From: Telopea speciosissima
Lineage: Eukaryota; Streptophyta; Magnoliopsida; Proteales; Proteaceae
Direction of reading: 5' to 3'
Length of the DNA stretch: 64,000 nucleotides
Assembly: GCF_018873765.1 (NCBI RefSeq)
Contig: NC_057918.1
Location: 64,854,871 to 64,918,870 of the forward strand
Shown: positions 1 through 64,000 of the stretch, one piece after another
Position numbering within the stretch: the stretch's first letter is position 1
Layout of the letters: each line of letters opens with the position of its first letter
Notes under the pieces: model-generated
What the model was told of the DNA's origin: nothing
The model's database searches: none
Seen by the model: only the letters and a program-made list of their open reading frames with translations
Program-made: the position numbers and the translations under genes

Positions 1-722
1 AAGAAAAAAGAAACCAATACACCAAGGTTTTCTTGCTCTCTTGTTTGTAAAGATTTATCATTTTGTTTGTTACGATAAGCTGGTTTCTCCATTGATCTTT
101 CTAATCTGTTGGGATATTTTGTGATACGACATCTGTGTAAAGTTGAAGTATGTAAATTGGAGCCAGTATGATTTCCAAGTAACCACACCCCCCCCCCCCC
201 CCAAAAAAAAAAAGAAAAGAGAGAAAGAATTTCAATATGAACTGTTGGTGGCTTGGTGCTGAGCAGCCAAAAAAAGGATGAATGAACTCGTGGTGGTTTT
301 TGTGAAGAAGAATGATTGAATCTTATCTTTCGTTGGGAGGGGATCACTGAAATGCCCCTGTACATCAGGCATTTGAATCTTATCTTTCACTGAGAGGGAT
401 CACTCTAATGCCCTCATATATCAGGTCCTTTTGTCTGAACTGAGTCTAAGCTTTGTTTTTTATCATCCGAGAATGCGAAATCAACTTAAAATGCATAACA
501 AATGCAGCATAAGTTTCCACATGAACCTCCACAGTCCATCTATCCTAAATGAATTAGTTATAGACCCATTTTCATGGAAGGTACTAATAAAATGAACTAC
601 CTCCTTAGTAGATAAGAGGCCAGATTTAGAGGTAGCACAGCACCAACAGTCCTTAGAGGGAGCTACAGGAAGTTTGATCTTAAGAATGCTAGGAACAATG
701 GAAGAGGAAGAACATTCACCTG
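1..722. other. Intergenic, no gene recognised
   Basis: No coding region is supported here. There is a C-run followed by an A-run near 186-213. A short direct repeat lies at about 315-425: two copies of a segment of roughly 55 bases beginning TTGAATCTTATCTTTC and ending near ACATCAGG. The first 200 bases could be the 3' flank of a gene outside the window, but nothing proves this. Confidence 0.4.
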
Positions 723-736
723 GAGAGGAATATTCC
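723..736. repeat. LINE target-site duplication, left copy
   Basis: GAGAGGAATATTCC, identical to 13778-13791. It marks the outer edge of the split LINE. Confidence 0.8.
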
Positions 737-1720
737 TTTTATTTATTTATTTATAAAAGGTTATACGAATTCGATTAAATTAAAGTCTGAGATACACACC
801 GCAGTCTTGGTACATCTTGCTTGATTCGCTAACTTATGAGCCAAATACACAAAAGTTGTGTCTTTTTTGGATAGCATAAAATTACCAAACTCTCCCAAAA
901 TGTCTAATATAGTAATATCCCATAAGATGGTAAATAAATCCCACGGCCATTGTGTTGTTGGAGGATTCAGCCAATGAACGAGGTCCTTGCAATCAGTCCA
1001 GATGTTGAGAGATGTGCTTTGAGACCCTTCTATTTGCTGCTGCCCGAGTAGCACCCCTTGAGCTTCTGCCTCCTGTGTTGTTCCTGTATAACCGAAATAA
1101 TAGTATATACAGATGAATGAGTTATTTCGAAACAGAATTGCAGCCCAACTTGCTTCTTTAGTTTTTCTATCAGAAAACTACCATCACAAATAATGATTAG
1201 GGAGTCATTTGGTAGGGAAAGAAGCAAGTCATTTTTTCTTGGATACACAGGGATTGGGCTAGAAGTGATGACGAATAAATTTAAGGGTTGAAGGTTAAGA
1301 TCCTGAGTCCATTTATTAACATTATGTATTATTGCCAAGGGGTTTGGAGAGGTATGGTTAATTCAACATCTATTCCGTTCATTCCAAATGAATTAGTAGG
1401 TTATTGCAAACAAGGATAAGAAGAATTTGAGCTCAAAATTAGGCCAAGGGGGTTGGGTAAGGAGGAATGTACATAGATGAAAGATGGAATCAGCTTGTAA
1501 AAATTCAGTTCTAAGCCCCAAAGGTCCAACAAGCCCGATGTGTTTGGAGATATTGCATGAGAGGAATAGATGCCAAAGTGTTTCAACAGTATTACCGCAA
1601 AGAGCACACAAAACATCAATGTGAAATTTTTTTGATAGGGTTGATCTAGTTCCAAGGTCATTCTGTAAGAATTTCCAATAGAATACTTTCAATTTTGGGT
1701 GGATTTTCAAGGACCATAAT

Positions 1721-2412
1721 TGTTGCATCGTTGGGCGGTCCTGCGAATGCAGTCACCTGCAAGAGGACCAAGAAGTCACCAGAGAGAACCAATGGGATTC
1801 CGGCCTAGGGCTCTCTGATGCCAAAGTCAGGTCTCCTAAGCAAATAGATGAATAGTGATTATTCAAGATGGGTTGAGGGTGTGAGATACCTCTTCTTTTA
1901 TAGTGGTTTGTGGTGGAGTGGAGAGTCCCTAGTTGATGTGGAGTCTTCTTCGTGGGTGGAAGAGTCCTGAGTAGCAGGGCTCCTCCCTGGTTGGTTGTCT
2001 TCCCGTAAGACTTAGTATCCCAGTAGGGTTGTCCTTCTTGGTGGATAGATCCTTCTACGTGGTAGATAAGGCCCCTGTTGCTTGAGTCCATCTGGGTTAC
2101 GTAAGTGGTAGGTGATGGCCCGGAGTCCTCGCGGTGGTGTATATCTTGTTGGCGACGTGGTGGTGGTGGCATCTAGCTTGTACCTGCACCCTGTCGAGGC
2201 CTCAACACCTCAGTGGGTGAGGCCTGAGAGGGAAAGATGTCTAGGTGGTACTTGGCCCAAGGTGGGTGGTGCCCAGGGCGGCTGGTGCCCTGGTGGATGG
2301 CGCCCAAGTGCGGGTGATGGCGCCCAAGGTGTAGCTAGTGTCCGGGTGGATCTCCTGCTATTTAGGGACACGTGGCAACTTCTGATAGGTTGGGATGATT
2401 TGTGGTTCATCA
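1721..2412 (-). repeat. 3' LTR of the gypsy element
   Basis: The LTR is 692 bp, TG...CA bounded. It differs from the 5' LTR by scattered substitutions, a deletion of about 9 bp near its outer start, and one copy instead of three of a roughly 30-bp motif (GTCCGGGTGGATCTCCTGCT) near 2339-2362. Confidence 0.92.
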
Positions 2413-2428
2413 TTTGCCCCCCACTCTC
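2413..2428 (-). promoter_or_regulatory. Polypurine tract of the gypsy element
   Basis: On the minus strand this reads GAGAGTGGGGGGCAAA, directly next to the 3' LTR, where plus-strand DNA synthesis would start. Confidence 0.75.
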
Positions 2429-3360
2429 TTGGAACAATGTGCTCAAGAGAGTTCTCTATACACTTGTATGTTACCCAGGGGGTTGGCGGCAAATAATCTC
2501 TCTCAGGGGGTGAGTCTGCAAATTATTGGGTGAGGGAGAGGTTGTGGGTTCAAACCCCTCCTCTCACATCTTTTTACCTTTTTCTTTTCTTTTTTCTTTT
2601 TTGTAGAGATATGTATTTTTCTTTTTCTCATTCACTTTCCATTTCCTCTCATTTCCTCTCCTTCTAGTCTTTTTCCTTCCACTTCTTTGTTTTTTGGCTC
2701 TTCTCTCCTACCTTGTTTTTTGTCCCTCTCTTGGTGTGCCCCCCAAGTGTTTGTCACATGTCCTCTCTCATGTCCTCCCTTGCCTATTAGCCTTGGGACT
2801 TGGTGTCTTGTGGCTTGCCTTGAGCTTGCCTTTGTGGTGTCTTCTCTGCTGGAGGTGTGCCTACGGTCTTGTCCCTAGGCTCGTGCTCTAACCACCACCC
2901 GTGCTTGGGCCTTGGCTTTGGCCTGCTCCGTTTACTCTTGGCCATGGCCACGATTGCCCCGTTGCACCCGCTTGTCATCGTGGCGCCACGTCTGCTTGCC
3001 GTCGTTGCGCCTGCCTTGGTGCATCACGCCCGCCTGCCTGTGGCACCTGCCTGTTCGTCACGCCCGCCTGTCGTCGCGCCCGCCTTTTCTCGATCACGGT
3101 CACCATCGCGTCACGCCCGGCCACCTTCTCTTGGTCACGTCTACCTTGGTCGTGTCCCTGTCTTGGCGTTTGCTGCCTACGGTCTGCGGTCCGCGTCTGT
3201 GTAGTGGTCAGTGCTTGGCCTTGTTTCGATCAGTGCCTTTGCGGCGGTTGGTGCCTGGTAAGAGCCTATACATTTTTATTTTTTTTAATTTTTTAATTTA
3301 TTATTATTATTTTTTTTTAGATGACTTTCCCTGATCAGTTCACATGTTGGTGGTTGCAGG
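2429..3360. other. GC-rich non-coding part of the gypsy element
   Basis: This stretch contains poly-pyrimidine and GCCCGCC/GTCGTCG-rich repeats and several short open frames with no recognisable product. A T-arm-like B-box, GGTTCAAACCC, lies at 2547-2557. Splice-like signals (GTAAGAG near 3258 and TTTTTTTTAG near 3312-3320) suggest it could hold upstream exons of the antisense ORF. Confidence 0.4.
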
Positions 3361-5699
3361 TTGACATCCCTCTTCGGGCGTTGGAGATTGTCGCTCCGAG
3401 TAAGTAGCTTGATCCTTCCTTCTTTATTCATATCATCTCCCGACAACTCCGATCCGGCCACGGTCCCGGCCCCGGCTGAGTATCCTGGGGAGTCTTTGTT
3501 TGGGTCGTCCTCCCCGGCGGGTACCGCCTCGTCATTGCCCTCTCCCCTGCTAGTGATGGGGAGGAGGAGGTTCCTAGAGGCTCTGCCTCTGGTGACAATA
3601 GGGGTCGCAGGGTTCCCCCGGGCCTCGATTGGGGATCCTCGCAGTACGTTGGCCCAGACTGCTAGTGTCCTGACCGCCTCGGACTTAATTTCTATCCGTC
3701 GCGAGTTTTATATCCCTCCCGAGATTGTTCTTCATGTCCCCGATCCTGACGACTGTGCCTACTCCCATCGAGGGGATGAGGTCTGCCTCTACCGCGTTTT
3801 CTTCACCTACGGTCTTCGTCTTCCCTTCTCCCGCTTTGTGGACTTGGTATTGGAGCATTGGTGCCTTAGCCCTGGGCAGGTGTGGCCCAACTCTTGGCGG
3901 ATTATTTTAGGAGTATATGTGTTTTTTGCCCGGGCGGGGCGTGCAACCACTGTTCCCCTATTTTCGTACTTCTACGATCTGAGGAAGGGGGACAGCGGGT
4001 GCCACCACTTCGCCCATCGTGCTCCCAAGGGAGCTCTTGCTGCATTTGATCCTATTGTGGGGATTACCGACTGGGTGAAGCGCTGTAGGGATCGCTTCTT
4101 CTTTGCCATGGTCCCCCAATGTGCATTGCGGTCTACCTGGGAGGCCATTGATCTCAAGAGGGTGAACTACCCTCTTGCGCTGAGTGACCCTGAGTTCGAC
4201 ACCCTCTGGTAGTGTCAGGGACGTGACCCATTCGACGTTCATCAGTTGAATTCCGAGGCCTTCTTATGCCTTTGGAAGTTGAGTCCTGGTAAGATTTTTC
4301 CTTTTTTTGCTTGCATCTTTGTTTATCTTCTACTTTACTAGCTGCCTAACTTGTCCTGTGGTCTTGATTTGATGTTGTTATGCAGTAAGTATATGGCCGG
4401 ACCTTAACGTTTACCGGTCCAGTATGAGGAGGAAGGGCCCTTCAGTTGCTCCTCCTGCGAGTGGTTTTGGTTTTGGAGCTACTGGTGTCGACGTTCCCCC
4501 GGTCCCTGCCCCTTCTTCTCTTGCGATCGTTAGGACCAAGCGGAAGGGTGGTCCGGATTCTTCCAGTGTGACGAGGTCCGATATGCGTGTCATCCTCCCA
4601 TGCTCTTCTCCCCTCGTCGTTGCTGCTTCAGGGTCTCCTGCTCCTCCTACTGTTGCCCCCCTGGGGCCTTCTACTTTGCCCAACTCTACGGGGAAGGGGG
4701 TGAGTTCTTCTTCGGTCGGCACGACTGTCGATCCGGCAGTCCCTTCGTCGCTGGTGCTTTCCCTGGATCTTGAGGAGGGTGCGACATTGTTTGGGCATGG
4801 CGTGCCACGGGAGAGGTTGGATAAGGGGAGGCTCCCTGCTGAGAGTTCAGCCCTGCAAGGGCTTAGTGACGCGTTCCTGGCGCAGACCCTTTATCATGAC
4901 ATGGCCTCTGTAAGTCCTACCTCTTCTTTCCCTTGATCTTTCGTGCTTGTAGCTTTCCCTGTATACTTAATGGCTGGGTTGCTTGTAGGTTTAGCACCGC
5001 GCTACGAAGGCGGTACTCCATCTTGAGAGATGCACTTTCTGGGAGGTTTAGTTATCCCGTCGGCTGTAGGGTCTGGAGAGAGAGCTCTAGGGGTAGAAGG
5101 CGGCTCGGGAAGAGGATGCGGCTTGTGAGAGGAGTATGGCTGAGCAGCTCAGGGTGGCATCCGAGGGACTCAGGGTGGTGTCCGAGGAGCTCCGAGTGTC
5201 GTCTGCTGTGGCGGCTGAGAGTTCAACTAGAGTCTGTGCCTTGGAGGAGGAGGTTGGTGCGCTGAGGGAGATTCGTGAGTTCGAGTTGTCCGCGGTTGGG
5301 GAGCGAACTGTGGCCGAGTTCCAAGAGTCTTGGGCGATGTTAGACTTGTTCCACGAGAGTACCCAGAAGGTATATGAGGGGGGTGTCCGAGATTTGGGGG
5401 ATCGCATCTTGGAGGAGACCCCTGGTTATGATTTCTCGAGATTCTCTGAGTTCGCCTCGGTGTTGTCTGCGTTGGTTCGAGTTTCTACTGGGGATGGTTT
5501 TATGGCGTCCGGGGTGAGTGTTGTCTTGCCTGAGGAGAGAGCGATCTTGCCCGTGGGGAGCGCAGCCTTGCCTATGGAGAGCGCGGCTCTGCCTGAGGAG
5601 AGCGCGGTCCTACTTGAGGAGAGTGTGGCTCATCCCCCTGAGGGTGACATGATATCTCCTACAGGGTCTGACGTGACTCCTCCCATCGACGCCCCATAA
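3361..5699 (+). pseudogene. Antisense ORF of the gypsy element (PF04195-like), two introns
   Basis: This coding sequence is on the strand opposite to gag-pol. Exon 1 (about 3361-4288) holds a segment like the family called putative gypsy type transposon (LPFSRFVDLVLEHWCLSPGQ, then WPNSWRIILGVYVFF). I see a GT-AG intron at 4289-4385 that keeps frame (phase 1), then a Ser/Pro-rich exon 4386-4909. A second intron is at 4910-4988, then an exon with a Glu-rich coiled-coil (CALEEEVGALREI) and a repeated LPEESA-type tail ending at 5699. In-frame TAG stops at 4210-4212, 4992-4994 and several between 5040 and 5100 disable it. The beginning is uncertain: the first open codon at 3361 is not ATG, and 3344-3360 looks like a splice acceptor, so an upstream exon is likely. 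Antisense ORFs in this position are known in Tat elements such as Grande; their function is unknown. Confidence 0.7.
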
Positions 5700-5814
5700 T
5701 TTTATATGTATTCTGAACAGTGAACCTTGGGATGCTGAACTTGGTTGTAGTTGTGACCTCGATCATTTGTAGTTGATGCGTTTTCCTTCTATTTTTCTCC
5801 TTGTTACGTAGGAC

Positions 5815-6470
5815 CTTGATGATCTTTGGTCCCTGGCGGTCTGGGACCCGGGTGGCCTTGTGCCTTATTGGTCATTGGACTTTGGTGGCCTACGGGCCTT
5901 GGTGGTCATTAGACCTGGGTGGCCTTGCGCCTTATTGGTCATCGGACCTTGGTGGCCTACGGGCCTTAGTGGTCATCGGACCTGGGTGGCCTTGAGCCTT
6001 GGTGGCCTGCAAGCCTTAGTGGTCATCGGACCTGGGTGGCCTTGCGCTTTGGTGGTCATTGGACCTTGATGGCCTATGGGCCTTGGTGGTCATCGGACCT
6101 AGGTGACCTACGGGCCTTGATGGTCATCGAACTTGGGTGGCCTACGGACCTTGATGGTCATCGGACCTGGGTGGCCTTGAGCCTTGGTGGTCATCGGACC
6201 TTGGTGGCCTACAGGCCTTCGTGGTCATCGGACCTGGGTGGCCTACGGACCTTGATGGTCATCGGACCTGGGTGGCCTTGCGCCTTCGTGGTCCTCGATC
6301 CTTGGTGGCCTACGGGCCTTCGTGGTCATTAGACCTTGATGGCCTACGGGCCTTCGTGGTCATCGGACCTGGGTGGCCTACGGGCCTTGATGGTCATCGA
6401 ACTTGGGTGGCCTTGCGCCTTAGTGGTCATCGGACCTTGGTGGCCAACGGGCCTTCGTGGTAGTCGGCTA
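5815..6470. repeat. Minisatellite inside the gypsy element
   Basis: Roughly 17-19 imperfect tandem copies of a unit of about 33-36 bases, built from GGTCATCGGACCTGGGTGG and CCTACGGGCCTTGG. It lies between the antisense ORF and integrase, the known hypervariable 3' region of Tat elements. The repeated reading frames it produces are not genes. Confidence 0.9.
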
Positions 6471-6660
6471 ACAGGCAGGAGTAGACAAGCGTATCCCAAT
6501 TTTCAAATATAAATTTTAAATTAAAATTTCAAATAACTCTTAAAAATCTAAATCTCATCGTGTATCATGGTGATCGCCGACGCTCTGCTACTTGGGCGAC
6601 TAGCGACTCTACTACTCCTACTTGGTTAATGGCGACTCTGCTCTGCTGCTAGTGTTTCTT

Positions 6661-9600
6661 TCACTGGTAGTACTTCTTCAGGTGTTCTGAGGTCCAAGTG
6701 CGCTCTATCTTCTTGCCCCCCTGAGTCTTCAAGCGGTAGGTCCTTGGACGTATCTGCTTGGAGACTATGTAAGGTCCTTCCCAATTGGCTGATAGCTTGC
6801 CTTCTTTCCTTGGCGGGGAAGCACTGGCCCTTCTCAGGACCAGGTCTCCTTAGTGGAACAGCCTCTCTCTAACCCTGGTGTTGTAGTATTTGGCGGTTTG
6901 TTATTGGTAGGCTACATTCCTTAGGAGTGCTTTCTCTCGGACTTCATCGATGAAGTCCAGGTTCGCCCGTAGTCCGTCGACATAGGTGCACTCGTTGAAG
7001 TGTAGGACTCGATGGGACATAGCGAGGACCTCGACTGGTGCCAGTGCCTTCGTGCCATATGCCAGGTGGAATGGGCTCTCCCCTGTGGGTGTCCTGACTG
7101 TGGTCCGGTACGCCCACAGTACACTTAGTAGTTCCTCGATCCACTTCCCCTTAGCTCCCTCTAGCCTCTTCTTGACCCCTTCTAGTAATGTTCTGTTGGT
7201 CACCTCCACCTAACCATTGGCCTGTGGGTAAGCTACCGAGACAGGCCAATAGTCGATTTTGGAGCTCTGACAGAATGTCCTGAACTTGGGGTTATCGAAT
7301 TGTTTGCCATTGTCTGAGACTAGGATCTTTGGTACCCCGAACCTGTAGATGACATCGTCGCGGACGAACTTCTCCATTGGCCTCTGTGATTTTAGCCAAC
7401 GGCTTAGCCTCGACCCACTTGGTGAAGTAGTCAATAGCGACGTCCAAGTACTTCCTGTTCCCCAATGCTGCCGTGAAGTCGCCCAGGATGTCCATCCCCC
7501 ACATGGCAAAGGGTATGGGGTTGAGGATCGATGTCAGTTTGGTGGCGGGTAGATGGGGTATTGGGCGAACAACTGACACTACTCGCACTTCCTGACATAC
7601 TGTATGGCCTCCTCTTGCATTCTTGGCCAGTAGAGTCCCTGGCGGAGGACCTTGTAGGCTAGGGCTCGTCCTCCCATGTGGCTTCTGCATATCCCCTCGT
7701 GGACTTCAGCCAGGGTGTACTCGGCTCCCTTGGGTTCCAGGCACCGGAGTAGTGGTGCTGTGACCCCCCTCTTGTATAGTACTTCGTATAGGACGGTGTA
7801 CTTTACCGCTCTCATCCTAACCTTCCTCGCCTCGACCTTGTCCTCCTCTGGTAAGATGTCATTATGTATGCAGTCAAGTATAGGGTCCATCCAGCTGGGC
7901 CCTTCCTCAATGGCATTGACCTGCTTCTCTTGGTATGTTGGTTCATATAGTATTTCAATGTACACCACCCTTGCCAAGTTTCAAAATTCATCATTGGCTA
8001 GCCTGGATAGAGCATCGATGGTGGTGTTCTCAATCCTGGGAACGCGAACCATCTCGAACTTCAAGAACCTCTCGATTAATGATCGGGCACGTGCTAGGTA
8101 TGCCGCCATTCGCTTGTTCTTTACCTCATATTCTCCATTCACCTGGTTTACCACAAGCTGGGAGTCACTCCAGATGGATAGGTGTGTGATTTGGACAGCC
8201 TTGGCCACCCGGAGTCCGACTAGCAGTGCCTCGTACTCGGCTTCATTGTTGGATGCTTGGAAGGTGAACCGGAGGGCATACTGGATCCAAAATCCCTCGG
8301 GGCTAGTGAGTCTGAAGCCAGCCCCACTTCCTGTTGCATTACTCGAACCATCCACGAACATCGTCCACAATCCGCGGTCATGTTCCTCTGGTTCTTCTTC
8401 CTCTGGCTCTGTCTCAGATAGGGTGCATTCGGCGATGAAGTCCGCCAGAGCTTGACCTTTGATGGCAGTCCGGGGTTGGAACCTGATGTCATGCTTACTT
8501 AGTTCCACTGCCCAGGCTATGAGTCGTTCGGATACGTCTGGCTTGTGGAGTACCTTCTTCAGGGGTAGGTTAGTGAGGACTGTGATGGTGTGGGCTTGAA
8601 AGTATGCTCGTAGCTTCCTAGCTGCGATTACTAGTGTATAGGCGACCTTCTCGATCTTTGTGTACTTGGTCTCTGCATCGATCAGAACGTGGCTAACATT
8701 GTAGATGGGCCTCTAGACCCTGCCTTCTTCTTTCAGGAGTACTGCGCTTACATCGACCGGGGTGGCCGCCAGGTAGACCTGTAGGTCTTCATTGGGTTCT
8801 GGTCGCTCCAGTAGTGGTGGGCTTTTCAGGTACTCCTTCAGTTCTTCGAATGCCTTCTGGCACTCCTCTGTCCACGTGAAGTCCTTCGGGCTTCTGAGGT
8901 TCTTCAATGTTTTGAAGAGCGGAAGGCACTTGTCGCCCGACCGTGACACGAACCTCGAAAGGGCTGCGACCCTTCCATTCAACCTCTGCACCTCTCTGAC
9001 CGTCCGGGGGGGTGCCATCTCTTGGATGGCTTTTATCTTGGATGGGTTGGCTTCTATTCCCCGTACTGAGACCATGAACCCCAAGAATTTTTCTGACATT
9101 ACCCCGAAGGCGCACTTTGCAGGGTTCAGCTTCATCTGGTTCCTTCTCAGTACTGTGAAGGCTTCCTCCAGGTCGGTGAGGTGCTGTTGGGCTTGGACGC
9201 TTTTAACGAGCATGTAGTCCACGTACACCTCCATGTTGTGCCCAATTTGTTCTTCAAACATTTTTTTGACCATTCTTTGGTAGGTGGCCCCTGCGTTCTT
9301 TAACCAGAATGGCATGACACAGTAGCAGTAGTTCTCCTGGTCCATCCGAAATGCCGTGTAGGACTCGTCGCCCTCATGCATTAGGATCTGGTTGTACCCC
9401 GAGTAGGCGTCCATGAAGCTCAACATCTCATGGCCTACTGTGGCAACGATCAACAGGTCAATCCTGGGCAGTGGGTACTCATCTTTCGGACAAGCCTTGT
9501 TCAGGTCGGTGTAATCAACACACATCCTCCACTTCCCGTTAGGCTTCGGCACCATGACTACATTCGCCAGCCAGGTGGGGAATTTCTCTTTCCTGATGAA

Positions 9601-10869
9601 CCCCGATTGGCTCAGTTTCTCGACCTCTTCCTTGATTGCTGTCTGTCGGTCGAGGGCGAAGTTACGACTCTTCTGTTGGATGGGCTTCCTGGTCGGATCG
9701 ATGTGCAACCGGTGCTCTGCTATGGAGCGTGGTATGCATGGCATGTCAGAGGTCGGCCATGCGAAGACATCCATGTTGGCTTGGAGGAGGTGCCCAAGCT
9801 CATTCCTCTGGTCGGTGCTCAATAGTGAGCTTATCTGTACAACCTTGGAGGGGTCGTCCTTACTGAGTGGCCATGGGACGAGGTCCTCTACCGGTCTACC
9901 TCTCCTCTCTGTCAGTTCATCTCTCTGGTCGCTGCCCAGGGTCACTAGGCAGAGTGTCATTCCTAGGGAGTTGACATTGTTCTTCTTTATGAAGGTCACA
10001 TAGCACTCCCTTACTTTCTTCTGATCTCCCCGGACCTCACCTACCCCATTATCGGTGGGGAACTTCATCTTCAGGTGGAGTAACGATACAACTCCTCTAA
10101 GGGCTATCAGGGATGGTCGCCCTAGGAGGCCGTTGAATGACACCACGGCCTTTACAACCATAAAGTTCACCATGATCATCACTTGTTGAGGGTGTACTCC
10201 AAAGGTGACTGGTAACTCTATGGTGCCTCTGATGGAGGCGATCGCACTCGAGAATCCATGGAGGTAGGTAGGTTCTGGCTTGAGCTGATCGTCCCCAAAC
10301 CCGAACTGTCGGTAGGAGTCCAAGGAGAGTACGTCTACAAACGCTCCTGTGTCTATCAGTACCCTGTGCACAGGTCGGTTGGCTACCTCCACCTGTACCA
10401 CCAGGGCATCCTCATGTAGGAAGCTTAGTCCTTCCAAGTCTTCATCCGAGAAGGAGATCACCGTCTCGGTCTTGGCTATCTTGCTTGGCTTCTCTATAAC
10501 TCCCATGAACCAGGCATGGGCTTTGGCCTTCCCAGTGGACTCCTGCCCCGATCCTCCTAGTATGGTGAGGATGGGGGCTCCCTTGGTGCCACTAGGCTCT
10601 ACTGCATCTCTCCGTTCTTCTGGGCGGTCTCTCTCTCGATCCGTCCTCCTCTCTTCTCTTCTTGATTCCTCTCTCCCTTGGTCACGACCTCTATCTGCTT
10701 GACCTGAACGACCATCACGTCTTCCTTTCACGTATTTGTTCAAGCTCCCGGCCCTTACAAGGTTTTCTATCTCCCTTTTCAGATGGTAACAGCCCTCTGT
10801 ATTATGCCCATTCTCCTTGTGGAAGAGACAGTACTTGTTAGGGTTTCGCTTCTTGGGTCCTGCCAGCAT
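6661..10869 (-). pseudogene. pol of the gypsy element: PR, RT, RNase H, aRNase H, INT
   Basis: The open piece 8713-10869 is 718 residues. It starts with the gag Cys/His end, then an aspartic protease (VLIDTGAFVDVLS, about residue 172), then RT (CVDYTDLNKACPKDEYPLPR, then FMDAYSGYNQI). The RT active-site box reads YVDYM where YVDDM is expected, so the second catalytic Asp is lost. A TAG at 8713-8715 cuts into the first RNase H. The second, archaeal-type RNase H is open at 7981-8508 (FVDGSSN, NNEAEYEALL, SDSQLVVNQV). Integrase follows: the HHCC finger at about 7579-7760 (H..ICRSHMGG, CEEC), the core with WGMDILGDF and DNGKQFDN, and the C-terminal third at 6901-7209. Frameshifts near 7290-7500 and stops at 7978-7980 and after 6901 break it. 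The coding sense ends in a TGA at 6661-6663. Confidence 0.9.
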
Positions 10870-12483
10870 GGGTCATGGCCAAGGGATTAGGTCACGGTCC
10901 TGGATCTGCATAAGGATTTGTGACCTGGTTGTGTTCAATGGCGTGAACTCAGGGTTACTGGCTCTTTCAATTCTCTCAGGATGATGATCAGTTCTTCTTG
11001 ATGAGCGGTCGCTCTTCTCCTATCGACGTTCGGTCCTTGACCGCTTGCCTTCCTTACGGTCGTCTGGCGCTGACCTCTTGTTGTCTTATGGCTTGGCCTC
11101 GATCACCTTCTTCCTAGCTTGCAGTACCTCTGCCATATTGGCGAACTCATTGCACCGCTCCAGGAGCTCCTTCATAGTCCTGGTCTTGTGACGCGCCAGG
11201 TCCTTGATCAGGTCCAGGTCTCTGATGCCTCCCGCCAAGGCTGCATGCTGGGTCTGGTCGTCCAAGTCTCAAACTTTCAAGGACTCCTTGGTGAACCTAC
11301 TGACATATTCCCTGAGAGATTCCCCAGGGTTCTGTACCACGTTCAGTAGATTGACAGTGGTCTTCTTTTGCTTGACGCTGCTCTGGAAGAGGGTGACGAA
11401 TTATTGGCACAGCTCCGCGAACGAACCTATCGACCTCGATCGTAGCCTGGAGAACCATGAAGTAGCTGCACCCTTGAGGGATGCAGGGAATGCTCTACAG
11501 GAGACCACGTCCGATCCGCCATACATGGTCATCATCCCATTGAAATAGTTAATGTGGTCATTAGGATCCGTGGTACCATTGTAGAGCTCAAAGGTAGGCA
11601 ACCTGAACCTGGAGGGGAGTATGGCGGACATGATCTCCGTAGAGAATGGATGCTGACCTAGTATGGAATGTGTCTCGCCCTTGGTCTGCTTCTTCAACCC
11701 TTCCAGCTTCTCATCCAGGTCACGCAGTTTTCGATCTAGCTCCTCATCTCGTGTCTGTCCTTCATGCCTAGCAGGACGTTCACTGCGACCTCGTTCCCGT
11801 CCTCTCCTTAAAGTTCCCTCCCACCTTGAGTGCTGGCGGGATGGTGAGTGATCATGCCGTGAAGAACCCTGGCGCAAAGGTGAGGGGCTTTCCTCCCTGT
11901 AGGTCTGGCTACGTGGTGGTATGGGACTTCCTCCCAGTCGACCTTCGAACACAGACCTCTAGATGGATCTCTTCGGGCTTAGCACCCTTATCCTAGGTGT
12001 TGGTGTCCTCCCACGCTCTGACCTTATAGGGAGGTCTGCCATCCTTCTGGGATGCTGGGAAGGATCCCCTACTGGTGTACAAGACTTGCTCGCCCTGTAG
12101 CTCTCCCCTATCTGTCACCCCTGGGAGAAGACCTCCTAGGGTACAGGCTCTGCTCTTAGTGATGACGATGTTCTGTGGCGGTGGGACGTGGCCCGCTGCC
12201 TCAGGTAGTCTCGAAAGAGTCTCTGATCATCGAGGATTTGTCTCTGTAGGTCGTTAATCTGACCCATGGTGGCTGGTGCATTGGGGTCAGATACCACTTC
12301 CATCACTACGTCGTTTGCAGGGTCATTGTTGGGCTCATCGATCGCGACTTGGTCATCATGAGGGATCTCTTCCTCCAGAGGGACATGGTCCTGGCCATTG
12401 GCTCTGCGACGAGAGCACTCTGGAGGGGGTGATCCGTTCCTTGCAACATTGTTGGTGGAGGTAGTCTTCCTTCGTGGCAGCAT
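10870..12483 (-). pseudogene. gag of the gypsy element, broken
   Basis: The N-terminal piece is 12136-12483 (starting MLPRRKTTSTNN, with a QINDLQRQILDDQ coiled stretch). The capsid-like piece is 11401-11952, containing LPTFELYNGTTDPNDHINYF and GAATSWFSRLRSRSIGSF, the usual retrotransposon gag pattern. It ends in a TAA at 11401-11403. The same coding sense continues below it with further stops. The C-terminal Cys/His segment (YCLFHKENGHNTEGCYHLK) is at the start of the next open stretch, near 10830. It would form the particle shell around element RNA. At least three interruptions make it a pseudogene. Confidence 0.85.
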
Positions 12484-12531
12484 TGTATGAGTATGGAAGC
12501 GATCTAGTAGGTATGATGGCTAGCGTCTTTC

Positions 12532-12549
12532 CCACAGACGGCGCCAATC
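12532..12549 (-). promoter_or_regulatory. Primer-binding region of the gypsy element
   Basis: On the minus strand it reads GATTGGCGCCGTCTGTGG, directly after the 5' LTR. The TGGCGCC core is the end expected for a tRNA 3' terminus complement. I did not assign the tRNA with certainty. Confidence 0.6.
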
Positions 12550-13300
12550 TGTTGCGTCAAGAAATCGTCAGGCGGTCCTGCGAGTGCCGTCACTTGCAAG
12601 AGGACCAAGAAGTCACCAGAGAGAACTGGTGTGGTTCAGGCCTAGGGCTCTCCGATGCCAAAGTTAGATCTCCTGAGCAAATAGATGAATAGTGATTATT
12701 CAAGATGGGTTGAGGGTGTGAGATACCTCTTCTTTTATAGTGGTCTGTGGTGGAGTGGAGAGTCCCTAGTTGATGTGGAGTCTTCTTCGTGGGTGGAGGA
12801 GTCCTGAGTAGCAGGGCTCCTCCCTGGTTGGTTGTCTTCCCGTGAGACTTAGTATCCCAGTAGGGTTGTCCTTCTTGGTGGATAGATCCTTCCACGTGGT
12901 AGATAAGGTCCCTGGTGCTTGAGTCCATCTGGGTTACGTAAGTGGTAGGTGATGGCCCGGAGTCCTCGTGGTGGTGTATATCTTGTTGGCGACGTGGTAG
13001 TGGTGGCGTCTAGCTTGTACCTGCACCCTGTCGAGGTCTCAACACCTCAGTGGATGAGGCCTGAGAGGGAAAGATGTCCAGGTGGTCCTTGGCCCAAGGA
13101 GGGTGGTGCCCAGGTGGCTGGCACCTTGGTGGATGGCGCCCAAGTGCGGGTGATGGCTCCCAAGGTGTAGCTGGTGTTCGGGTGGATCTCCTGCTGTTAG
13201 TGTCCGGGTGGATCTCTTGCTGTTGGTGTCCGGGTAGATCTCCTACTGTTCAGGGACACGTGGCATCTTCTGATAGGTTGGGATGATTTGTGGTTCATCA
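12550..13300 (-). repeat. 5' LTR of the gypsy element
   Basis: The LTR is 751 bp. It is longer than the partner because a roughly 30-bp motif with GGGTGGATCTC is present three times in tandem at about 13168-13252. Confidence 0.92.
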
Positions 13301-13777
13301 ATAATATTTTCCAAAGCTTCATGGAAGAAGAGGGACATTGGGTGTTGAGAGATTCAAGTAAAGGATTATTGAAAAAATGTTCTACCATTTTGGTGGTAAT
13401 GGTACCATTTTTGGAAATGTATAGATTTTGGGAGAAGGAAACAAGACATGAAGTAAGTGGACATGAAGCAAATAACAGATTTGAGCAGAATAGTGTGCCC
13501 AGCTTGAGAAAGCATGGAAGATTTCCAAGATGAGAGTTTCCTTTGGATTTTTGAGATAAGACTTTGACAATGGATGCTCTTCCTTCAAGAAATAGACAAT
13601 GGGATGCCAAGGTAGATGGACTTGGAGGTCATTTCCTACATCTGGAGGCGTTTACAAATTTGGGATCAAGTCTCCGGAGGTGTGTTTTTTTACTAAAAAG
13701 CACCTCACTTTTGTTCCAATTAATTGATAACCTGGAAAGATCCTCAAAGAATTGTAAAATGGCCTGAATGGTATCAA

Positions 13778-13791
13778 GAGAGGAATATTCC
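13778..13791. repeat. LINE target-site duplication, right copy
   Basis: GAGAGGAATATTCC, identical to 723-736. Confidence 0.8.
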
Positions 13792-13916
13792 ATTGACCTG
13801 ACTTATTGGTAATCTACTATCAACTGAAGTGAGTCTTAATTGAATAATTAAACATAAGAAATCTAAACCTTATCCCAATTGAATAGTGTCATTACAACGA
13901 TCTTGTTCACTTGTTC

Positions 13917-14105
13917 TGTGTTTTAGTGCACGGTATTAGTACTGGTATTAGTAGTTGTCGATACCGATATCGATACAAATCAGTTGTATTACATTGGATT
14001 GGACTGTTTTGCCCCTCAAAATACCGATACGATTTTTTTGGGACCATTTTGATACCACTGATACTGTGTAAATCAAGTCTCAATATCGACCATGCCAATA
14101 CCAAT
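13917..14105 (-). repeat. GATACCG-rich non-autonomous repeat, copy 1
   Basis: It begins TTTTAGTGCACGGTATTAG and is rich in CGATACCGATA. The same end occurs, inverted, at the right ends of two copies at 37042-37257 and 37331-37598. The right boundary here is not clear. Confidence 0.5.
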
Positions 14106-14176
14106 CTAGAGATCTGAACCTGATACATAATACCATGAGCATGTTTCCAGACCAGCAGCACAAATTGATAAGAGCC

Positions 14177-14804
14177 TAGGGGTGCAACCGAGACAGGCTG
14201 AGTCGAATATTTTAAAATCCCAGCCCAACCCTAGGTCCACTTTGCTCAACCGCAGCCAACCATTGGTCAGGTTGGGATATTGCAGCCCTAGCCCAATCCT
14301 ATCAAGCTCAACCAAACCTAGCCTAGCCTTGGTTGACCCTAATTGAGCTGGGTTGGCCCTAATTGACCTTGGAAGCCCCGAATTTTAGTCATTTCAAGGC
14401 TAGTTCAGGCTGGAATAGTCCTATTTTTTGACCTTATGTATTATATTATTTTGTTATAATTATATATTATATATTTATATAAAGGGCGGACCTCGGCGCA
14501 ACGGTAAAGTTGCTCCATTGCGACCAAGTGGTCTGGGTTCGAGTTAGGAAATAGCCTCTTTGCTAAGTGGGGGTAAGGTTGCGTACATTGTGACCCTCCC
14601 CAAACCCCATAGTGGTGGGAGCCTCGTGCACTTGGTGCGCCCTTTTTATATATAGGGTCAAGTTGGGCTAAGAGGCCCAGCCCTACCTCAAGACTAGAAA
14701 TTTCAATCCCCGCCCAGCCTCTAGGCAAAAACCCAACCTAAGCACTATTGGGCTCAAGGAGGGCTTGGGCAGGCTGGGGCTCGCCGGGCCAAACTTGCAC
14801 CCTA
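14177..14804. mobile_element. hAT-type MITE with a nested Au SINE
   Basis: Terminal inverted repeats TAGGGGTGCAA and TTGCACCCTA are flanked by an exact 8-bp duplication TAAGAGCC at 14169-14176 and 14805-14812, the hAT signature. The inside is rich in CCCAACCC and GGGTTGGG. It has no transposase. An Au SINE sits inside at 14484-14646, which accounts for about a quarter of its length. Confidence 0.88.
14484..14646 (+). mobile_element. Au-type SINE, copy 1
   Basis: A tRNA-derived head has an A-box region GGCGCAACGGTAAAGTTG and a B box GGGTTCGAGTT. It is followed by the conserved AGGTTGCGTACATTGTGACC and the CCTCGTGCACTTGGTGCGCC end. This matches the Au SINE pattern common in flowering plants. 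Confidence 0.85.
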
Positions 14805-15071
14805 TAAGAGCCTTGGCAATTTGTAGTCAGGTCTTGGGAATGAATCTTGCTTTTACTTAACTTTCCTAATCTCCCAATAAAACCATCCACTAAAATAAAT
14901 TTATTGTTCTTTCTTTCACTAATTTACCAAAATAAAACAGTTAGGTGAATGAACATGCTTTAGGGGTTCCAAATCCCAAAAAATGATATTGAAGTTCTCT
15001 CTCAAAGAAATTGCAAGGCAATAGCAAATTTCCTTTGAAGGATAGACTTAAAATTTTCTTAAATAGATTTA

Positions 15072-15241
15072 GGGAAGTAGTTTTCTGCATGGGAGTGTGG
15101 CCTACGCCAGCACTCCCTTGTGTCTATCTCTCTCCTCCTTAAAACACGGGGGCAGAGATGTCTTTTCACATGGGGGACGAGAGAGATAGACTCATGGGAC
15201 TGTTGGCGTAGGCCACACTCCCAGACAGAGAACTTTTTCCC
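15072..15241. mobile_element. Mutator-type MITE, 170 bp
   Basis: The two ends form a long inverted repeat sharing TGGGAGTGTGGCCTACGCCA, with outer ends GGGAAGTAGTTTTCTG and GAACTTTTTCCC. A 9-bp duplication ATAGATTTA flanks it at 15063-15071 and 15242-15250. No coding sequence. Confidence 0.87.
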
Positions 15242-15359
15242 ATAGATTTATTTTTCTTTTCCAAACTTTATATGTCTAAGGTAGAGAAAAAACGGATAAT
15301 GTGATCAGTGCTTATGAAATTTCTTACACGACATTATAAAGGAAAATAGGGATAGATGG

Positions 15360-16150
15360 CTCCTAAACTTGATATACCTAAAGTTTAAGATAGATTGGAA
15401 TGAGGTTACATGTGAGCGATTTTTGAGTTCTTAGGCTTTAATTAGCATTGGTGTGATATGATTAGTTATCCTTTATCAACTTATGCATATTCTATAAAAT
15501 TAGAGGATAGCAGTTTTAACTTTATTGAACCTTCTAGATGGGGACTGTTGGAGTTGTCCTCTTAGCCCTTACCTATTTATAGCAGCCATGGAAGGATTAT
15601 CTCAACTTTTGGAGGTTTATAAGGATTTGAGTTTGTTAAAGGTTTTAAATTGGGAATTGAAGACTTTTCCAATGATTTCTCATTTTTTGTTTGTGGATGA
15701 TATATTCATTTTTTGTAGGACATTTAAAAATGATGTGTCTACAATATAGGCTATTATGAACTTGTTTTAAGACTTATCAGGACAGCAGATAAATTTTACA
15801 CCGAAACAAACAGAGCCTCAGTAAAACTACTCCTAGAGAAAAATAAGATATAGTTTGCTAAACATTAATGGTTGGGACTATTAGTGATGATTCAGTTTAT
15901 GTAGACACACCAATTGTCTTTAAGCAGACTAGGAGAAATATTTGGAGAATCAAATTATGAGTAGGGTTAAAAGTAAATTAGGGAACTGGAAAAAAAATCC
16001 TCCTTTCACAGGTAGGGCATTCGATATTAATTAAATCAGTCCTCAATTCGGTACCTATTTATTAGATGTCATTTTTTTTTTTCATTTTTCTATAAATATT
16101 TGTAATAATTTTGATTCTATTAACTATAGATTTCAGAAAGGATCTATGCC
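15360..16150 (+). pseudogene. L1-type LINE RT fragment
   Basis: The best part is 15525-15749, with CPLSPYLFIAAMEGLSQLL and the catalytic box LFVDDIFIF, both hallmarks of L1 reverse transcriptase. Downstream, stops alternate with recognisable pieces up to PTYLLDV-like coding near 16050 and YRFQ near 16130. Both ends are lost. It is an old fragment. Confidence 0.75.
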
Positions 16151-16176
16151 TTAAATGACCACCCTACCCCTCCAAT

Positions 16177-16312
16177 TTGCTGTCCCCTCCAATTCCTCCA
16201 TTTCCTCACATAGGGGTGGAAATGACTATCCTAGCCCTGCCCAAAAACACTGCCCAAGTTGGGGTCCACTCCCCCCTATTAAAGGAATTGGAAGAATTGG
16301 AGGTGATAAAAA
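16177..16312. mobile_element. Degenerate MITE related to the one at 30815
   Basis: The inverted arms are CCTCCAATTCCTCCATTTCC on the left and GGAATTGGAAGAATTGGAGG on the right. The end GATAAAAATTC is the same as that of the element at 30815-30981. I found no target duplication. Confidence 0.5.
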
Positions 16313-16984
16313 TTCTTGGGGGGACCTCCCCCAAAAAAAATGGAGAGAGAAAGAGAGAAAACATAAACAATCATCAAAGGATGATACATCAAACGATAGG
16401 GGGAAGAAACACAACCAAAAGGTGGATACCTCAAAAAAATCGAAGCAGGGATACAATAATCAAAAGGATAATACGTCAACGGCCAGGGGGAGAGATAAGA
16501 TAACAGAGTTTTTTTTTTCTTCTTTCTTTTTTAAAGATAATTTTTCTGATTGTCCTGTACTTAATTATTTACCCAATAATTTTTCAAATTGTTGTGCAAA
16601 ATTTCCTTCCAATCATCCTTTTTTTTTTGTTTGATAACTTCCTTCATATCATCCAAATAAATCAATATTTTGCTAGACTTTTTCTCCCATAAATGAAAAA
16701 ATTGCCCCTAAAAGATTAGTTGTCATCTATATATGATAATCACATGACTAATTAGTCATCAAAAATATTTTTTTTTATTGGATTTCAGTGATAATTATTA
16801 TTCTCTTATCCCTATATGTTGAGTTTGGCTCAGGTTTACATCCAAGAACCATCTCGTATGCCCCTGATCTCGTTGGGCGTATGAGATGGTTTTCGTACGT
16901 GAACCCGCACTCCTATATTTGATGGGTTTCAATACCAAGAGATTTTGTATGACTTGCTTAAAATATTTTTTGTTATTTAGTCTT

Positions 16985-17121
16985 GGGGCATTGTTCTTTG
17001 TGCCGCAATGCAGGCTATTCCCAGGCACATGGGGGTGGGCGCAATAACCACCCTGCCCCCTGAGTGACAGACCGATGTGCCTGAACGCAGCGTGCGCTGC
17101 GGCACAAGAGAACATTCTCCC
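16985..17121. mobile_element. Mutator-type MITE, 137 bp
   Basis: The inverted ends are GGGGCATTGTTCTTTGTGCC and GGCACAAGAGAACATTCTCC. A 9-bp duplication TTTAGTCTT flanks it exactly at 16976-16984 and 17122-17130. Confidence 0.87.
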
Positions 17122-17606
17122 TTTAGTCTTTTAAGACATTGGAAGTAACATTTATCCCAGTTCCTCTACTAAGGATTTTTGTAAACCTCCTAACATGTAT
17201 GAGGCAGGATGTTTATTTTTTAGACTGACTACGGTTTGAGAAATTGGAGTCGGAATTAGATCGTTGACTCGATTGAATCAGATCGGAATCGATTGGAACC
17301 AATTTTGCTTAGAAAGGATCTATTTTACTCTGGATTTCTAGGGTTCAAATTAATTCAAGTCAATCGGATTCAGTGGAGGTCAATCCCATTTCTGATTCTG
17401 CTTATTTGAACCTTGGGACTGATTGATTGGCTTGTAATGCTTAAAAGGCTTACAAAATATTATAATACTTAGCATTAGCTATTAGAGGCAATCAACCACC
17501 CTGATCATCCTTTGTTCGGTCTTCTCTACAACTTCAATTTGGAATTCTCTTGGATTGAGCTCCGAACACTTAAGATTTTCATCCCTCCAATATATGTTTA
17601 TCTATT

Positions 17607-19204
17607 GAGTAATTTACATATACCATCTCTGAGGTTTGACGTAAGGATATTTTTACCTCTCAGTTTTGAAAAATTCTGCGTACCCCTAAGGTTTACAAAT
17701 GTTAAGAAATACACCCATTCTGTCAGTTTATGACTAACGATGTTAAAAAATATGAGGTGAAATGATAACACTACCCTTGCCAAAAAAAAAACCTGTAATA
17801 ACTCATCTTCTCCAATCGATTTGGGGAAGATGAGTTGCAGGTATGGAACTCCAAAGATCACAATCCCGCAAAGCTTTTCCAAGATCTTCGCGAAATGGAT
17901 TAGGGAACACCACGAGCTTCAAATGGAGGAGAGAAAGGATACCTGCAACTCATATTGGGGAAGAGCTCCCTGTCGTGAAACACAACGGTGGCAGTCCCTG
18001 AACCAGGGGAAGAACCAGAGAGGGCACCGTCTTCCTCTTCCTTCTTCTTCTCCACCCTTTCTTTTCTCATGACCGAAGTCCCCAAAACCTAACACCATCT
18101 TCGATTTGCCAATAGCCTAAACCGTTCCACACCATTTCTTTCCATTCTTCTTCCCATCTCCACCGGTTGTAGCAAACACGATTGAAACCCTATTTCTTTT
18201 TCTTTTTATAAAAGCTAATCTGAAAATCTGAGATTTCAGCCATAACATTTGAATCGGCTATGAATGTCGCAATCTCAGATCTCCACTGAATGAGAGACGT
18301 CCCCATCCTGCCCGAGCTTCTCCGCAAACGGCTCCGACCGGCGAGCACACGGCGATGGACGTTCATATAGCTACGGGGTGAACCACCATGGCCTTGACAC
18401 ATCAGGACTGCTTGCGTTAGTGGTCAAAGGGCTGGAAACATTAAAGCAGATCCTCGAAGCTCTGCAACTCAAAGGGTTTATGCACTCTAAAAGACCGATG
18501 GAACAGATCGGGAACCGGAATTTCGTCAATCGTCGAGATTTTACGTTGAAGAATCCCCTATAGTCATCATGAAGCCTTCCCACTCGCCGGTTTCAATCAA
18601 CAAGGTTGGAAGAACAGCAACAGAGTCTCCTCCTTCGAGTTTCAGATCCAGAGCCGGAGTTTGCCGGAATCCAAATCTAGCTGGTGAGACATTGCCACCA
18701 GTAATCCCGAGGCGCGACCGACATGGAACCGATAGAAATCTATAAGCCCCAAACTAAACATGCTTCAAGCCCCACCTCTCATACCAACAACTGGTCTTCT
18801 TTTTTCAAACCCTAAATGATTTGGGGAAAATCAAACAAAAACCCAGAAAAGAAGAACAAATTAAAACCAAAAAAAGAAGAGGTTGATAGTGTATCAGTTG
18901 ATTCAACTAATCTATTACAGCTATCATCTAATTTGGTTGGTTCAGGGTAGGTTTGCTTGAGGATCGAAATATGTGAGTTGCAGGTTTTTTTTGGGGGAAA
19001 ATGAGTAGTTGCAAGTTTTTTTTTTTTTGCAGGGGTAATTTTGTCATTTCACCCCATATTTTTAACGTTGTTAGTCATAAACTGACGGAATGGGTGTATT
19101 TCTTAACATTTGTAAACCTCAGGGGGGATACGCAGAATTTTCCAAAACTGGGGGGTAAAAATATCCTTTCGTCAAACCTCAGGGGTGGTATGTATAAATT
19201 ACTC
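17607..19204. mobile_element. MULE with long TIRs, likely Pack-MULE
   Basis: Terminal inverted repeats of about 215 bp (17607-17820 and 18990-19204) begin GAGTAATTTA and share CTGCGTA, AATGTTAAGAAATACACCC and GTCAGTTTATGACTAAC. The exact 9-bp duplication TTATCTATT flanks the element at 17598-17606 and 19205-19213, as expected for Mutator-like elements. There is no transposase. The inside is GC-richer than its surroundings and contains gene-like sequence (next entry). Confidence 0.9.
18378..18745 (+). pseudogene. Captured LONGIFOLIA/TRM-like gene fragment in the MULE
   Basis: One open frame at 18378-18563 carries LETLKQILEALQLKGFMHSK and EQIGNRNFVNRRDF. A second frame that begins near 18552 carries ESPIVIMKPSHSPVS and then GRTATESPPSSFRSRAGV, ending in a stop near 18743-18745. 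The order of a KQILEALQ.KG...HSK block followed by SPIV.MKP is the pattern I know from plant LONGIFOLIA/TRM proteins, which act in cell elongation and bind microtubules. A frameshift lies between the two blocks. It has no proper start and no DUF4378-like end, so it is a fragment. The match to this family is from memory. Confidence 0.6.
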
Positions 19205-19213
19205 TTATCTATT

Positions 19214-20490
19214 TTATTCAAGTTCCTTTCATACATAAATTTGATAAATCCTTCTTTTATTCAATATTTACCATGACATTCTATTTTGTTTGGGTGACTC
19301 GAAATTTTATGTTGTTTCAGAATAGAAATCGTAATTTTATGTAATGTTCTAAAGGTTATCAAAAATGGAACAAAAAAAAAAAAAAATCATCTGCAGTGCA
19401 CTGCAGTGTGGGCCTAAGAGCTCGACACAGGGAAGATGTGATATCCAATGGTGCCGAGCTCGAGAAGAAAGAAAAGAGGAAAAAAATTAAACTGCCTTGC
19501 ATCGAGCTCGCACCATTAGATGAAGTTTCTTCTATGTGTCAAGTTCTCAAAGCCGCACTGCAGCATACTGCCAAATGCCCGCACTACAGAGGATTTTAAT
19601 CCATTGAAGATTGGCCTTGTTTGGTGGGCTTCTTTTTCGGTGTCTAATGCTCAATTATTATTGGCAAATGTGAATAATGGTTTTGTAGGAAACCATCAAG
19701 AATCAGAATACAAAGGTTGTGATACGAATTACAAGGAGCAAAAACCCCAGGGTGGATACATCTAGATGTGTGAATGGACTCTTAAAATGTAAGGTGTCAA
19801 TTGGTTCAGTTTTGGTTGTTTGATTTGATTTCGGTTCGGTGTAAGATAAGAATGATAAAACCAAAATCGCCTGAAAACGAAGAAGACATTTTAAAATCAA
19901 AACCAAACTAACTCGGTTCGTTTCGATTTCGATTTTTATTCGATCTGTAATATGGTTTCTTAATTGGTCTTTCTTACCCCCAAAAAAAAAAAATTTAATT
20001 GGTCTTAATCTAATTTCTTTTTCGGTTTTAATCCAATTTACAAGACATTTCCAAACTTGACACTCTAGACTCTCCAATTCGCTCTTTTTAGTTTCTTTAT
20101 ACCACATTATCATTAATAAGAAATATAAAAGCAATGACTACGATGATGTCTTTCAACTTTTATAAGTGATTGATATCATGATCAGTCACACCAATCTTTC
20201 ATATTCACAACCACACTTAAAGGGAATGGTAATTGGCTTTCACATTAATGTAATGTCCACATATATACATCATTACATCATTAGCATATATGTACAAATA
20301 AGGAATTCAGGTAGATTCCAATCGAACGGTTTCAACCTTGAAACTAAACCGAATTATACGGAACCAAAAAAGAATCCTCTTTTAGAAATCAAAATCGAAC
20401 AGTTTCTTCTTTAGTTCGGTTCGATCCGGTTTCAAACTTACTAATGCAAGGAATGATTATAGGGTGTCCTTAGCAAAACTATAATTAATG
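19214..20490. other. No gene recognised
   Basis: AT-rich sequence with short poly-A and poly-T runs. A GGTTCGGTTCGATT-rich zone at about 19800-20430 looks like a decayed repeat, with left end AAGGTGTCAATTGG and a possible right end TTGACACTCTA at 20056-20066. I could not confirm a target duplication. Confidence 0.35.
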
Positions 20491-20805
20491 GGAAAAAGAA
20501 CGCCACCCGGTCGCATACTGTAGCGTACTCCTACGCCCAATCATAGGGTGTGCAAAATGATTAGCACACCCCCTTGGAAAGATGGAAATCACTAGGGGTG
20601 CGTCGATCATTTTGCTTGCTCCTGTGTCTGGGCACATGGGCATGCTATAATGCTCGACCGGGTGGTCCCTGATTGGTGGGTCTTCTATGCCCTCTCACAA
20701 TGTGTAGTGAAATGACACTCCTGCCCTCAGGTGGATACCCAGGCATGCTCCCCCATTTGCCCAGACGCTGGTGTAGAGAGCATGCGACCAAATAGGTGAA
20801 AGGTG
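20491..20805. mobile_element. Probable Mutator-like MITE
   Basis: The left end GGGAAAAAGAACG and the segment CCGGTCGCATACTGTAG are matched in inverted sense by GAGAGCATGCGACCAAATAGG on the right. The end resembles that of the MITE at 15072-15241. Boundaries and target duplication are unclear. Confidence 0.45.
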
Positions 20806-20872
20806 ATGATACATACAGTATAACGTAATATGTTTCCTTGACGCGTCTATCGAGACGTTAACACTTAACAGG

Positions 20873-20881
20873 TTTTATAAA
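20873..20881 (+). promoter_or_regulatory. Possible TATA box of the ACD11-like gene
   Basis: TTTTATAAA, 1.37 kb before the start codon. The leader would need a 5' UTR intron. A splice acceptor (TTAAGTGCAG) just before the first coding exon at 22240 supports one. Confidence 0.35.
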
Positions 20882-21438
20882 CAGAGAGTTCTCGCTCGCC
20901 TAGATAGAAATAGAATCATTGAAAGAATTTGAGCGAACGACACAAGACTGGTCGCTCGTAAGCTCTGCTTGTTGATTACTACTAAACTTATTCGAAGAAT
21001 CTGGAAAGAGCTTTCTCCCGGACTCTTTTTCTGCCACCATTAAAGTAATACAACTGGGTTCGCAATTTGAATCGAATTCTCATCTTCAGGCATCATTTCT
21101 GCTCAAGGTTCTTTTCAATTTCAATTAATTCACTACCGCTTCTCTTTATTGATCGAGAATAAAGAGTTCAAAAGAGCCCTTTTCTTTTCATAATTGGTTT
21201 TTCATACTGAGCAGTATTTGATTTTCATCCTCTTCCTGAGCGGAGGGGAGGGCTTGGTCGCTCGTTTAATCTATTCGACGAACTAAGTCTTTTGAGAACG
21301 AAGTATCAATTTCTTTCGACTGTTAAGAAGTTCACTTACTGAATCTTGAGGTTTTGGTTTTTTTTTTCTCTTTAATTTGAGGTCTGGCTTTTGGCATTTT
21401 TGAGATGACGTTATAATCTCCTTATATATCTCAATTAG

Positions 21439-21474
<36 letters not shown>

Positions 21475-21873
21475 ATTTCTGGGATTGAGATTAATAGAAG
21501 TTGTTTGGCTTCAAAATTCTGATCTTATGGCTTTCGGCACCCCGTATGTGTTAGATCTGATCGAATTTGATGTGTTTTCAGTTGTTTTTTTATTGGAGTT
21601 AAGCTTTGATGGCTCATAAGATCTAGATCCCATGGCTTATAATAGCTATACTTCCTCAACCCCTCAATCGCACCTCTGGTGGAATGTGAGTTTTCTGCAT
21701 GCATGCCTTTGTTAAGCTTTTCGAATAACTATCTGTTCATCATGTTTGGATTTTCTTACCTCTCATGGCTTCTTTTCACGACGCATTGTCCAGCATTTTT
21801 TAACCTATCATTTCTATTTTAGACCCTTTGTTGATTTGATTGTTCAATTGTAAGCTAATAAAGGAAAGTGATT

Positions 21874-22007
21874 CTGTTGTTCATAGCTATCTTTTTCCTC
21901 ACAATTCATTCACTGAACATGCTTGTCTAGGAAGTTCATGCTGTTGTTCGTAGCTATCGTTTTCCTCACAGTTCATTCACTGAACATGCTTGCCTAGGAA
22001 GTTCATG
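21874..22007. repeat. 67-bp tandem duplication
   Basis: Two adjacent 67-base copies, starting CTGTTGTTC and ending GGAAGTTCATG, differ at only a few positions. They lie in the presumed 5' leader intron of the ACD11-like gene. Confidence 0.9.
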
Positions 22008-22251
22008 AGTTCGGTTCCTATTCATACCGCGGTGTGGGCTCGAAGTCCATCTTCAACTTCTTTCTGTCTAACCCCCTAACTACTCACCTGCTTCCTTACC
22101 AAAATCATTAAAAGAAAAGGGAAAGAAAAAAGAACCATGTACCCAAGTATTTGTTTCCTTTGTATTTGCTCAATGTTTTGTGGGAACAGAATCTTTTTAT
22201 GGAATATTAAATTTAATTTGCTGTTTTCCATTAAGTGCAGAAATTTTAAGA

Positions 22252-25200
22252 ATGGAGGGGACTGTGTTCACCCCCTCTTTGGAAGGAATGAAACATGTGA
22301 AGTCTGAAGACGGGGAACTGCTGACCAAGCCTTTCTTGGATGTGTGCAAGTTCATATTGCCAGTAATAGGTACAATCTTCTGATTGTCAGTTGAGACTTG
22401 ATTGTTTGTTACTTCACTGTGCTTTTTAGGTAACCTTAAATTTCTGATGGTAATAACTTGAGGAAAATGTATCTTATTTTAAGGCTAGTGGACTTTTATA
22501 TTAGGCTACATATTATTTTCTCATGCTTGGCGTAGAATATTTAAAACTTAAATTGCAATTCAAATCTATTTTGAGTGTCATTTCATAATTCTTAATACAG
22601 GAATATTGTTTTCTATCATTTGGTTAATATTTTACTAGATTGTAAACGTATGTTCCGATACCACAGTTAAATATTAAGTGAAGAAACAGATATAGAAAAG
22701 CAGTATGCCATGTTAAAAAATATATATTAGATGGAAATGGAACTTTTATATGGAGAAATAATGGAGTTTGAAGTATGGATGAAAACAGATAAATTGAAGA
22801 AAGAGGGTTCAGATCTAATGAAATTTGAAGTGAAGGGTTTCTTAGGGGTTTCCCAGTGACTGGTTAGGAGTAAATTGAACTCTCTGTCAATCTTGATGGT
22901 GCATCCAGATTGATATGGTTGTTTTAGTGGTGACAGTTTGATTCTTCATTCAAGATTCAATTGGTCAGGGTTTGGAGGCTGTATAATGATTGGTGGGGTT
23001 AGATTGTGCACTCTTTTGATGAATCAAAAGTTGGAAAGCCTTTGATTTTCTTTTTTACTTCTACAATTTTGAGTTTTTTGAGCCGGTCATGTACAGACCT
23101 CCCCCCCCCCCCCCCCCTCCTTCCTTTCTGGTGGCTTTTTTTTTTTGGGTGAACGAAAGATAAATTAAGAAATAAGAGCAGGATAAAACACCAAAGCCAA
23201 AAAAGCAAGCCTAAGGGGGGTGGGGGGAATGCAAACAAAAGACCAAAGCAACTAGCAAAAGGATAGTACATCAAAATTTAGGGGGAAAGACAATATACCA
23301 AAGGATGATACATCAAAATCAAGGAGGAAACAACAATGAAAAGGATTATACATCAAGAAGCCGGGGGAGGGGGGGAAAGAGAGGAAGGTCCCAACATGTG
23401 GCCAGATGCCTATTTTTTAAATTATCTAGGCTTGCAAAACGAATGGGGAGAAGTCTATTTTTTATCTCAAAAGTAATGGCTTACTAGATCTGCTCTATAG
23501 TACACGACGAGGAAGTCCATCTTCTTTTATTTCTTTCCCAATTTTTGTCAGATCTTGTGTATCAGGTATGTTTCTAGACATGAAACAAAAGCACTAGAGA
23601 AGAAATAGACGAAAAACTAGAAGTTTCTTACAACCCTCTATATGGAATCATATGACCGGTTATGATGTATGTTGCGGAATGTTAGGCAATTAAGATCATA
23701 TAGATAAACTCAATGTAGAAGAGATGAGGATGTTGAGATGGATGACTGGCAAAACTAGGAAGGATAAAGTAAGGAATTATCATATTACAACTGATTTGGG
23801 AGTAGCTCCAATACATGATATGCTAGGAGAAAGTTATTTGAGGTGGCATGAGCATGTTCAACGGAGGCCTTTGGATGCTCCAATACAGAGGAGTGATTTG
23901 ATTCAGATTGAAGGATCTAAAAGAGCCAGAGGCAGACCTAAAGTGACCCTAATAGAGCTGATTGGAGGGCAAGGATCCATGTAGCCGACTCCATTGAGTT
24001 GGGATAAGGGTAAGTTGTCGTTGTTGTTGTGCAAATGCCTAAATCCTATTACAATAATATCCCCTGCTGGAAATCACAACCAAGACCCAAAACTACCCTT
24101 AATTACAAGAGTTCTACAAGTGATGCCGCCAAAACTGTGGAACATAGGAGTTTGTCGCTAGGTATTTGACCAAATATGATAATCCAGTTCCGATAGAACC
24201 TATCATTAAAATACCCTTAGACTGCTACCTAAAGTAAAGTAATCTTTGAAATAATTTCCTATAATGAATAAATCAAAAGGTATTTTAAACCCGCAAATAC
24301 TAACTATAGACCTTATGGTTTGAAATAGAATAACACACCAAATAGGTCCCAACCCAAAAAATCCCCCACCCCCCACCCCATACATGATACATTGCCACTT
24401 GTATTCCCATTGGCAGATCATCTAGTTTTTATTGGTTTTATGCAGACATTGTTGCCTTGAGTTGATGAGTCTAACCATTCTTGCTGCTCCAGATTTAAAT
24501 GCTCTGGTATAATGATATGTGCACTTAATAAATAAATAAAATCTATCAATAAATTGCAAACCACTTTTGAAATGCTGCTGTGAAAACAGTGTCATTTCTC
24601 TATTGCTAAGGTACAAATTTCTTCTCTATTAAATATTTAAATTGCAGATCAAAAAAGTGTTGAAGGAACCTTTACATTCTTGAATATTGTAGAGATATAC
24701 TTTGTTTTAAATGTTATTTTATTTTATTATTTTTTTTGGGGGGGTGGGGAGGGAGGAGTTCCACAATTTCATTGTAGAATGTCAGTTTAATTGTGTGGAA
24801 TTACAATGGCATATTATGGAGGATATAACTAAGTTCTTGTTGAATAATGATTTGTAAACTGAAGACTGATTAATTATTTACAATGCCAGAGAAATTTGGA
24901 GCCGCTATGCTGCTCGTAAAATCTGATATTGGTGGTAATATTTCGGTATGAAACTGTTCTCATTCATTTTCTTGAGTGGTGTTCTTTTTTATATGTTTCA
25001 GTATCCATCATTTGCTGGTGGTTTACTTCAATTGCTATTTCAATATGGTGTTTAAGCTTGTACTTGGATATTGATGCAGTTGTTACCTGATGTAAATAAC
25101 AAATACTTATAATTTACTTGAGTCCGTAAACTACCTTCTTTGACTTGAGGCGGCCACATCAAGTGTGAACGGTGCTGATGACGATGGGGGAGCCGACAGT

Positions 25201-28200
25201 TGATAGGCTACTGCATTCACCTCTAAACTTCTGGTTGGGAACGCCTTTTGTGTTCCATTAGTTCTAGGTATTGATTTCCCAACCCTGGGTATTTGATCGG
25301 CATAAATTGCATCCTCTATTTGATGTCCAGCCTCGAGTACCTCGAATGTCAGGGCGAGAGGGATCTCCATATGGTCTTTATTGACCTAGAAAAATCCTAC
25401 GATAGAGTCTCTAGAGAGTTAATCTGGAATATACTAGAGAAGAAAAGTGTCATGTAAATATGTGAACATAATTAAAGATATATATGATGGTGTGGTGACT
25501 AGCGTCAAGACTATACAGTGGGGGGGGGGGGGTCAAGGCAACGAATTCCCAATACAATTGAGTTATATCAAGGACCAGCCTTAAGCCCTTATTTGTTTGT
25601 GCTTATCATTGATGACTTAACCAGAGACATAAAAGAGGAGGTTCCTTGGTGTATGCTTTTTACGGATGATATAGTTTTGGTGGATGAGACAAAAGCAGAG
25701 ATTAACGCCGAGTTAGAACTATGGAGATCAACCTTGGAATCAAAAGGTCTGAAGATAAGTAGAACTAAGATGGTATATATGGTGTGTAACCTTTAGCCAC
25801 TCTAGGACGGATAATGAGATGGTGAATATTGATGAGAGGGAGATTCCACAAAGTGATTATTTTAGATATCTAGGCTCACTCGTAAATAAAGAAGGTGACA
25901 TAGAAGATGATGTTGCCCAAAGGATTAAAATAGGGTGGATGAAGTGGAGAGTTGCGTCCGGAGTGTTGTGTGATCAATGTGTTCTTTTAAATCTTGAAGG
26001 AAAAATTTATAGGATGGAAATTCGACCTGGTATGATGTATGGTGCGGAATGGTGGGCAGTAAAGAAGTGTCATATAAATAAACTATGTGTAGCAGAGACA
26101 AGGATGTTGAGATGGATGTTTGGGAAAACTAGGAAGGATAAAGTAAGGAATGGCCATATTAGAACTAGGTTGGGAGTAGCTCCGTTTCATGATAAGCTTA
26201 GAGAGTCGTTTGAGGTGGCATGGTCATATCCAACGGAGGCCCTGGGATACCCCATTACAGAGGAGTGATTTGATTCAAATTAAACAACAACAAACTCATC
26301 CTTATCCCAACTTAATGGGGTTGGCTACATGGATCCAAACAAAACAAAGTAGGTAAAATTGCGGTCTAAACAAACAAAGGAGAATGAAGAGAAGGGAAAA
26401 GAGGAATGTGAAATGAGGAAAAAAAAAAAAAAAAGGATGGGAAATAAAAGAAAAATGAAAATGAGAGATAAAAGGGAAGAGGCACAACCTAGCAAGTCAG
26501 GAGAATCAGATTGAGGGAACTAAAAGTGTTAGGGGCAGGCCTAAATTAACCATAGGAAAAGTGGTGAGAAAGACATGCTTAGCTTAGGCCTCATTTCATG
26601 TATGACTTCGAAAATAGTTGATTGAAGAGCAAGGATCCATATGTCCGACCCCATTTAGTTGGGATAAGGCTATGTTATTGTTGTTGTTGTTGCATGACTG
26701 GAACCTCCCCCCCAGGGTGGGCATCCTTACCATTGTTACTGGAAATTAGTGTTCCCACAACCAAAGAAAGGATTCCATGTAGCATTACTGGTAAAAACCT
26801 CATCATGTTAGCTTTTGCAACTGTAAGGCTTCTCTTCTTTTGCAAGTATTAAGGCAAGCTCATGGTAGGATCGGAGCTTTCAGTTTTCACATGTGTGCAT
26901 GCATGTACAGCCTTTGGGGGGGAGGGGGAGAACAGGGGTCTGGAACGAGAATTTTCTCTTTTCGAGGGTCTGAAGTTGTGCCTTGTATGGTTGGTTTTTT
27001 CCAGTGGACCATCCACCTTGTTCTAAACAGTTGTGATAAATATGTGATGATGATAATGATGAAGAAGTTGGGACAACATTTAAATCAGTATAATTATGAA
27101 GTTGTGCCAGACATGGGGTGAGTAGTTGCCACTGCAATCGTAATAAAGCATGTACCTGTTTGGTTCTGCCCCTTATCCTAATGCTGCCAAAGCTTAGGTA
27201 GTATTTAGTTTTTCCTATGACAGCTTGTATGGATGAGTCCATGGGGATGTTCTGAAATATCGCTGCTTGGTTGGGTAACCTAACCATTTTTTTATGTACT
27301 GGTCTCCCAAAAAAAAAAAAAAGGATGAAACGGGAAGAACTAATTTGTTATGAATAAATTATGACATCTGTACCTTTGTGGAGTGGTGATTTTGAGGAAG
27401 GGGGAGGAAGAAGCAGAAGTGATTTTCTTATTTTTTCTCTCATTCTTTGACTTTTAGAGGCTAAACTTGTAGGCTTTAAAACCAGCTTTTTTACAGTTAG
27501 GATGAATCTACTGTTGTTTTCCCCATGTTGGCCAGTCTCTAGTCTGGTCTGACAAAATAAATGTCTCACTCTTCAGGCGCCTAACAGGTTACGTACCACA
27601 TTTCTGGTCTGCTACCTTTAAATAACTTAATCTTTTGCTCAGGACATGTGTAACCAACTTGTTTCTTGGGCTTTAATTACCAAGTTGGATTCGGAATGAC
27701 CTTCTTCTCCCCCCCCCCCCCTCTTTCTAAACTTGAATTTTTTGAATGTTCTGCAGATTTTCATTTCCTTAATTAGAAAACACTTCATGTGACCAGCTTC
27801 TTTGTATCTGTTTTTGTGATTGGAGTGAGGATCAATGGATGAAATATGTGGCTTTGGATAAGAGTGGTCCTGACTAATCCTAATCCGATTCAGGATGGAT
27901 CAGATCCTTTCGGTGAATCAACCAATCCGAGAGTTGGATTGGCCTTACCTGGTTCCAATCCGGGTCAGATGATCCTTAAAATGTTGGTTGGGAGCTTTTT
28001 TGTTTCATTATCGAACTATTCTAACATCCTTGATTATATAAATTTTTACAGTTACTTCAAAAGAATGTTCCCTGTTTATTTGTCTTCCAGAGGTTGGAGG
28101 CTAAATACTTATCCAATCCTACGGAATTCAATCACTTATACAGTATGGTACGGGCTGAGATACAAGCTAAAACAGCAAAAGGTTCATCCAGCTGTACCAA

Positions 28201-30107
28201 TGGTCTTCTATGGTTGACAAGGTATGGAGCATTCATTATCTGTTAACACCGCATGGGCTTGTCTGTCTCAAATATCTATCTTTTTATGCATCCACTATGT
28301 ATTACCTATGCATTTGCACAGGTACGCACTTGTGTGTGTGCGTGTAGGCTTTATTTCTACGTGAAAATGGTGACAGCCATTGTATGTATAAATTAATGCT
28401 TTTGGTTGATGACTTATTCAGGGCAATGGATTTCTTGGTTGAACTGTTCCGCAACTTATTGGAGCATCCAGATTGGGCCATGTCTCAAGCTTGCACTGAT
28501 TCTTACAACAAAACCCTGAAGAAATGGCATGGTTGGCTTGCCAGTTCAAGTTTCACGGTACCTCTCAACTTTATGAAACTAAATTCCCTGTTATCTATTA
28601 AAGATACAGAACATACTTATACCATTTTCCTGCTTTAGAAAGTGAGATCTCTAGAGCCTTCAATAACATGCTGACCTTTTCTTCTTGGCTCTAAAACTGT
28701 TTTGTGTGATAAGTACTATGGCCTGCATATTGGTCACTGTAAATCCGCCATCATCTACAAGAAGGCTTTTCTTGAAGCCCTTTCTGCCTTCTTTGTTTTC
28801 TCTACTACAGTGGCATTAAGGGTTCAAGCTTGTTCCAAAAAAGGCCAAGCCTGCCCAAAAATATCGGGCTTGTGCTGGCTTTTCAGCCTGCGGTCTAGGC
28901 TAGAGTTGGGAAATCCTAGAACCCAAAATACAACCTTCTGCTTGTGTAATATTTCCTTTTTATCTCTCTTTTTTTTTAAATTTTATTCCAACAAATAGGA
29001 CTCAAGAGAAGGAGCAATTGTCTGAATGTTGTTTATCCATACCTTGGTATAATTACTCTCTAGATTCACTTCTCATGAATTTCTAATAAAAATGGCGATA
29101 CTGGTATTATGTTACTCTGTTTCAGCTTTTGGTTATTGAATCGCAGGTTGCCATGAAACTGGCTCCAGATAGAAAGAAGTTCATGGATGTGATTGGGGGT
29201 GGAGGTGATCTCAATGCTGACATTGAGAAATTCTGTTCAACTTTCGCTCCACTTCTTGAGGAGAATCACAAGTTCTTGGTAAGATATTCAATTTTATGGA
29301 CTTTCTCTAATTTCTCCAGAAATTAATCTATTGGTTGAATCCTGCATATTACAGTGTGCTCCTTAAATCGAAGACTGCACTTGTTTTGTCTAATATTTCC
29401 CCTTGAATTGAATCTGTCAAAAGATAGGAGACGTAAATTTGATATGGAGAAGAGAATTGGAGGGAAATTATTACTTTTCCAGATCTGAATTTTCTCAATT
29501 TAACACTATTTTTCAAAACCTATATTGATATTATAGTAGCCAGACATAGATAAATACAAATCAACTAAACTCAACTGAACTAATGGGTAAGTTTCTCGGC
29601 TTCATCTTCTAAAATTCCATAAGGCTCAGCTTCCCAAAGAACAAAAGGTGGATCCAACTGGATGAGGCAATTTGGAATCTTTACCACACAAACCACAAAA
29701 AGCACAGATCAACCCCCCTCCCCCAGCGTTAAACAAATTTGCACTAAGCTTTATTGCAGCTAAATGGGGTCAGCTATGTCGATCATGTTTTTCAAAGCCA
29801 GAGGGATAAAGCATCCGAGGAGAAGGTATGCCAACAAAGACGGGATTTAGTGGGATATGGATGAGGGAAAGTGAGTCAGAATAGCTTAATTTGCTGGATT
29901 GAAAGGGAAAACACAGAGTCTGAAAATAAGTGAAGCAGTTGCAATAGTTATTATTGAGTCGGAATGAACATCTGTGAAGGAAAATATTTACTAAAATTCC
30001 AATTAGTTGTTAACAATTTGAATTTCCCAATATGATTTATTCATTTTCTTAATCCTTTTGTTTGGCTGCAGGATAGTGTTGGTATGGACGACCTGAAAGC
30101 TTCCTAA
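22252..30107 (+). CDS. ACD11: ACD11-like glycolipid/sphingolipid transfer protein
   Basis: Six coding exons are 22252-22369, 24890-24945, 28091-28221, 28422-28557, 29147-29278 and 30072-30107. All have GT-AG borders and compatible phases, and give 202 residues, near the length of Arabidopsis ACD11. The protein is one GLTP fold. Key pieces are [10 protein letters not shown] (Asp at 52), [20 protein letters not shown] (Arg at 102), KTLKKWHGW (His at 138), [12 protein letters not shown] and a short VGMDDLKAS end. The Asp, Arg and His fit the lipid-headgroup residues of the fold. ACD11 moves ceramide-1-phosphate between membranes in the cytosol, and its loss triggers cell death in Arabidopsis. 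The start ATG follows an acceptor at 22240 by 11 bases and begins [14 protein letters not shown]. Introns 1 (2.5 kb) and 2 (3.1 kb) hold RTE LINE debris. The reading frame is intact, so it is probably functional. Confidence 0.92.
23630..24036 (+). mobile_element. RTE-clade LINE 3' fragment in ACD11 intron 1
   Basis: Open at 23724-23984 with [25 protein letters not shown], and RARGRPK, the C-terminal end typical of plant RTE LINEs. The 3' tail is the conserved GGATCCATGTAGCCGAC, TTGGGATAAGG and a GTTGTTGTTGTTG end. Confidence 0.85.
25131..25330 (-). pseudogene. Unrecognised open frame beside the RTE fragment
   Basis: A minus-strand open frame covers 25131-25370, with [20 protein letters not shown]. 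It resembles a decayed retroelement gag region in composition, but I cannot name it. No exon role in the surrounding gene is supported. Confidence 0.25.
25330..26280 (+). pseudogene. RTE-clade LINE RT fragment in ACD11 intron 2
   Basis: RT pieces run in order: [15 protein letters not shown] near 25365-25410, [16 protein letters not shown] at about 25575, and the catalytic region [15 protein letters not shown] near 25650-25690. Then [20 protein letters not shown] and [16 protein letters not shown] at 25819-26268. Stops and frameshifts between pieces make it dead. It ends abruptly at about 26280 and is joined to an inverted copy of the RTE tail. Confidence 0.87.
26284..26340 (-). mobile_element. 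RTE/SINE tail, inverted
   Basis: On the plus strand it reads CAACAACAAACTCATCC, then CTTATCCCAACTTAATGGGG, then GGCTACATGGATCC: the RTE 3' tail on the minus strand. Confidence 0.75.
26515..26696 (+). mobile_element. RTE LINE 3' end in ACD11 intron 2
   Basis: A short coding remnant (RGRPKLTI) is followed by the tail GGATCCATATGTCCGACCCC, TTGGGATAAGG and (TTG)n. Confidence 0.75.
29745..29795 (-). mobile_element. Decayed RTE tail in ACD11 intron 5
   Basis: CAGCTAAATGGGGTCAGCTA and the following ATGTCGATC match, with changes, the inverted RTE tail seen at 26284-26340. Confidence 0.5.
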
Positions 30108-30423
30108 ATACCAAGAGAAGTCCTCTGATAACTGGATCTAGCATTTGCCTTTTTTCCATAATTTGTATTTCCTGCAATCTTGAGATCACACTTGTAACCT
30201 TAAGACCGTAACAAGTATTTCCACCACAGTGCCTCTTTGCCCCTGTTTAGCTATAATAGTATTTTCTTCAATTATTATAGAATCTACTTTTGAGTTCATT
30301 TTTTCAATCTCATTTTACTGTAGCCGCCTTCATATGCTCTTTCTTCCTTCCTGCTACTTCTTGACGCCCGTTAAATTTTGGAGAGGGAGTGGGGGAAAAT
30401 AAATTTTATTTAAAATTATTTCT
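30108..30423. other. 3' flank of the ACD11-like gene
   Basis: Probable 3' UTR. It is AT-rich, with no further coding sequence. No clear AATAAA signal decides the poly-A site. Confidence 0.4.
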
Positions 30424-30583
30424 CTGATGATTGGCGCAACGGTTAAGTTGTGTTATTGCAACCATTAAGTTGCGGGTTCAAAACATTGAAAAACTCTCTC
30501 CCCGGAACAGGGGTTATGGCTGCATACATTTGTCCCTTTTGAACCCTATAATAGCGGGAGCCTTGTGCATTGGGACGTTCTTT
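30424..30583 (+). mobile_element. Au-type SINE, copy 2
   Basis: GATTGGCGCAACGGTTAAGT and GCGGGTTCAAAAC correspond to the A and B boxes. The end GGGAGCCTTGTGCATTGGGA matches the Au SINE end. More diverged than copy 1. Confidence 0.75.
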
Positions 30584-30814
30584 TTCGTTGATTGGCATTG
30601 AGAGACATTTGTATGGCTTGCCCCTTATGGATGAATAATAAAGGCAATCATTTTTAAAAGGAAATAAAATGGAAGTTCATTAAGTAGTGGATTAAAATAC
30701 AAAAAAAAATTGAATCCAAATTATTTGATAAACTTTGTTTGCCCCACAATTGAACACCTTTTTTCTTTCAAAAAAAGTTGCATAGGATGAAAAAGGATCA
30801 TAAGATCTTCAAAG

Positions 30815-30981
30815 GTTCCCTGTCCAGTACAGTTGTCCAATTCCTCTCATAGGGGGTCGGAAATAACGACCTAACCCTTTGTCTGAATACTGTCCGAGTG
30901 AGGTTAAGTCGTCATTTTTGTCTCCCTATGAGAGGAACTGGACAACTGTACCAGACAAGAAACCGGACATGATAAAAATTC
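30815..30981. mobile_element. Mutator-type MITE, 167 bp
   Basis: Inverted arms share ACAGTTGTCCA(A/G)TTCCTCTCATAGGG. The exact 9-bp direct repeat TCTTCAAAG lies at 30806-30814 and 30982-30990. Confidence 0.8.
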
Positions 30982-30990
30982 TCTTCAAAG

Positions 30991-31605
30991 ACATACCGTA
31001 CTAGCCTGAAACTAGTAATAAAGGGGTGTTAATCAGTTTCCCCCAAAAATGAGGTAATGTTGCTTTCATTCTATTTGACTCTTCTAACATATATGCCTTG
31101 ACCTTTTGTCCTCATTCTTTACTGAAAGGCCACAAGTGCAGCCAACCAAGCAAAGGACAATTTGACTTCTACCTGTAAGGCTGAGTGGGGTTCCGCATAA
31201 GATGGTGAAACATTTTCTTATTCCTTCAAACCAAAAAAAAAAGGGGTGGGGGGAGCGTTCATTGTGGGAAGCGCAAGGGCCATGCATGCACGGCAGCCGA
31301 TGAGAGTGTGCATTGGTATCTCGAGGGGTGGGATTTCCACCTTTCATAGGGGACGGGGTGATCATTCCTCTCTCCCTCCCCCACTATGTTTGGGTGTGGC
31401 ATGTTCCCCCCATCCCCATAGAGAACATTTCCCTTATGTTATATGGGAAGAAGAACTCTGCACAAATAGAGCCCCCTTGAAATGACCACCCAGGCCACCC
31501 CTACAAAATGAACCCCCCCCCCCCCCAATTGATGCCCATGCACGTGCATGTCCCCTCATTGGCCTGTGTTGGTATAGGGGCCATGCAACCGGGCATTGTT
31601 CTTTC
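30991..31605. other. No gene recognised
   Basis: Two C-rich runs (around 31510-31526 and 31395-31415) and CATGCATG-type sequence. It may contain another decayed repeat, but no ends could be defined. Confidence 0.3.
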
Positions 31606-32121
31606 TAGGGGTGAAACAGGGATGGGTTGGACCGGGTTTTTTAAAACCCTAGCCCAACCCTCAATCCTCTTGGCTCAACCCAAGCCCAACCCATCCTTAG
31701 GTCGGGCTGAGATTTCTCTGCCCGGGCCCAACCCTACAGGGCTCAGCCCAGCCCAGCCCGACCCTAATTGACCCTGATCGGGCCAGGCTGGGTCGGGTTG
31801 GCCCTGATCAACCTTAATTTTTGCTAAGGTCTGGTTGACTTCTCTGCTTCATGTGATTGGATATTGGTTTGTTTCATACTCAATTAACTATTAGACTTTT
31901 CTTTGGGTTAAAAAACTTAGTCCAATCTTAAAATTGTAAATATTTTAGTTCAATAGATAATTTGTAAAACATAATCTAACACATGGCCAGGCTAGGCTTA
32001 GCCCGAGACTTGAAGCCTGGCCCAGCCCGACCCTGACCCAGGGCCTAAAAATTTAAACCCTAATCTGCTCTCAGGATTGAAAAATCCAGCCCAAGTTGAC
32101 AAGGCCAAGCTTACACCCCCA
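31606..32121. mobile_element. hAT-type MITE, 516 bp
   Basis: The termini are TAGGGGTGAAAC and TTACACCCCCA. The flanks GTTCTTTC and GTTGTTCC match at 6 of 8 positions. The inside has the same CCCAACCC/GGGTTGG composition as the element at 14177-14804, so both belong to one family. Confidence 0.7.
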
Positions 32122-32570
32122 GTTGTTCCCTAAATATATATTTTCTGTCTTTAGTCAACTGACATCTCTACCTTTGAATTTCCTAACCGTTTGTTTTTTT
32201 TTTTTAATCCTTCCCGCGCTTTGCACGAACACCCGTTGGAAGCCCACCCCAAGAATAGCCCATTCATTTCCTTTGTTTTGTCCACCAATTTAGATATCCC
32301 AACAGCCAAATTAGGCCAGGTACTGGCTTTGATTAGTGAACAACGTCAACAAACAACGCGTGCCAAATTCGCTTTAAACTGGTTTTGGGGTCTTAATCTT
32401 TCCTCTTTCCCCTTCATCATCTTCTTCATTGAATTAATTATATAATTATCTTTTTTTTTTTTTGGAGTTTTCAAGTGCTTAGGCACTTCTCCTTATTAGT
32501 GAATTCTCCCTGCTCTTCTGTTTTGTCATCTCCCCCCTTCTTTGAGAAAATAATTCATAGAGATGACACT
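32122..32570. other. Upstream region of the RIC gene
   Basis: AT-rich with poly-T runs at about 32191-32203 and 32451-32463. Probable promoter and leader. No TATA box stands out. Confidence 0.35.
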
Positions 32571-33005
32571 ATGTTTGCTGAATCAAATAATGCGGAGCCG
32601 ATCAGAGAATACGGCGAATCTAACACCGTGACTTCTCAAGGTATGATTATTTATAGATTGATAATTAAAATTATAATTATGATAGTTTACTAGATAATTA
32701 GGCTTAATTTGTATTACCTATATGAGTTTTAGCTATAGCTGATTTTGTTCATAATATACCATCTGTTTTCCTCTCCAATTAGTTCTAAAATCATCAGTGT
32801 TTATTCATTGATTAGCAAATTGGGAAAATTTAAATGGATGAGAAGTTTGTTATCTTAATTAATAATCCCCTTCTCACTGTTCTTTCTTTCTTGGTTTCTT
32901 TGCTTTGGATTTCTGAGTACAGAATCGACTTCGGAACAATCAAAACCCGCTAAAAAGCTTAGTCTCCGTCCAAAAAAACAGAAAGAACATTTTCAGCCGA
33001 TCGAA
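32571..33005 (+). other. Possible in-frame N-terminal extension or 5' UTR of the RIC gene
   Basis: Exon-like 32571-32640 ends in a good donor (CTCAAG then GTATGA), and acceptor ACAG ends at 32922. Joined to 32923-33005, the frame is open into the RIC start. The added part would be basic (KPAKKLSLRPKKQK). Family members usually lack this, so a spliced 5' UTR is more likely. Confidence 0.4.
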
Positions 33006-34372
33006 ATGACGACGAAGATGAAGGGCATTCTAAAAGGCCTAAGATATATTTCACAAATATTTGGTATTTTTTTTAAAAATTATCTCAAGTTGATTGCTTA
33101 TTGAGTGTGAAAAATGATGAAATGTAGATGATTAATAATTAAATTGATCTTATTTGATTAAAATGTATGAATAAATTGATTGCAGATAATAATGGTAAAG
33201 AGCAGGAAATGCAGATTGGATATCCCACAGATGTAAAGCATGTTGCTCACATTGGATGGGAAGGTCCATCCGTGGTACATTCACCAACTTGGGTAAGCCA
33301 ATTGTATTATAATAATTTCGTATTTGATTCAACCAATCATCCTTGGAATGCATTTCAAAAAATCATACCAAACATAGTCTGTTTTTGGGTCTTGGGCATC
33401 CACATCCCTCCTTAAAGATCTCAACTCTAAATTGTGATTGAAGAGAATGAATTACATACTTTGAAAGTAATTGAAATTGTATGGCGTACTTTATGAAATT
33501 AAAGTTGCGTTTGGTATGATTTCTTAGAATCTTTGTAATTGTGCAGATGGATGAGTTTAGGCAAGAACCTTTTTCATCGGCGCCATTAAGTATCAATGGA
33601 GATACTAATGAAAGCAACTGCAAAGACGCTTCTTCCAAAGGTTCGTTGCCTTAGTTCTTCTGCTTGCCATGAATGTTAGATCTTCATTTTTTGTCACCTC
33701 TTGTAATTATAGATCTATAAGATTTTTTAATATTAAAAAACTCCTAAATCTGTGAAAATCTTTGCCTCCTACTTTCTCCCAATTCCATTGTCTAGGGATT
33801 TGACCAATTCAAATCAGAAAACTCCAATTCCATTGTCTAGGGTTTCTAATAATAAAAAAAACCCAAATCTGGGGTTTCTGTTAAACAGATGTTTTAGTAA
33901 AACAGAGATCTAACATCTATGGAGCTTGTTTGTAGATTTACATGGGACTGGTGCTGGAATTGATGGATCAACAGATATCCCCTCATTATTGGACTCTCCA
34001 AACAAAGACCAATCGAAGCAAACAAGGCGTCACCAATCCCTCACCACCGTCACCGGCGATGTCAAAGAGAGTTCATCCCGATCATCATCGAGGCGATCTC
34101 AGAACATAGGTCTCAGTATGGATTCATCCTTGCAAGACCAGACAACTGACCCTAAAAAATCCCGTCGTAAGAAAACCAAGGGAATATCAAATGGTGGATC
34201 AACTAGACCTTCTAGATCCAAACCTCAATCTTCTAACACAACTTATACTTCTCCCTTCTCTGATCCTGGGTCTGGTACTGTATGTGATTTGACCAATGGA
34301 ATTTGTCCAACTTCACCATTAAAATCCATGGGAATTCAGGAAGGTGACAAAGGGAATCAAGGAATTTCTTGA
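33006..34372 (+). CDS. ROP-interactive CRIB motif protein (RIC)
   Basis: Four exons are 33006-33063, 33186-33292, 33547-33640 and 33936-34372, with GT-AG introns and matching phases, giving 231 residues. The N-terminus MTTKMKGILKGLRYISQIF is the form usual in RICs. Residues 30-46 form the CRIB motif (IGYPTDVKHVAHIGWEG), followed by SPTWMDEFR. The rest is Ser-, Lys- and Arg-rich and probably disordered (SSRSSSRRSQN, KKSRRKKTKG). RICs bind active, GTP-loaded ROP GTPases and relay them to the cytoskeleton and calcium; they work at the plasma membrane and in the cytosol. I chose 33006 because of the family N-terminus. An upstream spliced ATG at 32571 (exon 32571-32640, acceptor at 32923) is also in frame and would add 51 residues. 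It has an overlapping ATG at 32563 in another frame. Confidence 0.9.
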
Positions 34373-34723
34373 GAAATTATTGGTTTCCATGATTTTATTT
34401 GTAAAGCAGAAAAAAATTTTACTGTAATTTTTTATGAATCCCTATCATGGATTCAAGCCGTCTGTAAACTACATTACTATGCAATTATGCAACACCAAGA
34501 CCTGCAGACTTGATGGTTCCAATTTTCAGACTCATTTGGGGTTTAATCAAGCAAAAGAAATTGAATGAGACAAGAGCTTAAAAGTGTTCAAAGCCATAAA
34601 CTAAACACATCAAACTATAAACATCTGTCACTGCAAAAAACCAAGCCACAAAAATGGAAAGGGTGTAAAGTATAAATTTCAGTATATCTTCCTCTTTATC
34701 TCTTTCTGAGCTAAACTTCTAAT
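34373..34723. other. Shared 3' region between RIC and LRR genes
   Basis: The two stop codons are 351 bases apart and face each other. Both 3' UTRs must lie here and could overlap. Confidence 0.6.
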
Positions 34724-36097
34724 CTATAAACAAAAAGTTAGAAACAACCCTAAGAAGATTATAAGAAGCAGAGAAGAGTTTACTGGTGAAGAACTCTCAG
34801 AGAATGAGAACAGGACAGCATCTGGTTTATTGGGTTTGTTGCAGGATTTCAAGTACCCCAAACTGCTTTTATCTTGAGCTGAACTAAGGTCTCCATCGAT
34901 ACAGAGATTAGGATTTCCAGCTAACTTTAACTTTCCTCTGATTCTAGCTGAAAAATTAGCAGAGAATGGAAGCTTTCCACTCAATTTGTTGTTTTCCAAG
35001 TTCATCTCATGAACAGACTCCAGAAGCCCAAACTCGTCCGGCACTGTTCCTTCAAGCTTGTTCTGATCAAGAACCAGGAAACAAACGTTTCTCAGAAAAA
35101 CTCCCATGGAAGCAGGAATTTTACCAACCAGACCCAACCCTGATAACCCTAACCCCAAAATACCCCCAAGCTTCTCCCAAATTTCAGGTATCTGGCCTCC
35201 TAGTGGGTTCCCACTCAAGTACACTTCTCTCAGGCTTGGCATCTCTGCTAAAAACAGAGGAATTCCAAAGTTACCAAAACGGTTGTAGCTCAAGTCCAAG
35301 AACTCAAGTTCCTGCAAACCCACTAGGCTTTCTGGGATTCCCCCATCAAAATGATTCGAACCCAAATCAAGCTTCACCAGCTCTGTCATCTTCCCGATTG
35401 ATTCTGGGAGATTCCCTTCTAACCCATTGTAACTGAGGTCAAGCACTTTCAGTTTCTTCAAGTTCCCTAAGCTCTGGGGAACTATTCCATGGAAGCAATT
35501 TCTGCTGATTGTAACTTGCTGGAGCTCGAGCAAACCACCAATCTCATCTGGGATTGCTCCAGAAACGCTTGTCCCGCTGAGAATGAACCTCCTGAGACGA
35601 GTTAAGTTGCCGAGATTCCCACTCAGAGTCCCAACCAGAGATGGGTTATCGATGAACACGAGTTCTTCTAACGTAGAACCCAAGGTTGAGAGGAACCAGG
35701 GGAAAGAAACCATGGTTTCTGTGAAACATTGGTAGAAGAAGAGCTTGCGGAGGTAAGTGAAGGAAGAAAGTAAAGGGGAAAGCGTAGAATTAAAACTGCA
35801 AGGTGGGTTTGGAGAGTAATCTGAAACGGAACCGAAGTTGAGTTCTGTGATGTGAGGCGTAACGGTATCGTTCTCGTCGGAGAAATACTCACAGACGATT
35901 CCATGAGGAGCTGAGACACAGAAATCATCAGGGAAGAGAGATCGCCAATCGATGTCCGAGTTGATCGCTTCCAATACTTGATATACCGATTCCTGCTCGT
36001 CGTAGTAGTGAGAAGTGGAAGAGGTAGAGTGTGCAGAGATGAAACAAAAGACAAGAAGAAGGCAGAGACGGGCTATAGAACAGTGTGAAGAAGCCAT
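34724..36097 (-). CDS. Secreted or anchored leucine-rich-repeat protein
   Basis: A single exon of 457 residues. A signal peptide covers about residues 1-24 (SIARLCLLLVFCFISAHS). A Cys-containing N-terminal cap follows (DDFCVSAPHGIVCEYFSD), then about nine to ten plant-type LRRs, for example LKVLDLSYNGLEGNLPESIG and LEFLDLSYNRFG. A C-terminal Cys pair region (NPNLCIDG, LKSCNK) leads into a hydrophobic end (SSLLLIIFLGLFLTFCL). There is no kinase domain. The tail after a Ser-rich stretch fits a GPI-anchor signal or a single membrane span. It resembles the receptor-like and Piriformospora indica-insensitive-2-like LRR families, which act at the cell surface in signalling or development. A direct ligand is not known. 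The start is the only ATG that gives the signal peptide. Two G-boxes lie 130-160 bp upstream. Confidence 0.9.
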   Translation of the reverse strand: MASSHCSIARLCLLLVFCFISAHSTSSTSHYYDEQESVYQVLEAINSDIDWRSLFPDDFCVSAPHGIVCEYFSDENDTVTPHITELNFGSVSDYSPNPPCSFNSTLSPLLSSFTYLRKLFFYQCFTETMVSFPWFLSTLGSTLEELVFIDNPSLVGTLSGNLGNLTRLRRFILSGTSVSGAIPDEIGGLLELQQVTISRNCFHGIVPQSLGNLKKLKVLDLSYNGLEGNLPESIGKMTELVKLDLGSNHFDGGIPESLVGLQELEFLDLSYNRFGNFGIPLFLAEMPSLREVYLSGNPLGGQIPEIWEKLGGILGLGLSGLGLVGKIPASMGVFLRNVCFLVLDQNKLEGTVPDEFGLLESVHEMNLENNKLSGKLPFSANFSARIRGKLKLAGNPNLCIDGDLSSAQDKSSLGYLKSCNKPNKPDAVLFSFSESSSPVNSSLLLIIFLGLFLTFCL

Positions 36098-36229
36098 TAC
36101 TGCAACTGAGAGTGAAAGACGAAAAGAAAAGGAGAAGAAGAAACAACGTGGGTCGGAGTTCGGAGTTGGTGCTTTTAAGCTTGAAACTCAAGACTCTAGA
36201 TAGAGAAAGTTATGTGATAGCGAGATCAC

Positions 36230-36253
36230 GACACGTGTCCATTCCATCACGTG
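36230..36253. promoter_or_regulatory. Two G-box/ABRE-like sites upstream of the LRR gene
   Basis: The palindrome GACACGTGTC at 36230-36239 and a second CACGTG at 36248-36253. Sites of this type bind bZIP and bHLH factors and are common in light- and ABA-responsive plant promoters. Role here is inferred. Confidence 0.5.
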
Positions 36254-37041
36254 GTCACCCATAACCCTGATGGTTGATCTTCTTTTTTGAAAGTTTCTTC
36301 TCTTTGAGATGGTAGGGTGAAGAATGACTAAAATGGCCGTACGTTTAGATGAAAAGGTCGGTATAGGGTAGGGGTAGTTTTGTCATTTAAGATAGTGAAG
36401 AGTGGTGATTCTAAAAGCTGAAACCAGAGAAGGTACCTACATTATTGGGTCAATTTTCCATATTCCATCATTGATTTTGGGTGGGAGAGGAGAAATCATT
36501 GATTAATAATCTAATAATGGCTAAGGGAATAGATTTACGGATTTACCCCTACAAAGCAAAAGAGAGCACAGAAAATTCTCTTACCGGGAACGGTTGAACC
36601 GCAGAGGAAGAAGACATAAGAAAGTACTTTGGCAAAAAGCCTAAAAAAAGCGAAAGCGAAAGCGAAAGGTGAGGAACTAAAATTAGTTTGGGCTTATCAA
36701 CTTTGTTTTTCTGAGTAGAGAGTGTCTCATGTCTCAACTTCTCAATCTCATCAGAAGAAGAAAAAGAGAAAAAGAAGAATCAGAATTAAAGTGTTCTGAA
36801 GGCGTTGGTGGGACCATACTGCAACAACAGTCGGGAGGAAGCAGAATGTTCCGCAGAGGTGGTTGGTGGGTCCAACACGGCATCGTTTTCGCAAAAATGG
36901 TGGCGGCCGTGACTCTTTCTCAACGCCGGCGCGTTTGTCACGATTCACGAGCAAAGGAAGTGTACTGTCTCATATGATTTTGGGTAAAAATGTAAAATGA
37001 AGCAGCGCCTATCCCTCTTCCACCTTGTAAACTCACAATCT
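36254..37041. other. No gene recognised
   Basis: Open frames at 36729-36977 (+) and 36751-36954 (-) are short and show no domain. They are treated as chance. Confidence 0.4.
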
Positions 37042-37257
37042 CATGGTTCTAAGTATCGGTCTAGCTAGTCATCGATATCGATATCATATTGATAGCACGG
37101 TATGAATAAGGGGTAAAATGGTTAGAAAACTCATTATTTAAAGAATTTCAAAGGTACTTTTGTTCAATACGGTTGATCTAGGCTGATACCATATTGGTAT
37201 CATATCGATTTTGGGTGTCATTGATACCAGTTTTCGATACCGTGCACTAAAACCATG
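37042..37257. repeat. GATACCG-rich non-autonomous repeat, copy 2
   Basis: The ends CATGGTTCTAAGTATCGGT and CCGTGCACTAAAACCATG form an imperfect inverted pair. The inside carries GGGGTAAAATGG. Same family as 37331-37598 and 13917-14105. Confidence 0.6.
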
Positions 37258-37330
37258 CACACATTAAACCCACCACCTAATGATTTGAACCCTAATCATT
37301 CATTAATTTAACTTGTTATTGGCTATCAAT

Positions 37331-37598
37331 ATAGTTCTAAGTATCGGTATCGGATTGCCAGTATCGGGCGATCCGTACCAGTTTTGCACCTTGCTTGTAT
37401 CGGGTGATCTATACCATGTTGATATCATATTGGTGACACAGTACGGACAAGGGGTAAAATGGTCAAAAAAATCTATTCTTAATGGAGGATCAAGGGCAAA
37501 ATTGTCTAATATGATCGATCCTTGCCGATACCAATCCGATACCGTATAGGTTTCTGAGTTGATCGATATCCATTCTGATATCGTGCACTAATACCATG
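37331..37598. repeat. GATACCG-rich non-autonomous repeat, copy 3
   Basis: It starts AGTTCTAAGTATCGGTATCG and ends ATCGTGCACTAATACCATG, in the same orientation as copy 2, with the shared internal GGGGTAAAATGGTC. Confidence 0.6.
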
Positions 37599-38155
37599 GC
37601 TATCAAGGTTAAGTCGAAAGTCAGTCACCTCCTTCCTTGTTCTCTTCTTCTTCTTCTTTGAGAAAGGCCACCACTCTCAACCACCCCACCCTCTCTGGCA
37701 CCAATCCCGCCCCAACCCCTGTTCTTCCCGGCTATTACAAGTCTCTCTCTTCCATCTCCAGCGTTACAAATATAACCCTCTGCCCCACACCCTAATAGCT
37801 ATCCTCTCGTCTCCACCATCAAAGGTGGACTCTCTTGTGGGCGTATCTCCATGGGGTTGCAGGCAGAAGCTCGATTGAGGCAGCGGGAGCATCTAGAGGC
37901 GTTTTGCGCCACAACCCATAAATTTTCAAGGGCTTCCTAGTAGAAAATATGGACATAACTGCGAGATTTCAAATATATATCACTTGGTAATTGTAGATTC
38001 CGTCTATCTGGATCCGACAAGCGAAATCAAACAAACTTGGACCCCACGAGATAAAGACGATGATGTTAAAATGTATTGTATATGTTTACCAAAAAATCAA
38101 AGTAATGTATTTTCTCTTAGGTTTTTTTTTTTTTTTGTTTTTTGATAAAGTCCCT
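37599..38155. other. No gene recognised; possible gene scrap
   Basis: At about 37650-37790 a plus frame reads TLNHPTLSGT, then APTPVLPGYYKSLSSISS, with stops after it. It looks gene-like in composition, but I cannot identify it, and no splice sites tie it to a gene. Confidence 0.3.
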
Positions 38156-38157
38156 TA

Positions 38158-38447
38158 GGCTTTGTTTGGTAGTTAAGAAAAAAGATTCAAAAAAATTTGA
38201 ATTTGAGGAGAGAAAGAGAAATATATATAAATCAATCATTGTATCATCATAATTTTCTCATTGTGTTTTTTTTTTCTTTTCTTAGCATCCTAGCGTAGCG
38301 TTAAGCTATGATTGGAAGTCAAGAAAAGGAAAAAAACAAAAACATAATAAGACAAAAAATATGATACACAATCATTGATTTATATGTCTCTCTCTCCTCA
38401 AATTCAAAATTTAAAAATTTTTTTTTTCTTAACTTTCAAACATAGCC
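38158..38447. mobile_element. MITE with long inverted repeats, 290 bp
   Basis: Arms of about 90 bases share GTTAAGAAAAAA, TTGAATTTGAGGAGAGA and ATATAAATCAAT. The outer ends are GGCTTTGTTTGG and CATAGCC, both flanked by TA. The superfamily is uncertain. Confidence 0.65.
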
Positions 38448-38524
38448 TAATGAAAACACATCGCTTTGTTTTTTTTTGTGATAAACAAATACAACACATT
38501 TTAACATCATTGATTTTTTGTTGA

Positions 38525-38687
38525 GGGCGGACCTATCCAATAGAAAGGTTGCTCTATTACAATCTAGTGGTCACGGATTTGAATTGAGGTAGTCTTTCTA
38601 CGAAGTGAGGGTAAGGTTGCGTATAAAATGACCCTCCCCAGACCTCATAGTGGCCAGAGCCTCATACATTGGGTACACCATATTTTT
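38525..38687 (+). mobile_element. Au-type SINE, copy 3
   Basis: GGGCGGACCTATCCAATAG head, GTAAGGTTGCGTATAAAATG and GACCCTCCCCAGACC middle, and GAGCCTCATACATTGGGT end match the Au SINE plan. The A and B boxes have drifted. Confidence 0.7.
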
Positions 38688-39272
38688 TGACTTATTCTAT
38701 TAAGTGGGGTATTTTGGTCTTATTACATTTTTAAATTTTTTGCCAAGATCATATGCTGAATAGCTTTATTTCTATTTGGAAGCAAATTGGTGAAGAAATT
38801 TTAATTTTTACTTTTTTTTACCCTTGAAGTATATCATATTAATTTTTTTAAATGACGACAAAAACTTATCATTTTTTATACTACTCAATAATAGTGTAAG
38901 TATTGTTTTGAGTAAGCGGAATTGGGGATAGAATCAGCCTCCACCAATTTTGATTCTAGTTCTCTTGGAATTGTTTAGAATCGACCTCAACTTTAGAAAA
39001 GCATGATTTTTTGTAGCAATAATTGGCAAGAATCGGATCCACCCGAATCCAATCTTGTTCGATCAAAATTGGATTGCCGACTCTTTTCTTTCTTTCTTTC
39101 TTATTTTTTCCTCTCCCAATCGTAGAACTGGGCATGCAAGACAATGGGTTTTTTTTCAGAAAATTGTCTAAGGCTGCATTGGTTCACATTCTAGGTACAT
39201 AATGCATTCCAAGAAGTCATACCAAGCACAACCTTCGCCTCCCATCTATAATCTTAAACATTTGGATCCATT
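38688..39272. other. No gene recognised
   Basis: AT-rich intergenic sequence. A minus open frame at 38956-39144 has no domain. Confidence 0.35.
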
Positions 39273-39400
39273 ATTTATTTAATGTATATTTGTCATCTGA
39301 TCATCTGAACCTACTATTTATTTAACGTATATTTGTCATCTGATCATCTGGACCTACTATTTATTTAATGTATATTTGTATTCTAATCTTCTCAACCTCA
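39273..39400. repeat. Tandem repeat, 43-bp unit, about 3 copies
   Basis: ATTTATTTAA(T/C)GTATATTTG and the following segment recur at 39273, 39316 and 39359. The third copy is partly changed. Confidence 0.85.
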
Positions 39401-39811
39401 ACATTTGATGTGTTACGTTGAATCCGTCTTGGGCATGGAGAAATATTTTGGTAAGGTGCAAGTTCTAAAAGCTGGTCTTATTTGACAAGTCGGAATGGGA
39501 GAGCGAATTAACATATGGAGCGACAATTGGATTCCACATACACCTGGTTTCAAAGCCCGATATCCAACTCTTGAGTGTTCGCTCACAATGGCATGTGATC
39601 TGATTGACTAGGAGAACCGATGATGGAATAAAGTATTGATGGATTGCTATTTCCATCCAACTGGTCAGGCGGCTATTTATCAAATTCAGTTGAGCTTATT
39701 TTACTCTAGAGACAGTCAGGTTTGGGGTGGCTCAAAGCAAGGGGTGTTTCTCAGTTAAAAGTGCCTATCACCTCTTATGCAATCAACAACTGAGAAATCA
39801 GAAGCAACTAC

Positions 39812-40331
39812 TGTTAGATTAAATTGATCCGAATAGGGACAAAAGCCAAAAGCCAGGATCTCCATAGGGCGTTCAAGAACACAATCAAATAAATAATAGA
39901 AAATAGGGATAGAACCACTGACCTTGTTTCGCATCCATAGTGATGATGATTGCAGCGGAAAATAAAGAACAAAGATCTAGGTGCTTTCCCTCTATTCCCA
40001 AAGTAACTGGCCTAATGAGAATACCGAATGCGCAGGGACGACGAACACTTTATATCTCCCTCTCTTTCAAGAATGCACTCCTCAATAGTAATTGAGAATA
40101 ATAAGTTGTAATGGGTAGAGGGGGGACCTAGCTCTCCTTATATAGTAATCCCTATAAGGTCTGACTCATCACAGTCCCAATAGGAATCTATCTGGCCCAC
40201 ACTAAGCCAGTCCACATTAGACTTCTAATATAACTTAATGACCCCACTTTATTAGACCAAAACCCTAATTAGCCTGGTTTAGGGATTTAATTATGTCCAT
40301 ATAGAGTTTTATTAGAACTAAAATTCTAACA
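39812..40331 (-). repeat. 3' LTR of the copia element
   Basis: The LTR is 520 bp, about 98% identical by eye to 46410-46929. Confidence 0.95.
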
Positions 40332-40344
40332 TTCTCCCACTTGG
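40332..40344 (-). promoter_or_regulatory. Polypurine tract of the copia element
   Basis: On the minus strand it reads CCAAGTGGGAGAA, next to the 3' LTR. Confidence 0.75.
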
Positions 40345-41039
40345 ACTTACATTAAATTCCTTATTTTTAAAAGGATTTAAAAACAGTTTTGACCAAAACA
40401 AATCACAGGCTAACAACTCTTTAAGAAAACTTTATGTACACAATTTTTAAAATAAATTGGTCTAGAGGTCATATTAGAAAGTCAATCCTATCCCATAGAG
40501 TTTTAGACACCGAATCATGGCGGTAACTGCATCTATGATCAAGCGACACAGAGCCTTCCATGGTCACAGAGCCCTCAACTCTACTAACATGGATACAATG
40601 TGGTAGTGTGGCAACGAGATAATACTCACGTAGTGATTCCTTATGTATTATTCGTTTATCAGTCCAAAATTTCTCTTCTTTAAGTGGCACAGGCTCACTA
40701 GAGAAATAAACTTTGTGATTCTAACGAATCGTATGTCTCATCGTAAATAACTCGAGTTATACTTTATGTGTTACAAGACATACCTTTAGGCTAATAACTT
40801 AATGCCCCACCTTGCTTAAGGTTAACACATTCCTTAAGACTTTAAAATCGAAATATATACATCATGTCAATAAATAAAACACTCATGTGTTTAAAAGAAA
40901 CTCGCATGCAATGACACCGATATATATATAAATCAAAGTTTACCATAAGGTAAAAATACGATGAAAAGAAACTTTAAATTACAATGAAGCAAAATAAAAC
41001 AAACTCCCACTAACCAACCACATCCCATGATGCAACTAA

Positions 41040-44000
41040 GCCCATGCCCATGACATGTCTCTCAAAAACACAAGGGCGAAGACCTTTGGTTAGGGGATCT
41101 GCAACCATATCATCTCGTACTAATATGCTCCACCGTAATGTCACCTTCCTTTACTCTCTCCTTTATGGTCAAATACTTGACCTCCATGTGTTTAGACCCT
41201 CTAAGTCCTTTATTGTTGTTTATAACCAACACACAGAGAGTTTATCACAAAGATATCCGGATGGGTCTATCCACAAAATCTACAATAGTCAACTCCTTTG
41301 TGAGATTTTACGAGCCAAATAGCACGAGTAGCAGCCCCATAGCATGCTACAAACTCTGCCTGCATAGTCGAAGTGGTCACCAATGTCGCTTTTACTCTTC
41401 CATGATCTCGCCCCTCCGCCATCAAGAAAACATAACCTAATGTGGATTTCTGTCATCCTCACAATCAAGAAAGTCGAGTCAGTATACCCCACTAGCTTGA
41501 GTTCAGGAACGTGTCTGTAAGTCGCATATAATCTCTTGTCCCCTTCAAGTACCTCAATACTTTCTTGGTAGCAACTCAGTGACCAAGACCAGGATCTCGA
41601 CGATACCGCCAAGAAGTCCCGTCACAAAAGCAATATCCGCCGTGCATGCACTGAGCATACATGATACTACCAAGTGCGCTAGCATAAGGCACCTTCTTCA
41701 TTTCATCCCTCTCACTTTATTTTTGCATGTGTAGAACTCAGTTTGTCACCCTTGAGAATAGGAACATTCCCAGGTTTGCAATCCAGCATACTGAACCTCT
41801 CCAGAACACAATCAACATAAGCCCTCTGAGAAAGACTTAATAAACGGTGAGAACGATCCCTATGGATCTCAATCCCAAGAACAAAAGAGGCCTCACCAAG
41901 GTCCTTCATGTCAAATTCCCTAGATAAAAGTTGCTTTGTATTATGCAACATCCCTAGGTCACTGCTTGCAAGCAGGATGTCATCCACATACAGAATGAGA
42001 AAACAGAATTTGCTCCCACTGACCTTGTGATATATACACTGATCCACTTTGTTTTCCATAAAACCAAACGAAGTCACAACACTGTCAAATTTCAGATACC
42101 ACTGCCTAGAAGCTTGTTTGAGACCGTAGATAGACTTCTTGAGTCTACACACAAGATGATCTGAATCATCCACTGCAAAACCCTCAGGCTGAACCATATA
42201 TACTTCCTCATCAAAATTGCCATTGAGAAAGGCGGTTTTAACATCCATCTGATGCAGCTCCATATCAAAATGAGCTACCAATGCCATGATCACCCTGAAG
42301 GAATCCTTCGAGGAGACTGGAGAAAAGGTCCCATTGTAGTCTACTCCCTCTCTCTGAGTAAATCCCTTGGCTACCAGTTTGGCTTTAAACCTCTCAACTT
42401 TTCCTTTGGAATCTCTTTTGGTTTTATACACCCATTTGCAACCAATGGGCTTACAACCTTTAGGTAAATCAACAAGCTCCCAAACATCATTATGTTTCAT
42501 CGATTGCATTTCATCTCTCATCGCATCTATCCACAAATCTGACTGAGGACTAGAAACAACGCCTGAATAAGTAACTGGATCGACCACACAACCAATGTCA
42601 TAGTCATGTTCTCCCAAATAGACCTCATAGATAGGTGATATAGCTGACCTTCTCTCCCTGGTGGATCTCCGTAATGGTGCCACTACTGCCTCAACCTGAA
42701 TCTAAGGAATCTCAGCTGGAACTGTATCAATGATAGGATCCTCAACCGCATCTTGAATAAGAGGAATCTCATCAGGTGCTACATGAATGTCGGGGACGGT
42801 ATCAATATCGGCTCCGAACTCCGAGTGTAACCAATGGCACAATATGCCCCACATCGATCGAATAGGTAGAAGAATAGGTACCGATGTACCAACCATGTGA
42901 CTATCTTGAACATCGAGAACAGTCATTCTTTTCGCCACATCAAATTCCGAAACTTTGCTGTCTGTGACTCCACAATCCTAGTGCCTCCGCAGGGATTATA
43001 AAATTTATATCCCTTCGAATGATCTGGGTAGCTGACAAAGTAGCAACGAGTAGTCTTGGGATCCAACTTGTTTAAAGTCGGATTATACAACTTCACTTCT
43101 GCAGGGCACCCCCAAACTCTAAGATGGTTTAAACTGGGTTTACGACCGGTCCACAACTCAAAAGGTGTAAGAGGAGCGGCTTTAGTAGGTACACGGTTAA
43201 GGATGTAAAGAGCATTTTTCAAGGCTTCACCCCATAAGAACTTAGGTAAATTTGTCGTACTAACCATACTCCTTACCATGTCCATAAGGGTACGGTTACG
43301 CCTTTCGGCGACCCCATTTTGTTCAGGACTTTCTGGCATAGTAAATTGACTAACTATTCCAGAGTCCTCAAGGTATTTGGCAAACGAGCCCTTAAGCTGT
43401 CCAGCATCAGCATGTCTGCCATAATACTCACCCCCACGATCAGATCTAACAATTTTAATAACTTTTCCTAACTTTTTCTCAACTTCAGTCCTAAAAATCT
43501 TAAACTTGTCAAGAGATTCAGACTTTTCTTTAATTAAGTACAGATATCCATATCGGGAATAGTCGTCTGTAAAAGTGATGAAATAAAATTTTTTACACAA
43601 TGTGGCTGAATAGGGACCACTGATGTTAGTGTGAATGACCTCTAACAGGTCAGAACTACGGACTGCAGTTTTCTTCTTTATTTTGGTCATCTTTCCCTTA
43701 CAACAGTCTACACAAGTTTCTAGATCACTTTCGAGAGTAGGCAGGATGTCAGACTTTATCAGCCTTTCCACTCTTACCTTAGAAATATGACCTAGCCTCT
43801 TATGTCACAATGCGAAAGACCGTTCTTTAGGTAAGGGTCTTTTAGAAACAACACTTTCAACATTACAGGAGACGTAGATATCAGTGGGAGACAAACACAA
43901 TCTGTACAATCCGTTGGACATAAAGCAGGAACCAACTTTAGTTGAATTAAAAAATAAATTAACCATAGTATTCTTTATTTCAAAATAGAAACCACTAATG

Positions 44001-44230
44001 TCCAAAACTGAAACCGAAATTAAATTCCGCCTAAAGGACGGTACATAAAAAGTGTTCTTTAAAGTCAATTTAAAACCAGAATCTAATAATAAAATGACAT
44101 CTCCCACGAACTCTACGTCAGAATGTCCATCATTTCCTACGACCAGCCTTGATTCATCCTTGTTTGGCCTCCTCCGGTTTATGAACCCCTGTATGGTAAA
44201 AGCAACATGGTTAGTTACACCGCTATCTAG
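41040..44230 (-). pseudogene. pol of the copia element
   Basis: Protease: WWLDSGVTNHVAF, near 44240. A TGA at 43805-43807 sits where the integrase finger HKRLGHIS begins (W to stop). Integrase core is at 42923-43771 ([10 protein letters not shown] finger end, [26 protein letters not shown]), with a shift near 42930 and a TAG before RT at 42699-42701. RT is intact over 41712-42683 (WVYKTKRDSKGKVERFKAKL, MDVKTAFLNGNFDEEVYM, LYVDDILLASSD). The RNase H end at about 41040-41710 is full of stops (a QAEFVACYGAA-like piece is visible near 41300-41350). Confidence 0.9.
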
Positions 44231-45138
44231 CCACCAAGAACTGGATGGGGCTTCTGATAGATTGGATTCACAAACAAAAGCCAAAGAATCATTACCTGAT
44301 GGCTGCTTGGGCTTGATAACCAAGCCTTGTATTTGTCGCAGTCCTTCTCCATGTGACCCTTCTTCTTGCAAAAGAAGCAGCAATCACTCTCTTTCTTCAA
44401 AGAGTCTTTCTTGGGTCCCAAATTGTTAGTCTGATCGGACTGTTTATTGGCAGACTTATGAGTATGGTTTTTAGACTTTTTACTCTTACGGGCTTTGGAA
44501 GTAAACAGGTTAGTAGGCTTTTTCTCTTTCTTCAGTTTCTCTTCCTCAGACACAACCCTAGAAATTAGGTCATTAATGCTCCAGACTCCATCTTGGGAAA
44601 TGTAGTTGGTTTTTATGATGCCAAATTCAGAAGGTAGGGTATTTAAGGCTTGATGGACAATTAGGGCATCTGGAAGAGGAATGTCTAAGGCTTTGAGTTT
44701 AGTTTGGTAATCAACCATCCTAATAATGTAATCCCTAACACCCCCAGAACCATCATACTCCATATTAAATAACCCTTGCAGAAGTGTCCCAATCTCAGCA
44801 TTCGATGAAACTTTGTATCTCTTGAAAATTGCATCTAGCAATTCCCTGGCAGTACATTTCTCAGGCAGACCACTTTTTAGGTGTTCCGGTATCGACCTCT
44901 TTATGGGCAGTATACTGAGTCGATTACTCTTTTGCCATGCAGCATGCACAGACTTTTCATCCTCAGTACTATCAGCAGTTAGTTCCATTGGTGTATCCAT
45001 AACAAGAGACGTGTGCACATCTGCCATTTCCATAGCAAACATAATGTCCTCTTTCCACTTCTTAAAGTTTGACCCAGTGAGGAGCTCAATAGTAATCATG
45101 TTATTATTGACAGAGAAGATGACTGAAAATTTAAACAA
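44227..45138 (-). pseudogene. gag of the copia element
   Basis: A 303-residue open frame. A UBN2-type gag begins near LLTGSNFKKWKEDIMFAME, continues through YKVSSNAEIGTLLQGLFNME, and carries a CCHC knuckle CCFFCKKKGHMEKDC near residue 250. It then runs off the pol frame: protease coding lies in another frame that overlaps its 3' end (43805-44383), so a frameshift lies near 44230-44380. Confidence 0.88.
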
Positions 45139-46394
45139 TGAACAGTATAATAATTAAAATGATGCAAGTACAACTTGAAAACTTTATAAGCTAATGAGAA
45201 TTTTACACACATCATTGTGAAAACACCTTTGGGCTGAATTCTCAATATGCAATTGTAAAAATCCCTATATACCAGTGGCCATGGGAATACAGCTCAACTT
45301 TCAAAATCCACCACCTTTGGGTGTGCAGAATTCTAGGGTCAACCTATTCACATGCATACTGTATATGTACCCCTTCAAGTACCAATACATGACCACCACC
45401 TTTGGGTGTATGACCACACATTAGAGTTGAAGGACACCCCACAACTGTATGAGACCGGTGTTTCACAAATCCAACAAGGAAGGTCGCTTTGGCGGCTGCA
45501 TCCTGTCGAACCCATGGAACCCTCTCTTGGGATATTCCAAAATTACTTACATCCTTAAACAAATTGTGTTATTTTATACTTTATGACAAGGGGCTTTAAA
45601 TGTCTTAAAATTAACACAAAAATAATAATAATACTGTTCATCAAGGTAGGTATTCCAGCAATTCAGAAATTGGTTCGGTTCCCAATAGAACGAACCGATA
45701 AATTACATAAAGGGCATGCATCAAAAGAATACCAAAAATATTTAAAATATTCATATCTGATCAAAACAGAGGGCACCACTGTGTAAAGCACAGAAAAACA
45801 GAGCCAACGCAAAAAACGGGATCCCAAATAGAGTCCCGTAGCCCGGTCAAAGTTCAGGCCCAAATTCGGTTGACTGTACTGGTCAAACCGGTCCGAAAAG
45901 TCAAACCAAATCAATTTGGTTCAGCCCCGGTTCGAGTGAACCGGTTCAGACCCGGTCCAACCGTGTTCGGGTCAACCCAAAACGGGACAGTAACCGGGTT
46001 AGCGGGTCGGGTTTCCTGATCAGAACCCGGGTCGACCCGACCCGAGAGGCGCACGTTAGCATCGCCTATAAATAGCATCAGGCGCACGATAGCAAAACCC
46101 AGATTCTTTTTTTTTTTTTTTTTTTTTTCACGACGAGTGAAGATCACCGCGGTGTCGCGTGGACTCGTCGCCGCGGTGATCCACCCACCGAAAATCGATT
46201 TTTCGAGTTCTACGCCCCATGTGATCGATTCTGTTTCGCCGGCTAAAAAAAATCGACAGAATGCCAGTGTCCGTACGGATTTTTGGAAAACTGGAAAAAA
46301 CCCTAAAAACCTTGATTCGAATCGAAAAATTTTCGATTCCCTTATTATGTTCTATTATTTTGAATCCATATAGGTTCAAGAACGGATCTATGGA
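45139..46394 (-). other. Leader of the copia element
   Basis: Untranslated leader between primer site and gag. It contains a poly-T run at about 46107-46128 and a GGTCAACC/CGGGTCGACCC-rich part at 45900-46040. No gene. Confidence 0.6.
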
Positions 46395-46407
46395 GGCTCT
46401 GATACCA
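46395..46407 (-). promoter_or_regulatory. Primer-binding site of the copia element
   Basis: TGGTATCAGAGCC on the minus strand, two bases inside the 5' LTR, is complementary to the 3' end of initiator methionine tRNA, the usual copia primer. Confidence 0.9.
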
Positions 46408-46409
46408 CA

Positions 46410-46929
46410 TGTTAGATTAAATTGATCCGAATAGGGACAAAACCCAAAAGCCAGGATCTCCATAGGGCGTTCAAGAACACAATCAAATAAATAATAGAAA
46501 ATAGGGATAGAACCACTGACCTTGTTTCGCATCCATAGTGATGATGATTGAACCGAAAAATAAAGAACAAAGATCTAGGTGCTTCCCCTCTATTCCCAAA
46601 GTAACTGGCCTGATGAGAATACCGAATGCGCAGGGACGACGAACACTGAATATCTCCCTCTCTTTCAAGAATGCACTCCTCAATAGTAATTGAGAATAAT
46701 AAGTTGTAATGGGTAGAGGGGGGACCTAGCTCTCCTTATATAGTAATCCCTATAAGGTCTGACTCATCACAGTCCCAATAGGAATCTATCTGGCCCACAC
46801 TAAGCCAGTCCACATTAGACTTCTAATATAACTTAATGACCCCACTTTATTAGACCAAAACCCTAATTAGCCTGATTTAGGGATTTAATTATGTCCATAT
46901 AGAGTTTTATTAGAACTAAAATTCTAACA
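46410..46929 (-). repeat. 5' LTR of the copia element
   Basis: The LTR is 520 bp, with the same ends as the partner. The element promoter must lie here. Confidence 0.95.
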
Positions 46930-47750
46930 ACTACATCATCGACGATATAGAAGTGTGACACATTATCCAAAATTAGAAGCTTTATGTGGAGGGTTTGTGC
47001 AGACGGGATAGCTTCAACTTCGACTTTACATCAGAGGCAAATCCCAGTGGACAAGGCGTGCCAACGGGTGTAGACTGTGTACAGAGACGAGTGCCTATAT
47101 CTTGTTAACTTGTCCTTTTGCAAGGAGAGTATGGTTCGGTTGTTGTCTATTACATAGAATACCTGCAAGTGATTGCCGGAGGAGGTCATAACATCTGCTG
47201 AGAAGGCATGTGCGGAGTATCTTGATGCTTGTAGAACCTGGTCACTTCCACCTACTGGTTACTCTAAGCTTAACTATGATGCTTCTTACCATAAAGATGA
47301 GAACCGTAGTGGGGTTGGTTTTCTATTGCGAGATCATCTTGGCCAGTGCCAATTAGCAATCTCTGGTAAACAGCATTTTACTAATGTTATGGTGGGAGAG
47401 GCACTAGCAATTCGACAAGGCTAGTTTGAGGCTATATCAAAAGGAGCACTTAAACTTAAGAGGGGAGAGTGACAGCCAAGAAGTGATCACTGTCATACAG
47501 AATCCAGCAAAGAACTCAGCCCTTTTTGTTCGTCCAATCATTTTTACATCTTATTTCATACTTTGATGGTTGCCAATTTCAATACATTTTAAGGGTTGCA
47601 AATGTAGTTGCAGATACCTTTACCAGAGGGCTCAATCCATTACAAATAGAATTGTGTGGCCCAATTCCGATCCTTGTCTAGCTGCTCCTCTTGTGACAGA
47701 GCAATCTGTATTTCTCGATAGATGTTATTTCTACCAAAAAAAAAGATATT

Positions 47751-48012
47751 TTGAGTTTTTTTTTTTTACCTTCCTGGAATTGAATTTATAGGGTTTTGAT
47801 TTTGGGGTTGGGGTTCACGATGCTATTACCAACCCTTTCCTTTTGTTTGAAGAACCTTTAAAGACGATGAAGACCTGCAACAGGACCTGCAAACACCATC
47901 TTCTCCTCCACCGGCGGCCTGAGTGAGTAATGGTACTGTACAAATATTAAAGAATTACAGACGGGGTCCGTCATTGATAGCGATAGAATTCAATCCAGGA
48001 ACTGTATAACTC
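47751..48012. other. No gene recognised
   Basis: Sequence between the LINE poly-A end and the next gene fragment. No coding signal. Confidence 0.4.
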
Positions 48013-48651
48013 TCAGCACAAATGCGCAAAAACCGCAGCCTTGATAGCTTCCTTCTTGACCCTCAAGCGCTGCAACTCCATATCCTTAACAGTTTGTTGC
48101 AACCGATGATACAAAGATGAAAAACCCTGACGCATAAAAGAATCCAAAACAGCAGGCTTATCGAGTAAGGGAACACTGGAGATGTCACGGAAGGAGGCGA
48201 GAGCGAGACGACGATTGTAAGGAGACATTGCAATCGTAATTTCATCCAAGAGCTTGTTTAAGTTCTCTTCTTCTCGGATCTGGAAGCCAAATCAAACTCA
48301 ATAATCACTCTTCGGTGTACACACGATCAGATTGCAACAGGGGAGCCGCAGGTATTTAGAGCAGTGAACTATGAACCTTATAATCTATGAAATTGATCCC
48401 AATAATATACCCCAAATCTGAGAATGAAATCTAAAAAGATTCATAATATAAAACTATGGACAGAAAACTAATCGATGGTTATTAAACAATACCTTGATGG
48501 CTGGAAAAACCAGAACAATGCTCTGTTCTGGCAGCAATGTAACCTTCGCCTCATCGCACCCCTATTGAATCAAGAGAACCCTGCCATCTTGAAATCACTT
48601 TTAGGGCTACCAGAGTAGGGAATTCAACTAGAATTTCAGCCTTATCTGAGT
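48013..48651 (-). pseudogene. Fragment of an unrecognised gene
   Basis: A terminal exon covers 48013-48279: an acceptor TTCCAG ends at 48280, and the frame runs IREEENLNKLLDEITIAM and then SPYNRRLALASFRDISS to a stop at 48013. An upstream exon, 48493-48561, ends in donor CAAG/GTATTG and reads VTLLPEQSIVLVFPAIK, in phase with the terminal exon. Further up to about 48651 coding-like sequence continues (AEILVEFPTLVALK) but in another frame, one base out at the four-G run 48559-48562. So either a short intron ends at 48562 or there is a frameshift. No start codon or earlier exons were found. The product is helical, charged and Leu-rich; I cannot name it. It may be a duplicated 3' end of a host gene. 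Confidence 0.5.
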
Positions 48652-51236
48652 CTTGGTTTTTGAGTTATTGAAATTGAGGAGCAGGGGGGAATAAAAGTGA
48701 GATTGGTGAGGCGTAGAAAGAGAGCGAAACGAGCAAATGCAGATTCCAGTGACCGGTTACTTAAGATTACAAGGGAAAAGGGGGTTTTGAATCCCAACAG
48801 AGAACGCAATGTTATTGTTACTGGTTACGTAGGAGAGGGGTTTGACAAGCTCCGCGCAGCAGATCAACAATTGCCGCATGTTCTGGGTCGTTGGCCGAGA
48901 GGTGAAGTAGCCGCGTGGTGACACTAGAGGATGATGATGTTTTATTTGATAAAGGGTAAAACAATAAATTTATCCTCCTCTCAAGGTATGTAGGCATTTA
49001 GAAAAAATAACCTAATGACCACTTTTTTATTTTTTGGGTTTTCTCCTATTTCCAGCCCATTTTTATTGCAGCTGAAAAACTCCAAAGAGAACTGCATAAT
49101 TAAAGAGTAAGTGATCAAACCTAAATTTTTTTCAAATCGATTTTCAATTTCAAACCCTAAATAATTTGGGGAAGATGAGGGTAATTTGATCACTTTATTC
49201 TTTAATTTTGGTGGGTTTTTATCATAAGGGCATTTTGATCATTAGATTCTTTGAAACTAACGTCTAACATCCCAAACTAACGTATTAGACTAAAGTGTTA
49301 CAATATATGGAAAGTAGGGATGAGTTTGGAAATAATAAAGTTTCAGGGATGCATTTGTATAAATTGGTAATTTGAGGGGGCATTTGAAAAAAAAAAACCC
49401 TATTTCTGTTACTGATGAGCATTGGCTCTTATGTATTAGAATGTAAATTTACTATTTTAACCTCATTTATAAGCACATGCTCATTAATGTTGAGACCGGG
49501 TGTGCTTAGAGCTTGATTTCTAAGGTAGTGTTTGTAAATCAACCTCTAGTCGGGATGACGCAGTCAATGGAATGTGAGATCGGATCAATTTCCACTCTTT
49601 GATTTTGGATATCATATATCCATACTTTGTGTTTATCATGCTATCTATCATCATTATGTCTATTGTTCTTCTTTGTTTGGCGTTGGGCATGCATGAATGA
49701 ATAGATTTTTCTCTATAAAAAAAAAAAAAAATTGAGCTCACTAAAAGTGTTTTTGCTCATAATTCATAATAGATTCTTGAGTCTATTATGATTTTTGAGG
49801 TTTTTCTATTTATTTTAAATAAAAATAAATTTAAAAAATGATATCAAACACATGAAAAAAAGAAAAATTATGAAGAAAATAAAAAATGATAAAAAAAAGA
49901 ATAATTTAAAAATTATTAAAAATATATATGCTTTATTTAAAGAACTTATGCAATAAGCATTGGGTATAACAAAGTGCACTCTTATTTCTACTAAGAAAAG
50001 GATGGAAGTGGGATAAAAGAGAGAGGCAATTTGGGAACTCCGTTCTTTGTAATCTATCGATTGAAATTTGAAAGGGGTTTTTTTTTATTTTGGTAAAGAT
50101 TTGAAAGGAATAATGGTGTGGAAAATGGCAGGCAAAATGACCAGAGGATTATATGCCGGGATGATCCCAGAAAGAGACAAGCAGGGTTAAAGGTCGAGCA
50201 TATCGGGAATCACGTCAGGAAATAAATGAACGGTTGGATTTCACTTTTCTCAGTATATACGGATGGAAGCGGTAGCGTGTGCCATGTGGGTTAGGAAGAA
50301 CTTAAGACTGGCTTACCCCACTACTACTTTTGGAATGAGACGGTGACAGTGGAAGAGATTATAGTCTGGGCATACCGGGTAACCGGTCAGACCGGGAAAG
50401 AGAGAGAGAGTAGGGTTGAAGGCCAAAAGGGTTGGCAGGCTTGAAGCCGGCGGAGCAGACCCGCGTTATGTGCTGCAAAGCGGCAGCCCAGAGATACGGC
50501 ACTGACTGGGCTAGAGGCTAAGAAAAAGTACTGTCAGGCGGTTAGGGTCAGGACTGATTAGTGCGGGACCAGTGGACCCCAACCACCACCACCACCATAA
50601 CCCACTACCAAATAACCAACCCACCCACCCAAAACTACAAGGAAGTACGATTAGGGTCCCACCCTACGTCGTCAGTACTTACTGTTATGCTGCTGCTCTG
50701 TGTGTGTTTCACCCTGTGGAACTCTGCGGAACCTGTCTTTGTTTTGTTGTTGTCTGTTGGGTTTCTCCACTGTTTTTTCTCTAATCTGCACATACTAGGA
50801 GGGAATTCTTGACCGTCAGATCTCGATTAGAGATGATTATGTTTGTTGGTAAAGGCGGAGGAGAAGGAGATCCATTTGGCCAGTGACACACTGGATAAAT
50901 CGACCTGGCTTGTAATGATGACAAACTTGTCTGCATCGAGAAATTTTTTTTTTTGGGTAGAATCGAGATGGTATTAGTTAGAAATTATGAGTTATTTAAC
51001 AAAAGAAATTACGAGTTATGAGTTACGACTCATCCCTAATAAATTTAGGGCAGTCTTTCCGTTTTCCTTCCCCAGATACGAGGGTAGGGTAGGGTCAAGT
51101 GATAACGATGAACTTAAGGATGGGTCATATCGCATAGACGTGGTGGGGATAGATAGATAGTCTTGTTCATGATTAATGATGATGGGGCTAGCAGATGGGA
51201 CTGTTCAAGCCTTCAATTAAGGGGAGGAGTACCGTA
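48652..51236. other. No gene recognised
   Basis: About 2.6 kb with only short open frames. AT-rich at 48950-49980; a (CCA)n-like patch lies at about 50579-50600. The part 50100-50560 is GC-richer but has no domain. Some segments near 48970-49400 look like decayed repeats. Confidence 0.35.
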
Positions 51237-51244
51237 GCCACGAT

Positions 51245-51641
51245 TAGGGATGTAAACGGATCGGATTCGGATCGGATACGGATCGGATGTGATCGGGCCG
51301 GATATTCCCTGGTCGAATACGGATACCTCTAAACGGATTCGGATGCGGATCGGATTCGGATTTTCGACCATCCGTTTACATATCCGCCTTGTGTAACCGG
51401 ACCTTCCTCCCGTAGCGGATACAATTCTCTCTCAATCCATATCTCTTAGATCATGATTCTCTTTTCATCATATTCTAGAACTTGTTTAATCTTCAAAAAC
51501 CCTAAAAATCATTATTTACTTAATTTTTTATTATTAAGTATTCGGATTATTTTTCGGATATCTCTAAACGAATACGGATGCCCCTAAACGAATACGGATG
51601 CGAATTCGGATTCGGATTTCGATTATCCATTTACATCCCTA
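51245..51641. mobile_element. hAT-type MITE, 397 bp
   Basis: The ends TAGGGATGTAAACGGAT and ATCCATTTACATCCCTA are an almost perfect inverted pair. The exact 8-bp duplication GCCACGAT lies at 51237-51244 and 51642-51649. The inside is CGGATTCGGATCGG-rich. Confidence 0.92.
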
Positions 51642-51670
51642 GCCACGATACGAAATGGGAGAGAAACTAT

Positions 51671-51690
51671 AGAGAGAGAGAGAGAGAGAT
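51671..51690. repeat. (GA)n microsatellite
   Basis: About nine to ten GA units follow the hAT element. Confidence 0.9.
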
Positions 51691-51794
51691 GAATTATGGT
51701 TTGGCTTGGGAATATGGAAGATACAAGTCTCAGGAAGGCCCAGCCCAAGCCTGGATTGAATCTGACCGCGGCCTTGATACCCAACAGATTTAAA

Positions 51795-52264
51795 TAGGAG
51801 TATCAATTTGGCCCGGTGATCCCGAACCTGCTCTAACCCGCCATGAGCACAAACCGTGTCTCGGTCCAGCTTGCAAGGCGGGATTGGGTTTAATATTTTC
51901 CTAGTCCTAGTAGGGCCAGGCTTGGGTTGAGCCGGCCCTGGCCAGTCCTTTATTAATTACAATGCATATAATTACAATTACAATTAGAATTTATATATAA
52001 TTATATCTTTTAACAATTACAATCAATCAGGGCCACCACGGTCAGGCCCTACCTAATCAGGGTCAATCAGGGCTAGGCTGTGCTGGGCTTGGGCAGATTT
52101 TAATGGGCAGACTTTAAGACCTCTAGGGTTGGGCTGGGGTTTTAACATGGTCGACCCAGCCCAGTCTGTTGATATCCCTACCCAACTCTAGTCCAGTTCA
52201 AATACTGAAATTTTTATGGGCTTTTTGTAATCTTGGGCTTGCTGTGCCAAACCTGCAGTCCCTA
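51795..52264. mobile_element. Possible hAT-like MITE
   Basis: The ends TAGGAGTATCAATTTGG and CCAAACCTGCAGTCCCTA are loosely inverted. The inside is GGGCTGGGC/GGCCAGGC-rich, like the elements at 14177 and 55007. No target duplication was found. Confidence 0.4.
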
Positions 52265-52333
52265 AAATATTTGGAACATGGCCATGGGGATCCAATGCAC
52301 ATGTGTAGATAGTTTGGCTAATATGGTCATTAA

Positions 52334-52795
52334 GGCTGTATGGCAATGCTAAAAAAATACTTTTGTTATTTTTGTGTTTTTTTTTTTTTTGGAATAGATT
52401 TGGAGCAGATTGAGAAGTAATTTGAAGAAGCTTAAAAAAATAAAAAAAAAATAAAAAAAACGAAACACAAAACTAGTAACAAAAATGCATGATATTACCA
52501 ACTCTAGACCTTGCACCTCCACCGTCACCACCATCACAAAAATAGTGTTCTCAAACATATGAGTAATGAAAATATGACTAGGATGATATTTTATGTAATT
52601 TGGTATAATAGAAAAAAATACTTATGTAATATGCATTTCATATGTGTTTTCGTGTTTTTTTAGTAACAGAAATATTTTTTCCAATTTCACCATACAATAT
52701 TTTTTGTATAGAAATATTCGAAATTAATAGAAACACAAAAAAATACTTCTAACTCATAAATACAAATTTGAAATAAAAACATTGTCATACAATCC
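52334..52795. mobile_element. Possible MITE, AT-rich
   Basis: Left GGCTGTATGGCAATGCT and right AACATTGTCATACAATCC are inverted with a few changes. The inside is AT-rich. Confidence 0.4.
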
Positions 52796-53045
52796 ATTAT
52801 TTTTAATTTGGAATAGAAACTTATCTAAGTATTCAAATTTCAAAACTATGAACATCCATGACATTACTATTCAATAATATACATCGATAAAGGTTAGTCG
52901 CATCCACTATTATTTTTCACAATCTTTAGGCAAATATTTGATCAATATAGCATGACAAGTTTTGTGTTAAAATAAATGAGATAGATATAAGGTCCTCCAT
53001 GCATAGACCCACTCATGTTTTCTATATATAGTGACATCCTTGATA
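52796..53045. other. No gene recognised
   Basis: AT-rich sequence before the LINE, with no coding signal. Confidence 0.4.
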
Positions 53046-53059
53046 ATGATGGCAATTCA

Positions 53060-55676
53060 TGCCTTTGTTCTTGGGGATCAAATATATGATAATATCATTA
53101 TTTTCCAGGAAATATTTCATTATCTTCGCCATAAGAAAGGGAAGTGTGGTTATGTCGCCATCAAACTTGATATGGCCAAAGCCTACAATAGGCTGCAATG
53201 GGAATTTGTTAAGGCCATACTTAATTTTTTTGGTTTTGGCTTGAGTGGCTTAATCTTTTGAGTACGGTTATATCATTTGTTTCCTACTCTGTTAAGATTG
53301 TTGGAAGTTCTTTTGAGCTTATTGAACCATCACGTGGAATTCGACAAGGGTTCCCTTTGAGTCCCTATATTTTCATAGCAGCGATGGAGGTCCTCTCTCG
53401 TCTTTTATTTACATGTAGGGATTTGGGTCTTTTCAGGGGTGTTAAAGTAGCTTGGCATGCTCCCGAAATCTCTCATTTATTATTTTTTGTTGGCTACTAC
53501 TGAGACCTGTTAACTTTTCGATCTATTATAGATTTTTTTTTGACTTATCTAGTTAGTTTTTATATTTTGGGAAAAATGGTCTTTATTTTATTAAAAATGT
53601 TCCCCCTCTTAAGAAACAACAACTTTGTGCCCTATTTGGGAAGAAAGTTTTTCTATCCTCATTCTCAGATTGTTGGACTTAAGCACATTGTCTCGAGAGT
53701 ATAATCTCGTTTATTTGTGGGGAAAGTTGATTTACTTTCTTAGTTAGGTAGCCAAGTATTGATCTAATTTGTTATTGCGTCTATTCCAGTCTATTTGAGG
53801 TCTTGTTTTGTTTTTCCTAAAAAAGTTTGTAGTAAATTGGATTCTATTTGTTTGAATTTTTGGATGGGTGAAAGGGAGTAGGCTAGATCTCTTCATTTGA
53901 TTTATTGGTCCAAATTATGTTCTCCTAAAATGTTTGTGGGTTTGGGGTTTCGAGATGTTGCTACTCAAAATAAATCATTACTGCTAAAGTTAGGATGTTG
54001 CTTACTTTCAAAAAGTTTGACCTTGTGGGCCTAAACTCTGAGAGCCAAGTACTTTTATAATAAATCTCGTTTCGATACAAAGGTGTTGTCTAAAAGGGGG
54101 TCTTGGTCTGGAATTGTATTGCTAGTATTTTACCTATTCTTAAAGATATGGTGATTAGAACTTGGAAGAGTGGGAAATGGTAGGTCTATTTATTTCTGGT
54201 TTGATCCTTGGATTCCATCATTACCTTGTTCTTGTCTTCCTTCTAAATTGTGTGTTGTGAACCTTTTCGACAGGCAAGCGATTTTGGGCTTGTTATCTTC
54301 GTGTCTTCCTTCTGATTTAGTGGGGAAAGTTCTTTTGCTCCCATTATCTTCAGAAGAGGATTGGAGGTGTTTTAAATTGAGTCGAACTGGAGGGTTTAAA
54401 ACTAAACTAGCTGCTTAGTCAATATGCTTATCTCGGGGTGTTATTTCTAATCCTAACATTTTTAAATGGTGGTGTTTCTTTTGGAAACTCAAATTGCATC
54501 CTAAATTCAAAAGTGTTTTTTGGGGAGTTTTAAATAATGGTGTTCCTATTTGATATATTTTAGGTATATGGGTCCCTATTGAGACATCTTGTCGTCTTTG
54601 TAATTTACTAATCAATGGATTACTAATCTTCATCTTTATTAGTTTGTCTTGTCTAATTGTAATAATATTTCTATCTATCCCTGATGAAGTTCTCCACGAT
54701 ACCAGGTCTTTACTTTATTTTCCCACTTAGAGTTATCCAATCTTGATTTGCGCAGGAATTGATAGTCATCTCTTGAATGCTTCAGGATGAGCTTATAGTC
54801 TTTTGTTTCAAGGTCATTGTATTTTGATTGGTTGTGATTATTTGAGGACAAATTAGCACTTGGCAACAAAAGTTTAGGGTATCTTTCAAGGATTGAAAGA
54901 GGCTATGGGATTGGGACTTCATGTTTCAGAAAATTGGATAGAGATGGAGGATTTGTTGAGGCTTCTTCCTGAACCTACTAAGAGTTCCTGGCCATGGAAT
55001 CTAATTCAGGGATGTCAATGGGCTGGCTGGGCCGGGCTTGGCCTTAACCCTAACCCAACCCTAGGAGCCTTAACCTAAATCCAAGCCCAAACCGACCCTG
55101 CCAGGGCCAAAGTATACCCTCAATCCAGCCCAACCTTGGCAGGGTTTTCCCAAGCCTGGCCCGACCCTAATTGGCCCATTGAATAGTGAAATTAACAAAG
55201 TTCATCATGGTATCATAGCCCACTTAACAAGGCCCTAGCCCACTTTTTATGTACTATGTAATATATTATGTATTATATTAATATATATATAATATATTAT
55301 ATATTATATTATTCATTACTACTGGGTCGGGCTGGCCTTGCCAGGGCGGAGGCCTCAACTCAGGCCCTGCCAGAGCCTAGCAATTGTGAAACCTAGCCCG
55401 ATCCTTTCTTAACCAAATGGCTGGCCCAGCCTTGTCCGGGCTCAGGGCGGGTTATGGTCGGGTTTTTTTGACACCCTTAATCTAATTTTTAATCTTTCAT
55501 ATTTTACCCAAATTCTATATTTTTTGTGTTAAGAACAATGATAGGATATTTCAAATTTTGAAGTATGGCTTGTAGGCTATGATCTGTAAACTATTTTTTA
55601 TATAACAGGAGGACAATGTAAATATTACTTCTCTGTTTCAATGCTATTTATTCTCTTTGGTTATCCCAAAAAGAAT
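53060..55676 (+). mobile_element. 5'-truncated L1-type LINE, split by a hAT element
   Basis: RT begins immediately at the left edge: FVLGDQIYDNIIIFQEIF, KLDMAKAYNRLQWEF, then GIRQGFPLSPYIFIAAMEVLSRLL. The catalytic VDD is replaced by FVGY, so RT is dead. Downstream are FPLSP-related repair coding, GNGRSIYFWFDPWIPSLPCSCLP near 54170, and a zf-RVT-like end near 54450-54650. The 14-base direct repeats ATGATGGCAATTCA (53046-53059) and ATGATGACAATTCA (55677-55690) agree at 13 of 14 places and look like the target duplication. A hAT MITE at 55007-55479 interrupts the 3' part. Confidence 0.75.
55007..55479. mobile_element. hAT-type MITE, 473 bp, inside the LINE
   Basis: The termini CAGGGATGTCAA and TTGACACCCTTA are inverted. 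The exact 8-bp duplication ATCTAATT lies at 54999-55006 and 55480-55487. The inside is CCCAACCC/GGCCAGGC-rich with a TATATA core. Confidence 0.9.
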
Positions 55677-55758
55677 ATGATGACAATTCACAAACCATGG
55701 TGAACTTTAAACCCTCAAATTAAAAATGTCGTTCTTCCATTCACAACGTTAGCACTTA

Positions 55759-58224
55759 GTTTTTTTTTTTTTTTTTTGGTCAAAAGAACAAAATTTCATT
55801 AGATAAAAGCTTCTTGGGAGAAACTCCTGGAAGAGACAAGGGAAGTATTTACAAGGAAAGGTGATGATTGTGACCACCAAACTTTTGACAGCTTGAGCCT
55901 AGAAGAGCCAGAAGTTAGGAAATCTGCAAAGACATTTTGGATCCTGCGAATGAAACGAAAGTGGATCAATGTGAATTGATCCACCAGTCTGAGGATCTCT
56001 AAAATAATCTCCCTTGCTGCCCAATCGATTGAGGAGGGAAGACCATTTAAAGTTGCTATAACTAGGGAGCAATCAGAAGATGATTATTCGGTGGATGTTG
56101 AGGGAGAGGCCCAGAAGAAGCCCATCTCTGATCGTTTCCACTTCCGTCAAAGTGGCTGAGTATCCAAAACCTGTCGCACATTTTGCAGCAACGAACAATT
56201 CACCAGGGTCCCAGATAATTATGCTTTTTCCCCCATAGTGAGACGAATCGCACTAGGCTCTGTCGGTAAAGATGGAAAAGTGGTGATGTTGTTGAGGAAT
56301 TTGGCATGAAATGGGAGGGAAGGCATCCATCTATTCAAGAGGATTTGCTCGGATAGTAAGGTGCTTCTCAGCTATGCTGTCACGGAAGCTGACATTGTAG
56401 AATCTATGCTAGTTGAAATCATGTCAAAATATGCCTTGTTCTTCTTTTTCCAAAGTAGCCATAGAAGAGATGTCCATATGGAGTCTATGTCCCTTTGGCT
56501 TCCTGCTGATTTAAAGCGTGAATGGATGAAGGTCATCTAGTCTTTAATGTCTAGGCCTTGGAATTCCGAGACATCAAGGCGGAATGGGAATGCCTTTTAG
56601 CACGCGGAAGCATGATGACATTTTAAAAGTACATGATAAATTGATTCATCTTCCTCGTGCAAACAGGGCAAAGGGGAGATGAGCTGATCTGCATCTCAAA
56701 AGATTCTTATTCACCGCCAGAGCAGTTTGTCCACATCACCAAAGGAAGATTTATATTTCTAGGGCTACTTCCAATTTTCAGATGGAGCTCTAGAACGAGT
56801 TTCCAATTGAAGAGGAGGGAATGGATGACCAAGTGCAGTCTGAATTGAGACTGGTGAAGTATGCCGATCGGACATCAAATTATCCCATTTTGGAGGGGCC
56901 CCAAAGCCATTTGTCTTCTGTATCAAGAGAGAGGATGGGCAATATGAGAATTGCATTGACCTCAGTTGGGGCCTTGGGGGTAAGAAGATCTATTTTCCAA
57001 AAAGTCGAACCTCCAGTCGATCAGTTGATTGATTTGAAGGATAGGTGGTTGGGAAGGTATTGTAGTAATTCGACTGTGGGGCAATATAGTTACCCATGGA
57101 TCATGAAAGAAGTTGGTTGATAGTCCATTACCCACTCTATGCCGCAGCCCTTGAAGCAAAAGATCTCGTCCTGATAATATGCTTTTCCAACCCCACGAGG
57201 CTCAATTGGAAGTAGGGGCCTCAATAAAGCATGAGTTCAGGAAGTGCTTGGATTTGAGAACCTAAGCACATAAACTTTGAGGATGGTTTAATAATCTCCA
57301 GCTTTGTCTGGAGAGTAGAGCTTGGTTAAAATGGGTGAAGTCCCTGAAGCTCAGTCCTCCATCTTTCTTCTTTGTGCAAACCTTTGACCATTTTACTCAT
57401 GTGACTCCCTGAATGGAGTTATTCTTCCACTAGAAGTGGCGGATGAGGCTGTTCAGCTTTTTGCATAGGCTTCTAAGCAACAAGAAGAATTTTCATGCCA
57501 TGATCAATATTTCTTCACCTGCACTGGACAGAAGTTTTTCACGCCATACAGTCAACTTGGATTGAACTCTCTCAAGGATGTATGAGAAGACTTGCCGCTT
57601 TAGTCGTCCAAAAGAAGAGGGCAGACCCAAATAGACTCCATGGGAAGTAACTTCTTTGAGGTGTGAGATGGCTGATATGGTATTACAGACATGAGCTAGA
57701 GTCCCAGAGCTGAATAGGATGTTGGTCTTCTCCATGTTCAGTTCTTGGCCTGACATTGTTCCATATTCATTGAGGATGTTGAGATTTGAGAATGGTCAAA
57801 AATTCATTTTAGCTTGCTCTTGAGAAGATCATACAATCATCGACAAACATGAGATGATGAATGAGAGGACCTCCTCTATTGATTGTGATGCCCGATAATA
57901 ATCTGGAATTGATTGCATGGCTGAGGCGGCAGGAGAGGACTTCTTTGCAAAAGATAAATAAATATGGGCTCAATGGGAAGCCTTGGCAGAGACCCCTTTG
58001 GGGGGGGTTAATTTTGCCGTTAATGGATCCGTTGACTTTGATATGATATTCCACTGTTGAGCTGCATTACATTATCCATCACACCCATTGACCTGCAAAA
58101 CCCAACTTTAGTAGTATCTTTTCAAGAAAGTACCATTCAATTCTGTCATATGCTTTGCTAAGGTCAAGTTTTATTGCCAAATGCCCCTTCTTACCCTTGG
58201 ATTTCTACATATGATTGAGAATTG
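55759..58224 (-). mobile_element. 5'-truncated L1-type LINE with poly-A tail
   Basis: Minus strand. A poly-A tail lies at about 55760-55780 (T-run on +). The 11-bp direct repeats GTTAGCACTTA at 55748-55758 and 58225-58235 are the target duplication. Coding order: RT at 57780-58210 (AIKLDLSKAYDRIEW near the 5' edge, then GLCQGFPLSPYLF and HLMFVDDCMIFSR), then 57493-57756 (LNMEKTNILFSSG, YLGLPSSFGRLKRQVF), GNGLSTNFFHDPWV at about 57100, a zf-RVT zone near 56600-56800, and an RNase H end near 55800-56000. Broken by many stops, but the RT motifs are all present. Confidence 0.9.
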
Positions 58225-58235
58225 GTTAGCACTTA

Positions 58236-59680
58236 TTTAGAACCATGGAATGTTACAGTAGATCCTTATATAATTTATAATCTATAATATCTCTTAATTT
58301 TTTTTAAAGTCTTCAAATTATTTAAAAGAAGGCCTATATTTTGAATTAGAGTTTTGTTTATCTCACACGATATGAGAGGTAAATCATTCTGAAGCCAATT
58401 GGAACATGCCACATGGAATCAATTATCTTTTTGTTTTTGAGTAAAGTTACAATTTTTTCATATAAATAGAGGGATACAAAATTATGGAAAATGTTGTCTA
58501 TGCCATAGTTCAATTCCTTCTCATGTCTCTCTCCTCCATTCTTTGTATCCCTATTATAAAAATTGTGCTCCTGTCCCATATTCGTGTGCTTGAGAAGCAT
58601 AGATTACATAATTTTTCTAACAACTGATTAGGTTGTGATGTTTATGCTTTTCTTTTTTGGGTAAATCATGCATGAGCTTTAGAGTTAGTGTTTGTTAAGG
58701 CATGGATTGTAAAAAAAAAAGAAAAAAGAAAGGCAAAAGTTTTCATGCAAATGTGTGCACAATTAGCATTATATGTAGTTAAATTAACATCAACGCTCAT
58801 CTGAAATGATAAAAACACCCCTCGCTCTCTATTTGACGAAATTGATGCGAGAATTAAAAAAAAATAAGAAGAAAAGAAAAGTTGTTCTTTGTTTTAGTTG
58901 TCAGAAGAAAAAGTTTTTTTTTTTTTCTTTCATTTTTAAGTTTGATTGAGAAAGGAGGAAAAGATTAATAATTGGAACATTAGATTTTCTGACTTGACTC
59001 AATCTTTTAGAAAAACCTGGTGACTCGGTCTTGTCAAACCCGATCAAGACAAGTAATGTTTTTTAATTTTTAATACAATAAATATGTATAAATTAAAATA
59101 AAGTCAAAAAAATATGGAAAAAACAGGTAAAAAAAATAAAAATCAAGGAATCACATATCAATGCATTTTGAGTTTATAACATTGAACAAGAGAAGGAGGT
59201 CGAGGAGTTCAGGGTTTCTTGCTGTTTTAGAATACAAATTTAATATTTTGCTCAACTCAGTTAAGTGAACTGGTTTAATGGTTTTTTAAAAAATGACTAA
59301 ACTCGTTGAGTTTGTCATGACTCGAGTAAAACTGTTGAGTCTTCTTTGACTCGGACGATTTATGACCTAATCTCCTCATTTTTTATTTTACCTAATCTAC
59401 AGACCTTTGATCAGATTTTTCAAAATTTTGACTTAATGTGACTTTGGGCCATACGTTACAGTCAAAACCTGATTTTTCAACTATGGTACTTGGGAAGGAT
59501 AAAGCAATCGCTGTTGTTTTTCTCCAATGTGGGACCAATATCCTAGGTTATGTTGGAAACTAAGACAAAAAGGGGAAACAATTCAAAAAAAAATTTGAAA
59601 TTATGAAGAGAAAAACTTTTGAGAAAAGCCAATTCCCCGATTATATTCTCTTTTGCTTTGAAAAAGTGGAAACTTCACGG
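58236..59680. other. No gene recognised
   Basis: AT-rich, with A- and T-runs. Open frame 58358-58600 (-) has no domain. The last part is the promoter region of the next gene. Confidence 0.4.
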
Positions 59681-59687
59681 TATAAAT
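59681..59687 (+). promoter_or_regulatory. Probable TATA box of the phytochelatin synthase gene
   Basis: TATAAAT, 111-117 bp before the start codon, a normal distance for a short leader. Confidence 0.6.
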
Positions 59688-59797
59688 CACGAATCGATTG
59701 AAAACTTTACTAATTTCCTTGCGATTTCGACTGACGGACTGTGGATTGCTGAGGAGGACGAACTTGAAGAACACGGGAGAGAGGTAAAAAATTCAAA

Positions 59798-62700
59798 ATG
59801 GCGGTGGCAGGTTTGTACAGGCGACTTCTTCCCTCTCCTCCTGCTATCGAATTCGCTTCATCCGAAGGAAAGGTTTGTTTTCTTTGCTTCAATATTCTCT
59901 GTATTTCAATTTCCAACCCATACGTTGCTAATGCAACTTTCTATTAGTTGTTGGCTTCTTTTTTTTTTGTTCTCCATAACAAGAATGAGAGTTCTATGAA
60001 ATTTTGATCGTAGGGAAACTGCAGTGGACCTCTTGCTATGATTATTGTTTTGTTGTTTGGACAATTGTTTTTCTTTCACAAAATTTTAATCCGTAACTTT
60101 ATTGTATTTACCCTTTTCTGGGTTTGGGGGGTGGGGGATTGTTTCAGTTTGACATTGTACTTACCTCCTGTTGAGAAGGTTTTTTTGTCTGGAAACCACT
60201 AGATCAATCTCAAACAAGTTGGTGCTGTGATTGAGGCTTTCACCTTCGTATTGCTTGCCCAGAACTGTTTTAACTCTATGCACTTCGACATCCCTAACTG
60301 TTTAAATTTACGCACTTGAGCAGTTTCTGTGGTGCTTTCTGACATTGTGAATGGAATTTATGCAAGACCCAAGAAGATCGTTTTCCATATTTTCATGTTT
60401 GGGAGTTGGGACCCCTTTGCAAATGGTCCTGGTCATTAAAACATGCATGTGACATGTGTTAAGTGATCTTGCTTGCCCCATCTGCAGCTTTTTTGTGACT
60501 AACAACACATATTTACAAAGTTTTGTATGTATTGTGAGAGGGAAGGGGAGGGGAAATGTTCACTAAAAACATTAAATGATTTTACAAGTGACAAGTGTAG
60601 GGAAGATATTTATCAAGTTAAAGAAAAAGAAAAAAAAAATACCCAATTGCTTTCTTTTGCTTCAGTCACAGAATATCAAATGAATCTGACATGTAAAACT
60701 GAGGGAAGTGAGTGAATCAATCATGTAAGAATCTCGATTTCCTTTCTAATGAAGTTTGTTATCTAAAAAAATAAATAGATCATTAGATTTAAGATTTAAA
60801 CCTCGGGGCTTAGTTCTTGTGCATTTGGTGGTCTTAATGCATTGCCCTTCATAAAACATATTACAATTGTGCAGCAAAGATGCACCCCTTTGTATAAAAG
60901 ATAATTCTTTCCCCCATAAATCTGGGAATTTTTATGCAATTTCAGGATGGTACATTCATATGGACTTCTGTAGATATTTTTGTTTTAGGGTACCTTGGGA
61001 TCCCTTGTTTTGATTTCTTTTATCCACACTCCTCTTGTCATGTCTCCAAAATTGCAGCAACTCTTCATTGAAGCCCTTCAAGGTGGACACATGGAAGGAT
61101 TCTACAAGTTGATTTCATACTTCCAAACACAATCAGAACCTGCATATTGTGGACTGGCCAGCCTCTCCATGGTATTGAATGCTCTTGCCATTGATCCTGG
61201 AAGAAAATGGAAAGGTAACACTCCAAAACTATTACGTCTTTTGAATTTGGTGGTTGTATGAATTTGTTTTAAGAGGCCCTGTCTATGAAGAATGAGAATT
61301 TGAAAGATCTCTATTGTAAGCGTGTAACTTCTTTGCATGACCGTCAAATGAATATTCAGTTCACCATGTTCTTTAATTTCTTATTCACTCCATTTCATTA
61401 TTTCCGTGGTTGTAGCCTTTTTCCAATTATTTTTATTGTACTTCTCTAACTGTATTATTTTATTGCCACAAAGACGAATGATTATTTTCACATTCCCTTG
61501 CATTTTCCTTATGTTAGTGATTATATATTAAAAGAGCTGATTGGAGGGCAACGATCCATGTAGCCGACTTCATTTAGGTGGGATATTCCTGAGTTTCTGT
61601 CGATGTTGTTGTGCTATTGTCTTTTTACTATTATTTTTAATTTATCATCTTTGCAAGGGTCCATATAGCTGACCTCATTTATTGGGATAAGGCTGAGTTG
61701 TTGTTGTAGTAGTAGTAGTGACTATATATTAATGTATGAAAAGTTTGAAAAACTTGAAACCTTGCAGACCTGCTCCCCAGGAAGGTAAACCCTAAATAAT
61801 GTGGGTGGTGGAGTGATGCTAGGGGAGAGGGGAAATCTGAGAAGAACTCAGAGTTGTAGGGGAGAGAGGAACGCATAAAAAGGGGGGGGGGGAAGCTCGC
61901 ACACGTCACACAGGCTACAGCCACACAAATTCAACTTCAATTCATTCTCAATCTAACCTTGCTAGTTACAACCATGTATTTAAAGACTCAAACAACCCAT
62001 AATCCTAATCGAAATCTAGAACATATAAATCCAAATAATAAATAAAACCAAAAAAGACTCGTACGGAAACTTCTACAAGACACCCAAGGTAAATAAACTA
62101 TGAATATCCTACTAGATCCAAAAACTCAAAGTGGGCCCGGTTCATCTCCACTTGGATACCGGGTTGGTCCAACAAAAAAAAGAGAGGTGGGATTCATCTT
62201 TGGTCTCCTATCAACAGCTGGATGACTTACCACCAAGCCAAGGGTGGGACCCAACTATAATCTAATTAAAAGTCATTACTACTGATAATAATTGATATGA
62301 AGAGTTGGACCAAATTCAAGTTGAAAGAATCTGATTCAAAAAACACTATTCTAATAGGAGTAGCCGCAGATTGAAAGTTCATTGATGCGTGAAATTGATT
62401 GAAGAATCAATGAGTAATTGAACTAAACATCAACGAACTCATCAGTTCAGTGAAGCAGTTGACAACTTATGAAAGAACTAAGCTGAGATTTGGTTAGAAT
62501 TCATAGACAGCAGGAGCAGCGACCAGTAATAAATTTAGCAGATGAAGATAACAATAATAACCCAGAAAAGCCTAGCCACAGTCTAGGAATACCAATATAC
62601 TTGCAGGGTCTCAAGAATAAATTTCATAAATCCTAAAAAACCTGTTTAACCCTATCTTTCCTAATTGACCTGTTTGCCATGGAATGGGTGCATGTGGTGG

Positions 62701-63729
62701 ATATATTGTCTGGTGACTGTTTCAGCTGAGTTTTTTCTTTTCTGCTGGCATGGGTGCTGGGAGGAAGCTGATTAGTGATTACATTGAAGGGCAGACCATT
62801 GAACTAAAGGAAGTTTTGTGTAAGGCCTGTCTTGCCTTTTGTATGATTGTGAGCAGATGAAGATTCCAGTAATAGGGTGGATCCCAGATGCCTTTGCTGA
62901 GGCTGATTGGAGAAATAAATTTGAAAGACTGTTCTTAATGACTTACAAAAGAATCGATAGAATGGTTTTTGACAGAAAGGGAGAGGGATTTTTGCTTCTG
63001 CTGTTGTCAAATCTAGGACAGGTAGAAGCTGTTTGTTCTGATCCCTTGGAAGTGACCAAACTGGTCCTTCTTGTCCTGTTTCTAATGATTTAGGTTTCTT
63101 ATGACCGTTTACTGATTCAAGGGACTATATGACCCAACCTCATCCTACAGGTGTCCCTGGTTACCTAGGAAAATTTGTTAGGTGTCTTCCATGCTTAATG
63201 GGTTGGGGCCAAATTGGGTGTACCAATATCTAATACGTTTTGAGTGTGGTATATGCTTCAAATTTGACTCATTTCAATTCTAAATTCTTGGAGGAATTGG
63301 GAAATGATCAAAGTGGTCGGTTGGGTTATTTATTTATTTATTTTTTGTAGGGGGGGGGGTGTGTAGGGTGCAATTCCTTAAACGGTCTTCTACTTACAAC
63401 TCAGCATGCTGGTTCTTCTCCAGAATTACTGTGTTATTGTTTTCATTCATGGGCAGTATTTACATTTTATTTTAATGATTTATCTAACAGGACCTTGGAG
63501 ATGGTTTGATGAATCTATGCTAGACTGTTGTGAGCCCTTAGAAAAGATTAAATCTGAAGGCATCACATTTGGGAAGGTTGCATGTTTGGCCCAATGTGCT
63601 GGCGCTAAAGTTGAAGCTTTTCGCACAAACCATACCACCATCGGTGATTTTCGTAAATATGTAATGTCATGTACTTCTTCTGAAGATTGTCATGTGATCA
63701 CTTCATACCATCGAGCACCTTTCAAACAG
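59798..63729 (+). CDS. PCS1: Phytochelatin synthase, first three exons (cut by the window end)
   Basis: Exons are 59798-59872, 61058-61214 and 63491-63729 with GT-AG introns and agreeing phases. They give the first 157 residues of a protein that is usually about 450-500 residues. [20 protein letters not shown] is the usual N-terminus. [13 protein letters not shown] holds the catalytic Cys, which counts to position 56 as in AtPCS1. [21 protein letters not shown] follows. The His and Asp of the triad lie beyond the window. The enzyme is a gamma-glutamylcysteine dipeptidyl transpeptidase in the cytosol. It joins glutathione units into phytochelatins, which bind cadmium and other metals before transport to the vacuole; metals activate it. 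Intron 2 is 2.3 kb and carries RTE tails. Confidence 0.95.
61535..61616 (+). mobile_element. RTE tail in phytochelatin synthase intron 2, copy 1
   Basis: GATCCATGTAGCCGACTTCA and the following GGGATATTCC with a GTTGTTGTG end match the RTE 3' tail. Confidence 0.65.
61650..61719 (+). mobile_element. RTE tail in phytochelatin synthase intron 2, copy 2
   Basis: GGGTCCATATAGCTGACCTC, then TTGGGATAAGGCTGAG and a TTGTTGTTG plus (TAG)n end. Confidence 0.7.
61720..63490. other. Rest of phytochelatin synthase intron 2
   Basis: Contains an open stretch at 62839-63093 ([20 protein letters not shown]) with no recognised domain, and a G-run at 63351-63360. It could be a decayed mobile element. No exon is supported. 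Confidence 0.35.
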
Positions 63730-64000
63730 GTATGGAGCACAATTTATTCAGCAGTGAATCCAGTTGTATTTTTATTTAGCATAAACTTTTCATAGTTTCT
63801 GGGAAGGAGTTATTTGTGGCAATAACTTAAATTGATTATCCAAGGGAAGGATGACGGACTAGGGCTATGAGGATCACCAATGTTTTCTTGATCCTGTGTT
63901 TTGTTGCTACTGTACCTTTGTCTGTTACATATTGGTTTAGTGGTTGGAAAAATCTAATTGTGTTCATCCACTGGTATCTTAGCTGAAGGAAATATACTTC
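63730..64000 (+). other. Start of phytochelatin synthase intron 3
   Basis: Begins with a GTATGG donor after CAG. No acceptor is seen before the window end. Confidence 0.7.

Follow-up and report, generated by a model that had tools for sequence, protein, structure and literature searches.

A probable multi-source Pack-MULE carrying a LONGIFOLIA/TRM-type exon fragment

In this study, we asked what lies at positions 17598-19213 of the window, the stretch of 64,000 nucleotides analysed here (C3:64854871-64918870 of an 823-Mb assembly), and how a piece of a host gene came to stand there between inverted ends. A first-pass annotation had taken the interval for a Pack-MULE with a LONGIFOLIA/TRM-like (LNG/TRM) gene piece, and this view is supported by the terminal inverted repeats (TIRs), by a target-site duplication (TSD) and by a host-gene fragment whose parent lies on C10. 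We suggest, with a probability of roughly 0.93, that the element is a non-autonomous, multi-source Pack-MULE. The element is old.

Borders and composition of the element

Between the two copies of the duplication the element measures 1,598 bp, and the borders drawn in the first-pass annotation proved base-exact for the element plus its duplications. The long TIRs and the exact 9-bp duplication that it described were both recovered, the latter as TTATCTATT, which stands at both borders without a mismatch (Table 1). From the local base composition, 9 bp would match at a fixed position with a chance of about 9e-6, and a crude upper bound for the duplication arising by chance is 0.006 once offsets and lengths are allowed for. 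The inverted ends, of 207 and 211 bp, are 85.8% identical over 212 aligned columns and 88.3% identical in the outer 188 columns. MULE ends may differ from each other already at insertion, and because they need not be identical at that point, the use of TIR divergence as a clock was dropped. Pack-MULE TSDs are 8-11 bp long, typically 9 bp. The predicted MULE class is based on the length of the ends, on the length of the TSD and on the GGG-type ends of relatives, among which GGGTAATTTACA or GGGAAATTTACA is a frequent start; the element itself starts with GAGTAATTTACA, and its ends open with GAG, not GGG.

The interior is GC-richer, as had also been noted, with values of 0.48 in the LNG piece and 0.60 in a second gene piece of BTB/POZ type, vs 0.33-0.37 in the ends. 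No frame beginning with ATG and longer than 91 aa overlaps the element, which in this respect lacks a transposase and is non-autonomous. On the left, positions 17609-17924 match the family element L022, and 17609-17922 the element L023, at 85% in each case, and 17922-17975 belong to a stretch common to L021 and L022. On the right, the comparison of 33 elements showed 18740-18831 to be confined to the seven LNG carriers among them, and from about 18827 onward the sequence is common to many other family elements.

Table 1. Features of the element and of its flanking duplications, in window coordinates
Feature	Position	Strand	Evidence
Left target-site duplication TTATCTATT	17598..17606	.	Exact match to 19205-19213
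Left terminal inverted repeat	17607..17813	+	85.8% to reverse complement of 18994-19204; similar ends in family elements
Left subterminal and linker	17814..17975	+	Alignment to L021, L022, L023
Segment A1, ~290 bp	17976..18265	+	12/33 family elements (window included) and other loci
BTB/POZ-type gene piece, antisense to LNG piece, without 4 bp	18266..18367	-	93% to C1:12028495
60-bp piece common to L015	18367..18426	+	88% to C3:11187970-11188029 (minus strand)
LONGIFOLIA/TRM-type exon fragment (likely), 308 bp, sense, one-base frameshift	18432..18739	+	94% to C10, 83% to C1
Bridge and right subterminal	18740..18993	+	Comparison of 33 elements
Right terminal inverted repeat	18994..19204	-	Inverted-end alignment; family ends
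Right target-site duplication TTATCTATT	19205..19213	.	Exact match to left copy

The exon fragment and its parent gene

The parent locus that the first-pass annotation had proposed to look for was found at C10:54252941-54253249, with 94% identity to the captured piece, and a paralogue at C1:33487907-33488217 matches the piece at 83%. In the C10 parent, a 510-aa open frame bears VARLMGL (PF14383, 1.4e-9) and a downstream frame bears DUF4378 (PF14309, 3.7e-18); the Pfam scan covered the frames of this locus, and the C1 paralogue, which was outside the scan, has open frames matching those of the C10 parent and a similar N-terminal exon. The VARLMGL motif and a C-terminal DUF4378 are features of LONGIFOLIA/TRM proteins. 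Both edges of the captured similarity fall within one parent exon, and both domains lie outside it.

It had been claimed that the element encodes a KQILEALQLKG block followed by a ESPIVIMKPSHSP block, which we take, from the block sequences, to be of LONGIFOLIA/TRM type. Both blocks are present and in the order given; however, they do not form one reading frame, because a base of the parent is absent between 18534 and 18535. A Pfam scan that covered, of the element's own frames, the two blocks found no family for them, and a literature search for an LNG-type motif as text returned nothing. Going by the blocks together with the two Pfam domains, the source of the fragment is likely a LONGIFOLIA/TRM-type gene, and the parent is likely a cell-elongation regulator on another chromosome. 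The LONGIFOLIA/TRM1-5 clade is described as acting in organ elongation (PMC6300067, PMC6226536), and a C-terminal TON1-recruiting M2 motif is named for LONGIFOLIA/TRM (PMC6300067, PMC12197291). The C10 parent resembles this clade in having both VARLMGL and DUF4378, whereas what the element retains of the single exon is a frameshifted stretch of about 310 bp with neither Pfam domain.

A broken coding frame is also what speaks for a different origin, in which a decayed local LNG/TRM pseudogene came to be flanked by chance by two solo MULE ends or MITEs. This is extremely unlikely given that the exact 9-bp duplication lies directly outside both ends and that the similarity is limited to a stretch from within one exon; a strong point against it is that the same fragment, with its right edge within 2 bp, occurs in eight other copies, none of which is without a family end.

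Relative to the parent, the fragment in the window has accumulated 7 silent and 11 replacement changes, where 29% and 68%, respectively, would be expected without constraint. The substitutions appear to fit decay without protein constraint, although 18 changes give little power and weak constraint is possible. Most likely, the LNG fragment is decaying as non-coding DNA without a protein function. We counted 98 perfect 21-mers common to the element and the C10 parent, and 33 common to the element and the BTB locus on C1; matching small RNAs are therefore possible, and an effect of such RNAs on the parent gene would be possible but unsupported. These matches favour a working Pack-MULE, one that is transcribed and gives rise to small RNAs lowering the expression of its LNG/TRM parent, as does an account of rice Pack-MULEs as transcribed and possible sources of small RNAs (PMC8277862). 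Against it stand the LNG piece, single and in sense, and the 6% divergence, the frameshift and a pattern of substitutions in keeping with neutral decay. A working element is very unlikely, and for the host the element is probably neutral debris.

Spread of the family and assembly of the interior

Searching the genome with the whole element gave at least 133 matches from the 40 candidates that were scored out of 2,741 found at first look, and the family size is for this reason a lower bound. Outer ends were scanned at 34 loci, comprising 33 relatives (L015-L047) and the window region (L048), and both ends were present at 29. Among these two-ended loci, an exact duplication of at least 9 bp was found at 15, the window included, and a duplication with one mismatch at 9; the others comprise one with no more than an 8-bp poly-T match and four without a duplication. 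Thus 24/34 scanned loci, or 24/29 with two ends, carry a 9-11-bp duplication with at most one mismatch, again counting the window. In scanning the relatives, lengths of 8-11 and offsets of as much as 6 bp were admitted, and because of these offsets the duplications in the AT-rich or poly-A/T flanks of several relatives are weak. Taken together, the genome searches and the end scan place the copies at distinct genome sites, showing transposition.

When the fragment alone was used as the query, all 13 first-look candidates were scored and all 13 matched: the C10 parent, the C1 paralogue, nine family copies (the window, L015-L020, L051 and L052), the locus L050 and a 49-bp match at C1:76.09 Mb. 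L051 (C11:24.23 Mb) and L052 (C11:24.17 Mb) have identical 12 bases outside each end and lie in opposite orientation; they appear to be a single insertion doubled on C11, as if by an inverted region duplication, and with their flanks identical the nine copies are probably eight insertions. One recognised end is present in L016. The right edge of the fragment falls at base 5060 of reversed L009 in 8/9 copies and at 5058 in L020, and the left edges fall at 4752 in the window and L015, at 4899 in L016, at 4908 in L017-L020 and at 4938 in L051 and L052. Downstream of the right edge, a common sequence follows in seven aligned copies and also in L051 and L052, and the window and L017-L020 have derived bases in common.

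The ending of nine copies within 2 bp of one parent base points to one capture followed by amplification. The alternative is that the exon is a hot spot from which the nine LNG-carrying copies took their pieces independently. In a tree built on only 123 bp for each of them, L051 and L052 fall beside the parent and apart from the other copies (bootstrap 62), and L050 holds another piece of the exon that stops, on the right, 9 bp from the family's edge, both of which could be read in favour of independent captures. We have weighed the common edge and the bridge above the position of L051 and L052 in this tree, and since the same bridge follows in 7/7 LNG carriers of the 33 elements as well as in L051 and L052, repeated capture by the nine copies can be given almost no credence.

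The second piece itself, in L050 (C10:3039300-3041800; 3.04 Mb), is 86% identical to parent bases 4257-5069 over reversed positions 711-1471. It is larger and more diverged than that of the family and lies between degenerate, weakly inverted MULE-like stretches, whose local score of 109 exceeds the highest value, 86, obtained from 100 mononucleotide shuffles. Between L050 and the window element the only match is the LNG piece. L050 may thus represent an independent and older capture, possibly by an older MULE, or an old pseudogene piece. It is highly improbable that the LNG/TRM exon has been a repeated target of at least two MULE lineages, whose overlapping pieces would jointly be a source of small RNAs tuning an elongation regulator in trans.

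The interior is not the same throughout the family, other elements holding other interiors. In the window, a BTB remnant is followed, from a switch at 18367, by the 60-bp piece and then by the LNG piece, and the join of the first two overlaps by one base. The BTB remnant comprises 102 bp with about 34 codons left, within a BTB-like frame of C1:12028495, of which 501 bp were taken into the comparison. A PDB search with the BTB-like piece gave no match at E 0.1. The likeness to a BTB/POZ-domain gene extends to identity and frame, but the remnant is short, antisense to the LNG piece and without 4 bp. Segment A in the form found in L021 is composite: its bases 291-505 match the same C1 locus at 94%, with the gapped alignment continuing to 584, and the reverse strand of this stretch reads as a BTB/POZ-type protein, whose Pfam BTB score is just at threshold (20.6 bits vs a cut-off of 20.5).

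Segment A1 also has matches outside the family, at 96% on C3:15.8 Mb and at 83-87% at several other loci. From the matches at L011-L014 it was considered as a gene exon, an idea rejected as no product was recognised in its frames and a MULE-like end adjoins it in L011. A repeat search revealed no inverted pair of at least 18 nt in L011, L013 or L014. By eye, positions 4200-5600 of L011, the locus at C3:15.8 Mb with the 96% match, show A1 beside a different MULE-like end sequence, as if A1 had moved between MULE subfamilies.

A 177-bp query across 18367 had 15 genome matches, and only one of the 15, the window itself, spans the junction. Segment A is present in 12/33 of the elements compared, and among these elements segment A and LNG occur together only in the window. 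It is on this unique junction and on the pattern of segment presence that we base the statement that two captured-gene lineages were fused. The window and L021 are 98% identical in segment A, 79% in the left end and 89% in the right end. In its first 240 bp, the window is nearly equally close to L022 (82.6%), L023 (82.4%) and L017 (81.6%), and its left end is 79-85% identical to the 'BTB' elements L021 and L022 and about as similar to L017. The LNG segment and the bridge have their best counterparts in L017 (96.1% and 95.7%, respectively), and L022 is slightly closer than L017 in the right end (93.0% vs 92.1%). Support in the segment trees is low, and the donor of each half is less clear than the join itself.

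A model in which gene fragments are captured through template switches, either during gap repair or at a stalled fork, is given in PMC8277862. Following this model, we propose that the LNG exon piece entered the family in a single event, when one of its members copied it, probably via template switching in gap repair or replication. The LNG-bearing element would then have multiplied with transposase supplied in trans, as we infer from TSDs being present and a long open frame absent. In a later template switch or recombination, a 'BTB' element may have contributed its left part and an 'LNG' element its right part to a hybrid, which would then have inserted at the site in the window.

Relation to known Pack-MULEs and other features of the window

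The element fits the descriptions of Pack-TYPE elements and Pack-MULEs, the former defined in PMC8903248 as TIRs and TSDs with a match to coding genes. As in the type case of rice, it has long TIRs, a 9-bp TSD, no long open frame, several copies with distinct TSDs and a small exon piece from another chromosome, here of 308 bp as compared with 305 bp, the median size of captured pieces. This median, together with the figures of 36% multicopy and 40% transcribed for rice Pack-MULEs, is quoted from other work in PMC8277862. Nothing categorical sets the element apart, though the captured genes and the BTB/LNG hybrid are peculiar to its family. A literature search pairing 'Pack-MULE' with 'LONGIFOLIA' found nothing. 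The kind of element is already known and the fusion of two lineages is modestly interesting: one genome shows the parent gene, a paralogue, the capture edges, the sister copies and the later fusion of two captured-gene lineages. Such a case could help to date the capture of genes and to examine if multi-gene Pack-MULEs arise through template switching among the members of a family.

Elsewhere in the window, an exon of a gene with a glycolipid-transfer-protein domain (PF08718, 3.8e-14) lies at 28348-28635 on the plus strand, and a frame for a 457-aa leucine-rich-repeat protein at 34724-36097 on the minus strand. Retrotransposon frames are present at 8713-10869 (minus) and 3361-4212 (plus), with RVT_1, RT_RNaseH_2 and Transposase_28 ('putative gypsy type') domains, and around them, from 2 to 13 kb, the GC content is 0.52-0.56. 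Copia-type frames (RVT_2, Retrotran_gag_2) occupy 41712-45138 on the minus strand, and 34-bp tandem arrays are found at 5844-6461.
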